Source: Candidatus Kapaibacterium sp. (GTDB taxonomy: Bacteria; Bacteroidota; Ignavibacteria; Kapaibacteriales; NICIL-2). Taken from it: DNA of 64,000 nt. The stretch lies in NCBI GenBank assembly GCA_025055755.1, contig JANWWF010000001.1, forward strand, positions 28,915-92,914. Direction: 5' to 3'. The position numbers were made by a program, and so were the translations under genes. A model generated the notes under the pieces. The model ran no database searches, was not told where the DNA came from, and saw only the letters and a list, made by a program, of their open reading frames with translations. Below, in pieces: positions 1 through 64,000 of the stretch; the stretch's first letter is position 1; every line of letters begins with the position of its first letter.

Positions 1-3000
1 AAGTCAAGCTGATGTATCCACGGTTCTCGCATTGAATTCCGAGGCAACACTTGACCACGATAGCGCCGAAGAACACTATTTGCTTCAATGAAATCCATCA
101 GCTGCTGCCAAATTTGATCCGCTGTCCGTAAATCTAATCCCCCAGGCGGCACGACAACTATTCGGGTATTTTTATCCTCGGGACGAGGAACGTAAATCAG
201 GTCATTGTGGGTGATATTATCTCCATTGTAGTCCCCTATGTAGGTAAAGCTATATGGCCTGCCCGAGTTTCCTGTGTAGAAAAGACCAAACGTGGTGGAA
301 AGATTCCCAATTACCTTGACTCGATAGAAGAGCGTTGCGGTAATTCGATGCGGAACATCAAAATTTGAGCGTCCTAATTGTGCTCGGTTTGGATCTGTTG
401 CATCCGTGTTTTGCCAATTCGAAAGAGCCGTAGCAGCAGTAGCATCGGCCAAGTCATACGTGGCCGAATACACATAGGAGACAGTGCCACTTAATCCCCG
501 CAGAATAGGATTTTGCTCCAGCAGTGTCAATGATAGCATTCCACTATACTGATATCCCTCACTTCTGCTACTGAGGAGAATGACCTGTGTGAACTCTGGA
601 GCAGCATTAGAATCTGTTCGACCAGCTGGAGACCGCGCATACAGTGGTCTTCCATCCAGGGGAGAGAAAGGCATTACTTGAGAGCGCCGTAGGTTGATAT
701 TTCGGAATTCGACAGTGTTCAGCATTTGTCCATACATAACCTCAGCGGTCATTCGCAACCATGGCGTGAACTGAATATCAGCACCCAAAGTTGAACGCCA
801 GACTTGAGGAAAACGAAAATTGGGGTCGATAATGTTGATTTGCGTCGTTGTTATAGGTTGCCCCGGGAATGTCGGATCGCCAGGCTTCGGTGGATTGTAG
901 GGATCGAGAGTGACACGCAGTGGAACAGAAGGCGAATCTAGCCGCATTAAGATTGGAGCATTCGGATCATTATCCCGTCCGATGCTAACACGATAGAGAT
1001 CAACTCCTGTGTTACTGTACTGATTGGAGAGCCAAACTGCGGGAACACGACCGCTGAAAATACCTGTACCTCCCCGAACTTGGAAAGTTCGATCACCGCT
1101 TACATCATAATTGAAACCGATACGAGGTGCCCATAAAGGACGAGCATCAGGCAATCTACTAGTTCGTAAGCCAGAAGGGATTTCTTGGTTATATCGCTTC
1201 AGGGAATCTGGAAGTGCTGCGTATCGTCGTGCCAAGGAGTCAAACCGCTGGGCAAACATTGAGTTTTCATATGGTCGGTCAAAATATATAGGGATATCTG
1301 CACGAATCCCAGCAGTCAAACGCAGGTTTCGGGTAATGCTCCACTCATCCATGATATACAGTCCGCTTTGCATCATCCCCCATCGTGCTCGAGGAGTAGG
1401 GTCCCCTCCTGTTACGCTCAGGTTGGCATAGCTAACCTGGTAGAAACTGGGGGTTCGATCACGAAGAGCCTGAATATCACGAAATGTATATGTGCCGAAG
1501 TAATCGGGAATGTACAGATTGTTGAAGCGATAGAGCTCGTTATGGGTACCTATCGTAATCGTATGCTCACCGAGGAAAATGGATAGGTCATTTGTGAGGG
1601 CAAGCTGAGTCTGGTCGAGAGCATTTGCGTGAGAATTACGCTCGGGTCCTAAAAGAACTTGATCAGCACCAAGCATGACCTTGACTTGTGGGAAGGGAGC
1701 AGAACGAAGCACTCGCTCATCGTTTGTTTGTGTCCACGCGATGCGGAACTCGTTTGTTATGTTATCTCCCCAAATTGAATTCCATTGAAGTACAGAAGAG
1801 TTATTGATACTTCGAAATTCATTCCATTGACTGGAAAGTGAGAACACCTGCGTCGTACGGAGAACATTTCTATCTTGAAAAGCATTTGTGTAATTATGGC
1901 GAAACTGCAGCTTGTGGCGATCCGAAATATTCCAATCAAAACGTGCTATGATATTAAAGGTGTTATTCCGGGATATAAACAAGTCCGCATTACCAGCATC
2001 ATAGCTATAGACTTGGCGCATAATCTGGATAATCTCATCGAGCTCTGCCTTACTATGAGGGAAGTTATTGAGAGCAGCTGGATTATTGAGCGCAATTTCG
2101 AGCGGACGATTACGCAACCGAGTTTCAGTCGTTACGTGAAAAAAAATCTTATCTCTAAGAATTGGTCCACCAAGTCTTGCACCGAACTGCGCATCGGAGA
2201 ACTGAGCATAAGGCTGGCGTAGGGCATCCGGACTTAATCCTACAAGGTATTGATTTCGACCAAAGAAAAAGGCTGAGCCCTTAAAGGTGTTAGAGCCACT
2301 TCGTGTAACAGCATTAATGAGTCCCCCGGTAAAACCACTTTGACGAATGTCATAGGGAGAAATGTTTACCTGGAGTTCCTCGATAGCGTCAAGGGAAAGA
2401 AGATTTGCATTGGCCTGACTTCCCGCAGTACCTGCCTGCCCTAATCCAAAAATATCATTTGCGATAGCTCCATCAATTTGGATGTTGTTAAAGCGAGAAT
2501 TAGAGCCTAGAATGCTTATACCTTGTAGTCCATCATCAGCACCAAATGCAGTCGTTTGAGTTGCATAAGGATTAACTCTCGCTATATCCGACAACGAACG
2601 ATTGATCGAGGGAAGAGAGGCAATTTCCTCAGAAGAAACGGTGCTTCCACTTCCTGTCTTGCTTGAAGTAAAAGTACGATCTCCTATCCCAGTGACAACT
2701 ATCTCTTTTTTTTGCATTTCAAGCGGCGATAAAGCAATACTCACTGTTGTTTCTTGTCCCAATTCAACGTAAACTCCAGAAAGTGTATCTGGTGCATATC
2801 CTACATAAGACACACGAATACGATAGGGACCACCGACTCGAACTCCCCGCAACATAAAGCGACCATTCCGTTGTGTAGCTGTTCCATAACGCGTCCCTGT
2901 TGGTAGGTGTTCTGCAACTATTGTTGCCCCCATGAGAGCTTCACTAGAGCGACGATCGACAACGATACCACTTATCGATCCGGTTGTAACACCTTGTGCA

Positions 3001-3062
3001 TAAAGTATACTCGATGTGCAGAAAAAAAGGCAAAAGAGTATCCGCGTTTTTGAGTATCGCAC
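1..3062 (-). CDS. Oar-type TonB-dependent outer-membrane receptor (3' end outside window)
   Basis: Reading the minus strand from a GTG at 3062 gives a frame that stays open where I checked it (the N-terminal region, the plug region and the last 130 bases) and leaves the window at position 1, so at least 1,020 residues are present and the C-terminus is missing. Residues 1-22 look like a signal peptide ending in LYAQG. A carboxypeptidase-regulatory/CnaB-like domain follows (GSISGIVVDRRSSEAL), then a TonB plug-like region with NIQIDGA and SGFTGGLINAVTRSGSN, then a long barrel. This layout is that of the Oar-like receptors of Bacteroidota. It should sit in the outer membrane and be energised by TonB/ExbBD; the substrate cannot be read. 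An in-frame TAA lies just upstream of the GTG, so no longer start exists. Confidence 0.88.
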   Translation of the reverse strand, partial: MRYSKTRILFCLFFCTSSILYAQGVTTGSISGIVVDRRSSEALMGATIVAEHLPTGTRYGTATQRNGRFMLRGVRVGGPYRIRVSYVGYAPDTLSGVYVELGQETTVSIALSPLEMQKKEIVVTGIGDRTFTSSKTGSGSTVSSEEIASLPSINRSLSDIARVNPYATQTTAFGADDGLQGISILGSNSRFNNIQIDGAIANDIFGLGQAGTAGSQANANLLSLDAIEELQVNISPYDIRQSGFTGGLINAVTRSGSNTFKGSAFFFGRNQYLVGLSPDALRQPYAQFSDAQFGARLGGPILRDKIFFHVTTETRLRNRPLEIALNNPAALNNFPHSKAELDEIIQIMRQVYSYDAGNADLFISRNNTFNIIARFDWNISDRHKLQFRHNYTNAFQDRNVLRTTQVFSLSSQWNEFRSINNSSVLQWNSIWGDNITNEFRIAWTQTNDERVLRSAPFPQVKVMLGADQVLLGPERNSHANALDQTQLALTNDLSIFLGEHTITIGTHNELYRFNNLYIPDYFGTYTFRDIQALRDRTPSFYQVSYANLSVTGGDPTPRARWGMMQSGLYIMDEWSITRNLRLTAGIRADIPIYFDRPYENSMFAQRFDSLARRYAALPDSLKRYNQEIPSGLRTSRLPDARPLWAPRIGFNYDVSGDRTFQVRGGTGIFSGRVPAVWLSNQYSNTGVDLYRVSIGRDNDPNAPILMRLDSPSVPLRVTLDPYNPPKPGDPTFPGQPITTTQINIIDPNFRFPQVWRSTLGADIQFTPWLRMTAEVMYGQMLNTVEFRNINLRRSQVMPFSPLDGRPLYARSPAGRTDSNAAPEFTQVILLSSRSEGYQYSGMLSLTLLEQNPILRGLSGTVSYVYSATYDLADATAATALSNWQNTDATDPNRAQLGRSNFDVPHRITATLFYRVKVIGNLSTTFGLFYTGNSGRPYSFTYIGDYNGDNITHNDLIYVPRPEDKNTRIVVVPPGGLDLRTADQIWQQLMDFIEANSVLRRYRGQVLPRNSMREPWIHQLD

Positions 3063-3093
3063 TTTCCGTAAACCAACTTGTTAGAGGCTATCA

Positions 3094-3101
3094 CAAAGTT
3101 A
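3094..3101 (-). promoter_or_regulatory. Candidate Bacteroidota-type -7 box (TAACTTTG) for the TonB receptor
   Basis: On the minus strand TAACTTTG matches TAnnTTTG and lies 32 bases before the GTG start at 3062. No TTG is present 19-22 bases further upstream, so only half of the usual element is visible. The rest of the divergent spacer up to pyrG (3102-3250) shows no clear hairpin or plus-strand box. Confidence 0.45.
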
Positions 3102-3250
3102 TGAACATGACTTTCGACCTTTATGCTGTTTGTTAGTAACATCTAAAGGAAGCCTCTGCATATTCATAACTTGCATTATGCATAGCCCTGGCAAGTTTCT
3201 TATTGGTGTGCTTTCAATCGATGTTTCACCGCAATAATCCAAGATTACAC

Positions 3251-4903
3251 ATGGCATCTCGAACTAAGCGAAAGACTAAGTACATATTTGTTGTGGGTGG
3301 AGTTCTGAGCTCCGTTGGGAAAGGTATTGCTTGTGCTTCGTTGGGTCTACTTCTTAAATCGCGAGGTTATCGAGTCACAATCCAAAAGTTTGATCCCTAC
3401 ATCAATGTTGATCCAGGTACGATGAATCCCCTTCAGCATGGCGAAGTATATGTTACCGATGATGGCGCTGAAACTGACTTAGACCTTGGTCACTACGAGC
3501 GATTTCTTGACGTTTCGATGACCAAGTTCAACAATGCTACAACAGGTCAGATCTACTTTGAGGTCATTCAACGAGAGCGGCGTGGTTATTACTTAGGTAA
3601 AACAGTTCAGGTAATTCCCCATATCACTGATGAGATCAAGCGACGAATGACCTACTTCGACGGTGAATACGATATTGTCATTATCGAAATTGGGGGAACC
3701 GTAGGCGACATCGAATCACAGCCCTACTTAGAAGCGGCACGACAACTTACGCTCGAACGTGGCCGTAGCTCGTGTATTACCATTCTTCTTGCATACGTTC
3801 CTTATATCCGATCAGCTGGAGAACTTAAGACTAAGCCGACCCAGCATGCTGCAAAAGAGCTAATGGAATTTGGAATTATTCCTGAGATTATTCTTTGTCG
3901 TACTGAGCAGCGTATCCCCCGTGAAGTACGCACAAAAATTGCACTATTCTGCAACGTTGACGAGGAAGCAGTTATCGAAATACCTGACGTCGAAACAATT
4001 TATGAAGTTCCATTGGTCATGGCACGTCGAAACTTGGATGCAATTGTGCTGAAAAAACTCCGCTTGAAAGCAAATACACTCGACATCGACACTTGGTCCC
4101 GTTTTGTTCAACGGATAAAAAATCCTCGGACGACAGTAGAAATTGCTCTTGTCGGTAAATACGTAAGCTACCGAGATTCTTATAAAAGCATCATCGAAGC
4201 ATTTGTGCATGCAGGGGCGATCAATAATTGTAAGGTCGATATACGGTGGATTAACTCCGAAGACATTACAGAGGATAATGTTGACGAACTGCTCAGTGGT
4301 GTTCGCGGTGTTTTAGTTGCTCCAGGCTTTGGAGCGCGAGGAATTGAAGGTAAAATCACAGCAATAGAGTATGTGCGTACTCGTAACATACCGTTTTTTG
4401 GAATATGTTTGGGTATGCAATGTGCAGTTATCGAGTTTGCGCGAAATGTGTGTGGACTTCATGATGCAAACTCCTCCGAGTTCAAACGAACTCGCCATGC
4501 CGTTATTCACTTGATGCCTGAGCAGGAGCGTATCGAGAACAAAGGCGGTACTATGCGCTTAGGTGCATATCCGTGTGTGCTTTTGCGTGGTTCCAAAGCC
4601 CACCGTGCGTATGAGCAAGATATGATTTTCGAGCGACATCGGCACCGATATGAGCTTAACAACAGCTTTCGTTCGTTACTTGAAGAACACGGAATGATAA
4701 TGAGCGGGGTTTCACCTGATAACCGCTTAGTTGAAATCATCGAGCTCAAAACACATCCCTGGTTCGTAGGGGTACAATTTCACCCTGAACTAAAGTCTCG
4801 AGCGGTAAGTGGCCATCCATTATTTATTCATTTCGTTCGTGCTGCATTGCGCCTCAAACTTGGTGAGGAGGCAAACAATGAAATGTCTACCCCAACTGAA
4901 TAG
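3251..4903 (+). CDS. pyrG: CTP synthase
   Basis: Converts UTP to CTP with glutamine as nitrogen donor, in the cytoplasm. The 550-residue product has the full two-domain form. The amidoligase domain begins at [10 protein letters not shown] (about residues 16-25), and the class I glutamine amidotransferase domain carries the nucleophile in GICLGMQC (Cys386) and FHPEL (His511). The ATG at 3251 is chosen because the conserved protein starts there ([11 protein letters not shown]); an upstream in-frame start at 3203 would add 16 residues unlike the family. It heads a short plus-strand operon and overlaps the next gene by 26 bases. A second pyrimidine locus (pyrB-carB) lies elsewhere in the window. 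Confidence 0.97.
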
Positions 4904-5369
4904 TCTAATTATTACGGTTACTGCCACTCTAAATCTTGTTGCTAAAATTCCGGAGGATAGCATCACGCACTTCTTCTGGCTGCCACTTGATACAAGTATT
5001 GCTTACCCAGCTCCTGCCATTGAAACAAAGGATTCGAGCGGGATCTATATCGTTGATGTCGCTTTCGGTAAGGGTGAGCTTTCTGATCCTAAACGCAGGC
5101 ACTTTATACGTTTCATTGGTACCCGCGCTGCAACAATGGAATATTTTTCCACTGAGTTTGCAGGAAACCGCGTTTTTGCTTTCATCCCTGATTCTACGAA
5201 TGTTATTCCAGGACTCAAGTATGCTTTGCGAGGAATGCGGGTAGGAGGAAGAAGACGGGTGGTTATACCTTCGCATCTGGCATATGGAATAAGAGGTAAC
5301 CCCGCCTATAAAATTGGACCGAATGAAACGATCATTCTCGACATTGAACTTTTGAAAATTGAACCATGA
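4878..5369 (+). CDS. FKBP-type peptidyl-prolyl cis-trans isomerase, probably exported
   Basis: A 163-residue protein whose C-terminal half is an FKBP domain, with [18 protein letters not shown] and IPSHLAYG matching the family core. It should speed proline isomerisation during folding. The N-terminus ([18 protein letters not shown]) is weakly hydrophobic and may be an export signal, but I see no clean cleavage site. The start at 4878 is set by a strong Shine-Dalgarno site (GAGGAGG, 7 bases upstream) inside the end of pyrG. The stop overlaps the next ATG (ATGA), so the two genes are probably translationally coupled. Confidence 0.85.
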
Positions 5370-6625
5370 TCACAAACATTGTTCTCTTCGAGCACCCCAC
5401 CCACTCTGAATCTTTGTATCCTTTTTCGATAATGCACCTGCCTTGGGAATTACGCATAGGTCTATTGAACATTCTCGAGACATGGCAAAAGCTCAGTGGT
5501 GCTTCTGTTCTCTCACTCCACGGCCGACCCCTGCACTTAGAATCGTTCACTACCCGAAACCCACAGTATCGCTCTCGGCAATTGGGAGTAGGATCTGTAT
5601 TAGCGTTATCAAGTCTGCTATTGCCACGAAACAATACCCTGATTGAGATACGGAAGGCAGAGACTTCAGTAACACCAGTAGCCTTCATAGCCGATGGACA
5701 ATTAGTTGCAGCTTGTTGCTCCCTGTCCGATTGGGAAAGGCTGAATGTTCGCGAGTGGAATGAGTTGGAGCATGTAATATCAAGTCAACACTGGGATTGT
5801 ATAACTCTTACCGACTTCCGCATTATTCGATACTTATGGGACCTTTTCGATAATATCCCAGACACCATAACCGAGCAATTTTCTTTTTGTGCAGACCAAA
5901 CGATTCACCACGCAGATTTTGTCCATGGACACGTAGCAGCCCTTAATCCGGAAAGGATTGCTGTTGGGGAAAATTCATCGATTGCACCATTTGTCGTACT
6001 CGATGCTTCAAGTGGTCCGATTCTCATTGGAAATAACGTCACAATCATGCCTCATGTGACAATCATTGGTCCATGTGCAATCGGAGATCATACAATTGTA
6101 AAGGCTGGCGCAAGGATTTACCCTAACACGGTTATTGGTCAGTGGTGCAAGATCGGCGGTGAAGTTGACACATCGATTTTTCAGAACTACACAAATAAAC
6201 AGCATGAAGGGTTTGTCGGCCATTCTTTCATCAGCGAGTGGGTTAACATTGGTGCTGATACGAACACAAGTAATCTTAAGAATACTTATCGCCCTATCTC
6301 AGTGGAATTCCCAACAGGTCGTATCCCAACAGGAAGAACTTTTTTGGGGCTCTTATGTGGTGACCATACGAAGGTAGGCATCAATACAATGTTCACAACA
6401 GGTACAGTAGTAGGAATTTGCTCAAATATTTTTGGCAGCGGATATACACCTAACTACATTCCTTCCTATACGTGGGGAGGAATCACCACCAGGAAGCTCC
6501 TCTCTTTGGAGACTGCTCTTGATACCGCGCGCCGCTCGATGGCACGTCGCCAAAAAGCATTGACAGTCGAAGAAATACGCTTACTCCAGAATGAATACGA
6601 GCATGTTCAAAAACTTTTTTGCTAA
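5366..6625 (+). CDS. GlmU-like sugar nucleotidyltransferase/hexapeptide acyltransferase, Bacteroidota type
   Basis: A 419-residue protein with two parts. Residues 1 to about 180 resemble the alternative GlmU N-terminal domain of Bacteroidota (NIVLFE near the start, then ELRIGLLNILETW). From about residue 190 there are left-handed beta-helix hexapeptide repeats (IAVGENSSIAPFVVLDAS, GNNVTIMPHVTIIG). The family is annotated as UDP-GlcNAc diphosphorylase/glucosamine-1-phosphate acetyltransferase, which feeds peptidoglycan and LPS. The usual PLTFTRPVA stretch reads PFSIMHLPW here, so the nucleotidyl-transfer activity is uncertain. The start overlaps the FKBP stop by 4 bases. Only 17 bases separate its stop from the convergent gene, and no terminator is evident there. 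Confidence 0.8.
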   Translation: MITNIVLFEHPTHSESLYPFSIMHLPWELRIGLLNILETWQKLSGASVLSLHGRPLHLESFTTRNPQYRSRQLGVGSVLALSSLLLPRNNTLIEIRKAETSVTPVAFIADGQLVAACCSLSDWERLNVREWNELEHVISSQHWDCITLTDFRIIRYLWDLFDNIPDTITEQFSFCADQTIHHADFVHGHVAALNPERIAVGENSSIAPFVVLDASSGPILIGNNVTIMPHVTIIGPCAIGDHTIVKAGARIYPNTVIGQWCKIGGEVDTSIFQNYTNKQHEGFVGHSFISEWVNIGADTNTSNLKNTYRPISVEFPTGRIPTGRTFLGLLCGDHTKVGINTMFTTGTVVGICSNIFGSGYTPNYIPSYTWGGITTRKLLSLETALDTARRSMARRQKALTVEEIRLLQNEYEHVQKLFC

Positions 6626-6642
6626 ATATCCAACCACCTCCC

Positions 6643-8571
6643 CTATTGGCGGAGCAAAACCTCGATGCGGTCGCTTGATTCTTCTACAAATACTTCTGCT
6701 CCTGGAAAACCAACCTCCTTGAACTGTACAACACCATTCCGATCAAGGTAAAACTTCGTGGGAATACCCGTTACACCGAAGCCCGCTACCGCTTCATCTC
6801 GTAAGTCTAATGCGACAGGAAAAGTAAAGTTAGGGTTATTAGCAAGATATTTTTTTACGTGTGCTACCCGATCATCGACCCGTTCCCAACAATTAACAAG
6901 CAGGATTTCGACATCTTTGTTACCCTGGTACTTTTCGTAAAGCTGCTGCATATATGGCATAGAAATTCTACACGGACCGCACCATGTAGCCCAAAAATCA
7001 AGAACAACTACTTTGCCTTTCAAATCACCAAGTTTGATTTTGCGTCCATCAAGGGTGGTTAGCACAACGTCACGAAGGAAAAACGTGCTTCCGTCGTTAC
7101 GTCGTAATTGAAGATCGAGAACCGGTTGATTAAGCATCTCCTGCCGAAGTCGCCGAAGTTTTGCATAACGAGCCTGTTGACGCAGAGCACGATACTCGGC
7201 ATTTATTGTAGCAGTGTCAGTAGAAGATTGGAGAAATCGCATAACTGTCTGGCTTATCGCCCTTCCCGTAGCAATTGCACGCCGAGCAACGTCGAGAGAC
7301 TCTCGGCGGCGTCCTGCTGCCATCAGCGCTTCACTTTGGTGTTCTAACATGTCACCGCTGGCAAATGGCCCTAAGATTCTTTCACATGTTTGGAATGCAT
7401 CAATTGCTTCTTCAAGCCTTCCAAGGCGGTAGAGCACATACCCCCAAGTATCATAGCATATCCCTACCATTTCACGCTGCTGCCAACGAAATTCGCTTGG
7501 AGAAATAAACCGCGCTCGATCATCGACAGAAATAGCCTCAAAGGAGCGAATAGCCCACTCAATGTATTGCTGCGCCAACCGAAGAAGAGAATCCTGACGG
7601 ACAAATGCCACGGCAACCATGTTAAGTAGAGAAGCTGGTGGGGCTGTTGTTACACCACTTGGAAATGGATATGAATTCACCGTTTGAAGTGCTGCATCTC
7701 CATTTCCCTGTTGCAAATAGTAATTCACAAGGTCAGCATACATCTTCACAGCCATTGGTGACCATGGATACCGTTGGGCATAGCTCCGAATACGATCTCG
7801 AAATTCTTCAGGAGTGCGAGCAGCTGCACAATAGTTACGTTCGACTTCCTCCGCCAGATCACTTGTAGGATACTTTTTCGCAAACCATTGCTCGAGGTTC
7901 TCAGCGTCATCTGTACGCCCAAGCACCCGAAGAGCGCGAGAACGACTTCGAACTTGCATTTCATTAGTTGAATCCCACGGTAGAGCAAGTAAGCGCTCAA
8001 ATGTTTGATTAAGATCAGCTTGTTGTATTTCTTTCCGATCAAAACGAACCCCTGCATATGCAAATTTTGCCGCCAAGTGCTCAGGATGGGTTTCCAATGA
8101 TTGGCGAAGAAACTCATACGCTCTGTCTAAGTCTGGACGGCGTGTAATAGATGATACACCACCATTTCCTAAATATGACAGCGCTGCGCGGTAGTAAGAG
8201 CCCCAAACAGGTTTGCCTTTGTCGTGCACGATTGCATCCCACATTCGACCTCGATTGTCGTCTGTCTCACGTCCGCTATGGATGCGAAACAGGAGAAACA
8301 CTGCCTCTTGCGGAATTGTGTCAAGGCGGCCTTGGTATGTCGATCCTTTCGTTCTGCTCAAGCGAACATCGTAAGCAGTAGGATAAAATCGCTTATCATC
8401 AAAAACGTACACCACTAACCACAGAGAATCGGGCTCACTGAAATATTCTGGGTCAGCAGTATAGGTAAACGATATGCTTTTCCCCCGCATTGGGGTAGCT
8501 GGCTCATATTGCAGTTCACCTGCAACCGCAACAACTGATAAAAATGCCAGAATAAAGCGTAAGTTTTTCAT
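6643..8571 (-). CDS. Exported TPR protein with C-terminal TlpA/ResA-like thioredoxin domain
   Basis: A 642-residue protein that begins with a signal peptide (MKNLRFILAFLSVVAVAG). Residues of about 150-480 are helical and TPR-like. The last 150 residues form a TlpA/ResA-type thioredoxin fold with FWATWCGPCRISMP (Cys near 531 and 534) and the cis-proline motif GVTGIPT. The likely role is a periplasmic disulfide reductase or thiol oxidoreductase, attached to a protein-binding TPR platform; the partner is unknown. It is the last gene of the fatty-acid operon and its start overlaps the rnc stop by 4 bases, which suggests coupled translation rather than a shared function. Confidence 0.85.
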   Translation of the reverse strand: MKNLRFILAFLSVVAVAGELQYEPATPMRGKSISFTYTADPEYFSEPDSLWLVVYVFDDKRFYPTAYDVRLSRTKGSTYQGRLDTIPQEAVFLLFRIHSGRETDDNRGRMWDAIVHDKGKPVWGSYYRAALSYLGNGGVSSITRRPDLDRAYEFLRQSLETHPEHLAAKFAYAGVRFDRKEIQQADLNQTFERLLALPWDSTNEMQVRSRSRALRVLGRTDDAENLEQWFAKKYPTSDLAEEVERNYCAAARTPEEFRDRIRSYAQRYPWSPMAVKMYADLVNYYLQQGNGDAALQTVNSYPFPSGVTTAPPASLLNMVAVAFVRQDSLLRLAQQYIEWAIRSFEAISVDDRARFISPSEFRWQQREMVGICYDTWGYVLYRLGRLEEAIDAFQTCERILGPFASGDMLEHQSEALMAAGRRRESLDVARRAIATGRAISQTVMRFLQSSTDTATINAEYRALRQQARYAKLRRLRQEMLNQPVLDLQLRRNDGSTFFLRDVVLTTLDGRKIKLGDLKGKVVVLDFWATWCGPCRISMPYMQQLYEKYQGNKDVEILLVNCWERVDDRVAHVKKYLANNPNFTFPVALDLRDEAVAGFGVTGIPTKFYLDRNGVVQFKEVGFPGAEVFVEESSDRIEVLLRQ

Positions 8572-9428
8572 CGAAGGTATTCCTCAGGGTCTGTCGTGGG
8601 GGTTATGCGGCTTTTAAGGTATTCAAGAGCCTGGCGTGCAGCATTCTGTTCAGCTTCCTTTTTATTCCGTCCTGTGCCGATTCCGACACTAGTGCTTCCG
8701 ACGTACACTGCAACCGTGAATTGCTTTTCGTGGTCCGGGCCGCGTTCCTCTATCACATGGTATCGTGGAGCACTATAGCCACGTGCTTGTACATGCTCAA
8801 GAAGCAAACTCTTGAAGTTTGTATCATGCATTACGCGTTCTTCCAACATCAGCGGAAGCAAGCGTTCCTCGATGAAACGTCGTGCTGCATCAAAGCCACG
8901 GTCAAGATACACTGCTGCAATGAGAGCTTCTACTGCATCAGCAAGAACAGAGTCACTCCCCCGCGCTAGAGCATTTGCAGCACTGTAGCTCATTAGCATG
9001 AAGCGATCTAATTGGAGTTTCCGCGCACAAATTGCAAGGGAGCGTTTGTTAACCAGCCATGAACGCATTTTCGTTAATTCCCCCTCAGCCACATCTTCGT
9101 GATGGTGAAAGAGATATTCAGCAATCACCATTCCGAGAATTGCGTCCCCAAGAAACTCTAAGCGCTCGTTAGATTGAATTGCTGGATCATTTTTGACCTG
9201 CAGATACGACCGGTGCGTAAGTGCCTCTTCATAAAGATACGGCTGAGCAATTGTTACCCCCAACGCTTGTTCAAGTGCAGCTCGCCGATCCCCTACGATG
9301 TGTTCAACAGGCCGTTTCGCTTTGCGGCGAAGAGTTTCAACCCGCCGCATAGTAAAACGGACTAAGCCACTGTATAAGCTCCGAACGATATCGGTGACGG
9401 ATTTCTCAGTTGGGCGAAAGGAGCGCAT
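8568..9428 (-). CDS. rnc: Ribonuclease III
   Basis: Cleaves double-stranded RNA in rRNA and mRNA processing. The 286-residue product has the RNase III signature NERLEFLGDA (residues 87-96) and the second catalytic segment DAVEALIAAVYLDRGF near residue 161. A double-stranded RNA binding domain occupies about 205-275. About 45 residues rich in arginine and lysine precede the catalytic domain, longer than in E. coli. It lies 5 bases after fabF; the fab-acpP-rnc order is common in many bacteria, which supports one transcript. Confidence 0.95.
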   Translation of the reverse strand: MRSFRPTEKSVTDIVRSLYSGLVRFTMRRVETLRRKAKRPVEHIVGDRRAALEQALGVTIAQPYLYEEALTHRSYLQVKNDPAIQSNERLEFLGDAILGMVIAEYLFHHHEDVAEGELTKMRSWLVNKRSLAICARKLQLDRFMLMSYSAANALARGSDSVLADAVEALIAAVYLDRGFDAARRFIEERLLPLMLEERVMHDTNFKSLLLEHVQARGYSAPRYHVIEERGPDHEKQFTVAVYVGSTSVGIGTGRNKKEAEQNAARQALEYLKSRITPTTDPEEYLR

Positions 9429-9433
9429 AGGAA

Positions 9434-10681
9434 TTACTGCTCATACCTACGAAAACATAGTGTGACATTATGCCCACCAAATCCGAAAGAGTTAGATAAT
9501 GCGGCGTGAAAGCTCCGTTGCTGTGGACTGTTTGGTACATAGTTCAAATCACACTCGGGATCAGGGACGGTGTAATTGATAGTTGGAGGACAGATTTGGT
9601 GGTATAATGCCAGCACGGTAACAATAGCCTCAACTGCTCCTGCAGCACCAAGTAAATGCCCTGTCATTGATTTAGTTGAGCTTACGGCAAGTTTATATGC
9701 ATGATCCCCAAAGACGGTCTTGATAGCTTCTGTTTCGTTCTTGTCGTTATAGGGGGTTGATGTCCCGTGCGCATTGATGTAGCCGATGTCTTCCGGTTGG
9801 AGCCCCGCATCCTCCAAACATAAACGCATCGAACGCACTGCGCCTTCACCACCAGGGGGAGGTGCTGTTATATGGTATGCATCGTCAGTAAGACCAAAAC
9901 CAGCAAACTCGGCATAAATTTTAGCATTTCGCCGGAGGGCATGTTCCAGAGACTCCAGAATAAGGGCACCTCCCCCTTCTCCCATGACGAAACCATCACG
10001 CTCTGCGTCAAACGGTCGACTTGCTTTCTCTGGCTCATGATTTCTTGTTGAAAGAGCCTTCATTGCATTAAACCCTCCGATCCCCATTGGACAGATTACT
10101 GCTTCACTGCCCCCGACTATCATGACATCTGCACATCCTCGTTCGATCAGCATTGCACCATCCGCTATTGCGTGTGCACTGGTTGCACACGCACTTACTG
10201 TACCGTAGTTTGGTCCACGGAATTTCCACCGAATGGCTATGTGCCCAGCTGCAATATCCGATATGAGCATAGGAATGAAAAAGGGGGATATCAGATCTGG
10301 CTTTCCGCCATGTTGGTAGAGAAGCTCCTGTTGACGGTGATATGTCCACATCCCCCCGATACCGCTGCCAAACACTACCCCAACGCGATCGCCATCTATC
10401 GGATGTTTTAGCAGCTCTGCGTCCTCTAATGCCATTGCAACTGAGGAAATTGCATATTGTGTAAACAGGTCCATCCTCTGAACATCTTTTTTGCTCATGT
10501 GCAGCAAAGGATCATACCCCTTCACTTCACATGCAAAACGGGTTTCATAATTGCTTGCATCAAATTTTGTAATCGGTCCTGCCCCACTTACGCCCGCAAG
10601 CATGTTTCTCCACATTTCGGATACAGAATTTCCAACCGGTGTGACAGCTCCCATCCCCGTCACAACAATGCGCTTACGCAT
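9434..10681 (-). CDS. fabF: 3-oxoacyl-[acyl-carrier-protein] synthase II
   Basis: Condenses malonyl-ACP with acyl-ACP in fatty-acid elongation. The 415-residue protein has the active-site cysteine in TVSACATSAHA (about residue 165) and the two histidines in NAHGTSTPYND and SMTGHLLGAAGA. The start at 10681 (MRKRIVVTGMGAV) is chosen because it matches the family; an upstream in-frame start at 10705 would add 8 residues. It follows acpP after an 89-base gap that holds a strong hairpin, so its expression may differ from acpP. Confidence 0.97.
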   Translation of the reverse strand: MRKRIVVTGMGAVTPVGNSVSEMWRNMLAGVSGAGPITKFDASNYETRFACEVKGYDPLLHMSKKDVQRMDLFTQYAISSVAMALEDAELLKHPIDGDRVGVVFGSGIGGMWTYHRQQELLYQHGGKPDLISPFFIPMLISDIAAGHIAIRWKFRGPNYGTVSACATSAHAIADGAMLIERGCADVMIVGGSEAVICPMGIGGFNAMKALSTRNHEPEKASRPFDAERDGFVMGEGGGALILESLEHALRRNAKIYAEFAGFGLTDDAYHITAPPPGGEGAVRSMRLCLEDAGLQPEDIGYINAHGTSTPYNDKNETEAIKTVFGDHAYKLAVSSTKSMTGHLLGAAGAVEAIVTVLALYHQICPPTINYTVPDPECDLNYVPNSPQQRSFHAALSNSFGFGGHNVTLCFRRYEQ

Positions 10682-10717
10682 ACAATAGTACCGCACCTGT
10701 TTCACAATACCAATAAG

Positions 10718-10750
10718 CCGGTGTGCGCACTCTTAGAGAGCGCACACCGG
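10718..10750 (-). promoter_or_regulatory. Stable RNA hairpin between acpP and fabF
   Basis: Two perfect 11-base arms (CCGGTGTGCGC and GCGCACACCGG) flank an 11-base centre. On the minus-strand transcript the hairpin follows the acpP stop and precedes fabF. No run of U follows it on that strand, so it is not a typical intrinsic terminator. It could protect the acpP message from 3' decay, or be an RNase III or processing site. The function is inferred; the structure is plain. Confidence 0.7.
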
Positions 10751-10770
10751 TCTTCTGTTTGACCGTCTTT

Positions 10771-11016
10771 TTAAGATTCGGTCCCAACTTTAGACTCAAG
10801 GTAGCTAATCGCATCACCGACAGTTTGAATTTTCTCAGCGTCAGTATCTTCAATCGTAATATTAAACGCTCGCTCGAACTCCATAATAAGCTCGACCGTA
10901 TCAAGTGAATCGGCACCTAAGTCCTTTGTAAAGGATGCGGTCGGTGTTACTTGGCTTTCCTCGACGCCAAGTTTGTTAACAATGATCTCTTTTACTTTTT
11001 CTGCAACTGCGGACAT
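10771..11016 (-). CDS. acpP: Acyl carrier protein
   Basis: An 81-residue acidic helical protein that carries the growing acyl chain on a 4'-phosphopantetheine arm. The attachment serine is Ser37 in [12 protein letters not shown]. It lies between fabG and fabF as in many fab operons, 48 bases after fabG. The following hairpin (10718-10750) may raise its message level relative to fabF, since ACP is normally very abundant. Confidence 0.98.
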
Positions 11017-11064
11017 ATCAACAACCTCTTAGTAAGTGGTGGAACAAATTCAATACTGACACTG

Positions 11065-11817
11065 CTACGGTAGCATCACCATGCCACCATCAACAGCGAT
11101 TGTTTGCCCAGTTATATAAGATGCTTCCTCTGACAGCAAAAATGCAACAACAGCAGCAACTTCATCACCTGTGCCGGCACGTCCAAGCGGAATAGCCCCA
11201 AGCAATGCTTGCTTTTGCTCATCGTTGAGTTTACCGGTCATCTCAGTGTCTATATAACCTGGTGCTATACAATTTACCAGGATATTTCTACTTGCAAGTT
11301 CCCGAGCTATTGACTTGGTAAATGCAATAACTCCCGCTTTCGATGCTGCATAATTCGATTGTCCAGCATTTCCCCGAATACCAACGACTGAACTGATATT
11401 GATGATCCGTCCTCTGCGCTGTGCAAGCATTGGACGAAGAACAGCTTTTGTCATCAAAAACACACTTCGGAGATTGGTCGAAATAACCTCATCCCAGTCT
11501 TGTTCGCTCATTCGAAGCAGCAAAGTATCGCGTGTAATCCCTGCATTGTTCACAAGTGCATCAACCTGCGATGAAAGAGTAAGAACTTCCTCGACCAGCT
11601 TAGTGCATGCCATACTATCTCGCACATCAAGCTGGTGGAAGTGAATATGCTGACCTTTTTCTCGCAATTCCTTTTCGATCTGTTGTGCACGAGCGGAGGA
11701 GGAATTATACGTTGCATGAACAACTGCTCCTTCAGCGGTAATGCGTCGTACAATAGCTTCACCTATACCTCTTGAGCCACCTGTTACAATGACTACTTTA
11801 CCATCAAGCTTTTTCAT
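11065..11817 (-). CDS. fabG: 3-oxoacyl-[acyl-carrier-protein] reductase
   Basis: NADPH-dependent reduction of 3-oxoacyl-ACP. The 250-residue short-chain dehydrogenase has the cofactor motif TGGSRGIG (residues 12-19), NNAG near 90, and the catalytic set Asn114, Ser142 or Ser143, Tyr156 and Lys160 (SNYAASK). The start overlaps the fabD stop by 4 bases (ATGA), so the genes are coupled. Length and all active-site residues are normal. Confidence 0.97.
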   Translation of the reverse strand: MKKLDGKVVIVTGGSRGIGEAIVRRITAEGAVVHATYNSSSARAQQIEKELREKGQHIHFHQLDVRDSMACTKLVEEVLTLSSQVDALVNNAGITRDTLLLRMSEQDWDEVISTNLRSVFLMTKAVLRPMLAQRRGRIINISSVVGIRGNAGQSNYAASKAGVIAFTKSIARELASRNILVNCIAPGYIDTEMTGKLNDEQKQALLGAIPLGRAGTGDEVAAVVAFLLSEEASYITGQTIAVDGGMVMLP

Positions 11818-12755
11818 GACTTTTCTTGAACCGTCTGATAACGTTGCAAATCATCCAAGGTGTCAATACCCATCACCTGAATCTCGTTTCCAAGTGTTCG
11901 GCGAGCTAAGCCCTGCAAGACACTTTTTGGACCTATCTCAACAAATCGCCGAATACCATCTGCATACATTGACAGAAGTGTGGTGGTCCAACGAACAGGG
12001 GACGTAAGCTGTTCAATAAGGAGATGGCGCATTTGTTCAGGCTCTGTGGTAGCCATGCCCGTAACATTCATGTACACTGGGCAGCGTGGCATAAGCATTC
12101 GAACTTTTCCTATTGCCTTAGCAAGCTCATCACGGGCTTCTTGCATCAGAGGGGAATGAAACGCTCCGCTGACTGGTAACTCTGTTACCATTCGAGCGCC
12201 AGCTTCTTTAAACTTCGGAATTAAGGCTACCACTGCATTTCGATCACCGCTGATTACTACTTGACCCGGTGAATTATAGTTCGCTGCCACAACTATTCCC
12301 TCACTCCACTGCGTACAGATGCTTTCTACAACGTCATCTTCTAACCCGATGACTGCCGCCATGCTCCCTGGCCGTTGTATTCCTGCTTGGAACATCAGCT
12401 CGCCTCGAAGTGCAACAAGCCGCAATGCATCCTCAAAATCTATAACACCAGCAGCATACAGTGCCGTGTACTCACCAAGTGAGTGTCCCGCAACCGCAGC
12501 ACATGCATATTCACCCAATGCGGCTAAAATTGAAGCCTCATGAACAAACAAGGCTGGCTGTGTATATCGAGTCTGTTTCAGCAATTCCTCTGGACCATTA
12601 AAACAAATCTCACTAAGAGCGAAGCCAAGCACTTCATCTGCACGCTCAAAAATTTGCCGTGCATGCATGTTACCTTCGAAGAGTGATCGCCCCATTCCTA
12701 CGTATTGTGAACCTTGTCCACTGAAGAGAAATGCTGTGGTTGATAAGTTTGCCAT
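11814..12755 (-). CDS. fabD: Malonyl-CoA:ACP transacylase
   Basis: Transfers malonate from CoA to ACP, supplying the extender unit for FabH and FabF. The 313-residue protein has the N-terminal GQGSQ motif, the nucleophile Ser92 in GHSLGEY, and the partner histidine in SGAFHSPLM (about residue 201). It sits between fabH (13-base gap) and fabG (4-base overlap) in the operon. Confidence 0.97.
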   Translation of the reverse strand: MANLSTTAFLFSGQGSQYVGMGRSLFEGNMHARQIFERADEVLGFALSEICFNGPEELLKQTRYTQPALFVHEASILAALGEYACAAVAGHSLGEYTALYAAGVIDFEDALRLVALRGELMFQAGIQRPGSMAAVIGLEDDVVESICTQWSEGIVVAANYNSPGQVVISGDRNAVVALIPKFKEAGARMVTELPVSGAFHSPLMQEARDELAKAIGKVRMLMPRCPVYMNVTGMATTEPEQMRHLLIEQLTSPVRWTTTLLSMYADGIRRFVEIGPKSVLQGLARRTLGNEIQVMGIDTLDDLQRYQTVQEKS

Positions 12756-12768
12756 AACAGTTTCAAAG

Positions 12769-13767
12769 TTATACTTGTGTTCTCTCTATCGCCCAACGGA
12801 GCCAAAGACTGCCCCAAGTATATCCGGCACCAAAACTTGCCAAGATGATATTGTCACCGCGATGGAGCTTACCTGCCTGATAGAGTTCAGAAAGGCAAAT
12901 TGGAATTGTTGCTGCTGTCGTATTTCCATAGCGATCGATATTGACCATGACTTTGTCTTTGCTTAGCCCCATTCGACGAGCTGTGGCATCAATGATACGA
13001 AGGTTTGCCTGGTGTGGTACAAGCCAAGCAACAGTCTCCGCTGATAACCCATTTCGTTCCATGATTTCAGCCGACACTTCAGCCATTCCTACAACAGCTG
13101 CCTTGAACACTGTTTGACCATCCTGAAACACGTAATGCTCCTTATTTGCCACTGTTTCATAAGAAGGAGGACGTAAGCTGCCACCAGCGGGCATGTAAAG
13201 ATATTGTCCTCCCTCCCCATCCATGCGGATAATTGCATCTTGCACGCCATATGCCTCGTCATCCCCAGGCTCAAGCAGAACTACTCCCGCACCATCACCA
13301 AACAGGACACAGGTAGTGCGATCTTCGAAGTTGATAATCGAACTCATTTTATCCGCGCCACAAAGCAGAACATTCCGTGCACCACCTGCCTCGATAAGTT
13401 TTGCGGCAACCCATAGTCCATATACAAAGCCCGAACATGCCGCATTGAGATCAAATCCCCACGCATTGGTCGCACCGAGCTTCCGCTGAACATTTGCAGC
13501 TGTAGAGGGGAAAAACTGATCCGGTGTAACTGTGCAAACGATGATACAATCGATATCAGATGGCTGCATAGCTCGCTGCGCGAGTACCTCCCGTGCAGCA
13601 GGGACAATCATGTCAGAAGTAGCACCCTCGCGGAGAAAGCGACGTTCTCGTATCCCCGTCCGCTCACGTATCCACTCATCACTGGTATCAAGAAATGTCG
13701 AGAACCAATGATTGTCATACACATCAGGAGGCACATAATGAGCGACAGCCGTGATATATGCTTTCAT
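12769..13767 (-). CDS. fabH: 3-oxoacyl-[acyl-carrier-protein] synthase III
   Basis: Starts fatty-acid synthesis by condensing acetyl-CoA or a branched primer with malonyl-ACP. The 332-residue protein has the catalytic triad in place: Cys111 (NAACSGFVYG), His in VPHQANLRI and Asn in RYGNTTAA. Its ATG overlaps the plsX stop by 4 bases. Primer preference (straight or branched) cannot be read from the motifs. Confidence 0.97.
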   Translation of the reverse strand: MKAYITAVAHYVPPDVYDNHWFSTFLDTSDEWIRERTGIRERRFLREGATSDMIVPAAREVLAQRAMQPSDIDCIIVCTVTPDQFFPSTAANVQRKLGATNAWGFDLNAACSGFVYGLWVAAKLIEAGGARNVLLCGADKMSSIINFEDRTTCVLFGDGAGVVLLEPGDDEAYGVQDAIIRMDGEGGQYLYMPAGGSLRPPSYETVANKEHYVFQDGQTVFKAAVVGMAEVSAEIMERNGLSAETVAWLVPHQANLRIIDATARRMGLSKDKVMVNIDRYGNTTAATIPICLSELYQAGKLHRGDNIILASFGAGYTWGSLWLRWAIERTQV

Positions 13768-14867
13768 TCGCCAGCGGCCGTATTATTCTGTTCCACATTC
13801 AACCGCTCTTCAATACGCTTGTTGATGGACAAGTGGTGCATCTCCCAGGCCCGCAGTATCATATTGCTAATTGCTTGGGAGGATGATTTCCCATGACCAA
13901 TTATTACAACGCCATTGACACCAAGCAGCGGCACCCCACCATACTTCTGATAATCGAAATCGGCAAGTACCTTGCGCAATGTATTTGCTGTTACTTTTAG
14001 CCTTAACTTTTCCCAAAAGCCAAGTTGTGCTCGACGACGAAGAACAGACTTAAGCAATGGAGCAATACTTTCAGCGAATTTTAACACCACGTTTCCTGTA
14101 AACCCGTCACAAACGATCACATCTGCTCTGCCTGTAAAAATATCATGCCCTTCAACATTGCCGACAAAATTGAGGGAGCTATTCTTCAGCAAAAGATGTG
14201 CTGCTCGAACCTGTTCTGTACCTTTCGTTTCTTCCTCACCTATGTTGAGTAATCCAACACGCGGACGGGAAATTTTCTGTATAAGTTCTGCGTACACTGA
14301 GCCCATGACGGCAAACTCGTAGAGGTACTGGGGCTTGACCTCGACATTTGCTCCAACATCGAGCAATAAACACTCTTTCCCTTCAGAAGTTGGGAAAAAA
14401 GCACCGATCGTGGGACGACTCACCCCTCGAATGCGTCCTAATATGAGGGTTGCTGCTGAAAGGATTGCACCAGTATTTCCGGCAGAGATAAACGCATCCG
14501 CTTTCCCCTGCTGAACAAGCTCCAAACCGATTACCATACTGGACCGAGGCTTTGCCCGGACAACCACTGCCGGCTCATCATCCATTGTAACGGCATCTTC
14601 AGCAGGTATGATCTGTATCTGTGCTAAGCGCGATGGACGGATGTAACTACGTTTGGGGTGTATAATGCGTTCTATCTGATCATTGTTTCCTACAAGCATT
14701 ATAGTGCAAGGCACTTCCATCTCTCGAAGGATGGCAGAAGCAATTTTTGCCCCCTCAACTTCTGCAGAAGGAGCATCATCGCTACCCATCGCATCGACAG
14801 CAATTCGAAATGGCTCCCTTTCCGGCTTTTTAAGACTCGGCAAGACCTCTGCCTGTCGGCTCCGCAA
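13764..14867 (-). CDS. plsX: Phosphate acyltransferase PlsX
   Basis: Makes acyl-phosphate from acyl-ACP for the PlsX/PlsY route to phosphatidic acid, at the membrane surface. The conserved start of the fold, RIAVDAMGSDDAP, is present, and the length (367 residues) is near the family norm. I place the start at a TTG (14867) because a perfect AAGGAGG lies 8 bases before it. The alternative GTG at 14876 overlaps that ribosome site and would leave no spacer. About 20 residues precede the conserved domain. It is flanked by rpmF and fabH, the classic order. Confidence 0.93.
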   Translation of the reverse strand: MRSRQAEVLPSLKKPEREPFRIAVDAMGSDDAPSAEVEGAKIASAILREMEVPCTIMLVGNNDQIERIIHPKRSYIRPSRLAQIQIIPAEDAVTMDDEPAVVVRAKPRSSMVIGLELVQQGKADAFISAGNTGAILSAATLILGRIRGVSRPTIGAFFPTSEGKECLLLDVGANVEVKPQYLYEFAVMGSVYAELIQKISRPRVGLLNIGEEETKGTEQVRAAHLLLKNSSLNFVGNVEGHDIFTGRADVIVCDGFTGNVVLKFAESIAPLLKSVLRRRAQLGFWEKLRLKVTANTLRKVLADFDYQKYGGVPLLGVNGVVIIGHGKSSSQAISNMILRAWEMHHLSINKRIEERLNVEQNNTAAGE

Positions 14868-14875
14868 GGTAAGCA

Positions 14876-14882
14876 CCTCCTT
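14876..14882 (-). promoter_or_regulatory. Shine-Dalgarno site that decides the plsX start
   Basis: AAGGAGG on the minus strand begins within the rpmF TAA stop. It is 8 bases from the TTG at 14867 and directly overlaps the GTG at 14876, so the TTG is the better start. Confidence 0.65.
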
Positions 14883-15057
14883 AGCTTACTTGCAATACTT
14901 TTCTGCCATTATAATAGCCGCATTCTGTGCAGGCAGTGTGAGCAATTTTAGGGGAACCACAGTTTGGACAGATAGAACTTGTTTTTGGGGCTGCTTTGTA
15001 GTGAGTGCGCCGCTTATCACGACGTGATTTTGAGTGCCTACGTTTTGGATTAGGCAT
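14881..15057 (-). CDS. rpmF: 50S ribosomal protein bL32
   Basis: A 58-residue basic protein of the large ribosomal subunit. It begins MPNPKRRHSKSRRDKRR and keeps the zinc ribbon cysteines (CPNC and CTEC), so it is the zinc-binding form. A good ribosome site (AGGAG) lies 5 bases before the ATG. It sits between yceD and plsX, the order conserved in many bacteria. Confidence 0.97.
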   Translation of the reverse strand: MPNPKRRHSKSRRDKRRTHYKAAPKTSSICPNCGSPKIAHTACTECGYYNGRKVLQVS

Positions 15058-15068
15058 GAATACTCCTA

Positions 15069-15641
15069 CTAATTGTGATACCTTTCATTTTCCGATTGGG
15101 CGTTATTGTCTTGTATTTTTTTCAAAACTGACCATGGATCATCCGCTCGGCTTGTGCCATCTAAAGTTACACGCACACTTCCTCCCAATACTTTCTGCAC
15201 ATACTCTGCGAATGTCATATCGCGAAATTGAGGAGCAACTCGCCGAATTGGCAGTCGAACTGATAGCTCCTCAGCTAAGTCCGCTGTCAAATCAATACTC
15301 GTATCGTCTTCGCGAAGGATACGAAGCGCATAGGGATCGTCTTCAATCTGCTTATTCGGTGACAGCCGACGCAAGTACAACTCGGTGTCTTGAAGAAATG
15401 ATAATGCAAATTCGGCTTCAATTGCCTCCTCGAATAATTCGAGTGAATAATCACATGTCAGCCGTGCTGTACCCCGCACATTGAGCGCTATCACTAATTT
15501 CCGCCCTGTTTTCTGAAGCGTGCCACTGATGTATACATCGCCGATGAACTCTGGGAATATGCCCTCAATCTCTGTCGCTGGAACCACCAACGAGATTGGA
15601 TGCTCTCCATTTGAAAGACCATTGATAGGAATACGGACCAT
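15069..15641 (-). CDS. yceD: YceD/DUF177 family protein (23S rRNA accumulation protein)
   Basis: A 190-residue protein. The central segment GTARLTCDYSLELFEEAIEA carries a cysteine and acidic run typical of DUF177, and an acidic PNKQIEDDPYAL region follows. The family is required for normal 23S rRNA levels in some bacteria and in plastids. Its place directly before rpmF, with an 11-base gap, is the strongest evidence. It is probably the first gene of the rpmF-plsX-fab operon; a promoter box lies 41 bases upstream. Confidence 0.85.
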   Translation of the reverse strand: MVRIPINGLSNGEHPISLVVPATEIEGIFPEFIGDVYISGTLQKTGRKLVIALNVRGTARLTCDYSLELFEEAIEAEFALSFLQDTELYLRRLSPNKQIEDDPYALRILREDDTSIDLTADLAEELSVRLPIRRVAPQFRDMTFAEYVQKVLGGSVRVTLDGTSRADDPWSVLKKIQDNNAQSENERYHN

Positions 15642-15681
15642 TGTTCATCGGCGCTGAATTACAAAGCGGACAAACGCGTTA

Positions 15682-15689
15682 CAAATATA
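15682..15689 (-). promoter_or_regulatory. Candidate -7 box (TATATTTG) for the yceD-rpmF-plsX-fab operon
   Basis: TATATTTG on the minus strand fits TAnnTTTG and ends 41 bases before the yceD ATG, in the only sizeable gap (81 bases) ahead of the operon. No TTG is found 17-23 bases upstream. Confidence 0.5.
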
Positions 15690-15722
15690 CGGCGTACATC
15701 TTCCTGTAGCCCCTAAATCACG

Positions 15723-17420
15723 CTACTTACATTCAAGTTGCTTGAGATTCTTTTTAGCAATCTCTAACGATGGATTCAAACGAAGCGCTTCTCGATAGTA
15801 CTTACAAGCACTATCACGATCTCCTAAGCCCTGATACCCAACTGCATTATACAACGCTGCTTCTGCACGATCTGGATCGCTTTTCAACCATTGCGAAGCT
15901 GCTGTCTTGAGCTCTTCGTAACGCTTTTCCTCCAGTAAAAGTTGACAGAGGTAGGGATAGATAAGCCCTCGATCTGACGCTGACTTGGCAAAGGTGATCC
16001 CCTGCCGTAGTACAGAAAGAACATCCTCGACCTTTGCTCCACTCGACCGCAATGAAGCAGCAAGCATGCGGTAAGCAAAAACGATGGTCGAATCCTTTCT
16101 AATTGATTGACGCAATGCTTCTGCCGCTAATTGAGGACGGTTTGCTGAAAAATGTGCAGCGCCTATGAGTGCAAAGATTTTTCCCGCAATCGTATCACCG
16201 CAGTTCCGCAAGTAGCGCTCATACATAACAATTGCATCATCGTATTGCTGCCTGTTGCGATAGAGTTCCCCTAACCGATATATTGTTACACAACGCGATG
16301 AATCTTTATCGACAGCTTGGCGCAATACACGCATTGCAGAAAGAGTATCTCCCGACAACACTAAGGAATATCCAAATCGCTCCCGGTCAAGAGTTGAACT
16401 AATCAGCTCAGGATTCTCGGTGTCAAGAGTACCAAACAACGCTGCCGCGTCGGCATAACGTTTCATATCAAAGTAGCAGCGAGCAAGTAAGAGTTGTGCT
16501 TTTGTTCGTACAGAATCGATCTGCTCAACTGCAAATCGTAAGAATTCTTCTGCCTCGGCACATTGACCAATTTTTTCCAACGATTGTGCACAATACCATC
16601 GCGCAAGAGCAGCATTTGGTGCATCTGGACGGAGACGAATGTATGTTCGAAGAGATGCTGCCGCCTCGGCATAGCGACTTGCATAGAAAAAAATCTTTCC
16701 TCGTTCAAAATATGCACGCGCATAAGTAGAATCTCGCTTGATTATTTCCCCCCATTCCTGTAATGAGCGAGAGTAATACTCATTTGCCAGAGCATTATCT
16801 ACAACTTCTGCATTAGCCAATCGGAAATACACAAGTGCCAACTTTTCATGAGCGCTCAAGTTATCTGGGTCAAGCTTGAGTGCTTGCTCGTAATTATCCT
16901 TTGCAAGTGGATACACTCGTTGATTGAAGTACAAATCCCCAAGCGCCAAATATCCATCCGGTATAGAGCGGTTCATTTCTCGTGCTTTTGTTATTTCCAG
17001 CTCTGCGGCGCGAATGGAATCTGCTGCCAGAAGCGCTTGTCCATATGCTATGCGGAGATATACATCTTTGGGATTAGCTCGTAATGCACGTTGAAGTATT
17101 TCAAGCGCCTGCTTGTGCTCTCCTTTATTGCTAAGTGCGCGACTATATGCGCGGATTGCTCGAGCATCATCCCGATTACGTTGATACGCACGCTCGTAGA
17201 ATTCAAGGGCACGCTTCGGGTTTTCCAGTTCCGTATATATATCTCCCGCTAAGAGCAATGCTTCCAGATCGTTTGGTTCGCTGCGTAGGTAGTTCTCAAT
17301 AGTCGTGGCAGCTTCTGTATAGCGTTTCTCATTGAAAAGCTTCTGTGCCTGCTCGAATTCATTTGCTAATGTAAATGAAGCACAGACGCCTATTAGCAAC
17401 AACAACATAATGCTTTGCAT
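15723..17420 (-). CDS. Exported tetratricopeptide-repeat protein
   Basis: A 565-residue protein with an N-terminal signal peptide (MQSIMLLLLIGVCASFTLAN) followed by about a dozen TPR units across nearly the whole length, for example AEYYRRNR-like helices and GDLYFNQRVYPLAKDNYEQA. It should be a periplasmic or outer-membrane-associated scaffold. It is the last gene of the STAS-ExbB-ExbD-ExbD-TonB-PstS cluster, 9 bases after the PstS-like gene. From memory, a PstS-like protein and a TPR protein often follow exbB-exbD-exbD-tonB in Bacteroidota; the function of the set is not established. Confidence 0.8.
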   Translation of the reverse strand: MQSIMLLLLIGVCASFTLANEFEQAQKLFNEKRYTEAATTIENYLRSEPNDLEALLLAGDIYTELENPKRALEFYERAYQRNRDDARAIRAYSRALSNKGEHKQALEILQRALRANPKDVYLRIAYGQALLAADSIRAAELEITKAREMNRSIPDGYLALGDLYFNQRVYPLAKDNYEQALKLDPDNLSAHEKLALVYFRLANAEVVDNALANEYYSRSLQEWGEIIKRDSTYARAYFERGKIFFYASRYAEAAASLRTYIRLRPDAPNAALARWYCAQSLEKIGQCAEAEEFLRFAVEQIDSVRTKAQLLLARCYFDMKRYADAAALFGTLDTENPELISSTLDRERFGYSLVLSGDTLSAMRVLRQAVDKDSSRCVTIYRLGELYRNRQQYDDAIVMYERYLRNCGDTIAGKIFALIGAAHFSANRPQLAAEALRQSIRKDSTIVFAYRMLAASLRSSGAKVEDVLSVLRQGITFAKSASDRGLIYPYLCQLLLEEKRYEELKTAASQWLKSDPDRAEAALYNAVGYQGLGDRDSACKYYREALRLNPSLEIAKKNLKQLECK

Positions 17421-17429
17421 TCAAGCCAC

Positions 17430-18338
17430 TTATTCTTGTTCAACAAGCTGAAGCTTCGCATACGCTGGAACGATCCCAGCATCAAGCATTGCTCGCTGCG
17501 GTTTTGCTTCAAATGCTAAACTTGCAACAACTCCATAAGGGAAATTGCGTGCGCTTTCGAACAAATAACCATAAATCGGGACTCGGAAGGGATAGCGCTC
17601 CTTAACAATTGTTGCCACATGGGGCATGATTGCTACCCGATCTCCTGTTGTAGAGTCTTGTATCACGACCCGAATCGGACGCAGACTCAATAGTTTTTTC
17701 TTTCGCTGTAACTGTGACAATAGTGCAATGCCAATATCCCCCTCTCCACGAGCTATAGTATGCAATACGCTATCCCCCGACGGAACGACATAGCCACGTA
17801 TTCTCAGGCGCGGTCCGACAACAGTACTAAGATAAGCCGTAATAGAGGAAGTGACATCCGGAACAATCCACTGCAGGTTTGCCAGTGGTGTCCTCTCGCC
17901 GCGTAAAGTCCTTATCAATGTTGCTTGACTGATAGTATCAAATGAAGAACTTCCTCGCACCACGAACACAACGGCATCGGTTGCTATAAGAAAGCGTTTA
18001 TGCTGCTCCACATTGTATGCGCGAAGTAACGAATCTTCTTGAGGCAAGTAGTCCCGTGCTATAAAGGCGGCCCGAACGTTACCGCTTAGCAATTGGCGCA
18101 TAGCCTCGTCGGCTGAAGAAGTATCCAAACGAACCCGTGCTTCCGAATGCCGCGCAATGAACCACTCGATTTGCGGCCCAATAAGTTCAATAATCTCGCG
18201 ATCACATGCAATTCTTGCATTACCCCGAAAGAGTGTCTCCCCACCTTGCTTCTCCTCGGTTGTATCACATCCAACAAGAACAAGCAGATGGACTACAACT
18301 ACGGTGTGATAAACGATTTTCCTGCTAATCGCTTTCAT
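17430..18338 (-). CDS. PstS-like periplasmic substrate-binding lipoprotein
   Basis: A protein of about 302 residues from the ATG at 18338. The N-terminus has a hydrophobic stretch ending in the lipobox LVLVGC, so it should be a lipoprotein. The body follows the two-lobed phosphate-binding (PstS) pattern, with GNARIACDREI near the start and an internal DAVVFVVRGSS typical of that fold. No pst permease or ATPase lies nearby. The gene is inside a TonB/ExbBD cluster, so it may sense or scavenge a ligand for that system rather than feed an ABC importer. A longer start at 18386 would add 16 residues ahead of the signal and is less likely. Confidence 0.75.
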   Translation of the reverse strand: MKAISRKIVYHTVVVVHLLVLVGCDTTEEKQGGETLFRGNARIACDREIIELIGPQIEWFIARHSEARVRLDTSSADEAMRQLLSGNVRAAFIARDYLPQEDSLLRAYNVEQHKRFLIATDAVVFVVRGSSSFDTISQATLIRTLRGERTPLANLQWIVPDVTSSITAYLSTVVGPRLRIRGYVVPSGDSVLHTIARGEGDIGIALLSQLQRKKKLLSLRPIRVVIQDSTTGDRVAIMPHVATIVKERYPFRVPIYGYLFESARNFPYGVVASLAFEAKPQRAMLDAGIVPAYAKLQLVEQE

Positions 18339-18492
18339 CGGCAGTATGACGAAAAAGCAGATACAATCGAAAAGCGCCGAATACAATAGCTAACACCCCG
18401 AATAGACGTAGCAAGTCAGTTGGACCTACGATAACAAGCGCTACCCCTACGGCGACAATGAGCCCCCGCACAGCCCCAGTGACCACATTCAT
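18325..18492 (-). CDS. Small two-helix membrane protein, function unknown
   Basis: A 55-residue protein from the ATG at 18492. It has two hydrophobic segments (GLIVAVGVALVIVGPTDLL and LFGVLAIVFGAFRLYLLF) and ends in an acidic tail that overlaps the start of the PstS-like gene by 14 bases. A TTG at 18537 is an alternative start. It lies 57 bases after tonB, in the same direction. The overlap and the hydrophobic pattern support a real gene; I recognise no family. Confidence 0.55.
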   Translation of the reverse strand: MNVVTGAVRGLIVAVGVALVIVGPTDLLRLFGVLAIVFGAFRLYLLFRHTADESD

Positions 18493-18549
18493 GAACGGAA
18501 AACGTTGCCTTGATAGTCGCAATGCCAAGGTTAACAACTGCCGAATTTG

Positions 18550-19326
18550 CTATTTAATCTTGAAGATGATAGGAATCGTAACCCACACATCAATTGGATT
18601 ACCATTTTGGATGGCAGGAGTAAATGTTGTTGCAAGTACTGCTTTCAAAGCAGCATCGTTGAGCATTTCACTGGGGGAATCAGCAACAAAGGCTCTTTTC
18701 GGCTTGCCATCTTTTCCAACCAGAACTTTTACGATCACTTTTCCCTCAATCCCAGCACGCCGTGCGATTTCAGGATACTGAACTCGGCGCTGAAGGTCAG
18801 CATAGTCAAACTCGGGTTCTTTTTCCACAAATACAAATTCATCAGGATCAGGTTCTTGCTCCTTTTGAACGCGAGTATCCGGAGCAATGATGGTACCTTC
18901 CCCAATCCCAAATCCTCCCATGTCGATGCCCTCGCCACCTTTCGATGTCGCACGTGCAACATCTTCTACATTTGCGAAGTCTTTAGCATCAGGGGAAAGC
19001 AGCGTTTCCGGTACAGGAACAGGATTACCAGCGACAGTCGGGGGCCCTCCAGCGATTGCAAGATTAGTTGGTGGTGGAGGTGCAACTTCTGCCTGGTTTG
19101 CGGGGGGCGGCGGCAAATCCGAAAGCTTTATACGGACAACCGGTATCTTCGGTCGAAGTGCTAAAGCTCGTTGATGGAGATAGTTATACACGAAAAAGGC
19201 GATGAGGAACAACGCCAAGAGCACCAAAGCAATAATAAACGCACGCCACGTGTAACGTCGTATCCACTCTTTGAGCTCAAAGGCACCGTAAGTGCGCTGT
19301 GGTATTTCGATCGTTATCGTTCCCAT
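18550..19326 (-). CDS. tonB: TonB-family energy transducer
   Basis: A 258-residue protein with a cytoplasmic N-terminus, one membrane segment (FIIALVLLALFLIAFFVYNY), a proline-rich periplasmic linker (DLPPPPANQAEVAPPPP) and a C-terminal TonB domain containing VQYPEIARRAGIEGKVIVK. It passes proton-motive energy from ExbB/ExbD to outer-membrane receptors such as the one at 1-3062. The start is 1 base after the exbD stop, so the genes are one operon. Confidence 0.9.
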   Translation of the reverse strand: MGTITIEIPQRTYGAFELKEWIRRYTWRAFIIALVLLALFLIAFFVYNYLHQRALALRPKIPVVRIKLSDLPPPPANQAEVAPPPPTNLAIAGGPPTVAGNPVPVPETLLSPDAKDFANVEDVARATSKGGEGIDMGGFGIGEGTIIAPDTRVQKEQEPDPDEFVFVEKEPEFDYADLQRRVQYPEIARRAGIEGKVIVKVLVGKDGKPKRAFVADSPSEMLNDAALKAVLATTFTPAIQNGNPIDVWVTIPIIFKIK

Positions 19327-19327
19327 G

Positions 19328-19879
19328 TTATAGCCCTTTGAGTTTTTCGACTTCTTCGGGGCTCAATTTGACAAAAGCAAATTTGCGTTCACGTTTGAGA
19401 CCTTCTGCCCGTAACTGACGAATAATCTCAGCTTCTGCTTGATTGAGAATATCCAGCACCTGCACAATCACGCCATATGGTGCATCCGGTGAGGGTTTAA
19501 ATGCAGTGATTAGTTTATTCTTCCGGAGCAAATTCAATTCCACTGCTTTAGCACGCAGTTCGCCAATTCCAAGTGGTTGTGGTTCATCAGCGCCCATGCT
19601 GAAGAAGAGTTTTCCGTCACCACGTACATAGAGTGTAAAAAGATTTGCTTGGTTGACTTCAACGTTTTCCTCGACTTCTTTGGGCACGCTGATTTCCATC
19701 ACCTGCGGTGTGACCATCGTCGTGGTGTACATAAAGAATGTCAGCAACAAAAACACGATGTCCACCATTGGTGTCATATCTATGCGGAATCCGAGCCGTT
19801 TTTTCTTTTTGCGCTTGCTATGTTTTTTTCCTCGTCGCTGTCGCTCGGGAAGCTCTAATCCGCCACCGCCACCTGCCAT
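19328..19879 (-). CDS. exbD: Biopolymer transport protein ExbD (second copy)
   Basis: A 183-residue protein with a basic, glycine-rich N-terminus, one membrane helix with the key aspartate in MTPMVDIVFLLLTFFMYTTT, and a periplasmic domain. It is a proton-channel subunit that works with ExbB and TonB. The two neighbouring ExbD copies differ in sequence: this one has the longer lysine-rich leader (KKHSKRKKKKR). The pair may form a hetero-oligomeric stator. Confidence 0.92.
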   Translation of the reverse strand: MAGGGGGLELPERQRRGKKHSKRKKKKRLGFRIDMTPMVDIVFLLLTFFMYTTTMVTPQVMEISVPKEVEENVEVNQANLFTLYVRGDGKLFFSMGADEPQPLGIGELRAKAVELNLLRKNKLITAFKPSPDAPYGVIVQVLDILNQAEAEIIRQLRAEGLKRERKFAFVKLSPEEVEKLKGL

Positions 19880-19914
19880 TAGAGGTTGAACTGATTGTGA
19901 AACATCATTAGGTT

Positions 19915-20418
19915 CTATTGCCGTTTTTCTGTTACAAAGTTGAATGCAGTCGCATTATTCTTTCGTAGAACATCAATTGCATCCTCTATCCACTTATATC
20001 GTACGCGTCGATCTCCATCAATTGCAAATCGTGTCCGCGGACCTGTTATACGTGTTTGCATAATGAGCTGATCGAGCAGGTCCAAGCTAACTTTGACTTG
20101 AGGCTTACGCTGTTCAGCAGTTAAGTTGAGATTATCATAAACCTGTCGCCGTTGAATTTCATTCACGATAGTGTAGTAATAGCTTGTATCTCCTGTCAAG
20201 GTGTCAATACCTACTTTGATTATCGCGATGTCTTTGTCGGGAAGCTTCGACGTGTCCGCAGAAGCATAAGGACGCTTGATAACGAACTTTTGCTCAGCTT
20301 CTGCTTCTGTTTTGAACTTAGCGGTGAACATGAAAAAGGTTAAAAGGAGGAATGTCACGTCCACCATTGGTGTCATGTCTATGACAAATCCGAGCCTTTT
20401 TTTCTTGATCTTTGGCAT
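19915..20418 (-). CDS. exbD: Biopolymer transport protein ExbD (first copy)
   Basis: A 167-residue ExbD with the membrane motif DMTPMVDVTFLLLTFFMF near the N-terminus, containing the proton-binding aspartate. Its periplasmic part has an extra segment (TLTGDTSYYYTIVNEIQ) compared with the second copy. It is 17 bases after exbB and 35 bases before the second exbD. Confidence 0.92.
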   Translation of the reverse strand: MPKIKKKRLGFVIDMTPMVDVTFLLLTFFMFTAKFKTEAEAEQKFVIKRPYASADTSKLPDKDIAIIKVGIDTLTGDTSYYYTIVNEIQRRQVYDNLNLTAEQRKPQVKVSLDLLDQLIMQTRITGPRTRFAIDGDRRVRYKWIEDAIDVLRKNNATAFNFVTEKRQ

Positions 20419-20435
20419 AGTTCAATCGTGCGCCA

Positions 20436-21218
20436 TTAGGCAACTTCTTTGACACGAACCGTAAGCAGCTCCATCATCGAAAGGATAGCTTCGTCGATCA
20501 TGTATACAAAGTTGTCCACACGGGTCGTAAAGAAGTTAAAAGCAACAATTGAAATAATTGCTGCTGCTAACCCGCCAGCAGTGTTATAGAGAGCTTCGGA
20601 AATACCAATTGACAACTGTTGTGCTGAGACTGTCCCCCCTGATTCTCCTAATGCTCGGAAGGCACGAATCATTCCCACTGTCGTCCCCAACAGACCAATC
20701 ATCGTCGATATCGAGGCAAGCGTCGAGAGAATAACCAAATTCTTTTCCAAAAGCGGTATTTCGAGATTTGTAGCCTCATCAATCGCGCGCTGCACTTCGC
20801 TGAGCTTTTTCTCTGTATCAAACTCTGGATCATTCTCTACTTGCTTGAATCGCTCTAATCCAGCACGGAGGATGTTCGCAACAGAACCTCGCTGTTTATC
20901 GCATTCTGCAATAGCATCATCGATCTTCCCTTCCCCAATGAGTTCAATGCAGCGCTTAATGAACAGGGCTACATCCCCTGTTCCACGTGCTTTATTTATC
21001 GAGAGCATACGCTCAATGGAAAAAGTAATAGCCAAAATCAAGCACGCCAGGAGAAGCCCTACAAGCGGTCCTCCAGTATAAATCATCCCTAAGGTATTAA
21101 CCGGCTGAGTTATGTCACCGCCCTTGAAATTACCCGGTGCACCAAAGACAAAAAAGTACACGATATACGAGACAATCAATGCAAGAGATATAACGACAAC
21201 ATTGAAGAGATTCTTCAT
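20436..21218 (-). CDS. exbB: MotA/TolQ/ExbB proton-channel protein
   Basis: A 260-residue membrane protein with three hydrophobic segments: an N-terminal helix (VVVISLALIVSYIVYFFVF), one around LVGLLLACLILAITF, and a C-terminal pair around STMIGLLGTTVGMIRAF and AAAIISIVAFNFFTT. The conserved IGLLGTTVGM is diagnostic. It forms the motor channel with the ExbD proteins. It lies 6 bases after the STAS gene. Confidence 0.93.
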   Translation of the reverse strand: MKNLFNVVVISLALIVSYIVYFFVFGAPGNFKGGDITQPVNTLGMIYTGGPLVGLLLACLILAITFSIERMLSINKARGTGDVALFIKRCIELIGEGKIDDAIAECDKQRGSVANILRAGLERFKQVENDPEFDTEKKLSEVQRAIDEATNLEIPLLEKNLVILSTLASISTMIGLLGTTVGMIRAFRALGESGGTVSAQQLSIGISEALYNTAGGLAAAIISIVAFNFFTTRVDNFVYMIDEAILSMMELLTVRVKEVA

Positions 21219-21224
21219 AGCGGC

Positions 21225-21590
21225 TCACGATATTGTGGATGATGACACTAAGGAATCAAGAGCTTGTTGGCGATCAGCGTAAATATCAAACACCATCGAA
21301 AGCTTGGTAATAATAAAGATGTTTTCGAGCGATTGACTAAGGCCGCAGAGAACAATTTTACCGTTGTTTTTAGTAATACTTGAATGGGCAGCTATCAACA
21401 CGCCAAGTGCTGTTGAGTTAAGATAGGTAACATTTGACATGTCCAAGATGACAGCACGGCTTCCTCCCCGTACCACGTCCATCAGTACAGACCGCAGATC
21501 ATCTGTCTCCTTACCACCGATAAACTGGCCTCGGAGTGCAATGACCTCAACACCATTTATCTGCTCACGCTGAATCGTCGAGGATAGCAT
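21225..21590 (-). CDS. STAS-domain anti-sigma-factor antagonist-like protein
   Basis: A 121-residue single STAS domain. The phosphorylatable serine region reads VTYLNSTALGVLIAAH, the form found in SpoIIAA/RsbV-like switches. Such proteins bind or release partner kinases and anti-sigma factors. None of those partners is in the window, so its target is unknown. The ATG at 21590 is chosen over a GTG at 21602 because it leaves a 25-base leader after the promoter. It heads the ExbB-ExbD-TonB cluster. Confidence 0.85.
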   Translation of the reverse strand: MLSSTIQREQINGVEVIALRGQFIGGKETDDLRSVLMDVVRGGSRAVILDMSNVTYLNSTALGVLIAAHSSITKNNGKIVLCGLSQSLENIFIITKLSMVFDIYADRQQALDSLVSSSTIS

Positions 21591-21621
21591 AACTGGATAC
21601 ACAATTTTTCAATACCGACAC

Positions 21622-21653
21622 CAAAACTACGGCAAAGCGTCTATTTTCCGCAA
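21622..21653 (-). promoter_or_regulatory. Bacteroidota-type promoter (TTG-N21-TAGTTTTG) for the STAS-exbB cluster
   Basis: On the minus strand TTG (21651-21653) is followed after exactly 21 bases by TAGTTTTG (21622-21629), a full match to TTG-N19-21-TAnnTTTG. It overlaps the end of prmC and lies 32 bases before the STAS ATG at 21590. Confidence 0.65.
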
Positions 21654-22522
21654 AGAAAAAAACGTAATACTGGTCCAAATTGCCCTTGGACACCTATTAC
21701 GTATCGTTCAACTCCTTCGAGGTCCCGCCCTGTACCTACCTGCTCGAAGGGTATGAGCGGCACGATTGTTCTTGCTTGCTCAATACCACATTCGAATGCA
21801 ACAACACTATCGCGTGCTGTTAAGGCATGAAGGAGAGATGAAATCTGACGATAGAAGTGTAATCCATCATTTCCATCGGTAATTGCAATAGCTGGCTCAT
21901 GATAAAGCTCTGGAGCCAACGCATTATAATCTTCACGCGAGACATACGGTGGGTTTGCAACGATGAGCTCAAAACGCTTGGCTGGAACTACACCGAAAAT
22001 ATCCACTCTTGCAAATTCAACATTATTCACGGCATTGAATTGCGCATTTTGTTGCGCTATTTCGAGTGCCTCTGCGGATATATCCCACCCAACAACCTCA
22101 CTTGTGGGGAATGCCTTTGCAAGCGCTAACGCAATACATCCTGACCCTGTTCCAATGTCCAGAATTGTTCTTGGGCTAATCCGTGCAGCACGAAAGGCTT
22201 CGATGAGTTGAACAACAAGATACTCGGTCTCAGGGCGAGGTATTAGAACAGCCGGATTAACAAGTATCTGCAGTCCATAAAACTCTACCCTTCCGATCAA
22301 GTATTGAAGAGGAATGCGGTGGCGAAGACGTTTGCCCAAGATTTCTACAAGCTGTAGCATTAACCGCTCATCAATCTTTCGGTCTGGAGTAACCAGCACA
22401 TCGAGTTTTGAATAGCCGCTCACATGGTGGAGAATAATTTCTGCTTCTCGGCGCCATTCCTCAATTCCACCTTTTCGAAGTGAATCCTCAAGCCACCGCT
22501 GGACGGAGACCAATGTTTCCAT
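21641..22522 (-). CDS. prmC: Release-factor glutamine methyltransferase
   Basis: Methylates the GGQ glutamine of peptide-chain release factors. A protein of about 293 residues from the ATG at 22522, with the helical N-terminal domain and the SAM-binding motif [16 protein letters not shown]. The catalytic NPPY motif is in [12 protein letters not shown] longer start at 22588 would add 22 residues and extend further into carB. It overlaps the carB stop by 35 bases, so it is probably read through from the pyrB-carB transcript. Confidence 0.92.
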
Positions 22523-25500
22523 TTGCTTTTCCAGAGAAGACTTCTTGCAATGAATGCACTGATAGGCAACCTTGTCGCAATGCAGCAATTGCTTCCAAAG
22601 ATGCCTCTGCAGCAGCTAATGTCGTAAAGAAAGGAATTTTATACTGCATTGCAGTCATCCCCATGATAAACTCGTCATATCGTGCTCTTTCGCCAAGCGG
22701 CGTGTTGATTAGCATTTGAACTTGTCCATTTTTGATGAAGTCTATGATGCTCGGTCTCCCTTCATAATGCTTCAATACGGTCTCTGCATCAATGCCATGT
22801 TCTCGCAGAAACGCTGCAGTCCCACCTGTAGCAATAATGCGAAAACCTAATTGCTTATACCCTCGGGCAATCACCAGCGCACGCTCATTTTTATCCTCTG
22901 GACGGAGCGAAAGAAAAACTGTACCGCTTGTTGGCACGCGAATTCCTGTTGCTTGATGTGCTTTGAGAAGTGCACCCCCAAAGGTGGTATCACAGCCCAT
23001 GACCTCACCGGTAGAACGCATTTCTGGACCTGGAAACACATTGACCCGAGGAAATTTTGTAAACGGAAATACAGGCTCTTTGATAGCGACTCCCCATGGA
23101 CGAAGTATGCTGCTGGTGTATCCCAATTCACGTAATGATTTGCCCAGCATCACGTGAGTAGCAATCTCAACTACTGGAACACCTGTTGCCTTCGCCACAA
23201 ATGGTACTGTTCGTGAAGCACGAGGGTTTGCCTCAAGTACATAGAGCACATCTCCCTGAAGTGCATACTGCACATTCAGTAAGCCACGTACACCTAATGC
23301 ACGCGCCAATCGCGACGTATAGTCAATCATCCGAGCCTCTACCTTTGCATCGAGATTGTACGGAGGAATAACACATGAAGAATCGCCCGAATGCACTCCC
23401 GCTTCCTCGATATGCTGCATAATTCCACAAATTAGAACATCCTCACCATCAGCAATACAATCAACATCAAATTCATAAGCATGTTCGAGAAAATGGTCGA
23501 TCAAAACAGGGTGATCCGGTGAGTTCTCCAGCGCCTCACGCGCGTAGCGCCGCACCATTTCTTCGCGGTAACAAATGTGCATTGCTCTCCCGCCTAACAC
23601 ATACGAAGGACGCACTAAAACTGGATAACCAATCCTTTCAGCAACTGCAACAGCTTCCTCTTCACTTTGGGCGGTACCGTATTGGGGACAGGGGATTCCT
23701 AAGTCGTCAAGAAGCTTACCAAACCGCCGACGATCTTCCGCTAAATCTATCCCTTCCCACGGAGTTCCAAGCAACTTAACACCTGCATTCACTAACGCTC
23801 CAGCAAGCTTGAGTGGAGTCTGACCACCCAAGGTCACAATTACTCCATCAGGGCGCTCAAGCTCCAGGATATTCATCACATCCTCGAATGTCAAAGGCTC
23901 AAAGTAAAGTTTATCAGCAGTATCGTAATCGGTAGAAACTGTCTCCGGATTGCAGTTGATCATGATCGCCTCCCACCCGAGCTTATGGGCTGCCCACACG
24001 GCCCGAACACAGCAATAATCAAACTCTATCCCCTGCCCAATGCGATTTGGACCACTACCAAGAATCACAACCTTTTTCCGATCCGTGCGCCGTGCCTCAT
24101 TTTCGTCACCCCCATAGGTTGAGTAATGATAAGGTGTTTCGGACTCGAATTCTGCAGCACAAGTGTCTATCGTTTTGAATACAGGTTGAATATTCCATTT
24201 TGCACGTAAGAGACGTACCTCCGTCTCTGTTGTGTTACTCATAGCAGCAAGTTGCACATCGGAAAACCCTAACTGCTTCATCCGGCGAAGAGCAGACGGA
24301 GATGTTCGCTCTTCTAACGAAGCTGCTGGAGCGGTGTTGACTGACTTCATCCATTGTTCTGCTTCGTCAACAATTTGCTTGCATTGGTCAATGAACCAGG
24401 GATCATAGCCCGTCAGTGCATGGATTTCCTCCACGCTTATCCCTGCCCGTAACGCATCACATAAGTCGTCAAGAGAGGTCGAGGAGCGGCGCGAAAGCTT
24501 ACTGCGGAGAAGTTGCATCGAGCTCTCGTCACTTGCCACAGTTTCGCAACGAGCAGCTGTATCAAAACCAAAACCGTAGCGGCGTTTCTCAAGCGAGCGG
24601 ATCGCCTTTTGCAAAGCTTCTTTGAAAGTACGTCCAATTGCCATAACCTCCCCGACTGATTTCATTTGCACACCCAGCCGGTCTTCCACTTCGGGGAATT
24701 TTTCAAAATCCCATCGAGGTATTTTTACAACCACATAATCGAGCGCTGGTTCAAAGGACGACGGCGTGCGACGAGTGATATCATTTTGGATTTCGTCAAG
24801 TGTATAGCCTACAGCAAGCTTTGCAGCAATCTTTGCAATGGGGAAACCCGTTGCTTTCGACGCCAACGCAGAGCTACGTGAAACTCGAGGGTTCATCTCG
24901 ATAACAACCATCCGACCATCACGAGGATTGACTGCAAACTGAATATTCGATCCGCCAGTATCCACGCCGACAGCACGAATAATCTTGATTGCAGCATCCC
25001 GCATTCGCTGATATTCCCGATCTGATAAGGTCTGAGCAGGAGCGACAGTAATTGAGTCCCCAGTATGCACTCCCATTGGATCAAAGTTTTCAATCGAGCA
25101 AATGATCACCACGTTGTCAGCCCGATCTCGCATAACTTCTAATTCGTATTCTTTCCAACCTAAAACCGACTCTTCAACAAGAACCCGGTGAATAGGGGAT
25201 GCAAGTAAGCCATTACGCAGAACCTCGGGAAATTCCTCGATGTTGTATGCAATCCCTCCTCCTGTCCCGCCTAAGGTGAACGACGGCCGGATGATCGCTG
25301 GGAAACCGATTCTTTCGATTGCGGCCATTCCTTCATCAACGCTCGTCACAAAGGCACCCCGCGGCATCTCTAAGCCACAACTCTCAACAACGCGAAGAAA
25401 CTCCATCCGGTCTTCCGCTAAGCGAATTGCTCGAAGATTAGATCCGATCAGCTCAACTCCATATCGATCGAGCACACCACGTTCCGCAAGTTCTACTGCT

Positions 25501-25793
25501 AAGTTGAGACCAGTTTGTCCCCCCATAGTAGGTAGAAGAGCGTCAGGTCGTTCTTTTGCAATGATCTGCTCGAGTACCTCTGCGGTTAATGGTTCGATGT
25601 ACGTTGCATCAGCAAGCTCTGGGTCAGTCATGATTGTTGCAGGATTCGAGTTAACAAGAATTACGCGGAATCCATCTTGACGCAACGCCTTGCATGCCTG
25701 AGTTCCACTGTAGTCAAATTCACAGGCTTGCCCGATGACTATTGGTCCTGACCCTATGATGAGGATTGAGTGAAGGTCTGTTCGCCGTGGCAT
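22488..25793 (-). CDS. carB: Carbamoyl-phosphate synthase large subunit
   Basis: Makes carbamoyl phosphate from bicarbonate, ammonia and two ATP for pyrimidine and arginine synthesis. The 1,101-residue protein has two ATP-grasp halves, each opened by a nucleotide-binding motif ([18 protein letters not shown] and [18 protein letters not shown]), and a C-terminal methylglyoxal-synthase-like regulatory domain. The small subunit carA is not in the window. The ATG has a good ribosome site (AGGAAGG, 2 bases of spacer) and lies 40 bases inside the end of pyrB. Confidence 0.97.
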
Positions 25794-26713
25794 GGCCTTC
25801 CTATCAACGATTGTACAACTTCCGGTGCTACCACATCCACAAGAACTGCCATGCGGATAAAAACACCATTTTCAACTTGATGCAAGATTAAATTCCGCGG
25901 ATGACCTTGCAATGCGTGTTCGATTTCTATTCCCCAATTCACTGGTCCAGGATGGAGTAAATAAGCCCGGGAATGTTGAAAATCTTGCTCCCGCACTGCA
26001 TACCGACTACAGTAGTCACTAAGTGACGGAACCAGACCACTATCCATTCGCTCTCGCTGAAGGCGAAGGGAAATGACAGCATCAGCCCAGGCTAAAGCAG
26101 CTCTAATGTCTGACAATATCACGATATCTGGAGGGAGCCATCGCGGCATTAGGAGAGGAGGTGCGCAGACCCCTATTTGGCAGCCGAGCATCCGTAAAAG
26201 TGCGTAGTTTGATCGAAAAACACGGCTGTGGAGAATATCCCCTACTATTGCGACACGTTTGCCCTCTAGAGTTCCCCATACATCAATGAGGGTCATAGCG
26301 TCGAGCAATGCTTGAGTAGGATGCTCGTGGGTTCCATCCCCTGCGTTGATGATAGAAGCTCGTTGTGCAACTCGGCTTGCAATTTCGGCTGCATCGCTTG
26401 CTTGATGCCGCACAACAATTGCATTAGCCCCGATTGCTTCAAGCGTTCGAATTGTATCTTCAACGCTTTCCCCTTTTTCGATACTGCTGCCTACCGCGGA
26501 AAAATGAATAACATTGAAACCTAAACGTACTGCAGCGGCCTCAAATGAATTACGAGTTCGCGTGCTTGGCTCGAAAAAAGCCAGCACAACTAATCTATGG
26601 TGAAAATCCAAGCTTTGACGGCACGATTGACGAAAAAGCTGCGCTAATTTCAGAATCTGGTGACACCGTTCTGCTCCTGCTTGTTCAATGCCGATAAAAT
26701 GCCGTTGTGCCAT
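25754..26713 (-). CDS. pyrB: Aspartate carbamoyltransferase catalytic subunit
   Basis: Joins carbamoyl phosphate to aspartate, the committed pyrimidine step. About 319 residues from the ATG at 26713. Conserved motifs are [16 protein letters not shown], the carbamoyl-binding loop [10 protein letters not shown] and [10 protein letters not shown]. The upstream in-frame start at 26776 is rejected because that reading would run through the hup terminator. Only 25 bases lie between that terminator and this ATG, which leaves no room for a standard promoter. It overlaps carB by 40 bases. No pyrI regulatory subunit is seen. Confidence 0.95.
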
Positions 26714-26737
26714 TGCGTTTTTCGAACTGTAGGTACC

Positions 26738-26767
26738 AAAAAAAAGCCGCTCAGGTGAGCGGCTTTT
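26738..26767 (-). terminator. Intrinsic terminator of hup, immediately upstream of pyrB
   Basis: A 12-base inverted repeat (AAAAGCCGCTCA and TGAGCGGCTTTT) is followed on the minus-strand transcript by eight U. It is a strong Rho-independent terminator 13 bases after the hup stop. Confidence 0.88.
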
Positions 26768-26779
26768 ACTTGCCAATGG

Positions 26780-27079
26780 CTATTTTTTTGCCTTTGGCAC
26801 TTTGCCGGTATTCACCACTGTTGCCAGTGCCTTTCCGGGTTTAAAACGAGCAACTTTCCGTGCCGGGATTTTAATTGGCTCACCCGTGCGTGGATTTTTA
26901 CCCTTTCGTGCTGCCCGCTTAGCAACTGCGAAAGTACCGAACCCCACGAGCGAGACATGTTGCCCCTTTGCAAGCGACGCTTGTATCGCATGCAACGTGG
27001 CATTGAGGGCACTTTCGGCTTGTGCCTTCGACAACCCGGTGGTCTTGGCTACTGCCTCGACCAATTCTGCTTTGTTCAT
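26780..27079 (-). CDS. hup: DNA-binding protein HU
   Basis: A 99-residue histone-like protein that bends and compacts DNA. It begins MNKAELVEAVAKTTGLSK, with the DNA-binding arm GKNPRTGEPIKIPARK. The start at 27079 is set by the family alignment and by a GGGGA ribosome site; a longer reading frame from 27154 would swallow the promoter. A full promoter lies 44 bases upstream and a strong terminator follows the stop, so it is a one-gene unit. Confidence 0.96.
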   Translation of the reverse strand: MNKAELVEAVAKTTGLSKAQAESALNATLHAIQASLAKGQHVSLVGFGTFAVAKRAARKGKNPRTGEPIKIPARKVARFKPGKALATVVNTGKVPKAKK

Positions 27080-27122
27080 TAGACATCCCCGAAAATGGTG
27101 GAACATGTACCAAACTGCGCCG

Positions 27123-27154
27123 CAAACATACAGCAAAAAGTATCGATTTTGCAA
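27123..27154 (-). promoter_or_regulatory. Bacteroidota-type promoter (TTG-N21-TATGTTTG) for hup
   Basis: TTG (27152-27154) is followed after exactly 21 bases by TATGTTTG (27123-27130) on the minus strand. The box ends 44 bases before the hup ATG. Its spacing is identical to that of the STAS promoter at 21622-21653. Confidence 0.7.
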
Positions 27155-27196
27155 GAGGATGTTGACAAAAAATCTCGATTTTATGCGCCTTTCAGG

Positions 27197-27679
27197 TTAG
27201 TATCCCCGTTCAATGCTCAGTATTTCATAGCGAATTGTCCCACTTGGGGTCGAGGTTTCGGCAATTTCTCCCACCTTTTTCCCTAAAAGCGCCTTTCCCA
27301 ACGGAGATGTTACCGATAGCCGATTCTTTTCAATGTCCGCTTCTTCTGCACTGACAAGGGTAAACGTCAACTCTGTGTTTGTCCGAAGATTTCGCAGCCG
27401 AACGGTGCTAAACAAGTACACACGTTCATCATCTGGTAGTTCGGATGGATCAATTACCTTTGCGTTCGCAAGAATGCGCTCAAGCTTAGCAATACGGATC
27501 TCGAGTAGCTCTTGCTCCTGCAGTGCAGCGTCATAATCAGCATTTTCAGATAAATCGCCATGCGAGCGAGCCTCGGCGATCTTGCGTGCTACTTCTGCAC
27601 GGCCGTGTGTTTTTAGATGATGAAGTTCTTCTTGGAGTTCGCGCATACGTTCACGCGAAACATAAACGAAATCTGCCAT
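27197..27679 (-). CDS. greA: Transcription elongation factor GreA
   Basis: Rescues backtracked RNA polymerase by stimulating transcript cleavage. The 160-residue protein has the N-terminal coiled coil with the acidic tip (ARSHGDLSENADYDAA) and the C-terminal FKBP-like domain ending with the GKALLGKKVGE motif. It follows a terminator at 27726-27758, so it should have its own promoter; I could not find a TAnnTTTG box in the short upstream gap. Confidence 0.97.
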   Translation of the reverse strand: MADFVYVSRERMRELQEELHHLKTHGRAEVARKIAEARSHGDLSENADYDAALQEQELLEIRIAKLERILANAKVIDPSELPDDERVYLFSTVRLRNLRTNTELTFTLVSAEEADIEKNRLSVTSPLGKALLGKKVGEIAETSTPSGTIRYEILSIERGY

Positions 27680-27725
27680 ATCTTTTCACACAGTGACGTT
27701 CGACATTCCAACCATCTTGGTCATT

Positions 27726-27758
27726 GAAAAAGAACGCCGCTCATACTCACAGAGCGGC
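27726..27758 (-). terminator. Intrinsic terminator after ribBA
   Basis: Arms GCCGCTC and GAGCGGC with a 9-base loop (27736-27758) are followed on the minus-strand transcript by GTTCTTTTT. It lies 23 bases after the ribBA stop. Confidence 0.82.
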
Positions 27759-27781
27759 TCAGCGCTGTCAAAGATACTGTA

Positions 27782-28999
27782 TCAGATCCCCTCGAGCAAG
27801 TGTCCCATTTTTCGTTTCTTCGTTTCCAAGTAAGATCGATTGACGTCGTTTGGTTGAATAACAATCGGTACACGTTCGACAATTTCTAAGCCAAAACTTG
27901 CCAATCCAACCCGCTTAGTAGGATTATTCGTAAGAAGACGCATTTTGCGCACCCCAATATCATAAAGAATCTGGGCGCCAATACCGTATTCCCGAGCATC
28001 TGGCTTATACCCCAGGTGAATATTTGCCTCGACTGTGTCAAGCCCTTGTTCCTGTTGCAAGCGATAAGCTTGAATTTTAGCAACAAGCCCAATACCTCGC
28101 CCTTCTTGACGCATGTAGAGCAACACCCCCTTTCCTTCCTGTTCGATAGCTCGCAGCGCTGCATGTAATTGTGCTCCACAATCGCAATGGAGGGAACCAA
28201 AAACATCTCCTGTCATGCATTCACTATGAACACGAACAAGCACAGCCTCATCGGAACGAATCTCACCTTTGACTAATGCTATGTGCTCCTTGCCGTCATG
28301 CTTGTTGACGTACACCATAAACTCAAACTCGCCATACTCGGTAACCAGCCGTGCCTGTGCTCGGCGTTCGACGAGTCTTTCTCTCTGAAGCCGATATGCA
28401 ATCAAATCTTTTATCGTTACAATTGCTAATCCATAGCGACGAGCAAACTCGACAAGCTGAGGACCACGAAGCATTTCTCCATCGTCTCCCACAATCTCGC
28501 AAATAACTCCCACAGGTTCTAATCCTGCCAACCGACAGAGATCTACGATAGCTTCAGTGTGTCCGGCGCGCCGGAGAACACCTTCATCCCGTGCAACCAG
28601 AGGAAACACATGCCCTGGTCGAGCAAAGTCCTCCGCACGTGCCGTTGAGCTGGCAAGAGCACGTATTGTCGCGCTTCGGTCAGAAGCCGATATGCCAGTC
28701 GTGGTACCATGACGGTAATCCACAGAGACTGTAAAACCGGTACCATGCAGAGCGGTATTTGTGGTCACCATCGGAGCTAACCCCAACCGATCAGCACGCT
28801 CTTTAAGCATCGGCACACATATCAACCCTCGGGCATGATTTGCCATGAAGCGGACATGCTCAGGAGAGCAATACTGAGCGGCACAAGCAACGTCACCTTC
28901 GTTTTCCCTTTCTTCGTCATCGGCAATGACAATGAGGTGACCCGCTTTCAACTCTTCGATTGCATGCTCAATCGAGTCGAACATGCCGTTGAGCTCCAT
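27782..28999 (-). CDS. ribBA: Bifunctional riboflavin synthesis enzyme: DHBP synthase and GTP cyclohydrolase II
   Basis: A 405-residue fusion that makes the two riboflavin precursors. The N-terminal RibB half carries DDEERENEGD and a RHGTTTGISASDRS substrate loop. The C-terminal RibA half has the zinc motif CMTGDVFGSLHCDCGAQL and RQEGRGIGL. The ATG at 28999 is 2 bases after yajC stops; an ATG at 28984 is an alternative start. A terminator follows, so it ends the nnr-tgt-yajC-ribBA transcript. Confidence 0.96.
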   Translation of the reverse strand: MELNGMFDSIEHAIEELKAGHLIVIADDEERENEGDVACAAQYCSPEHVRFMANHARGLICVPMLKERADRLGLAPMVTTNTALHGTGFTVSVDYRHGTTTGISASDRSATIRALASSTARAEDFARPGHVFPLVARDEGVLRRAGHTEAIVDLCRLAGLEPVGVICEIVGDDGEMLRGPQLVEFARRYGLAIVTIKDLIAYRLQRERLVERRAQARLVTEYGEFEFMVYVNKHDGKEHIALVKGEIRSDEAVLVRVHSECMTGDVFGSLHCDCGAQLHAALRAIEQEGKGVLLYMRQEGRGIGLVAKIQAYRLQQEQGLDTVEANIHLGYKPDAREYGIGAQILYDIGVRKMRLLTNNPTKRVGLASFGLEIVERVPIVIQPNDVNRSYLETKKRKMGHLLEGI

Positions 29000-29001
29000 G
29001 G

Positions 29002-29358
29002 CTATTTTTCCGATGTGTTCTTCTTCTCTACTGTTGCAATTGCAACCTTTTCAAAGCGAACGCGAACGTTATCAGCTATCTGAACGACAACTGTTTTGTC
29101 GTCGATATCTGTCACCGTCCCGTGAATGCCAGCACTGGTAATCACTCGATCTCCTCTTTTAAGTTCATCGAGCATTTTCTTCATTTCTCGCTGGCGTTTC
29201 TGCTGCGGACGCACAATAAAAAAGTAGAACACAGCAATTATTAGACCAAACATCACCAACGTAGAAATAAGCTGCCCTGTCGGATCAGGTGCAGCAGGTG
29301 ACTGTGCGCGGAGAGCGACTATAGCAGCGAACAACAAGAAGTATATCAGAGGTAGCAT
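29002..29358 (-). CDS. yajC: Preprotein translocase subunit YajC
   Basis: A 118-residue inner-membrane protein associated with SecDF. An N-terminal hydrophobic segment (IYFLLFAAIVALRAQ) that could be a signal is followed by the typical YajC helix (LISTLVMFGLIIAVFYFFIVRPQQKRQ) and a small cytoplasmic domain (GDRVITSAGIHGTV). The tgt-yajC order is common in bacteria and supports the call. Confidence 0.94.
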   Translation of the reverse strand: MLPLIYFLLFAAIVALRAQSPAAPDPTGQLISTLVMFGLIIAVFYFFIVRPQQKRQREMKKMLDELKRGDRVITSAGIHGTVTDIDDKTVVVQIADNVRVRFEKVAIATVEKKNTSEK

Positions 29359-29385
29359 AAACAGTAGAGGGATTAGTTCGACACT

Positions 29386-30528
29386 TTAGAAGGAGCTTTC
29401 TACTTTGGTATCCGGATAGAACTGCTCCAAAAACTCACCTGACCATTGACGGAAGGTGCCAGCCAGTATTTTCTCCCGCGCGCTTCGTACCAGCCATCGG
29501 TAAAAAGCTAAATTTTGCATTGTGGCAAGAGTTAGTCCCAGTATTTCTCCCGCTACAAACAAATGACGTAGGTAACCAAGCGAGATGGGCTCCACTCCCA
29601 GTTCTTCCCACCGTGGTTCGACAGGAGCTTCTTCATACTTAAAGCGTTGATTGCGAATATTTATCCTGCCCTGTGTTGTAAAGACGGTTCCGTTTCTGGC
29701 ATTTCGCGTAGGCATTACACAATCAAACATGTCAACACCCCGCGCTATTGCCTGCAAAATATTCTGCGGACTGCCTACACCCATCAAGTATCGGGGCTTA
29801 TCAGGTGGAAGCAAGTCTGTTGAAAAATCGACAACATCGTACATGAGTGGTATAGGTTCTCCAACAGCTAATCCGCCAATTGCAAAACCATCGAAAGGGA
29901 GCTGACATAACTGCTCAGTACATGCCTGCCGCAAGTCAAAAAATGTTCCTCCCTGCACAATCCCAAACAGTTGTTGACGATAGGAGTAGTAAAATGGAAT
30001 CTGCTTATGGGCAGAAAGGGACTCTTTAGCCCACTCCACACTTCGTACCATCGCTTCCTTTGCCTGTTGATAAGTCATCGGATAGCCTATACACTCATCA
30101 AGAACCATGATAACATCTGCACCAATTGCACGCTGATACTCAATAACCGCCCATGGAGTGAAGACATGACGGGATCCGTCTATATGCGACCGAAACTCAA
30201 CACCACCGTCAAATACACGGCGGAGCTTATCAAGCGAATACACTTGGAATCCGCCACTGTCGGTCAACAGCGCCCCACTCCACTGCATGAATCGGTGGAG
30301 TCCACCAAACCTGCGAAGCACCTCAGTTCCTGGCCTCAGGTATAAGTGATAAGTGTTTGCCAACAGCATCTTGTAATGAAGCTTTTCTGCCATGCGATGA
30401 TCGAGCGCTTTGATAGCACCCTGGGTCGCTACAGGCATGAAAACAGGAGTTTCTACTGCTCCATGGTCAGTATAAAGAATTCCAGCTCTTGCTTTTGAGT
30501 GCGGATCGTGTGCAATTACCGTGAACAT
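29386..30528 (-). CDS. tgt: tRNA-guanine transglycosylase, zinc site lost
   Basis: Inserts the queuine precursor preQ1 into tRNA at G34. The 380-residue protein keeps the catalytic aspartates in LTDSGGFQ and GVDMFDCVMPTRNARNG. The structural zinc site is gone: where the family has the CxCxxC of PECDCYTC, this protein reads PRWEELGV, and the ligand histidine of TIHNLHFY is a glutamine (TMQNLAFY). The YLRHL segment between them is intact and the segment length is unchanged, so this is substitution and not a frameshift. The overall length is normal. The start overlaps the VanZ-like gene by 13 bases. Confidence 0.9.
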   Translation of the reverse strand: MFTVIAHDPHSKARAGILYTDHGAVETPVFMPVATQGAIKALDHRMAEKLHYKMLLANTYHLYLRPGTEVLRRFGGLHRFMQWSGALLTDSGGFQVYSLDKLRRVFDGGVEFRSHIDGSRHVFTPWAVIEYQRAIGADVIMVLDECIGYPMTYQQAKEAMVRSVEWAKESLSAHKQIPFYYSYRQQLFGIVQGGTFFDLRQACTEQLCQLPFDGFAIGGLAVGEPIPLMYDVVDFSTDLLPPDKPRYLMGVGSPQNILQAIARGVDMFDCVMPTRNARNGTVFTTQGRINIRNQRFKYEEAPVEPRWEELGVEPISLGYLRHLFVAGEILGLTLATMQNLAFYRWLVRSAREKILAGTFRQWSGEFLEQFYPDTKVESSF

Positions 30529-30899
30529 ATAGTTAGCGCCGATATTGTTGTCTTCTCGATATAAATTGTAATGCCTACAATCGCACCTATTACATCAAAG
30601 CACCAATCATGGAAATCGGCAGTGCGACCGGGAACGAACATCTGATGAAGTTCATCCAACGTTGCAAAGACGATGCATTGCGCAATTGCCAACCATTGTT
30701 GATGCAACTGAAGTAAGCAAGAACGAAACATAGCAAAAGCCACTGTACTCCCGTAAATAGCATATACGAAACTATGGTACAGCTTATCTGCAAAGGGGAA
30801 TAGCGGCGATCCTGTTATTGGTTGAGCGGAGGTAAAGAAAATCCCCAAACTCACAACGAGCGCAGGCAGAAAGTAATGCCAAATTTGCCATTGACTCAT
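30516..30899 (-). CDS. VanZ-like family membrane protein
   Basis: A protein of about 127 residues from the ATG at 30899, which comes 1 base after the nnr stop. It has three to four hydrophobic segments and the VanZ-like features FFTSAQPITG, ADKLYHSFVYAIYG and DELHQMFVPGRTADFHDWCFDVIGA (conserved E, H, R and D). The family is often annotated as a teicoplanin-resistance homologue, but most members have no shown role in resistance, and I make no such claim. A frame from 31079 would add 60 unrelated residues overlapping nnr. Confidence 0.82.
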   Translation of the reverse strand: MSQWQIWHYFLPALVVSLGIFFTSAQPITGSPLFPFADKLYHSFVYAIYGSTVAFAMFRSCLLQLHQQWLAIAQCIVFATLDELHQMFVPGRTADFHDWCFDVIGAIVGITIYIEKTTISALTICSR

Positions 30900-30900
30900 A

Positions 30901-32415
30901 TCATATTTTGTTCTCAGATAGTGCTCGAGTAACTGGACCCAGCGCTTCAATAAGGTGAGAAGCACGTGTAGCACTTTCACCATACTCTTCGGAGGCATAT
31001 CGCCCTGCAAGCGAATGAACAACAACTCCCATCCATGCAGCATCGAATTGCGAGTAGCCCTGTGCCCATAGTGAAGCAATTATGCCAGAGAGAACATCGC
31101 CAGTACCACCGCTTGCAAGAGCGGGATTATACTTGATGTACCAGTACGTCTCCCTTCCGTTGCTGATCTGGATAGGAAAGTCTTTTAGTACCACCGTCGC
31201 ACTTGTTTGTTGTGCGAAGTGGACTGCTCGTTCGTGCAAGAATGACTCTTGAATCGAACAATCCAGGATACGGGCAAATTCACCTCGATGGGGAGTGATA
31301 GTAACGTTCTTCAGAGTGTCGCCATTTTTTATGCCACGCAAACCATCCGCATCCAGAACGATAGGTATCTTCCCACCCACTTGTTGAACAATCTCCCTAA
31401 GGGTATGCGTCGTTTCTTCAGCACTCCCTAATCCTGGACCTATAACCGCGACCGTTGCTCGCTCAAGACGCTGCATGACGAGAGGCAATGCATCACGAGT
31501 AAGGTACGGACCAGAGTAACGGTATGGCATAACCTCAGGGAACAGGGCAGGATGCAGCTCTGGAGTAACCAGTTCCACAAGCCCAGCACCTGCAGCAATC
31601 GCAGCATTTGCACATAACGCTGCAGCCCCTGGCATTGCAGCTGAGCCAGCTACGATAACAACTCTCCCATAGTCAAACTTTGTAGTCCGAAGCTGGCGCT
31701 TACGCCATGTTCGGCGGATATCGTCGCTGTCAATGACCCATGTACTTGCTAATGCATCAAATACCCTGTGTGGAATGCCAATCTCGGCAATCTCAATTTC
31801 TCCACACTCTGCAGGACCGGCATTGAGCAACAAGCCTGTCTTATATGCCCCCATGGTAATCGTCAGATCGGCATGAAAACAGGGACTCAACATCCACCCC
31901 TCGTTGGGATCAAGCCCTGAGGGTATGTCGAGTGCCACTCGATATGCCGCTTGAGCATTAGCCCAAACTATCAGCGATGCGATAGGTTCGCGCGGATTAC
32001 TACGAGCACCAACACCTAAGAGCGCATCAATAATCACATCTTGTTTTGCAGGCAAAAGATGACTGCACTGCTCCCCTTCCCATTGAAGAATAGGTATTCC
32101 CAACTTTTGACAGATTACATAGTTTTCTTTTGTATCCGGAGTCATTCGTTCTGGTGTACCACACAACACTATAGTCACCTGTACAGATTCATGGAGATGA
32201 CGCGCAAGAGCAAAGCCGTCACCACCATTATTACCTGTTCCACACAATATCAGTACATTACATTGCGGCTGGAGAATGGATCGCTCAAAAAGGATTTCCG
32301 CTGCCGAACGCGCTGCATTCTCCATCAGTAACAGCGATCGTATACCAAGCTCGTTACTGGCATGCTGATCAGCAGCATAGCTGTCCGCAGGACGCAAAAC
32401 AGGTCTCATTGTCAC
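30901..32415 (-). CDS. nnr: Bifunctional NAD(P)H-hydrate repair enzyme (epimerase and dehydratase)
   Basis: Repairs hydrated NADH and NADPH. The 504-residue fusion has an N-terminal NnrE epimerase domain (CGTGNNGGDGFALARHL, then ALLGVGARSNPREP) and a C-terminal NnrD dehydratase domain (TPHRGEFARI, then NPALASGGTGDVLSGIIASL). The GTG at 32415 overlaps the preceding stop; an ATG at 32409 is an alternative. The gene lies in a metabolic operon with tgt and ribBA. Confidence 0.95.
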   Translation of the reverse strand: MTMRPVLRPADSYAADQHASNELGIRSLLLMENAARSAAEILFERSILQPQCNVLILCGTGNNGGDGFALARHLHESVQVTIVLCGTPERMTPDTKENYVICQKLGIPILQWEGEQCSHLLPAKQDVIIDALLGVGARSNPREPIASLIVWANAQAAYRVALDIPSGLDPNEGWMLSPCFHADLTITMGAYKTGLLLNAGPAECGEIEIAEIGIPHRVFDALASTWVIDSDDIRRTWRKRQLRTTKFDYGRVVIVAGSAAMPGAAALCANAAIAAGAGLVELVTPELHPALFPEVMPYRYSGPYLTRDALPLVMQRLERATVAVIGPGLGSAEETTHTLREIVQQVGGKIPIVLDADGLRGIKNGDTLKNVTITPHRGEFARILDCSIQESFLHERAVHFAQQTSATVVLKDFPIQISNGRETYWYIKYNPALASGGTGDVLSGIIASLWAQGYSQFDAAWMGVVVHSLAGRYASEEYGESATRASHLIEALGPVTRALSENKI

Positions 32416-33113
32416 ACGTGGAATTGCTCGGTCAAAATTTGTGTTGCCGGCACTCCTTTTGACTTCAAAATAGTACGCACATCATCGAGCATTTGTTTAC
32501 CCCCACATAGATAGAAATAGGTGTTTTCTTCAAACCCTCGTCGCTGAAGATGCTCTGTCACGCGCCCCGACAACCCCTTCCATTCTGGGTCAGGTTGGCT
32601 TAATGTGATTTGGTAACGGAAATTTGGATAGGTCTTAGCCATCTGTTCTAGCCAATCTTCCCAAAAAATGTTTTCCTTTTCTCGCAAACCCCATAGGAGC
32701 TCTACTGTATGGTCATAATTGCGAGTAATCCACTCTGCTATTGGCTTCAATGGTGCTATGCCTGATCCTGTTCCCACGAGTACATGATGTCGCGCTTTAT
32801 CCTCTTGGGGGAGAAGTCTTCCAAATGGAAGCACAATCTCGACCGACGTCCCAAGAGGAGCATTATCCAAAAACGTTGAAGCTATACCTCCTTTGATCCG
32901 TTCCACTAATAACCAAAGACTCTTGTTACTCTCCTGGGGCAGATTAGTAATACTGTAGCTTCTCCGCTGTCCCTCTAAAACGAGATTGAGATATTGCCCT
33001 GGTTGATAGTGAACCTTTTCTGCTGGCTCTAACTCAACTTCAAAATACTTTTTTCCTTTATCCGCATCACGCCGCGCATGAATCCGAGCAGTTATGTGAA
33101 CCGGTTTCTGCAT
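32412..33113 (-). CDS. Ferredoxin/flavodoxin-NADP reductase-like flavoprotein
   Basis: A 233-residue FAD/NAD(P)-binding reductase. The FAD-binding motif is RRSYSITNLP, the NAD(P) motif is GTGSGIAPLKP and the C-terminal motif is YLCGGKQMLDDV. No iron-sulfur or oxygenase domain is fused, so it is a free reductase. The electron acceptor cannot be told from sequence. It overlaps nnr by 4 bases. Confidence 0.85.
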   Translation of the reverse strand: MQKPVHITARIHARRDADKGKKYFEVELEPAEKVHYQPGQYLNLVLEGQRRSYSITNLPQESNKSLWLLVERIKGGIASTFLDNAPLGTSVEIVLPFGRLLPQEDKARHHVLVGTGSGIAPLKPIAEWITRNYDHTVELLWGLREKENIFWEDWLEQMAKTYPNFRYQITLSQPDPEWKGLSGRVTEHLQRRGFEENTYFYLCGGKQMLDDVRTILKSKGVPATQILTEQFHV

Positions 33114-33121
33114 TGCTATTC

Positions 33122-33787
33122 CTACGATGGTATCTGAGTTTGTGCCGGGGATCGGCGACGATAGCGAATTGCCTCAATTAAGCCAGGAAGCATCGAAATA
33201 CCAATAATACCTGCAATAATTGTGCTAAAGTTATGCTTTACAAACGGCATGTTCCCAAAAAGATAGCCGAGCAGTGTAAAGCTTATAACCCACAGTAATG
33301 CGCCAACTATATTGTAAAGAGCAAAACGGGGATAGGCCATCTCTCCTAATCCCGCCAGAAAAGGTGCGAACGTTCGGACGATCGGTACAAAGCGTGCAAG
33401 GATTATCGTCTTACCCCCATGACGCGCAAAGAATGCATGAGTTCTGTCCACATGTTCTTTCCGGACCCAACGCTGCCATCGTGGATGCGAGAGAATATAA
33501 TGTCCGAAGCGGTTGCCTATCGTATAGTTTACGGCATCGCCCCCTATTGCCGCAACGATAAGGAGGGCGATAGCAAGCTCAATTTGCAGCATGCCCAATG
33601 CACATAATGAGCCAATGGCAAAAAGCAACGAGTCCCCTGGTAGAAATGGCGTGACAACAAATCCTGTTTCTGCAAAAACAACTACAAAAAGAATAAGATA
33701 CACCCACCCCCCACTGGCTGATACCACTTCGGCAAGGTGAGTATCAAGATGCAAGAGAAAATCGATGGCTGCAGTGAAAAACTCCAT
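33122..33787 (-). CDS. DedA-family membrane protein
   Basis: A 221-residue integral membrane protein with the DedA/SNARE-associated signature: FAETGFVVTPFLPGDSLLF near residue 40 and ILARFVPIVRTFAPFLAGLG near residue 130, which contain the functionally important glutamate, aspartate and arginines. The family flips or transports lipid carriers such as undecaprenyl phosphate. It lies 36 bases after murQ, an enzyme of cell-wall recycling, which fits an envelope role. Confidence 0.9.
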   Translation of the reverse strand: MEFFTAAIDFLLHLDTHLAEVVSASGGWVYLILFVVVFAETGFVVTPFLPGDSLLFAIGSLCALGMLQIELAIALLIVAAIGGDAVNYTIGNRFGHYILSHPRWQRWVRKEHVDRTHAFFARHGGKTIILARFVPIVRTFAPFLAGLGEMAYPRFALYNIVGALLWVISFTLLGYLFGNMPFVKHNFSTIIAGIIGISMLPGLIEAIRYRRRSPAQTQIPS

Positions 33788-33823
33788 TGCCGCACAAAAA
33801 GTTTTTTAGCAAGACGGACAACA

Positions 33824-34756
33824 TTATTTTCGATTATGCAAGTTAACTGCACTCCGTATACTTCCTCCTACCTCCGCAAGAAGGCATTTTGCGGTCTCTT
33901 TGTCACAACCTGTCAAAAGCATAACTAAGGCTACTTTAACATCTCTCCCTGAACTATCAAAGTAAGCGGATGCAGTGTCGTAATCACAATTGGCAATACG
34001 CATGATAATTCCTTTTGCTCGTTCAATGAGCTTTACGCTCATCGGTTGAACATCAACCATAATGTTTCCACAGGTCTTGCCGATCTGCACCATAGCAGCG
34101 GTCGAAAGCATATTGAGAACAAGCTTTTGCGCGGTTCCTGACTTAAGTCGAGTAGAGCCAGCCAATATCTCTGGCCCTACATTCGGTGCAATGATGCAAT
34201 CGGCAGGCATACCAAATTGTGCAACTTGTGTTCTGTCATTTGTTGTTATAAGGATGGTGTATGCCCCCCGTCGCTTTGCTTCTGTCAATGCACCACGAAC
34301 AAAGGGTGTTCGTCCAGATGCGCTCAGGCCACACACGACATCATTTAAGCTCACTTGCTTTTCCGAAATCGCCTCAGCCCCTGCATACTCATTATCCTCT
34401 GCACCTTCTTGCGAGCGAAACATTGATTGTGGTCCTCCAGCAATGATGCCTTGTACCATAGTTGGTGGTACGCCAAATGTAGGGGGACACTCTGCAGCAT
34501 CGAGTATCCCGAGTCTGCCGCTGGTACCAGCACCAACGTAAAAGAGTCTTCCTCCTCGACGAAATGCCTCTACAATTGCACGAACTGCCTGGGCGATCGC
34601 TGGTATTTCTGCCCGAACAGCGGCAGCAACTTTTTGATCCTCATCATTCATCAGCTGGAGGAATTCCTCAATGGAGAGTGCATCCATGTGCTCTGATGCA
34701 GCATTTGGCTGCTCAGTTCGCAACCGTGCAATCTGTTCAAATTGCTCTCTTGTCAC
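33824..34756 (-). CDS. murQ: N-acetylmuramic acid 6-phosphate etherase
   Basis: Splits the lactyl ether of MurNAc-6-phosphate so that recycled wall sugar can enter amino-sugar metabolism. The 310-residue SIS-fold protein has the family motif GAGTSGRLGILDAAECPPTFG in outline, followed by the second-domain signature. The start is a GTG overlapping the mgtE stop by 4 bases. No MurNAc kinase (anmK) or transporter is next to it. Confidence 0.94.
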   Translation of the reverse strand: MTREQFEQIARLRTEQPNAASEHMDALSIEEFLQLMNDEDQKVAAAVRAEIPAIAQAVRAIVEAFRRGGRLFYVGAGTSGRLGILDAAECPPTFGVPPTMVQGIIAGGPQSMFRSQEGAEDNEYAGAEAISEKQVSLNDVVCGLSASGRTPFVRGALTEAKRRGAYTILITTNDRTQVAQFGMPADCIIAPNVGPEILAGSTRLKSGTAQKLVLNMLSTAAMVQIGKTCGNIMVDVQPMSVKLIERAKGIIMRIANCDYDTASAYFDSSGRDVKVALVMLLTGCDKETAKCLLAEVGGSIRSAVNLHNRK

Positions 34757-36132
34757 AGAAGCGTTCCTCTAAGAATAAGAATGGCCACCATGAAATAGAT
34801 AATAATCCCACTAACATCGACAAGGGTTGCAATAAATGGCGCAGAGGATGTAGCAGGATCAAATCCCAACCTCTTAAGGGCAAGCGGAAGCATCGCGCCG
34901 ATTGTTGTCCCCCATAGTACAATCCCAATTAATCCCAATCCTACTGTTAACGCAATCAGCAGATGATGCTCACCGTATATCGGACCAAACAAGAGCGTCC
35001 ATAACTCGATCCGTAAGAACCCAAGTGCTCCTAAGATGCTACCTAATGCTACACCTGAAATGAGCTCCCGACGAAGAACGAGCCACCAATCACGCACAGT
35101 GATTTCTTGGAGTGCTAATGCACGAGTAATCAGAGTCGCTGCCTGGGAGCCAGAATTTCCCCCTGACGAAATAACCAATGGCAAAAACAAAACGAGCACA
35201 ACGGCACGTTCAATTTGTTTTTCAAAGAAAGATAGTGCAGATGTCGTTAGCATTTCACTCAGCATCAACACTGTAAGCCAACCAGCGCGCTTGCGAATGA
35301 GCATTCCTAATGGTGTTGCTCGGTAACTAATATCGAGTGCCTCCATACCTCCCAGCTTTTGAATATCCTCTGTTGCTTCCTGCTCAGCGACATCCAGAAC
35401 ATCGTCGAATGTTACAATGCCCACCAGTATCCCATTTGAATCAACCACCGGAATAACTGATAGATCGTACTTTTCCATTACTCGGACCGCGGCTTCTTGA
35501 TCATCAAAAGCAGAAAGCCGCGGTGTTTCCTCCATAATTTCTCCAATGGTCATAGAAGGATTTGCCAGTATCAATGATCGCAGTTGAACCACACCAAGAA
35601 GATGTCCACGCTTGTCACAGACATACAGTCTATTAAGGGTTTCACTATCACGGCCATGTTCACGGATGTATTCAAGGGCATAGGCAACAGTCCAACCTGG
35701 CTCAAGGACAAGGAAATTGGGCGTCATCAGTCGTCCAACGCTTTCCTCGGGATAGCCAAGGAGCCAGCGTGCCTCGCGAAGATCCTCCGGATCCAAAAGG
35801 GCAAGCAGTCGGTTCGTTACATGTCCTGGCAATTCAGAAAGGAGAGCTGTCCGATCATCTGGAGGAAGTGCAGAGAGCAGCTCCCGTGTCTCACTATCCG
35901 TAAGCTCCCGCAGCAAGTTTGCCTGTTGATCAGGTTCAAGGTAACTAAAAACTTCATGGGCAAGTTCATGGGGAAGTGCTCTATATAGCAGCACTCTCTC
36001 TGTCTTTGGCACATTGAGCATCAAATCGGCTATTTCCGCGGGAGACCACGAACTAAGTACCTCGCGCAATAACGTCCATTCGCGCTGTTCAATCAGATCG
36101 TGGATCTCGGGGAGAAGCACCTCCTTGAGCAT
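34753..36132 (-). CDS. mgtE: Magnesium transporter MgtE
   Basis: A 459-residue Mg2+ channel. The N-terminal cytoplasmic superhelical domain, two CBS domains (about 130-250, with NRLYVCDKRGHLLGVVQL and VVDSNGILVGIVTFDDV) and the C-terminal membrane domain with LPLVISSGGNSGSQAATL are all present. It begins the mgtE-murQ pair. The promoter box TAATTTTG lies 29 bases before the ATG, divergent from rpsT. Confidence 0.95.
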   Translation of the reverse strand: MLKEVLLPEIHDLIEQREWTLLREVLSSWSPAEIADLMLNVPKTERVLLYRALPHELAHEVFSYLEPDQQANLLRELTDSETRELLSALPPDDRTALLSELPGHVTNRLLALLDPEDLREARWLLGYPEESVGRLMTPNFLVLEPGWTVAYALEYIREHGRDSETLNRLYVCDKRGHLLGVVQLRSLILANPSMTIGEIMEETPRLSAFDDQEAAVRVMEKYDLSVIPVVDSNGILVGIVTFDDVLDVAEQEATEDIQKLGGMEALDISYRATPLGMLIRKRAGWLTVLMLSEMLTTSALSFFEKQIERAVVLVLFLPLVISSGGNSGSQAATLITRALALQEITVRDWWLVLRRELISGVALGSILGALGFLRIELWTLLFGPIYGEHHLLIALTVGLGLIGIVLWGTTIGAMLPLALKRLGFDPATSSAPFIATLVDVSGIIIYFMVAILILRGTLL

Positions 36133-36160
36133 TATCGTCAGCGCAGAAATGTGAGTTTCA

Positions 36161-36168
36161 CAAAATTA
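36161..36168 (-). promoter_or_regulatory. Candidate -7 box (TAATTTTG) for mgtE-murQ
   Basis: TAATTTTG on the minus strand fits TAnnTTTG and ends 29 bases before the mgtE ATG. No TTG is found 19-22 bases upstream. Confidence 0.5.
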
Positions 36169-36211
36169 GACGTTGCTGGATTGTGTACAGATAAAATCCA
36201 GTGCCTATTCG

Positions 36212-36219
36212 TATTTTTG
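36212..36219 (+). promoter_or_regulatory. Candidate -7 box (TATTTTTG) for rpsT and tRNA-Arg
   Basis: TATTTTTG on the plus strand fits TAnnTTTG and ends 31 bases before the rpsT ATG. The nearest upstream TTG is 28 bases away, too far for the consensus. Confidence 0.5.
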
Positions 36220-36249
36220 CAATCGCATGCTTTCACACTAAGCTATTTT

Positions 36250-36525
36250 ATGGCGCATCATAAGTCAGCATTGAAGCGTATTCGTCAATCGCGGAAACGG
36301 AATGCATATAACCGCCACTGGAAGTGGTTAATTAAGCAAGCAACCAAATCCGTACGCCGGGCTACTACTATTGAAGAAGCCCAAGAATTACTCCGTGCTG
36401 CTGCAAAAGTACTCGACAGAAGCGCTGCTCGCGGTGTTATTCACCGCAACACCGCGGCCAACCATAAATCTGCATTAGCGCGACTTATCAACAAGCGCTT
36501 TACTGGAGTGATAGCAGCACGCTGA
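36250..36525 (+). CDS. rpsT: 30S ribosomal protein bS20
   Basis: A 91-residue basic, helical protein of the small ribosomal subunit, starting MAHHKSALKRIRQSRKRNAYNR and ending with the conserved NTAANHKSALARLINK segment. The frame is open upstream, but the family starts at the ATG at 36250. It is transcribed with the tRNA-Arg gene 10 bases downstream, divergent from mgtE. Confidence 0.97.
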   Translation: MAHHKSALKRIRQSRKRNAYNRHWKWLIKQATKSVRRATTIEEAQELLRAAAKVLDRSAARGVIHRNTAANHKSALARLINKRFTGVIAAR

Positions 36526-36535
36526 AATAGTTGAT

Positions 36536-36609
36536 GCACCCGTAGCTCAATTGGATAGAGCATCTGACTACGGATCAGAAGGTTTGGGGTTCGAATCCCT
36601 ACGGGTGCG
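36536..36609 (+). tRNA. tRNA-Arg (anticodon ACG)
   Basis: A 74-base cloverleaf without an encoded CCA. The acceptor stem pairs GCACCCG with CGGGTGC; the D arm is GCTC..GAGC with a GG in the loop; the anticodon stem TCTGA/TCAGA frames loop CTACGGA with anticodon ACG (read as ICG after deamination, so it decodes CGU, CGC and CGA). A T arm containing TTCGAAT follows. Confidence 0.97.
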
Positions 36610-36632
36610 CTTCCCTTTATTAGTAATGCAAG

Positions 36633-36663
36633 GTCCTTTCCTCTAAGGAAAGGACTTTATTTT
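36633..36663 (+). terminator. Intrinsic terminator after rpsT and tRNA-Arg
   Basis: A 9-base perfect stem (GTCCTTTCC and GGAAAGGAC, 5-base loop) is followed on the plus strand by TTTATTTT. It begins 24 bases after the tRNA and extends into the end of the convergent TPR lipoprotein gene. Confidence 0.85.
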
Positions 36664-37655
36664 ACTATTGCTAATTGCTGAATCTTACGGCGAGCCAAAA
36701 TTGCGACCTCGCTTAGGGGAAAGCGCTCCAATAATGTGCGAAGAGACTCCCGCGCTCGCTCTGTATTTCCTTCTTTTTCGTAGAGTTCAGCTAACAAATA
36801 AAGTAAATCTGCCCGACGCGGTGAGTTTGTCTGCTGAAGAAGTTTCCACGCGGCTTCACCATCAATTGCAGCAGCTTGATACTTGTTTTGAAAGTAATAC
36901 ACAAGTGCTCGCAAATAGAGGTATTCTCCTCGCTGCGGAGAAGGATATTCGATAAGAGTGTTGAGCACCCGTTCAGCCTGGTCATATCGCATATTCCGGA
37001 GCAGCATCATTGTGCTGTCTAAAAGCCTGCTTTCATCCCGTACATTGCGAGAAGGTTGGGCTGTATTAAGAGTTTTCGAAGCCGAAGGGGATGCTGGGGG
37101 ACCTTCTTTTTGCTTTTGTTTATCTCCAACTCGATGAGTTTGCTTAGAGCGTCGCTTAGCATTACTTTTTTGTTCTAGTGACGGCACCGCGATGGACGAT
37201 TGATCGGGATAGATGATAGCTGCTTTGGAGGAAGATATACCAATAGCTTTGTTGGCCTGTTTATTATCCTGGTAAGCACCAGACCCTGACACTCCAGCAA
37301 TAATCGAATCACTGCTAACAAAGTGCATACTTGTATCACTGGATTGTCCCCGTGTAACACGATCGATAACTGAGCGAATACTTGAAATTTCCTTCGACAA
37401 TGAGTCTAATCGCTGCTCAATGCTGGATTGACGTCGTGCTATTTCATCGACGTATGTACGCAACGGCAATAATCGCTGTGGCTCATTTTCTGTCGAATCA
37501 CTACGGGCACTTAGCGCCGCTTTGTGGGAGGGAGGTTTGTTTGGCGAGGGAACATGTTGGGTGGGATGTCTGGAAGTAAGAGAACGGCACCCTATTCCAA
37601 GCGCCAAGTACAAGATGATAACAACAAGCCCATATTTATGAGGCACTACTGGCAC
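36657..37655 (-). CDS. TPR lipoprotein with coiled-coil region (YbgF/CpoB-like)
   Basis: A 332-residue protein with a GTG start. The N-terminal hydrophobic segment ends in the lipobox LGIGC at Cys23, so it should be lipid-anchored. A region with heptad character (QSSIEQRLDSLSKEISSIRS) is followed by a low-complexity, serine- and lysine-rich linker and three C-terminal TPR units. This coiled-coil-plus-TPR order resembles CpoB/YbgF, which acts with Tol-Pal at the division site. The similarity is in layout only, and no tol genes are adjacent. Confidence 0.7.
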   Translation of the reverse strand: MPVVPHKYGLVVIILYLALGIGCRSLTSRHPTQHVPSPNKPPSHKAALSARSDSTENEPQRLLPLRTYVDEIARRQSSIEQRLDSLSKEISSIRSVIDRVTRGQSSDTSMHFVSSDSIIAGVSGSGAYQDNKQANKAIGISSSKAAIIYPDQSSIAVPSLEQKSNAKRRSKQTHRVGDKQKQKEGPPASPSASKTLNTAQPSRNVRDESRLLDSTMMLLRNMRYDQAERVLNTLIEYPSPQRGEYLYLRALVYYFQNKYQAAAIDGEAAWKLLQQTNSPRRADLLYLLAELYEKEGNTERARESLRTLLERFPLSEVAILARRKIQQLAIVK

Positions 37656-37684
37656 ATTAACTTCTCACGAGAGGAATACTGTCT

Positions 37685-37978
37685 TTAGAGCTCTAATTCA
37701 TGCAGAGTCACATAACGCACATCCCGTGCCAAGCGATTGATACGATTAATGTATTCGTTATAGTCCTCACGCTCAAGTAGTGTATCTTCGCTTGCGTCGA
37801 AGTTTTCTTTCGAGGGATAGGTGGTTAATTCCGTGTACTCGTGATTTTTTCCCACAAATACGTGATAATCGATCCCATGTTCCGCATAGATTGCTTTTAA
37901 TCGGCGAACTAATTCGCGATATTCTTCGAGGTTTTCAGGATCAATAACGTAGGTCATTGAAAACAGTACTTTTGCCAT
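37685..37978 (-). CDS. Conserved-looking 97-residue protein, possible dimeric alpha/beta barrel
   Basis: An acidic protein of 97 residues with pattern beta-helix-beta-beta-helix-beta: VLFSMTYVI, then ENLEEYRELVRRLKAIYAE, then YHVFVGK and YTELTTYP, then a helix around DYNEYINRINRLARD and a final YVTLHELEL strand. This fits the ferredoxin-like dimeric alpha/beta barrel (ABM-like) fold. I do not recognise a named family. It lies between pdhB (45 bases) and the TPR lipoprotein (29 bases), probably in one transcript. Confidence 0.65.
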   Translation of the reverse strand: MAKVLFSMTYVIDPENLEEYRELVRRLKAIYAEHGIDYHVFVGKNHEYTELTTYPSKENFDASEDTLLEREDYNEYINRINRLARDVRYVTLHELEL

Positions 37979-38023
37979 TGAGCCAATCTCTACTGTGTAA
38001 CAGGCGCGAAAATACGCATAACT

Positions 38024-38998
38024 TTAATACTTGAGAACACGATCGAGAGCAGAAATAACCTTTTCTGTAGATGGCAACACTGCTTGCTCTAATGTTGGTG
38101 CAAAAGGTGTTGGAGCATCAAAAGCGGCAACTCGCTCTATAGGGGCATCCAAGTATTCAAAGCATCTATTTGCAATTCTTGCAACAATTTCTCCTCCAAA
38201 TCCCCCAGTGAGTACAGCTTCATGCGCAACGACAACTCGCCCAGTTTTTATTACTGAGGCAACCACTGCTTCTTCATCAAAGGGAACAAGCGTCCGAATA
38301 TCAATTACTTCGACACTTATTCCCTCATCTTCAAAGTATTGGGCTGCCTCCAATGCCATGTGAACAGCCGATCCATAAGCAATGACACTGACATCTGAAC
38401 CACTACGAGCAACGGATGCCTTCCCAAGCGGTATGCGGTAGTCACCCTCGGGGACCTCTTGCTTGATTTTTCGATATAGTCCTTTGTGCTCAAAAAAAAG
38501 AACTGGGTTGTCATCGTCTATCGAAGAGAGCAGCAATCCTTTCGCATCGGCCGGGAATGCAGGGCAAACAACCTTTAGCCCGCTTGCATGCACAAACCAA
38601 TTTTCGGGATTTCGTGAGTGAAATGGATTTGCTCCTACTCCTCCTCCACTTGGTCCACGCACTACGATAGGCACACCAATTCCCCATCGATAGGCAGTAG
38701 TTCCGGCTACATTGACAAGCTGATTAAAACCACACGTGATGAAGTCCATAAACTGCATCTCTGCCACCGGCCGCATTCCATTGAGTGCTGCACCGATTGC
38801 TGCGCCGATAATCGCTGCTTCCGAAATAGGAGCATCTAAGACACGTTGAGGACCAAATTCTTCGATGAACCCTCTCGTAACCTTAAACGCTCCCCCATAC
38901 ACACCAATGTCCTCCCCGATAAGAAATACCCGTGGATCCTGACGCATCGCGATACGAAGAGCATCACTAATTGCCTCCAAATAGGTCATTATTGGCAT
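38024..38998 (-). CDS. pdhB: 2-oxoacid (pyruvate-type) dehydrogenase E1 beta subunit
   Basis: The 324-residue beta subunit of a thiamine-diphosphate E1. The N-terminal thiamine-binding part contains GEDIGVYGGAFKVTRG and APISEAAIIGAAIGAALNG, and the C-terminal transketolase-like domain has DIRTLVPFDEEAV and HEAVLTGGFGGEI. It should form an alpha2-beta2 E1 that decarboxylates pyruvate or a branched-chain oxoacid; the choice cannot be read. The alpha subunit and the E2/E3 genes are not in the window, so the complex is encoded at more than one site. Confidence 0.92.
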   Translation of the reverse strand: MPIMTYLEAISDALRIAMRQDPRVFLIGEDIGVYGGAFKVTRGFIEEFGPQRVLDAPISEAAIIGAAIGAALNGMRPVAEMQFMDFITCGFNQLVNVAGTTAYRWGIGVPIVVRGPSGGGVGANPFHSRNPENWFVHASGLKVVCPAFPADAKGLLLSSIDDDNPVLFFEHKGLYRKIKQEVPEGDYRIPLGKASVARSGSDVSVIAYGSAVHMALEAAQYFEDEGISVEVIDIRTLVPFDEEAVVASVIKTGRVVVAHEAVLTGGFGGEIVARIANRCFEYLDAPIERVAAFDAPTPFAPTLEQAVLPSTEKVISALDRVLKY

Positions 38999-39010
38999 GG
39001 GGCTGCTTAA

Positions 39011-39436
39011 CTAAGTTTCAACGATGTAGGTTTGGAAACCAACGTAGTTACCGTCATAAGCTTTTCCCCAAAGGAACACCATAACAGTCCCCTCGCCGAC
39101 CCAGTAGTGTTTTGCCTTAGATGTATTTGCAAAGAAAAGATCCCTCATCTCAGCAAAACGCACTGATGCTTGACGCTCTTCTGGGGTTTGCCAATCAAAG
39201 ACATCGGTGACACCATCGAAGAAGTCTTCTGGTGGCACACTGACGACATGCTCCTCTGGTGATATGCCATACAAGTCGCACAATGCATCAAGTGTAAGCT
39301 CCCCGCGCTCCTTTGAGTTCCAGAAAAAAACCTCTATTGTAGCGTCAGTCTCGCTTGGGTAAAGTAAGCCCTCTGCCAATGCGGAAAGCTTTCGATAAAG
39401 CTGCTCACCGCTATATTGTGTGGCCTTAGAAGACAT
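39011..39436 (-). CDS. NuiA-like nuclease A inhibitor family protein
   Basis: A 141-residue acidic protein that follows the NuiA pattern from end to end: GLLYPSETDATIEVFFW near the N-terminus, a middle EDFFDGVTDVFDWQTPEE segment, and the C-terminal GNYVGFQTYIVET. NuiA of Nostoc binds and blocks the NucA endonuclease. From memory its C-terminal threonine and an N-terminal glutamate reach the nuclease metal; both residues are present here (E in PSET, and the final T). No NucA-type nuclease gene is adjacent. It lies 5 bases after the sigma-factor gene, which is an unusual context. Confidence 0.75.
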   Translation of the reverse strand: MSSKATQYSGEQLYRKLSALAEGLLYPSETDATIEVFFWNSKERGELTLDALCDLYGISPEEHVVSVPPEDFFDGVTDVFDWQTPEERQASVRFAEMRDLFFANTSKAKHYWVGEGTVMVFLWGKAYDGNYVGFQTYIVET

Positions 39437-39441
39437 GTACT

Positions 39442-40305
39442 TTAGCCCAAGAATGCACGAAGCTCTTTAGAGCGAGAGTTATGTCGGAGCCGCCGAATAG
39501 CTTTTTCTTTTATTTGCCGGACACGTTCGCGAGTCAGACCGAGCTTTTCCCCTATCTCTTCCAGTGTAAGTTGGGGGCAGCCATCGACACCGAAGTAATA
39601 GCGAATTACTGCAGCTTCGCGCTCTGGAAGTGTTGCTAGCGCTTGATGAATCTCATAGCACAGCGACTCGTGCATCAATTCGGAGTCAGGCGGTGGCTGT
39701 GATTCATTGGGGAGTACATCGAGTAGGCGACTTTCCTCACTATGGGAAAATGGTGCATCGATCGACAGATGGCGCCCCGAGATGCGCATCGTTTCTGCAA
39801 TTTCATTGATGTTCATCTCGAGCTCTTCTGCCATCTCTGCTGGCGTTGGTTCGCGTTCATAGCGCTGCTCGAGCTCGCTGAATTTTTTACTAATCTTGTT
39901 GAGCGCACCTACTCGATTCAACGGAAGGCGAACGATGCGTGATTGTTCTGCCAGTGCTTGAAGAATACTTTGCCGTATCCACCACACGGCATAAGAAATG
40001 AACTTGAATCCTCGCGTTTCATCAAAACGCTTTGCTGCTTTGATTAGTCCCAAGTTCCCTTCATTGATTAAATCTCCCAGAGACAGTCCCTGATTCTGAT
40101 ACTGCTTTGCTACAGATACTACAAACCGCAGATTGGCTTTGACGAGCTTTTCCAGCGCAGCTTCGCCTTCCGGACCACCGCGCCGAATTTTCCGGGCGAG
40201 TTCGATTTCCTCCTCCGGACTCAAAAGCTCAATCTTGCCAATCTCCTGAAGATATTTATCCAGTGATTGGCTTTCACGGTTGGTATACTGTTTTGTAATT
40301 CGCAT
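39442..40305 (-). CDS. rpoD: Primary RNA polymerase sigma factor, Bacteroidota type
   Basis: A 287-residue sigma-70 with regions 1.2 through 4 and no region 1.1. It begins [20 protein letters not shown], has the region 2 core [18 protein letters not shown] and [17 protein letters not shown], and the region 4 helix-turn-helix [20 protein letters not shown]. This short form is the main sigma factor of Bacteroidota, which recognises TTG-N-TAnnTTTG. That agrees with promoter boxes found in the window. It is followed directly by the NuiA-like gene. Confidence 0.95.
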
Positions 40306-40369
40306 CCTTCAACCACCGGTAATAGAACATACGCTGCGCAAGTGCAATACGACGAATTGGTAAACTTTT

Positions 40370-40585
40370 CTATTGCTTAGGGTCGATGGTGTGCTTCAGT
40401 AGGTGCTTTCGAGATGGTAACTGGGCTATGATTGCTCGGCGCTCTTCCGAGCTGTAAAAAACCCACTGTGCGATTTCCCGACGCGTACGGTAGCAACCAA
40501 CGCACATATTCGTGATGGGTTCAAGACGACATATTTTCCTGCAAGGGCTCTCTATCGTCGTCTCAGGCTTAGCGTTCCGCTCCAT
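40370..40585 (-). CDS. DUF1289 family small cysteine-rich protein
   Basis: A 71-residue protein with the DUF1289 pattern ESPCRKICRLEPITNMCVGCYRTRREIAQW, in which four cysteines could bind a metal. Members are found in many bacteria and have no firm function. It overlaps the end of the S41 protease gene by 17 bases from the ATG at 40585; an ATG at 40597 is an alternative start. A 64-base gap separates it from the sigma-factor gene downstream. Confidence 0.8.
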   Translation of the reverse strand: MERNAKPETTIESPCRKICRLEPITNMCVGCYRTRREIAQWVFYSSEERRAIIAQLPSRKHLLKHTIDPKQ

Positions 40586-42209
40586 GGGCACTAACAAGAT
40601 ACTTCCGATATGCTGCGGTTCGGAGCATATCCACTGCTGCCCGAACAGCTGGATCAGTCGTAAGGGTACGCATTACCTTTTGACGGTCGCTCAGAAAGCG
40701 TGCCTGCACTTCTTGCTCCACTGCAGCTGCAATCACGCGCGCATTTTCACGGAGAAGTCTAATCCTTTCTGCTCGAAGAAACTGTGCAAGACGCTCGATG
40801 TGCTCTGCTGCACGCCCTCCCCATTTGTCCTGCCGCGCCTGATTGAGTAATTGAAACACTTTACCGAGTACAGAGTATCGTTCTGCCTGGGTTTTATCCA
40901 GATAATGTGCAAGTGATGCTAACACGTGCTGCTGCTCCAGCCGTGCTGGAGGTGCCTGTAACCGACTTGCATAAAGAGTTGCAAAGTTCCAAATAACGCT
41001 ACGTCCAATAGCAGGTGGGATACTATCCTGATCGACATACGAAAGAATCGTATCAGGTATGATGCCACCACCGCCATTGATGGTCCTGTGGTAGCGAGAT
41101 GTTAGAAATGAATGATGAGAGGTATCAATAGCTCGATGTATCCAGCAATTCGGGCAAAAACTGACAGTCTGCTGAATGGAACGACCAGAAGGAGTATAAT
41201 ACTGTGCGGTTGTAAGTTTCAATGCAGCATTGTATGGAAGCGAGATTACTGTCTGGACAAGACCTTTGCCCAAGGTTGTGTCCCCCATAATCACGGCACG
41301 GTCATTATCCTGGAGTGCCCCAGCTAAAATTTCACTAGCACTTGCGCTTTGATTGTTGACAAGAACAACAACAGGAACTGTTGTATCTACATACGGCATT
41401 GCCCTGGCGACGTACACTCGTTGATTATTGCCATTGCGCCCTTTTGTCGTGACAATGGTATCCCCTGGAGGGAGAAACATTTCCGCTATTGAAACTGCCG
41501 CATCCAGAAGACCACCAGGATTATCTCGTACATCAATGATCAATCCCCGCAAAGGTCTAATCATTCGCATTGAATCAAGGGACTGTCGGAATTCTTCCGG
41601 TGCGCGACGTGAAAATCGCTCCAGCCGAATTAATCCAACATCATCAGCAGCAAAGCCTGCATAGGAGACATTCCGCACAATGATTTCTTCTCGCCGTAAT
41701 GCCACAGTTATAGTATCCTCGCCTCTCAACAATTCCAAGCGGACCACTGTCCCACACGGTCCCCGTAAATATTTGCGGGCATGAGTTGCTGATTGTTGCG
41801 TTATCGTAACTGAATCTATCTTGAGAACGATATCCCCCACTCGAACGCCAGCACGATGTGCCGAGCTTCCATCGGTCACACTTGTGATAGTTAGCATACT
41901 ATCAATTGTGCCCATGCGTATGCCTACGCCTACATATTTTCCCTGAAGAAGAATATCAAGGTCTGCCGTTTGTTCTTCGGTGTAAAACTCCGTATAAGGA
42001 TCAAGGCGTGCAAGCATTCGCTCTATCGCTTCTGTGACAAGTTCTCCCGGTTCTATGGGATGCAGATATTGCTCATTGATTTCCCGCACTACCATGCCGA
42101 AGAGTTCAATGGCACGGCTCAAGCGAAGGTACGGGGACTCCTGAAGCTTGATCCATCCGATTCCAGCGACTGCTATAAGGACAACAGCAGCGATAACACT
42201 GCGTTTCAT
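40569..42209 (-). CDS. ctpA: S41-family C-terminal processing protease
   Basis: A 546-residue periplasmic protease. An N-terminal membrane anchor or signal (VIAAVVLIAVAGIGWI) is followed by a PDZ domain (about 90-170, with GVGIRMGTIDSM and RAGVRVGDIVLKID) and the S41 catalytic domain. The nucleophile serine is in NNQSASASEILAGAL and the lysine is in TTLGKGLVQT. A helical C-terminal extension of about 150 residues follows. It cuts C-terminal ends of exported proteins. It lies 7 bases after the glycyl-tRNA synthetase gene. Confidence 0.94.
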   Translation of the reverse strand: MKRSVIAAVVLIAVAGIGWIKLQESPYLRLSRAIELFGMVVREINEQYLHPIEPGELVTEAIERMLARLDPYTEFYTEEQTADLDILLQGKYVGVGIRMGTIDSMLTITSVTDGSSAHRAGVRVGDIVLKIDSVTITQQSATHARKYLRGPCGTVVRLELLRGEDTITVALRREEIIVRNVSYAGFAADDVGLIRLERFSRRAPEEFRQSLDSMRMIRPLRGLIIDVRDNPGGLLDAAVSIAEMFLPPGDTIVTTKGRNGNNQRVYVARAMPYVDTTVPVVVLVNNQSASASEILAGALQDNDRAVIMGDTTLGKGLVQTVISLPYNAALKLTTAQYYTPSGRSIQQTVSFCPNCWIHRAIDTSHHSFLTSRYHRTINGGGGIIPDTILSYVDQDSIPPAIGRSVIWNFATLYASRLQAPPARLEQQHVLASLAHYLDKTQAERYSVLGKVFQLLNQARQDKWGGRAAEHIERLAQFLRAERIRLLRENARVIAAAVEQEVQARFLSDRQKVMRTLTTDPAVRAAVDMLRTAAYRKYLVSAHGAER

Positions 42210-42216
42210 GGTATGC

Positions 42217-43647
42217 TTAATTCGAATCGCTCAATTTAGAAGTAAAATACTCAATGATTCGATCTTCGGCTATTCGCTCTTGCTGCATAGTATCTCGGTC
42301 GCGTACCGTAACAGTTCCATCCACGATAGTCTGCCCATCGATGGTAACACAGAAGGGTGTTCCTATCTCATCCTGGCGACGGTAGCGTCGTCCAATTGCA
42401 CCGCTGTCATCATACTGGGTTTTCCACCGCTTATGAAGGTCGCGGTAAATAGCTTGGGCACGTTCCGGCATGCCATCCTTATTCACCAAGGGAAATACAG
42501 CAATTTTTACGGGCGCTAATGCAGGATGGAACCGCAGTACAACGCGCTTTTCCATTCCTCCTTCGGCGGTTGGTGCTTCCTCTTCAGTGTACGCATTACA
42601 GAGAAACGCCATCAGGGATCGTGTCGCACCGACTGATGTTTCAATCACATATGGGATAAACTTTTCTCCTGTGTAGGGGTCGGTGTACTCCAATCTTTTG
42701 CCACTGTATTCTTGGTGGCGACGGAGGTCGTAATCGGTGCGTGAGTGAATACCCTCAATTTCACCCCACCCAAAAGGGAATCTAAACTCAATATCTACAG
42801 CAGCAGTGGCATAGTGAGCAAGCTTCTCATGCGGTTTGACCCGTAACATGTCTTGCTTCATTCCTAATGACAAGAACCATTCCATGCGCTGCTGGAGCCA
42901 GTAGTCGAAATACTGCTGTTCCGTACCAGGGTGAATGAAGTATTGCATTTCCATCTGCTCAAATTCTCGTGTTCGATAGAGAAAGTATTTCGTGTTTATT
43001 TCATTGCGAAACGCTTTCCCAATTTGAGCTATACCAAAAGGCAGCTTACGCCGAGAGCACTCTAAGACATTGCGAAAATTCACGAAAATCCCTTGTGCTG
43101 TCTCCGGACGGAGATAGACAACACTGCTATCATCTTCAACCGGACCGACAAATGTTTTGAACATCAGATTGAAATATCGTACTGGCGTCCAATCTCTGCT
43201 CCCACTAATGGGATCGGGAATTGCGGCATCAACGATAATTGCATAGTAGTCTTCCGGAGTTTGTGCTGTACGCAGGCGTTCTTCCAGCGCCTCTGCATCT
43301 TGAGTTTTACCCTTTGCTCGAAGCCGTTCGATATACTCTTCAATCAGGGTATCAGCACGATAGCGTGCTTTGCTTGTCCGGTTATCAATCATTGGATCGG
43401 CAAATTGAGCTACATGCCCACTTGCTTCCCATGTGCGGGGATGCATCAAGATAGCTGCATCAATCCCTTCAACATCATCTCGTAATGTCATTGCACGCCA
43501 CCACTGGTCCTTGATATTACGCAGCAATTCTGCACCCAATGGTCCAAAGTCCCAGCATCCATTGAGCCCTCCATAAATTTCTGAAGATTGAAATACAAAG
43601 CCCCGCCGCTTTGCTAAAGACATAATCGTGTCCAGAGTAATAGCCAT
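42217..43647 (-). CDS. glyS: Glycyl-tRNA synthetase, single-chain dimeric type
   Basis: Charges tRNA-Gly. The 476-residue class II enzyme has the glycine-type signatures GGLNGCWDFGPLGAELLRNI, motif 2 FRNEINTKYFLYRTREFEQMEM in outline, RPETAQGIFVNF and the C-terminal anticodon-binding domain. It is the alpha2 form, not the alpha2-beta2 form of E. coli. It lies between the ABC permease and the S41 protease, 21 and 7 bases away. Confidence 0.95.
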   Translation of the reverse strand: MAITLDTIMSLAKRRGFVFQSSEIYGGLNGCWDFGPLGAELLRNIKDQWWRAMTLRDDVEGIDAAILMHPRTWEASGHVAQFADPMIDNRTSKARYRADTLIEEYIERLRAKGKTQDAEALEERLRTAQTPEDYYAIIVDAAIPDPISGSRDWTPVRYFNLMFKTFVGPVEDDSSVVYLRPETAQGIFVNFRNVLECSRRKLPFGIAQIGKAFRNEINTKYFLYRTREFEQMEMQYFIHPGTEQQYFDYWLQQRMEWFLSLGMKQDMLRVKPHEKLAHYATAAVDIEFRFPFGWGEIEGIHSRTDYDLRRHQEYSGKRLEYTDPYTGEKFIPYVIETSVGATRSLMAFLCNAYTEEEAPTAEGGMEKRVVLRFHPALAPVKIAVFPLVNKDGMPERAQAIYRDLHKRWKTQYDDSGAIGRRYRRQDEIGTPFCVTIDGQTIVDGTVTVRDRDTMQQERIAEDRIIEYFTSKLSDSN

Positions 43648-43668
43648 GATAACTTTTTTATCGTGGAA

Positions 43669-44475
43669 CTAACCTTTGAGCGCTCCAGAAGTCATTGCTG
43701 TAATTATCGTGCGTTGGAAGAATAAAAAAAGTACAAGGATCGGCAGAGCAGCGATACTGGCAGCCGCCATCACATGGCCCCAGTCTATCGACTGCTTTCC
43801 TAAGTAAAACGATAGGGCAACAGGCAACGTGCGGTGTGCCTCGTCGTTGGTCAAGAGAAAAGGAAACAGAAACGAGTTCCAGTTCGAAAGAAACGTATAG
43901 ATGCCAAGTACCACTAATGCTGGTCGTGCCAGGGGTGCCACAATCTCAATGAGAATCCTCCATTCGCTTGCCCCATCGAGGCGAGCTGCATTTTCTATTT
44001 CCACTGGCAATGATTGCAGATATTGATGAAGAAAGAAGATTCCAAAGGGGGTAACCATCCACGGAACTATCAGCGCTGCATAAGTATTGATCCATCCCCA
44101 CTTTGCCATCATCGTATAAAGAGGTATCATAAGCACATGCTGGGGCACCGCAAGCATTCCAATAATAGATGCCCAGAGAACCGGCCTTGCAATTACATGT
44201 TTCCTGGCCAGACCATAAGCACAAATCAAGCAAAGGGCGATATTGCTTACCGTCACCGCAAATGACACCATTGACGAGTTTACAAAGAACCATGCAAAGT
44301 TGTCCGTCGTTAGAGCATCAATGTAATTCTGCAGTGTCCAACGATCAACGAGCAATTCTGAAATTGTGCGGAAACGTTCCGGGTATGAATGGAGTGAAAG
44401 CAAGAGCATCCATACCGTCGGGAAGATCATCACGACCGCCCCTCCGATTAAGGTAACTCTTGAAAGAGTACTCAT
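43669..44475 (-). CDS. Carbohydrate-type ABC transporter permease (MalG-like), orphan
   Basis: A 268-residue membrane protein with about six hydrophobic segments and the EAA loop GASEWRILIEIVAPLARPAL that contacts the ATPase. This is the MalG-type half of a sugar importer. Neither the MalF-type partner, a binding protein nor an ATPase is in the window, so the transporter is split. The ATG at 44475 lies 4 bases after the nadD stop; an ATG at 44490 would overlap nadD. Confidence 0.85.
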   Translation of the reverse strand: MSTLSRVTLIGGAVVMIFPTVWMLLLSLHSYPERFRTISELLVDRWTLQNYIDALTTDNFAWFFVNSSMVSFAVTVSNIALCLICAYGLARKHVIARPVLWASIIGMLAVPQHVLMIPLYTMMAKWGWINTYAALIVPWMVTPFGIFFLHQYLQSLPVEIENAARLDGASEWRILIEIVAPLARPALVVLGIYTFLSNWNSFLFPFLLTNDEAHRTLPVALSFYLGKQSIDWGHVMAAASIAALPILVLFLFFQRTIITAMTSGALKG

Positions 44476-44479
44476 CACC

Positions 44480-45088
44480 TTATGAGGCATCACGACGCTG
44501 GTATAGCTTGTGACGAAGGATATATCGGTACACCTTATCATGAACAAGATAACGTATAGAACGCCCCTGCCTGCGGTAATCTCGAATCAAAGTTGAGGAA
44601 ACAGCAACAAGTGGCATTTCTAATCGAACGATGCGGGCTCCTTGCTGTTCAAGCTCATGCTGCATTGAATCTATCACAATTCCCTGGCGGGGAGCAACAA
44701 CTAAAGTAACTCGTTCAATAATTTCCTCCCAACGATGCCATCGCCGAAATTGAATTAACTGGTCTGCACCGATGACAAGATGGTATACGTCTTTCGGCCG
44801 TTGGGCTTGAAGCCGCTCAATTGTGTCTATAGTGAATGACAATTGCTTGCGACGAATTTCAATATCAAGAGCACGAAAACGAGGATTAGTCCGCGCAACG
44901 ATGCGTGCCATCATCCAACGCTGATATGGCGTCGCGTATGCGCTGTCTGTTCGCAAAGGAGATTGATAGGCAGGGATAAGGTAGCACGTATGTAGCCTAA
45001 GTTGTTCGATACACTGTTCTGCCAAAATGCAGTGACCAATATGCAGTGGGTCGAACATACCACCGAGAATACCCACTCGAATTCCCAT
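44480..45088 (-). CDS. nadD: Nicotinate-nucleotide adenylyltransferase
   Basis: Joins nicotinate mononucleotide to ATP in NAD synthesis. The 202-residue protein has the nucleotidyltransferase motif GGMFDPLHIGH and the second motif SSTLIRD near the C-terminus. A methionine replaces the usual threonine in GGTFDP, which is a mild change. It lies 15 bases after nuoF. Confidence 0.94.
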   Translation of the reverse strand: MGIRVGILGGMFDPLHIGHCILAEQCIEQLRLHTCYLIPAYQSPLRTDSAYATPYQRWMMARIVARTNPRFRALDIEIRRKQLSFTIDTIERLQAQRPKDVYHLVIGADQLIQFRRWHRWEEIIERVTLVVAPRQGIVIDSMQHELEQQGARIVRLEMPLVAVSSTLIRDYRRQGRSIRYLVHDKVYRYILRHKLYQRRDAS

Positions 45089-45103
45089 CGCTATGCTGTT
45101 TTT

Positions 45104-46429
45104 TCAACTTGGCAGCAGCGTCGTTCGGCTTGCCCGGCGCCCATGAACGACATTAAGCGGTATAAAGGAACGCCGGGGCTTGACTCGCTGAGCAAACTCA
45201 TTCCAAAACTTTCGGAGGAAACCTTGAACTGGCCATGCCGCTGCATCTCCTAATGCGCAGATAGTGTTACCTTCGATTTGGTTGGCAACGTTCATCAATA
45301 GATCCAGATCTTCTGTTGTAGCATCCCCACTGACTATGCGATGGAGGATTTTTTCCATCCATCCACAACCCTCGCGGCATGGTGTACACTGTCCACACGA
45401 CTCGTGATGGTAAAAACGAACAATACGCAACAGTACGGCAGGAATGTCCGTATCTTCATCCATCACGATGACCCCTGCTGTTCCAATGTAGGTACCATAC
45501 TTTTTCAAATCTTCATTGTTCATGACTACATTGTCGATTTCATCACCCCGCAACGGCGGCATAGAAGAGCCACCTGGAATGACTGCTTTGACATTTTTAC
45601 CTCCGGGAATACCTCCTCCGTAATTGTAAATCAAATCAACAAGGCGAGTATCAGTGGGAAGCTCATACACGCCAGGCTTGTTAATATGTCCACTCAAGCC
45701 ATAGAGCAATGTTCCTGGGTGACCCGGCGCACCAATCGAAGCATATGTTTCCGCACCGATCGAGATAATAGCAGGCACTGTTGCAATTGTCTCAACATTA
45801 TTTATCGTAGTAGGCATACCCCATAACCCCTTTTGTGCTGGGAATGGTGGCTTGAACCGGGGATAACCTCGATCTCCTTCCAAAGAGCTCATAAGCGCAG
45901 TTTCTTCGCCGCAAATGTATGCCCCTGCCCCTTTGTGAACTATAATATCGAGCCAGTAATCACCTCCAAACGTTTCGCGCATCCGAGGTCCAACATAACC
46001 ATGCTCATAAGCATCGGCAAGAGCTTTTTCCATCAAACGTATCCACTTATGGTATTCCCCTCGGATGTAAATGAAGGCTTTCGTAATCCCCATTGCATAT
46101 CCCGCTATCAAGATGCCTTCTATAAGCTGATGGGGGTTGTATTCGAAAATTTGTCGATCCTTGAATGATCCTGGCTCCGATTCATCACCGTTGACAGCTA
46201 AATATTTTGGTTTTTCGCCTCCTTTTGGCATAAAGCTCCACTTCAATCCTGTTGGGAAGCAAGCACCCCCTCGTCCACGCAGGCCGGATTTTTTCACCTC
46301 TTCGATGACTTGATCGGGACTCATAGACAGTGCCTTACGGTAGGCTTGATAGCCACCATGAGCTAAATAAACCTCCAACCGATGAAGATCGGGTATTCGT
46401 GGCAGCACAAGATGAGGTACGCTATACAT
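45104..46429 (-). CDS. nuoF: NADH-quinone oxidoreductase subunit F
   Basis: The NADH- and FMN-binding subunit of complex I. The 441-residue protein has GRGGACFPTGLKWSFMP and NGDESEPGSFKDR, the NADH motif around GAGAYICGEETAL, and the cluster N3 ligands in ESCGQCTPCREGC with a final NTICALGDA. No other nuo gene is in the window. It may serve complex I, or an NADH-linked hydrogenase, as a stand-alone subunit. It heads a run of housekeeping genes. Confidence 0.92.
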   Translation of the reverse strand: MYSVPHLVLPRIPDLHRLEVYLAHGGYQAYRKALSMSPDQVIEEVKKSGLRGRGGACFPTGLKWSFMPKGGEKPKYLAVNGDESEPGSFKDRQIFEYNPHQLIEGILIAGYAMGITKAFIYIRGEYHKWIRLMEKALADAYEHGYVGPRMRETFGGDYWLDIIVHKGAGAYICGEETALMSSLEGDRGYPRFKPPFPAQKGLWGMPTTINNVETIATVPAIISIGAETYASIGAPGHPGTLLYGLSGHINKPGVYELPTDTRLVDLIYNYGGGIPGGKNVKAVIPGGSSMPPLRGDEIDNVVMNNEDLKKYGTYIGTAGVIVMDEDTDIPAVLLRIVRFYHHESCGQCTPCREGCGWMEKILHRIVSGDATTEDLDLLMNVANQIEGNTICALGDAAAWPVQGFLRKFWNEFAQRVKPRRSFIPLNVVHGRRASRTTLLPS

Positions 46430-46453
46430 TGCTCAACCAGAATAGTGATTGCA

Positions 46454-46461
46454 CAAAAATA
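46454..46461 (-). promoter_or_regulatory. Candidate -7 box (TATTTTTG) for nuoF
   Basis: TATTTTTG on the minus strand fits TAnnTTTG and ends 25 bases before the nuoF ATG, in the only gap (50 bases) ahead of this operon. No TTG is found at the consensus distance. Confidence 0.5.
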
Positions 46462-46479
46462 CATGTGCCGAACCGGTGA

Positions 46480-47055
46480 CTAACGAGCTAACAACCTTTG
46501 TATCTCATCCCGTTCCAATACTTTCCATTGTCCAGGCAAAATGCCCAACTCCTGCAAGGTAAGCTGACCGATCGCAACACGGATGAGCCGCAGCACTGGA
46601 TGTCCTATAGCAGCAAACATGCGGCGAACCTGGCGATTCTTCCCTTCTGTTAGGGTGATTTGCACCCAACGATCTGGAACGGTCTTTCGATATCGTACTG
46701 GAGGGAAACGATCGGGTATGGGAGGAGCAGCATCGAGGAGATATGCTATGCATGGCCGTGTTCGATAACCACCCTTGATTGTGATACCACGTCGTAGCTG
46801 ATTGAGCTGATCAGTGGAAGGGATACCTTCGACCAAAGCAAGGTATGTTCGCGGATGACGATAGCGCGGCTCAAGCAAACGCGGAACAATCCATGCTTCA
46901 TCACTGAGAATAAGTAGCCCTTCACTATCACGGTCAAGACGGCCGACTGGGTACACACGCGGGGGAAACCCAAATTCTGCTAACGTTCGGTGTGTTGGAT
47001 GTTCTGGCGTGAATTGACTGAGTACACCATACGGCTTGAAGAATGCAATGATCAT
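46480..47055 (-). CDS. RsuA/RluE-family rRNA pseudouridine synthase
   Basis: A 191-residue enzyme of the RsuA/RluB/E family without an S4 domain, so closest to RluE. The catalytic aspartate is in GRLDRDSEGLLILSD and the C-terminal motif EGKNRQVRRMFAAIGHPVLRLIR is complete. It should modify a uridine of 23S rRNA. The ATG at 47055 is preferred to a GTG at 47070 that overlaps the previous stop. Confidence 0.88.
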   Translation of the reverse strand: MIIAFFKPYGVLSQFTPEHPTHRTLAEFGFPPRVYPVGRLDRDSEGLLILSDEAWIVPRLLEPRYRHPRTYLALVEGIPSTDQLNQLRRGITIKGGYRTRPCIAYLLDAAPPIPDRFPPVRYRKTVPDRWVQITLTEGKNRQVRRMFAAIGHPVLRLIRVAIGQLTLQELGILPGQWKVLERDEIQRLLAR

Positions 47056-47062
47056 TGGCTGT

Positions 47063-49255
47063 TTAATCACGCCGGTCTAAGAGGGCACGGTAGGAATAAG
47101 GACGCTCCACTTCAATTTTCACTGTACGTGCATGGAACCGCCCCTCTGGGGTATTGTTGTCATAGGAAGTAGTATCTGGTCCAATTCCCTCAACTCTCTT
47201 GGCAGGATACTCGAGCAATGCTGCAACTGCACGTGCGCGACGCTTTGACAATTCGATGTTGTACTGTAAAGAACCGGTGCGATCGGTTGAACCGATAACC
47301 GACACATTCGAACCAGGCTGTATTCTACCGCGTATATACTCGATTAGCGACCGACTGGCTCGTGAGGGTTCTGCTCTTCCAGCATCGAAAAGCATGAGGA
47401 TATATCGGTCAACCTCTGTAATCTGCTGTCGCGACCGCAATTGTTCAAGCGTTTCAACCTTTAGGGGAATTTGTCGAGTAAACATCGTCTGTTTATTCCC
47501 TTGCTGTTCCAGACGGAGCGAAATAACAAGGGATGCAGTATCAGTACGAACAAGGCGTCGCATAAGGTCAGCGCTTAGTGCAATATCCATTACTTCTGGG
47601 CACTCCCCTGTACCAGTGTTTTTATACAATACACGTTTCGCATGTGAAATTTCTAGTTGCCAGCGGATAATTGGAGACTTTGCCGTAAGGTGCAGAAGTA
47701 ATCGTAGGTGTGTTGCCCGACTTTCTAGCATTGTATCACGCATCATCACCGGTTGCATAAGCTCGTCAGAACTTGAGTATAGCTCTACCCGTTGATTTTC
47801 CATTACACCATCATCACTTCGTTCATTCGATGGCTTTGATGGCAGTCCTACGGGAAGGTATATAATCCGTTTAGGATCAATACCCCAGGATTGAATAAAG
47901 TATTGCCCTATAGCCTCCGCACGCTGCTGTGCAAGTTGACGCCAATTCTGAAGATGCTGCTGCTCTCGACGGGAAACGCAACCCTTAATACGCAATTCCG
48001 CAACGGGATTATTTCGTAACCCTCGTCCGATGATATTCAACAGTGAGTAATACGTGTGCATTTGATCCATACTCACAGTGGGGACATACCGTTCGGCATC
48101 CATCCTGGTAAGCTGTTGATATCGGGTGCTAACGGTGCTAGAACCATAATCAAAGAAAATGTATGGAAGTAATGGATGAAAATCAGTCCATACGATCTCG
48201 CGACAGCGGAGAGTATCAAGCTCAGCATATGTTGAATCTGGCAAGCGTTCCAGTACTTTCATAGCTACGCTTGGCTTCTCCGGTTCTTTCGAAGGCTGCA
48301 GACGGCGTTCGTATACCTCTCGACGGTGCACATACTCATACCGAACATCCTCTGTTTCATTAATAGTCAAGCGGTGCTCCACACTGAGAAGAACAGTAGT
48401 ATCCCGCTCAAGTGTGGGTATTACTTTGATGATTGTATCTCGCTGCGTTAGAGTATCATGAACAATTGGCTTGGAAGTTGGTATTGTAACTTTGACCGCT
48501 ATACCAGCACGTAGCCATGACGAGCGCCAGGGAAGGTCCGATGTGTGCGTAGCCAAGGGCACTGCAACCATTATCTCAGGCACGAGAGCAAATCGCTTTT
48601 CAATAGGGATGTTATAGGAAATTCCCGCAAGTGCATATACTTCATGTTTCCGTGCATTCGGGATATCATCCTCGATTATGCGTCGCGTCTCACCGCTCCC
48701 GATAAATACAGCTCTCGTTTGTGGCACATAAAGGTTCTCAGTTTGTCGGAAGGTTGCAGAATATACCCACGCCACACGAGTTCCTGCATGGATTCGAAAA
48801 TTTTCATGAAATGGTGGCGTCAATTCAACCATTGCTTCACCGCCAAATGAAGCAAAAGTTGCTCGGACCGTATGAATGATACTTCCAGACGTTGGTATCC
48901 CACCAACTATAAACCGTTGCTGTTCATTTGCAGCAAGTTGAACAAACTGTAATGCAAAGCCAACACGCAATCCCAGGTGAATCGCAGCAGTCGTCTGGTT
49001 TGCGGTTATAAGAGATGACAAGGGTGAATTCACTAATCCACCAAAGGCAATTCCATCGCCCCATGCATCACGAAAGGGGACTGGTGGCTTTGAAATTGTC
49101 CCTAATTGGGTAAATCCGCCAGTTCTACTTCGTGTAAGAGCCCCGTGTGCATATATGCCAAACTGAATAGGATTGGTTGTGTCGATTACTATCTGTGCAC
49201 CTGCTGACAGTAACACAACATTGAGTGTTGCAAATAGCTCACATACTTTTCTCAT
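47063..49255 (-). CDS. Large OmpA-family outer-membrane protein with two OmpA-like domains
   Basis: A 730-residue protein. After a short N-terminal signal (FATLNVVLLSAGAQ) there is a beta-rich part of about 290 residues that may be a barrel. A first OmpA-like, peptidoglycan-binding-type segment lies near 400-500 (RRIIYLPVGLPSK-type ending, with WGIDPKRIIYLPVG). A second, C-terminal one (about 630-725) contains NVSVIGSTDRTGSLQYNIELSKRRA. Duplicated OmpA-like domains in one chain are unusual. The start overlaps the T9SS-protein stop by 4 bases, so the two are probably made together. Confidence 0.82.
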   Translation of the reverse strand: MRKVCELFATLNVVLLSAGAQIVIDTTNPIQFGIYAHGALTRSRTGGFTQLGTISKPPVPFRDAWGDGIAFGGLVNSPLSSLITANQTTAAIHLGLRVGFALQFVQLAANEQQRFIVGGIPTSGSIIHTVRATFASFGGEAMVELTPPFHENFRIHAGTRVAWVYSATFRQTENLYVPQTRAVFIGSGETRRIIEDDIPNARKHEVYALAGISYNIPIEKRFALVPEIMVAVPLATHTSDLPWRSSWLRAGIAVKVTIPTSKPIVHDTLTQRDTIIKVIPTLERDTTVLLSVEHRLTINETEDVRYEYVHRREVYERRLQPSKEPEKPSVAMKVLERLPDSTYAELDTLRCREIVWTDFHPLLPYIFFDYGSSTVSTRYQQLTRMDAERYVPTVSMDQMHTYYSLLNIIGRGLRNNPVAELRIKGCVSRREQQHLQNWRQLAQQRAEAIGQYFIQSWGIDPKRIIYLPVGLPSKPSNERSDDGVMENQRVELYSSSDELMQPVMMRDTMLESRATHLRLLLHLTAKSPIIRWQLEISHAKRVLYKNTGTGECPEVMDIALSADLMRRLVRTDTASLVISLRLEQQGNKQTMFTRQIPLKVETLEQLRSRQQITEVDRYILMLFDAGRAEPSRASRSLIEYIRGRIQPGSNVSVIGSTDRTGSLQYNIELSKRRARAVAALLEYPAKRVEGIGPDTTSYDNNTPEGRFHARTVKIEVERPYSYRALLDRRD

Positions 49256-51300
49256 TGGAGTACCACCGGTACGACCAACGAATACTCTCGATAAACAAGG
49301 CGCAAGAAATATGCGCCCGAGGACAAATCTCCCCGTACAAAGAGCATTTGTCCTCGTTCAAGCTCTGACATTGAGGGTAGCAGAACGCGTACCTTCTGCC
49401 CCATCATGTCGTAAAGCTCTAAAGTAGCGGGCTCCATGCCTTTTGGAACACTAACCAGAATAACAGCTTGCATCTCGACCGGATTAGGAATAACCTGAAG
49501 GCTCAGGTTCCCTGCCATAGGACTTACCAACCGCGCTCCCCATTGATCCCGCCAAATGTCTCGGAATGTGAAGTATCCTCCTTCCTGCACATACCGAGCA
49601 GCAATGGGCTGCCCCTCTTTATCAAGCCATAGAACAGAATCAATCTCGACTTTGAATGCTGCTAACTCTCCAAGTGCTGCGATCAACCGCTTCTCAACAA
49701 GGACATAATCACTGCCCAAGAGGGATTCTGCAGGAAGCTCTACATCGCACCATTCAACATGGGCGCCATTACGTATGCTCAGTTGAAGGGAACGTTCGAG
49801 CGGTGTTGCAACCGTTGCATTCCATCGTAACTGGAAACGAACTCTGACAGGCGGACTCATTCTCATTAGAGGTGGGGGAAGAGTAAGCTGGGCAAGAGAT
49901 ACTCGTAAGGAAAATGTATCTGTAGTGGCAATTGTGTCACTGTTGAGAATAAATCGAGCAAATAGATAGGGAAAAGGATGAACCCGAAAATCACCAGTTG
50001 TAGCATATGCTCTTCTCTCCCCATAACCAACAATCCAGGAGAGGAAACCACCTGCTGCTCGGTTCTCAAGAATATGGATGTCATCACCGACGCGACGCAA
50101 GCTAACAACAAAGGGCTTACTTCCAACATTATCCCAAACACTTACCCACGGCGCACCATCAAGTATCAGCGCCGGTGACATCTGCCTACTTACAACTGTC
50201 AGGTATTGCTCCGTGTACATACGAAAGATGCCATAGCGAAATTGAGGAGAAATAACCGTCATCGCTGGAAGACTCCCGGAAAGAGGTGGTATCAGCATTG
50301 CACATTGCGCACCGATAGCACTGTGTCCCCCATCGCGGACAGCGAGAATTGTTATCGGGTGTGTACTCTCAACAACGAGGGCCGCTCGCAATGGAATAGT
50401 AGCACTTTCGCTTGCGTTCAACACTAAAGTATCCTGCCCAGCTTGAACAGTAGTGCCATCCGCAATAGCAGTGATAATTGCATAACCATTAGATTCGCTG
50501 AGCTCTCCAACTGGCGATGGAAATTGTGGAATTACATAATCTTGCTCCCAGTATTCAGCTGCAAGAAGCTGTTCGTAAAGGATGTTTTTTCCCCACCGCC
50601 CACCCCAAAAGACCATAACAGGTTGTGATGCATGAATGACAAGTCCTTGTCCACTACGAGACCCTACTGCTCCGTCAACTTCGATGAGACACTGCTCGTT
50701 AGCATTAAGAAGAAATCGTGACTGCTGTTGGGGAGGGTGAACGGTTCCATTTATACGTAGCGATACATCACCACTACTAATTATGACCTCGGTTGATCCA
50801 GGTGCGACAATTGAAGCTCGCAGACTGGTTGCTTCTATTGAGTCTGCACCTACAAGAGGTAGGGCGGTTGGAACAACGTAAGTCCTCCCTGCTGAACTGA
50901 CCGGCAGGACGGTTGCCGCCTCCCCCTTTGCACTATCGTGGACAAATGCTAAAACTCCTATTGGGAGATCGGAACGAATTCGTATCACTCCACAAGAGGC
51001 TTTACGAATAGGATGTCCAAGCACTGCCACGGGTATTCCCACGCGAACACTTTTTCGAGGGTCCCCAACGGGTATCATCATACTAATTATTTGCTCTGTG
51101 TCGCAAGTGGTCAGCGAGACAGAACATTGTCCTGCCGATGAACTAACGATATACAGGTAAACGGAATCACTCTGCACAGCCCCTAATACAGGACCGTATG
51201 AGACAACAAAATCTGTCCCCCACACAGACCCTTGAGCATGGAGCATGATGTGTGTCGCTGCAAACAGAGAGAAAAAAGCTACCAACAAATGCCGATCCAT
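49252..51300 (-). CDS. T9SS-sorted surface protein with an IgGFc-binding-like N-terminal domain
   Basis: A 682-residue protein with a signal peptide (LVAFFSLFAATHIMLHAQG), an N-terminal half that resembles the IgGFc-binding N-terminal domain (WGTDFVVSYGP and beta-rich repeats after it), and a C-terminal T9SS type A sorting domain (PNPVEMQAVILV, then ATLELYDMMGQKVRVL and SGAYFLRLVY). It should be exported across the outer membrane and anchored or released there. Binding of host or environmental ligands is not supported by anything except the domain name. It is followed by the OmpA-family gene. Confidence 0.82.
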   Translation of the reverse strand: MDRHLLVAFFSLFAATHIMLHAQGSVWGTDFVVSYGPVLGAVQSDSVYLYIVSSSAGQCSVSLTTCDTEQIISMMIPVGDPRKSVRVGIPVAVLGHPIRKASCGVIRIRSDLPIGVLAFVHDSAKGEAATVLPVSSAGRTYVVPTALPLVGADSIEATSLRASIVAPGSTEVIISSGDVSLRINGTVHPPQQQSRFLLNANEQCLIEVDGAVGSRSGQGLVIHASQPVMVFWGGRWGKNILYEQLLAAEYWEQDYVIPQFPSPVGELSESNGYAIITAIADGTTVQAGQDTLVLNASESATIPLRAALVVESTHPITILAVRDGGHSAIGAQCAMLIPPLSGSLPAMTVISPQFRYGIFRMYTEQYLTVVSRQMSPALILDGAPWVSVWDNVGSKPFVVSLRRVGDDIHILENRAAGGFLSWIVGYGERRAYATTGDFRVHPFPYLFARFILNSDTIATTDTFSLRVSLAQLTLPPPLMRMSPPVRVRFQLRWNATVATPLERSLQLSIRNGAHVEWCDVELPAESLLGSDYVLVEKRLIAALGELAAFKVEIDSVLWLDKEGQPIAARYVQEGGYFTFRDIWRDQWGARLVSPMAGNLSLQVIPNPVEMQAVILVSVPKGMEPATLELYDMMGQKVRVLLPSMSELERGQMLFVRGDLSSGAYFLRLVYREYSLVVPVVLQ

Positions 51301-51359
51301 GGCTGCGGGGAGTGTAAACTGGTAAAAAGCGCCTTACTAAGGGACAAAGTCCAAAAAGA

Positions 51360-52484
51360 TTATCGGCTACGTGGACAGAAAGTTGATACCTGCCCGCACA
51401 ACTCAAGCATTTGCTGAGCGGAGCGATCCCATGAAAATTGCTGAGCCCACTCTACCGCTCCCAAAGAAAGAGCATGCCGCTCAGTAGTATTTGTAAGAAG
51501 TTCTAAAAGTTTTTGCGAAAGCTCTTCAATGTCCCCGAAACGATATAACAACCCAGAATGTCCCTCCGATACCGCATCTCGCAAGCCTGGCACATTTGCT
51601 GCTATTACAGGCGTCCCACATGCATTCGACTCAATAACGGTAATTCCCCATCCCTCTTTCATCGAGGTATTTACAACGCACCAGCTTTGACTCAAAAGAG
51701 AAATTTTTTCCCTCTCACTGACCCGTCCTGTCCAAACAACATGCGATGCGATTCCCAATTTCTGTGCAAGATGCTTCAATGCAGGAAGGTAATCCCCCTC
51801 ACCAACAAAGTACAACCGAGCATCAGGTAGCTGATTAACAACGGGAACAAACGCTTTCAATAGATGATCGGGGCACTTGTAACGTTTGATCCTTCCAAAG
51901 TATGTGACCATAGGGAATGGTGCTTTTTCGCCAATAGCAAATGGAAAAGCCGTATGGTCAATACCATTGGGAATAACTGTTAGCTGGTCAGAGGAAAAGC
52001 CATGCTCTATGAACTCTGCACGTGTGCTTTCCGATACAACGGCAAAGTGCTGCCGCCGATACACGAGCGGCACTAATCGCTCAGAAAGGTACACATATGC
52101 CCCTCGCAACGGATCTACTTCGCGAAAGATGGACTCACCAAAAAAATGATGACTGATGCACAGCAATGGCTCACGAACATAAAGGGGAGTCCAGAAGGGA
52201 ATTTTATTGATGTCGTCTATGACAAGATCAATCCGGAAACGCTTGCGCACACGACGGTACTCTATAGGAACAATAAAATTGAACAATGCTCGTGTGCCGC
52301 GGCGAATTACGTAGATACCGTCGTCGAGTAATTCTTCTCGTGCAGCGCCTGGATAATGACAGCAAAGAAGAATAACGTGATGTCCCCACCGAACAATCCG
52401 TGAGAAGATTTCATGTAGATGTGTTTCCGCTCCCCCAGCTAATGGATTTGTCTTATCCTGCCAATTGATGACAAGGATGGTCAT
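51360..52484 (-). CDS. Family 4 glycosyltransferase
   Basis: A 374-residue GT-B glycosyltransferase. It begins MTILVINWQDKTNPLAGGAE (the GGAE donor-side motif of GT4), and the C-terminal half has the family motif EGWGITVIESNACGTPVIA with its glutamate pair. It uses a nucleotide sugar to build a surface polysaccharide or lipid-linked glycan; the acceptor is unknown. It lies 22 bases after secG, alone among export genes. Confidence 0.88.
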   Translation of the reverse strand: MTILVINWQDKTNPLAGGAETHLHEIFSRIVRWGHHVILLCCHYPGAAREELLDDGIYVIRRGTRALFNFIVPIEYRRVRKRFRIDLVIDDINKIPFWTPLYVREPLLCISHHFFGESIFREVDPLRGAYVYLSERLVPLVYRRQHFAVVSESTRAEFIEHGFSSDQLTVIPNGIDHTAFPFAIGEKAPFPMVTYFGRIKRYKCPDHLLKAFVPVVNQLPDARLYFVGEGDYLPALKHLAQKLGIASHVVWTGRVSEREKISLLSQSWCVVNTSMKEGWGITVIESNACGTPVIAANVPGLRDAVSEGHSGLLYRFGDIEELSQKLLELLTNTTERHALSLGAVEWAQQFSWDRSAQQMLELCGQVSTFCPRSR

Positions 52485-52506
52485 CGAACAGCTGTAGCGA
52501 TTCCTG

Positions 52507-52833
52507 CTATTTTTGAGCAGGGACTGCAGGTGGTGGCGGAGCAGGTGCTTCTGCCGGTACTTCTGCGCCCTCTACACGTGGCCGCTCTTCTGTACCCCCG
52601 CTGGGAAGGAAAAATTTGTTTACAGCATACGAGAGCACTAATAACACTGCAGCAAGCACAATTGTTGTCTTGATGATGAAGTCTGCTGCTCGTCGCATTC
52701 CTATCATTGAACCAAACTGCCCGCCAATAGTACCTAATCCAGCAGCAACATCGCCCTTGCCAGGCTGAATGAGAACCACTGCGATAAGCAGAATACTAAC
52801 AAGTAATGCCAAAATCATTAAGATTGTGTACAT
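52507..52833 (-). CDS. secG: Preprotein translocase subunit SecG
   Basis: A 108-residue protein with two membrane helices (ILMILALLVSILLIAVVLIQPGKGD and FIIKTTIVLAAVLLVLSYAV) and the signature QPGKGDVAAGLG. A proline- and alanine-rich tail (AEAPAPPPPAVPAQK) is added at the C-terminus. It is the first gene of a minus-strand operon that carries surface and export proteins; its promoter box lies 29 bases upstream. Confidence 0.93.
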   Translation of the reverse strand: MYTILMILALLVSILLIAVVLIQPGKGDVAAGLGTIGGQFGSMIGMRRAADFIIKTTIVLAAVLLVLSYAVNKFFLPSGGTEERPRVEGAEVPAEAPAPPPPAVPAQK

Positions 52834-52858
52834 TAGAAACGCATAGAAAGTTGTCGCA

Positions 52859-52875
52859 GTACAAATTTACTGTAC
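52859..52875. promoter_or_regulatory. Possible operator palindrome between secG and uvrC
   Basis: GTACA-N7-TGTAC is a 17-base palindrome in the 69-base divergent spacer. It overlaps the secG -7 box (52862-52869), so a bound protein would affect secG. The form is like some repressor operators, but I cannot tie it to one. Confidence 0.35.
52862..52869 (-). promoter_or_regulatory. Candidate -7 box (TAAATTTG) for the secG operon
   Basis: TAAATTTG on the minus strand fits TAnnTTTG and ends 29 bases before the secG ATG. No TTG lies at the consensus distance. It overlaps a 17-base palindrome. Confidence 0.48.
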
Positions 52876-52902
52876 AGCGCTAAGGACACCGCGTAAGTGG
52901 GC

Positions 52903-54771
52903 ATGGTAGCACAACCGCAGCAAGAGAAGCTATTGGAAAAGGTTGATCGCCTACCCTCTCAACCTGGAGTGTATCTTTTCAAAGACGGGCGGGGAACTAT
53001 TCTGTATGTTGGAAAAGCGAAAAACTTGCGTCAGCGTGTTCGCCAGTACTTCGATCCCTCTCGTCCTCATGATGCAAAGACGGTTGCAATGCTGCGGCGC
53101 GCAGCTGACTTGGATTGGATCGTCACAGACACTGATGTTGAAGCCTTGCTTCTGGAGAACAATCTTATCAAAGAACATAAGCCACGATATAACATACTTC
53201 TCAAGGATGACAAAACATACCCGTACATCCGTGTCACAAATGAAGCATATCCCCGCATTTTCCCTACACGGCGCGTTGTGCGCGATGGAAGTCTCTACTT
53301 TGGACCCTACACAGATGTGCAGTACATGCACTTTCTGTTAAAAACCCTCCGAACGCTTTTTCCGATCCGCAGTTGCTCTCTGCCGCTTAGCGAGGAATCA
53401 ATTGCGAAGGGGAAATTCAAAGTTTGCCTTGACTATCACATCGGCAAATGCGAAGGTCCCTGTGTAGGATACATCACCCAGGACCAATATCGTCACCATG
53501 TGCAACAAGCAATTCAGTTTTTGCGCGGTAAGACAAAATCGGTTGAAGAGCATCTTGAAACCCAGATGCAGCAACTTGCAGAGGAGTTAAAGTTCGAGCA
53601 AGCTGCTATTCTCCGGGATCGTTTGCACAAGCTCCGCTCTTACCTCGCACGTCAGAAGGTCGTCAGTACAGAACTAATTGATCGAGATGTCGTTGGATTT
53701 GCTGTGCAAGACGGATATGCTTGCGTTATCATCCTAATCACTCGGGAGGGCAAAGTTATCGGCAAGCAGCAGTGGATAGTGGCCACTCATGATGCCTCTC
53801 CGGCAGAAATAGTTCGTTCGGTCATTGAACGGTGGTACTTGGAAACCGACGATATCCCCGGGGAAATTCTTCTGCCCCTTGACTTGGATGAGCAAAAAGA
53901 TTTCCTTCTCGAATGGTTTGCGCAATCCCACTCTACCCGCGTAGAGCTTGTGATTCCCAAGATTGGAGATAAGCGAAAGCTTGTTACACTTGCATGCGCT
54001 AACGCAGAGTATCAACTACGCGACTATCTTTTGCATCGATCGAAACGCGAGCAGGCAATTCCACGGAACGTAGCTGCCCTCCAACGCGACTTACGGCTGG
54101 ATAAACCACCTCTTCGGATTGAGTGCTTTGACAATTCTCACCTGCAGGGAAGCGACTATGTTTCCTCGATGGTGGTGTTCATCAACGGAAAGCCTCACAA
54201 AAGCGAATATCGCCGCTACCGTCTTCGGAATGTCGAAGGCAATGATGATTATCGAGCAATCGCTGAAGTCGTCCGTCGCCGCTACCAACGGGTGCTACGC
54301 GAAAATTTGCCCCTACCGGACCTAATTATTGTTGATGGTGGAAAAGGTCAGCTCTCCGCAGCAGTAGCAGTACTGAGGGAGTTAGGAATAGCAGTCCCAA
54401 TTATTGCTTTGGCAAAACGACTTGAAGAAATCTACAGACCAGGTGAGCAGGAATCTGTGCTACTTCCCCGTACATCAAGCAGCTTGCGTCTCCTCCAGCA
54501 CATTCGCGATGAAGCCCACCGATTCGCTATCGAATACCATAAACTTTTACGTACCAAACGTACGTTGACAACAGAATTGCTTGAAATACCGGGGATTGGT
54601 GAGAAAACCGCACAGAAGCTCCTGCGAATGTTTGGCTCTGTAGCGGCAATTAAAGAAGCAACTCTCGAACAGCTAAAAGAAGCAGTACAAAGTCGTCAAG
54701 CGGAGGCAATCTATAAACATTTCCATGCCACCAATGGAAATGAACAAGAACTTACCATCGAGGAGCTATGA
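52903..54771 (+). CDS. uvrC: Excinuclease ABC subunit C
   Basis: The incision nuclease of nucleotide excision repair. The 622-residue protein has the GIY-YIG domain (QPGVYLFKDGRGTILYVGKAK), the UVR motif (EELKFEQAAILRDRLHKLRS), the RNase H-like 3' domain with IECFDNSHLQGSDYVSSMV, and two C-terminal helix-hairpin-helix motifs (EIPGIGEKTAQKLL). The ATG at 52903 is preferred to an in-frame GTG at 52897. It overlaps the GH13-like gene by 4 bases (ATGA). Confidence 0.97.
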   Translation: MVAQPQQEKLLEKVDRLPSQPGVYLFKDGRGTILYVGKAKNLRQRVRQYFDPSRPHDAKTVAMLRRAADLDWIVTDTDVEALLLENNLIKEHKPRYNILLKDDKTYPYIRVTNEAYPRIFPTRRVVRDGSLYFGPYTDVQYMHFLLKTLRTLFPIRSCSLPLSEESIAKGKFKVCLDYHIGKCEGPCVGYITQDQYRHHVQQAIQFLRGKTKSVEEHLETQMQQLAEELKFEQAAILRDRLHKLRSYLARQKVVSTELIDRDVVGFAVQDGYACVIILITREGKVIGKQQWIVATHDASPAEIVRSVIERWYLETDDIPGEILLPLDLDEQKDFLLEWFAQSHSTRVELVIPKIGDKRKLVTLACANAEYQLRDYLLHRSKREQAIPRNVAALQRDLRLDKPPLRIECFDNSHLQGSDYVSSMVVFINGKPHKSEYRRYRLRNVEGNDDYRAIAEVVRRRYQRVLRENLPLPDLIIVDGGKGQLSAAVAVLRELGIAVPIIALAKRLEEIYRPGEQESVLLPRTSSSLRLLQHIRDEAHRFAIEYHKLLRTKRTLTTELLEIPGIGEKTAQKLLRMFGSVAAIKEATLEQLKEAVQSRQAEAIYKHFHATNGNEQELTIEEL

Positions 54772-56372
54772 CGCAAACTCCTCTGGAAGTTGTGCATTCG
54801 CGTTTAGAGCGACTTAAACGTCTCCAGACAAACATCCAGTATGCAATTCCTGCTCTATGGATTCCTCCCCATGTACATGCTGGTATCCGCGTGCTTAGCA
54901 ATCCTGCTGCGTATTATCATGAGATCATAGGCCAAATCCTCAAATCGCCTATTCACACACCATTACATGCATTTGGTGCGAAAGATGTCGCATATCTTTT
55001 GTTCATCCGCTACACAACTGCGTGGGATCACGATGGCAGCAAATCTATTTCATATACCCTCAATCGGGACGGATGGCGCCAGACAGGAACATTCCTAAAA
55101 ACAATAGCTTTACTCCCCTACTTACGATGGTTAGGTATAACGACACTGATTATTCTTCCCATAACTCAGCACGGACGAGCACGCAAGAAAGGAACGCTTG
55201 GTTCACCATATGCTCCCTCTATTCATAACGCAATCGAAGAGACTTTAACTGAGCCTATTTTACAGCTGGACAGTGAAATTGAGTTCGCAGCGCTCATTGA
55301 AGCATGTCACCGTCTTGGCATGCGCGTTATAATTGAACTTGCATTGCGTGTCGCAGCGCTGGACTGTCCGCTTATCGAGAGCAACCCTTCATGGTTTTAT
55401 TGGGTCCGTGCTGATGCCCCAGATCCACTCCTTCCTCCCTCCTTTCCCCCAGAGGAATTAGCTGCTATTGAACGGCGCATTACTACGGGCAACTTTCAGA
55501 GTTTGCCGGAGCCATCAATGGATTATCGATCGCTTTTTGTGTCTCCTCCTGTGCAGGTCTTACGTCAAGATGATGGCACTTATTTGGGCATTGGGCAAGA
55601 TGGCACACTTTGCCGCGTTCCAAGCGTTTTTGCTGACTATCCCCCAAATGACACCCAACCACTTTGGACAGATGTAACCTACTTACGTCTTCATAGTCAC
55701 CCGACGTTCAACTACATTGCTTACAACACTGTCCGTTACTACGACTCACAGCTTGCAGGACATGAACAGCTATCATTGTGGCACTACGTACTATCGGTCA
55801 TTTCATCTTTCCTTGACAAGTTCGACATTGATGGTATTCTACTGGATATGGGGCATGCACTTCCTAAAGAATTGCATCGCAGGATTATTCAGCTTGCTCG
55901 ATCGCGCAAGCCGAATATCATCCTCATCGAAGAAAGCTTCGACTGTTTCGACCCTCTTGGGTATGAACTTGGGTATAATGCTGTTGTCGGTGATGTTTGG
56001 CACTGGTCATACTCGATCGAGAGGTTGCGTTCGTTTGCTTGTTCGGTACGAGGGGAAAGTCCCTTGCCGTATCTTGCAACTCCCGATACTCACAACACTC
56101 CACGGATAGCGCAGCGAGGAATTGAAACTGCATTGTATGCGTATGCTCTTTGTTCACAACTTCCTCATGGAATCCCCACCATCACAACCGGCAGCGAACT
56201 CGGTGAGCATATTCCCATCAACACAGGGCTTGATTTTCAGCCAGAAGAGCTTTCAGCCTACTCACCCGAACATTTGCCTTTGTTTTCTGGCTGTACTCTG
56301 AGCTGGCAAAACCCCGACTGGCGAGTTCTCCGCTTTCTTCGTGCACTTTACAGCGGAAGCAACCTATCCTAA
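54768..56372 (+). CDS. GH13 (GlgE-like) alpha-glucan enzyme homologue with altered region II
   Basis: A 534-residue protein with a GH13 alpha/beta-barrel most like the maltosyltransferase GlgE. LGITTLIILPITQHGR and GTLGSPYAPSIHNA near 122-155 match the GlgE start of the barrel. The catalytic positions are Asp360 (DGILLDMGHA), Glu388 (IILIEESFD) and Asp440 (YLATPDTHNTP), with spacings close to GlgE. The near-invariant arginine two residues before the nucleophile is a leucine. The usual C-terminal beta domain is missing. It could be a catalytically altered enzyme or a non-catalytic homologue. It is coupled to uvrC by a 4-base overlap, with no glycogen genes nearby. Confidence 0.65.
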   Translation: MTQTPLEVVHSRLERLKRLQTNIQYAIPALWIPPHVHAGIRVLSNPAAYYHEIIGQILKSPIHTPLHAFGAKDVAYLLFIRYTTAWDHDGSKSISYTLNRDGWRQTGTFLKTIALLPYLRWLGITTLIILPITQHGRARKKGTLGSPYAPSIHNAIEETLTEPILQLDSEIEFAALIEACHRLGMRVIIELALRVAALDCPLIESNPSWFYWVRADAPDPLLPPSFPPEELAAIERRITTGNFQSLPEPSMDYRSLFVSPPVQVLRQDDGTYLGIGQDGTLCRVPSVFADYPPNDTQPLWTDVTYLRLHSHPTFNYIAYNTVRYYDSQLAGHEQLSLWHYVLSVISSFLDKFDIDGILLDMGHALPKELHRRIIQLARSRKPNIILIEESFDCFDPLGYELGYNAVVGDVWHWSYSIERLRSFACSVRGESPLPYLATPDTHNTPRIAQRGIETALYAYALCSQLPHGIPTITTGSELGEHIPINTGLDFQPEELSAYSPEHLPLFSGCTLSWQNPDWRVLRFLRALYSGSNLS

Positions 56373-56410
56373 TTTCGTGGTAATAGGTGTCGGACAACTC
56401 TTAGTGTTGC

Positions 56411-58660
56411 GTGAAATATAAGTGGATTCGCGATTACGGGATAGCATTTGTCACTTTTGTTGTGACAACATTTATCTTCTTCCGTCCCCACCTGTTGGGA
56501 AAAGCTTATTTCTGGGACGACTTTATCGAACAGGTTTACCCTAATCGGGTCTTTGCGGGTAAGTCAATAGCCTCTGGGCATATACCTCATTGGAATCCGT
56601 ACAGCTTTTGCGGAATGCCGTTTCAGGCAGATGTACAAACTGCATTGTATTACCCTCCTTACTTCATTTTCGACCGTCTCGTTGGCGCACAGAGCGAAAA
56701 TGGCGTCTGGTGGCTGCAGCTTGTTATTATTATGCACTTTGTTTTGGCTCAAGCAGCAATGTACCTCCTGTTACGCCAGCTTGGGGTATCATGGACAGGG
56801 GGAATGCTTGGTGCTGTAAGCTATGCATTTTCTGCACCACTAGCTCTTCATACGCACCATCCAATGTTCATAGAACACCTGGCATGGCTACCACTTCTTG
56901 TGCTTTTTCTCCATCGAGCAATTGTCCGCCATTCTTTCGCAGCAATTGGTTGGGGCAGTGTGATAGGAGGGACAATGCTTCTATCCGGTGCCCCGCAACT
57001 AAGTCTATATGCCCTTACGCTTTGCTTAGCACTCGGATTGTGGTGGAGCTTATCGGATGCTTCCTCAATACGGACACGTATTTCCAACATCGTACGCACA
57101 GTAACTATCCTTGGGCTATCGGTTGGCATTTACGCTGTCCAGTTTTTCCCTTCTCGGCAATTAGCAGCTGAATCAGAACGAGCAACATTGAGCTACGACC
57201 AAGCCACAGAAGGCTCACTTGAGTGGGCGAGTATGCTCACTGCACTTGTCCCGAAGGCGTTTGGCATCGCACTTCCTCATGATGTGCCCAACAAGATGCC
57301 CTACTACCACGGACAGCAGTTTCTCTACTGGGATACGGCATTCTACTTTGGTGTTGGCATTCTCCTACTTGCTATTTGGACAGCCATTGTTTTCTGGAAG
57401 GAGTCATCCCTGATCCGCGCACTTAGTGTGATTGCACTTGTTGCTATCATGTTTGCGCTTGGCTCTAATGGTGTGCTCTACGGACTTATCTACCATCTAC
57501 CGTTTTTCGGGCAGTTTCGAATTCCCGCTCGCATGCTGTTTACAGTAGCTTTCTGCGGGACTCTGATAGCAGCTCTTGGCTGGGATCGCATTTCAACCAC
57601 TTTACCCTCCCGTGCACGCACCATTTGGCTGATAATAAGTCTCATTGCACTTCTTATAATGGTCGCTGTTGGTAGTGGTGTAATAACAGCTCCTCCTGAA
57701 CGCATAGCACAATCAATTCGTGCCACAGCATGGAGCCAGCTTTTATATGCACTTGCGTTTAGTATTGGAGTGCTTCTGCGTATGCAGGGAATACGACAGA
57801 GTATTGTTGGGAGTGCAGTTATTGTACTGACTTTCTTCGACTTGTATTCTGCTCACTCTGCATTTAGCCAAGGCAAGATCAATCCTGCGGAAGCATATCG
57901 TGCTGCATTCCCTGATTCTCTTCGCCAAATCCTACTACCCTCCCCTCCTGAAAATGTGTTTCGTGTTTCGATGCGTCGCCCGGAAATGATGGCACTTTTC
58001 CGGAATCAAGGCTTAGTTGATGGGATTATGCTTTTTGAAGGCTACAACCAACTGCTTCTCCGTCGTCGCCACCCTGCAGTTAGCTCGCCTGAACTTGTTG
58101 CTGATATGCTCTCGATACGTTGGGCTCTTGGCCGCGATAGCATCGGACGGTGGGCATTCCTTCCCCGCCCCTCTGCCTATCCGATGGCATGGCTGGTACA
58201 TAAAGCCCGCGTTGTTGAACCCGATCGAGTGGCAGAGGTAATGCGGAATGACACAACGATTGATTACCGAACCGAAGCAATCATCGAAGAAGATACCCCT
58301 TATCCGCTTGGCAGTGCTGCATATAGCGATAGCATTCGCATTATGCAATACGAAAACGATCGCGTGCGTTACTACGTCCGTGTGGCAAGTCCTGCTCTGG
58401 CGATATTCAGCGAAGTGTATTATCCTGCATGGAGTGCATATCTTGACGGTAAACCAGCTCCATTACTACGGGCAAACTACTGTTTGCGCGCAGTGTTTGT
58501 GCCCCCTGGCACCCATACGATTGAACTCCGCTATGAAAGTAAAACCTTTGCTACCGGCTCCTTAGTGACAGGTGCATCAGTAGCAGCAGCGGTTGTCTTT
58601 GTCATATTGAGTGGTATTCGGCGCATTCAGTCACGTTTTCGTAACCAGAAGAATGGTTGA
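56411..58660 (+). CDS. YfhO-family membrane protein
   Basis: A 749-residue polytopic membrane protein with a GTG start. The N-terminal signature RDYGIAFVTFVVTTFIFFRP, then DDFIEQVYPNRVFAGKSIASG and HIPHWNPYSFCGMPFQADVQ in outline, is typical of YfhO (GT-C-like, lipoteichoic or surface-polymer glycosylation in Gram-positives). About 12 membrane segments fill residues 10-480 and a soluble region follows. Function in this lineage is unknown. It overlaps the HAD gene by 8 bases. Confidence 0.85.
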   Translation: MKYKWIRDYGIAFVTFVVTTFIFFRPHLLGKAYFWDDFIEQVYPNRVFAGKSIASGHIPHWNPYSFCGMPFQADVQTALYYPPYFIFDRLVGAQSENGVWWLQLVIIMHFVLAQAAMYLLLRQLGVSWTGGMLGAVSYAFSAPLALHTHHPMFIEHLAWLPLLVLFLHRAIVRHSFAAIGWGSVIGGTMLLSGAPQLSLYALTLCLALGLWWSLSDASSIRTRISNIVRTVTILGLSVGIYAVQFFPSRQLAAESERATLSYDQATEGSLEWASMLTALVPKAFGIALPHDVPNKMPYYHGQQFLYWDTAFYFGVGILLLAIWTAIVFWKESSLIRALSVIALVAIMFALGSNGVLYGLIYHLPFFGQFRIPARMLFTVAFCGTLIAALGWDRISTTLPSRARTIWLIISLIALLIMVAVGSGVITAPPERIAQSIRATAWSQLLYALAFSIGVLLRMQGIRQSIVGSAVIVLTFFDLYSAHSAFSQGKINPAEAYRAAFPDSLRQILLPSPPENVFRVSMRRPEMMALFRNQGLVDGIMLFEGYNQLLLRRRHPAVSSPELVADMLSIRWALGRDSIGRWAFLPRPSAYPMAWLVHKARVVEPDRVAEVMRNDTTIDYRTEAIIEEDTPYPLGSAAYSDSIRIMQYENDRVRYYVRVASPALAIFSEVYYPAWSAYLDGKPAPLLRANYCLRAVFVPPGTHTIELRYESKTFATGSLVTGASVAAAVVFVILSGIRRIQSRFRNQKNG

Positions 58661-59348
58661 GGCAGTCATTTTTGATCTGGACAATACTTTGGTCGATTTT
58701 ATGGCGATGAAGCGGCAGGCTATTGATGCCGCTATCGTTGCCATGATTGATGCAGGGCTTGACCTTACCTATGAGAAAATTCGATCGCACATTGACCAAA
58801 TCTACCAAGAACAAGGAATTGAGTACCAGCGTGTTTTTGATCAACTCTTGCAGGAGTGCCTTGGTAGAGTAGATTATCGTATTTTGTCAGCAGGAATCAT
58901 CGCATATCGTCGCGCACGGGAAGCAGCATTGACACCTTACCCTCATGCTACCGCAACATTGATGGAGCTGTTACGCCGTGGGATACGTCTGGGGGTTGTT
59001 TCTGATGCACCAGCACGCGAAGCATGGCTCCGGTTATGCCATATAAATTATCACCATCTGTTTGAGGTGGTTGTCACGTATGACGATACCGGGGAGCGCA
59101 AGCCAAGTCCAAAGCCTTTCCTAACAGCATTGGCACAACTTGGAATCCCTCCAAGTCACGCAATAATGGTGGGCGATTGGGCAGAGCGTGATATGGTAGG
59201 AGCAAAAAACGTTGGCATGCTCACCGCTTTTGCAAAGTATGGCGATGTTTTTGGTAATCAGAATGTCGTCGCAGACTTTGTTCTTAACGATATCAGTGAT
59301 TTGCTTTCGGTTATCGAATCACTCAACACTTCGCACAAACAGCCATGA
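58653..59348 (+). CDS. HAD-superfamily phosphatase
   Basis: A 231-residue hydrolase with the HAD motifs: the nucleophile in VIFDLDNTLVDF (residues 5-16), the lysine region in DTGERKPSPKPF, and the final acidic pair in MVGDWAERDMVGAKNVGM. A helical cap sits between the first two. The substrate cannot be told. The ATG at 58653 overlaps the YfhO stop by 8 bases; a start at 58611 would add 14 residues that do not fit the family. Confidence 0.9.
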   Translation: MVEAVIFDLDNTLVDFMAMKRQAIDAAIVAMIDAGLDLTYEKIRSHIDQIYQEQGIEYQRVFDQLLQECLGRVDYRILSAGIIAYRRAREAALTPYPHATATLMELLRRGIRLGVVSDAPAREAWLRLCHINYHHLFEVVVTYDDTGERKPSPKPFLTALAQLGIPPSHAIMVGDWAERDMVGAKNVGMLTAFAKYGDVFGNQNVVADFVLNDISDLLSVIESLNTSHKQP

Positions 59349-59908
59349 TATTACCAATCTACTTGTATAATCACCCTATCCTTCGTCAGAAGGCTATTCC
59401 TATCCGCAGCATCACTCCAGAGATTGTAACGTTAGCGGAAAACATGTTCGAGACGATGTATCAAGCCAATGGCATTGGTCTGGCTGCTAATCAAGTCGGA
59501 CAGCGACATGCGATGATTGTCGTAGATATCCGCGACACCGATGAAGGAAATGATACTCCCCCCCTGTGTCTGCTCAATCCAAGGATTATTGCATACTCAG
59601 ATAAACAAGTAGAGTATGAGGAAGGATGCTTAAGTGTACCCGGTATCCGAGAACTGGTTGTGCGCCCAGATCAAGTAACCGTCGAGTATGATGACCTGGA
59701 ACTTCACCCACAAAGGATTGAAGCAGAAGGCTTACTTGCACGTGTACTTCAGCACGAAATAGATCATCTGCAGGGCATTTACTTCTTTGATCGCATCTCC
59801 CCACTGCGGCGGTCATTCCTTCGAAACAAACTCAAAAAACTGGAACGAGGTATTGCCATAGAGTGTGCGTATCCCTACGTGCACTCCAGCGTGAATGTTG
59901 AACAATAA
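59345..59908 (+). CDS. def: Peptide deformylase
   Basis: Removes the formyl group from nascent N-terminal methionine. The 187-residue metalloenzyme has all three motifs: GIGLAANQVG, EEGCLSVPG and QHEIDHLQG, with the cysteine and two histidines that bind iron. It overlaps the HAD gene by 4 bases (ATGA). The 144-base stretch after it (59909-60052) shows no clear terminator or RNA gene. Confidence 0.97.
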   Translation: MILPIYLYNHPILRQKAIPIRSITPEIVTLAENMFETMYQANGIGLAANQVGQRHAMIVVDIRDTDEGNDTPPLCLLNPRIIAYSDKQVEYEEGCLSVPGIRELVVRPDQVTVEYDDLELHPQRIEAEGLLARVLQHEIDHLQGIYFFDRISPLRRSFLRNKLKKLERGIAIECAYPYVHSSVNVEQ

Positions 59909-60052
59909 CAGGCTTTGTAGCCCAAGATAAGTTCGACGTAGTTGTGGCGCTGTAACGGTAAAAAATTGGCTGTCGTGTTGGTACATATCTTGCTCCAATT
60001 GTATTGAGGTTTCAATCGCGATATTTGTTACCACGTATTTGCAGCAGAAACG

Positions 60053-61558
60053 GTGGCTCTAACCAAACAGGGTGTGTGGATTTTCGTTCTCTTGTACTTG
60101 GTTGCGCATGGAGTATCGGGAGCACCAAGAGACAGTCTCATTCGGGTCGTGCAACTATCTACTCGTGAACTTCTGCTGATATCAACAGCTAAGCAGACTC
60201 GGTATCGTGAAGACTTCACCACTTCACCAAAACGTATTCGCCTCGAATTAGAAGGACTGCGCTGTGCCGATAGTATCCGAGAAATTGTTTTTCCCCAAAC
60301 AATACCACCCAGTACTGTATTTGCACGCCAGCATTCCAGCGGTAGTGTAGTAATTGTTGACTTCGCCGAGCCAGTAGGGCATGTTCTTACCGAGCTCCCC
60401 TATTCTCATGCACTATACATTCGTACAGTCAATTGGGATAATGCTGGCGAATGTTCACTTGCGTGGGGAATTGCCGCTTGGGCAAACAATCAATATAGTC
60501 GTGCTTTACAGTTCTGGCGCGTTGCTCTTTCACAAGGGGTAACGGAAGCATCACTCTGGCTGGGCATTGCCGAGGCACTGCAACAGAATTATGCGCGGGC
60601 GCTTGACTATTTGGAGCAGCCTCTCAAGCAAATACCTAACCCCATCCCTGATGCGTATGCTGCTGCATGGCACGCATATACCGCCCAGCTCAACCGCCAG
60701 AGAGCTACCGACTACGAGCAACGATATATGCGTACCATAGGGCGTCCCCCTACCTTACCTCCATTCCTCCAAATTACCGCTGATTCAACAGGGGTAACTC
60801 CTTCATTGTTAGAGTTCGTCGAATACTTCTCTCCTCCACCGATGACTACTGCCGCACCCGAACAATCTTCAACGTCAATTACCCCAGCCGACTCAGATAT
60901 CTTCGGACAGCTTCGACGTATGCAACAGCGCAATGATGCAAATATGACCAGCTCTAACACTTATTCGCCACCATCATCCCCAATTTTCACCGTTTTATTT
61001 GCGGTGGGAACAGTGCTGCTTATCAGTGGAGTTATTCTCGTTCGAGGATACTATCGTTGGCGGAAACAACAAATAGCACAGCTCGCTGCAGGTATTGCAA
61101 CAGCAGCAACTTCCCATGCCACAAGCAAATCAACTGTCGGAGAGGGGGACACTCCTATACCACCATTTGATGAATTGATGAAAATCGCTGATCTAAACCA
61201 CCATGGAACAAAGCAAGATACCCATCCACCAGCGTTTGCTTCTTCAGGAAAGAAAGGAACAACACAAAGTGTAGGCAAATCACTCGCACCTGATGATAGT
61301 GCACAGTATTCGTCCGAGGAATCCCTATTTGATTTTGACGAAGAAACTTATCGGCAATTCGAGCAACGCCTAACGACAGAGAGCCAACCTAAAATCGATG
61401 AACAACTACTCTATCAGTCATCCACACGCTCGCAATTAAGCCATGAACCACCCGAGCAGACAGCACGTGAACTTTCCGCACAGGAACGAGACTTGCTTGA
61501 GCTCCTCGAGCAGCTAAGTAAACAATACGGCACGACAGACGAAGCAGAAGAATCCTGA
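60053..61558 (+). CDS. Bitopic envelope protein with periplasmic TPR-like part and cytoplasmic acidic tail (FimV-like layout)
   Basis: A 501-residue protein with a GTG start and an N-terminal signal (VWIFVLLYLVAHGVSGA). Residues 25-125 are beta-rich and may be an AMIN-like domain (GSVVIVDFAEPVGHVL). Residues 130-230 look like a pair of TPR units. A single membrane helix lies near 311-331 (IFTVLFAVGTVLLISGVILV). The remaining 165 residues are acidic and low in complexity, ending in a short helix. The periplasmic-TM-cytoplasmic layout recalls FimV, but no LysM is present. I recognise no specific family. Confidence 0.6.
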   Translation: MALTKQGVWIFVLLYLVAHGVSGAPRDSLIRVVQLSTRELLLISTAKQTRYREDFTTSPKRIRLELEGLRCADSIREIVFPQTIPPSTVFARQHSSGSVVIVDFAEPVGHVLTELPYSHALYIRTVNWDNAGECSLAWGIAAWANNQYSRALQFWRVALSQGVTEASLWLGIAEALQQNYARALDYLEQPLKQIPNPIPDAYAAAWHAYTAQLNRQRATDYEQRYMRTIGRPPTLPPFLQITADSTGVTPSLLEFVEYFSPPPMTTAAPEQSSTSITPADSDIFGQLRRMQQRNDANMTSSNTYSPPSSPIFTVLFAVGTVLLISGVILVRGYYRWRKQQIAQLAAGIATAATSHATSKSTVGEGDTPIPPFDELMKIADLNHHGTKQDTHPPAFASSGKKGTTQSVGKSLAPDDSAQYSSEESLFDFDEETYRQFEQRLTTESQPKIDEQLLYQSSTRSQLSHEPPEQTARELSAQERDLLELLEQLSKQYGTTDEAEES

Positions 61559-61621
61559 GAATGTCAACATCAAGGATGGCTATCTTTGTCAAAGCAAGCG
61601 AGTACTATCTAAACGCTGCCT

Positions 61622-62080
61622 ATGAAGAAACAAGCGATGAACTGGACTACCCTTCTGCTGCTGCTAATCGGTGTTTATGCACCGATCCATACAGTTGCTG
61701 CAGAACGTGGACATCACCAGCTACGCTCAACGACCAAAGATCAGGCTGCGTTCACCTATCCACAGCTCCCCTACCGCTTCTTTAAGCAAGCCAACGATAC
61801 TGTCAAAAAAGCATCACGGATAGTGGGCATAGATCTTGACGCAAGTAACGACGCATTAACAGTGCGTATCGAGCTAACCGAAAATCAATCATGGACAGAA
61901 ATTTCCCTCTACAATATGCTGGGCAAGCGAGTCAAGGATATTTACCGTGGACCCGTCTCCACCGATGTACCAGTCCGTGATTTCACTGTAAACATTAGCG
62001 ATCTTCCCAATGGACTGTATATCGTGTCTGTCCAGGGCTCCACTATCCGGCTAGCAGACAAAGTATTCATATCACGATAA
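61622..62080 (+). CDS. Small secreted protein with T9SS type A sorting domain
   Basis: A 152-residue protein with a signal peptide (MNWTTLLLLLIGVYAPIHTVAA) and a C-terminal T9SS sorting domain of about 80 residues (TEISLYNMLGKRVKDIY, then LPNGLYIVSVQ and KVFISR). Only about 45 residues lie between them, so the cargo is very short. It may be a reporter-like or carrier protein for another factor. The next gene, 11 bases downstream, encodes a PorV/PorQ-like barrel, which is a T9SS component type. An in-frame ATG at 61637 is an alternative start. Confidence 0.78.
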   Translation: MKKQAMNWTTLLLLLIGVYAPIHTVAAERGHHQLRSTTKDQAAFTYPQLPYRFFKQANDTVKKASRIVGIDLDASNDALTVRIELTENQSWTEISLYNMLGKRVKDIYRGPVSTDVPVRDFTVNISDLPNGLYIVSVQGSTIRLADKVFISR

Positions 62081-62091
62081 CCACGCTCGAT

Positions 62092-63093
62092 ATGGGGACA
62101 CTACGCTTTATCGCGTGTTACATAGCAAGTACCGCTATGCTAATGGCGCAAGAAAGTGCGCCATTAGCAGTAGCCTCCTATCTTTTACGACCAATCTCCG
62201 CACGTGCTGTTGGTTTAGGAGGGATGCAGGTTGCTTGCGCAGATGAGCCAACAGCCATTTTTTCTAATCCGGCACTGCTTGGCTACCTTGGACCTAAAAG
62301 TGCCATAACTGGTGGCGTTACAGCCCTTGCATTCGGACGCTCCCTGACTAATATTGCAGCAACATTCGAGCTATCCAGTAACCTCTCAATCGGTGGCGGA
62401 ATCCTCGGAATGAATCAAGGCACAATTACTCGTCGTGACCTTGATGGAACGCTTCTCGGCTCGAGTACTATTTGGCAAGGTTCTGCAAATGTTGGAGCAA
62501 CCTATCGCCTGACTACAGAAACTGCGATAGGTCTAAGTGGACGAGTGTTACTTTCCACTGCTCCCGATCCTGCTGCAACAGGAAACGGTGCTGCAATAGA
62601 TGCAGGCATGGTAACCTCTTTCCTCAACATCGCCACAGTGGGATTAAGTGTGCAGAACCTTGGATTTATGAAAATTGGGGCAGAGCGTTTCTCTCTCCCT
62701 TGGATGATACGCTTGGGGATATGCAGCATAATTCCGTTCTCAGAGCAGACGGTGGCTGTCACCTCACCGACCTTGGGAAATGTTGATACTGTTAGTACCC
62801 CAAGTAGTGAGTACCTTCTCATCGGAATTGAAGGATTTGTCCGAGCTGGAGCGTCAGTACCAACAATTGTTGCGGGAATCGAAGTTGTCCCCCACGAACT
62901 TGTTTCTCTTCGTTCTGGCGTAACTGTCTATGGTGAATCACTCGGGAGCACCCGGATTTTCCCGCAGACACTCCTCGGCGGTGGTATATCACTGCGTTTA
63001 CCCCTCTCATTCTCTCTTCGGGTGGACTATGCGCTTGCCCATAGTTTCACTGCTTCCCTTACACACACACTGTCCCTTGTTGCAGAACTATGA
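62092..63093 (+). CDS. PorV/PorQ-family outer-membrane beta-barrel protein
   Basis: A 333-residue protein with a signal peptide (FIACYIASTAMLMAQ) and the family start ISARAVGLGGMQVACADEPTAIFSNPALL. The rest is beta-rich with the alternating pattern of an outer-membrane barrel. PorV and PorQ act in type IX secretion, moving cargo from the translocon to its attachment site. The upstream T9SS-tagged protein supports that link. Whether it is PorV or PorQ cannot be told. Confidence 0.8.
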   Translation: MGTLRFIACYIASTAMLMAQESAPLAVASYLLRPISARAVGLGGMQVACADEPTAIFSNPALLGYLGPKSAITGGVTALAFGRSLTNIAATFELSSNLSIGGGILGMNQGTITRRDLDGTLLGSSTIWQGSANVGATYRLTTETAIGLSGRVLLSTAPDPAATGNGAAIDAGMVTSFLNIATVGLSVQNLGFMKIGAERFSLPWMIRLGICSIIPFSEQTVAVTSPTLGNVDTVSTPSSEYLLIGIEGFVRAGASVPTIVAGIEVVPHELVSLRSGVTVYGESLGSTRIFPQTLLGGGISLRLPLSFSLRVDYALAHSFTASLTHTLSLVAEL

Positions 63094-63145
63094 AAAGTGG
63101 CAAAGCACGATTCCATAGGTCTATCTCCTGGCACAGTGAAACGCG

Positions 63146-64000
63146 ATGAATTCCCCAACCTCTTGGAGAAAGAGATTGGCAGGGAGTACGCGGCAAGGTC
63201 TTCGAATCATACTTTTACTCATCTTTTTGGTGTTAAGCTTTCCTTACGCTGCAGCCCCTATCTACACTATCCTGCCAGCAGAACATTTCCACGGGAATGA
63301 GTGGTTCAATCCTTACCATGATGTTGACCTCAACACTCCCTGGAAAAAGGTAAATACTCATCTCCACAGTCGTGTGTGGTGGGGCACTACTGATGGTCAT
63401 AAAAACACTCTCCATGAAATTGCAGCCGTGTATCGACAACTCGGATATGCTGCTATAGCTCTCTCTAACTACCAACGCATTGATTCAATAGGGTATGGTT
63501 GGACACACTTGCCTTGCTACGAACATGGATACAACATCCAGAAAACGCACCAGATAGTCCTTGGTGCCCAATCAGTGATTTGGCTCGACTGTATCCTTCC
63601 TCAGACCCTATTTATCAAGCAATGGATACTCGACATACTTCGCCCTACGGCTGAAATAACTATCCTGGCCCACCCGGCGTTTGGCCGTCCCAGTTATTAC
63701 GAACGCGACTTGAACTTCCTTGGAAATTATGATGGAATTGAGGTGTTCAACCACTATCGAACCTCGTGGGCACATTGGGACTCTGCTCTATCGAACGGTA
63801 TCATTGTTTGGGCAGTTGGCAATGATGATTGCCATGATGTTCAAAGCAATAAGGAAACAGGTGTATGCCTAACTTTAGCGCCATTACCAGTTCAGTGGAA
63901 GCCATCAGATCTCTACCACGCTTTTCATTCTGGCAAAACGATAGCTGTTCGCACCTATCAAGCTTCACTTCCCATCACAGGTATCATTCAGCGCATACAG
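63146..64000 (+). CDS. PHP-domain metal-dependent phosphoesterase, exported (3' end outside window)
   Basis: An open frame from the ATG at 63146 to the right edge (285 codons seen). A basic N-terminus and hydrophobic segment (GLRIILLLIFLVLSFPYAAA) form a signal or anchor. The PHP motifs follow: NTHLHS, the histidine of ILAHPAF, and the aspartate and histidine of GNDDCHD, all metal ligands in this family. It is probably a surface or periplasmic phosphoesterase; the substrate is unknown. It lies 52 bases after the PorV-like gene, in the same direction. Confidence 0.85.
   Translation, partial: MNSPTSWRKRLAGSTRQGLRIILLLIFLVLSFPYAAAPIYTILPAEHFHGNEWFNPYHDVDLNTPWKKVNTHLHSRVWWGTTDGHKNTLHEIAAVYRQLGYAAIALSNYQRIDSIGYGWTHLPCYEHGYNIQKTHQIVLGAQSVIWLDCILPQTLFIKQWILDILRPTAEITILAHPAFGRPSYYERDLNFLGNYDGIEVFNHYRTSWAHWDSALSNGIIVWAVGNDDCHDVQSNKETGVCLTLAPLPVQWKPSDLYHAFHSGKTIAVRTYQASLPITGIIQRIQ

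Follow-up and report, generated by a model that had tools for sequence, protein, structure and literature searches.

A bacterial tRNA-guanine transglycosylase without zinc ligands in a Kapaibacterium genome, and the absence of the zinc site from most Bacteroidota sampled

The zinc subdomain has been named as a hallmark of the TGT class (PMC6165067), and zinc is reported to be required for the activity of bacterial TGT (PMC9508795); can a tRNA-guanine transglycosylase (Tgt) that keeps none of its four zinc ligands still be a working enzyme? This question is raised by a gene in the window, namely, the whole stretch of 64,000 nucleotides of Candidatus Kapaibacterium sp. DNA analyzed here. The original prediction had placed at 29386-30528 a full-length Tgt in which the zinc ligands were replaced residue for residue. 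These coordinates were borne out, and the strand was established: the gene, tgt for a tRNA-guanine(34) transglycosylase without zinc ligands, lies at 29386..30528 on the minus strand, with the ATG at 30528, the stop at 29386, and a product of 380 amino acids, while the plus-strand frame over the same positions is full of stops. Judged from the sequences of this protein and its relatives, it looks fully functional and is very probably a working, zinc-independent Tgt.

In terms of family identity, the window Tgt matches PF01702 (the Pfam TGT family) at 463.5 bits over 360 residues and belongs to TIGR00430, the NCBI equivalog of bacterial Tgt, with 451.9 bits at a cut-off of 306.75. Its top solved relatives are the structures of Zymomonas Tgt (E about 1e-104). 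TIGR00430 was also matched by all members of a set of 54 Tgt sequences, two of which gave weak matches to DpdA, the window Tgt not being among them. Furthermore, the neighbors of tgt are ordinary housekeeping genes: directly downstream is its usual neighbor, yajC (29002..29358, minus strand), beyond which are ribBA, greA, an HU gene, and a pyrB-type carbamoyltransferase, and upstream are genes for a VanZ-like protein and for NAD(P)HX repair. The gene order in E. coli is queA-tgt-yajC-secD, and the tgt-yajC pair is hence common to E. coli and the window.

The zinc site, CxCxxC-x25-H, was tested as a feature of Tgt membership and is absent from the window Tgt. In alignments made with HMMER against Zymomonas Tgt and with MAFFT against E. 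coli Tgt, the four positions are occupied by W307 (codon TGG, 29608..29610), E309 (GAA, 29602..29604), V312 (GTG, 29593..29595), and Q338 (CAA, 29515..29517), all on the minus strand, which correspond to C318, C320, C323, and H349 in Zymomonas and to C302, C304, C307, and H333 in E. coli, respectively. The spacing X-x-X-x2-X-x25-X is kept, with W-x-E-x2-V-x25-Q in place of the canonical motif, and the replacement that had been claimed is exact in both residues and spacing. A shifted register restoring the ligands was ruled out, as the flanks (YLRHL, E328, and N339) align without gaps; Y319, H322, L323, and N339 around the zinc segment are conserved in 182/182 sequences. Also, a check of close relatives, as had been proposed, found none of the four ligands in any of the five congeners, each from a separate genome (WEVQ in four and WAVQ in one). 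W307, V312, and Q338 do not vary within the genus, E309 is replaced with Ala in one species, and the congeners use different synonymous codons. The agreement of five separate genomes excludes sequencing error and recent decay. Because E309 is Ala in one congener, furthermore, W/E/V/Q is not a new ligand set and is, as the alignments have it, one local version of zinc-site replacement.

How far does this replacement extend? We compared the four ligand columns in 182 distinct Tgts from the window, its genus, order, class, and phylum, Calditrichota, and E. coli. CCCH was found in 41 of them, and the zinc site was missing in 141. Among these 141 Tgts, Cys was left at the first position in 2, at the second in 10, and at the third in 11, and the fourth position was His in 108 and Gln in 33, with no other residue. 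All four ligands were gone in 25 Tgts, including some Bacteroidota outside the order of the window, and the Cys3 motif was absent in all 30 sequences of that order. The site CxCxxC...H is kept by Melioribacteraceae, Calditrichota, E. coli, most of the remaining Ignavibacteria, and one other family, and is absent from Bacteroidia, Flavobacteriia, Cytophagia, Chitinophagia, and Balneolia (in Bacteroidia and Balneolia, from almost every sequence sampled). At the DNA level, we scanned 218 genomes of the phylum with the pattern CxCxxC-x6-Y-[L-type]-x-H and excluded two matches that were not at tgt, G137 by position and G243 as judged from the translated sequence. The pattern was found in 0/18 genomes of the order of the window, in 32/36 others of its class, and in 4/164 of the rest of the phylum, all four in one family; Tgt itself was found in 214 of the 218 genomes. 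The order of the window is Kapaibacteriales-like, given the 87% identity between one of its members and a Kapaibacterium record (L032); in this record, tgt is interrupted by a stop near residue 126, probably an error of MAG assembly or reads.

The original prediction had framed the protein as an oddity of its own, and this framing does not hold given the absence of the Cys3 site from the whole order and from most Bacteroidota sampled. On these comparisons, the loss of the zinc ligands is an old, clade-wide structural change and not a defect of the window gene alone. The zinc site is, moreover, not treated as defining for bacterial Tgt, because it is missing in much of the TIGR00430 equivalog. 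The earlier interpretation is partly supported; the feature that it pointed out is real, but reaches wider and is less exotic than first thought.

A Tgt stripped of every ligand of a reportedly important site might simply be decaying or inactive. The residues for catalysis and substrate binding are, nonetheless, in place. As had been stated, the catalytic aspartates are kept, namely, D90 (D102 in Zymomonas) and D269 (D280), and the base-binding residues D144 (D156), Q192 (Q203), and G219 (G230) are also present; neither the catalytic nor the preQ1-pocket residues vary among the 41 zinc-type and the 141 zinc-lacking Tgts. Within the genus, dN/dS (NG86) is 0.045-0.084 where dS is computable, the remaining comparisons being saturated, and the open reading frames are intact in all congeners. 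The window tgt is under purifying selection. With the Q pathway genes retained as well, decay or inactivity has a negligible probability, and the claim of a real structural change rather than decay or error is upheld by clade-wide conservation, by this selection, and by the intact catalytic and interface residues.

Another reading, which the original prediction had offered beside folding without zinc, is that the substrate has changed (to queuine, DNA, or a different tRNA position) or that a second subunit is needed. It is favored by the fact that the lost site helps form the tRNA-binding scaffold in known TGTs (PMC6165067), but the pocket and the interface point the other way. The determinants of preQ1 versus queuine are C158 and V233 in Zymomonas Tgt (PMC3660597), and both are kept, as C146 and V222, so that the pocket is of the bacterial preQ1 type. 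The aromatic hot spot of the dimer interface in Zymomonas Tgt is composed of F92, W326, Y330, and H333 (PMC5395182); F80, Y319, and H322 keep three of these and I315 replaces W326, with E328 (E339) and K40 (K52) as further interface residues kept. Also, the score of the window Tgt against the archaeosine TgtA model TIGR00432 (130.6 bits) is below the cut-off of 350, and the window Tgt has no match at E 0.001 to NF041059, the model of DpdA for DNA 7-deazaguanine insertion.

The rest of the genome, which is 99.2% complete, bears on the same question. It contains one TGT-family gene, and no second, zinc-bearing copy of Tgt was found in it. The rest of the queuosine (Q) pathway was sought as had been suggested, in a search that covered FolE, QueD, QueC, QueF, QueA, and QueG, and QueD, QueC, QueF (QueF-II), QueG, two QueA, and a FolE homologue scoring just under the curated cut-offs are all encoded. 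With a single TGT-family gene beside QueF and QueA, preQ1 from QueF can reach the substrate of QueA only via the window Tgt. A changed partner or substrate is thus not borne out and is highly improbable: the genome has only one TGT-family gene, along with QueA and genes for making preQ1 de novo, and the protein has an intact pocket of the preQ1 type and a mostly kept interface. A general saving of zinc throughout the Q pathway was considered as well and ruled out, the other zinc segments of the pathway being kept: by eye, metal-binding segments are retained in QueC (CxnCxxCxxC), QueD (HGH-type), and FolE (Cys/His), so that the loss is confined to the structural zinc of Tgt and does not extend to the use of zinc by the pathway. 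A literature search for mass-spectrometry evidence of Q in tRNA of Bacteroidota gave nothing useful. The two QueA genes are on contig C59 of the same genome, L112 at 1420-2532 on the plus strand and L113 at 1489-2922 on the minus strand; both are above the cut-off of the NCBI equivalog NF001140 (345 and 349 bits versus 324), and the second is the longer one and contains an insertion when compared with this model.

What, then, could hold the subdomain together? An AlphaFold model of the window Tgt, for which 54 homologues were supplied, has a pLDDT of 90.0 and a pTM of 0.91, and the pLDDT blocks covering residues 301-340 are 87, 91, 94, and 91, those of the corresponding part of a CCCH relative being 93-98. 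The model superposes on Zymomonas Tgt with a TM of 0.92-0.93 and an rmsd of about 1.8 at about 45% identity, and the (beta/alpha)8 barrel with the inserted C-terminal helical subdomain is predicted to be present, as in other members of the family. The zinc subdomain is, therefore, predicted to persist and to be confidently folded, although a model made without zinc and with homologues as input is not independent proof of the fold. Folding without zinc, the first option of the original prediction, is supported by this confident prediction and by the presence of only one Tgt alongside nearly all of the Q pathway. No solved structure of a zinc-lacking Tgt was identified; entries 10fa-c aside, the nearest solved matches to the window Tgt and to a Bacteroidales Tgt are those of Zymomonas.

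A metal might still be bound at a remodelled site, composed of the acidic residues E299, E300, E304, E308, E309, and E313 or of the conserved H322. Indeed, the segment is Glu-rich in the window Tgt and H322 is invariant; this His is, however, equally invariant in the zinc-type Tgts and corresponds to H333 of the dimer interface in Zymomonas. Also against a remodelled site, which we regard as quite unlikely, one congener has Ala in place of E309, there is free variation at positions 299-313 within the order, and four residues of the loop are missing from two relatives in the phylum. The loop length is fixed in 41/41 CCCH Tgts and differs in 5 of 142 zinc-lacking Tgts (142 including L032), as would be expected without a constraint of the metal on the loop. 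The deletion of four residues in the former cysteine loop is found in the Bacteroidota Tgts L057 and L095, before YMRHL/YLRHL.

We thus consider it highly likely that the window encodes an active, zinc-independent tRNA-guanine(34) transglycosylase, in which hydrophobic and hydrogen-bonding packing has replaced the structural zinc site; the absence of metal, the catalysis, and the packing are what we infer. The enzyme would exchange G34 for preQ1 in tRNAs with GUN anticodons by the usual TIM-barrel mechanism, with D269 as the putative nucleophile and D90 as the putative acid/base, and is probably the usual homodimer. The C-terminal helical subdomain, pinned by zinc in other Tgts, may instead be held by side-chain packing. 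At ligand 1, Cys would give way to a large hydrophobic residue, which is W307 here; 29 of the 30 sequences of the order have L, I, V, F, or W at this position, and in other zinc-lacking groups it is F or L in several and Gly in Flavobacteriia and many Bacteroidia. Ligand 3 appears to be replaced by V312, where zinc-lacking Tgts usually have Ser (mostly Ser or Asp), and Q338 at ligand 4 probably gives a hydrogen bond instead of metal coordination, the His or Gln of other zinc-lacking Tgts being a likely hydrogen-bond donor in the same way. As zinc is reported to be required in bacterial TGT, its loss could still cost stability or activity.

Compared with known systems, the window Tgt shares the fold, length, catalytic aspartates, preQ1 pocket, most dimer-interface residues, and tgt-yajC neighborhood of the bacterial Tgts of TIGR00430 (Zymomonas mobilis and E. 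coli) and differs from them in lacking all four zinc ligands at the same spacing. A similar situation is seen in the zinc-free pZBD of bacterial GluRS, an unrelated protein, where the structural zinc of a tRNA enzyme is also lost in many bacteria with the fold kept. This zinc-free domain keeps its fold through hydrogen bonds and stacking, and when swapped into E. coli GluRS, the enzyme was as functional as the wild type (PMC4381286); the function of GluRS is shown by experiment, whereas that of the window Tgt is deduced. The eukaryotic TGT subunits QTRT1 and QTRT2 have the TIM barrel and an equivalent C-terminal subdomain, but both keep zinc (PMC6165067), unlike the window Tgt. QTRT2 has lost the catalytic residues with zinc kept, and the window Tgt has the opposite pattern. 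In the open-access literature, no published report of a zinc-lacking Tgt was found, which counts as weak evidence for novelty. If Bacteroidota in general can dispense with zinc in Tgt, the Tgt step of Q modification would be zinc-independent there, Tgt should be annotated as a zinc protein only where the motif is present, and results of inhibitor work on the Tgt dimer or zinc subdomain would not be transferable unchecked to these bacteria.

How often the site was lost was examined on trees built without the zinc segment, a quick tree of 182 rows and a careful tree of 59 rows. The zinc label needs five changes on either tree, the starred branches force at least two, and a single change was seen in 0/200 bootstrap trees. 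When the zinc-lacking rows were forced into one clade, the cost was 30 log units with AU p = 0.053; several losses are likely, with a single origin not formally rejected at this value. In the lineage of the window, the loss of zinc appears to be ancient, dating back to the ancestor of the order or further, with loss also elsewhere in the phylum. It is conceivable, if somewhat short of probable, that Tgt lost its structural zinc several times independently by the same kind of replacement (ligand 1 hydrophobic, ligand 3 small polar, and ligand 4 His or Gln only), the zinc enzymes QueC, QueD, and FolE of the Q pathway keeping theirs. Tgt would then be a natural series showing how packing comes to replace a metal cross-link. 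The role of zinc is open to a direct test on sister enzymes of which one has the site and the other lacks it, for example, L118 (CCCH) and L213 (FSNH), which belong to one family and are paired at 95/92.

In three genomes of genus g110 in family f42 (G179, G224, and G227; 99% complete), no TGT-family match was found, suggesting loss of tRNA queuosine there. In the class of the window, furthermore, G214:C1 (L212 / L153, around 1701759) has a second, very divergent TGT homologue with CCCH on an extremely long branch.
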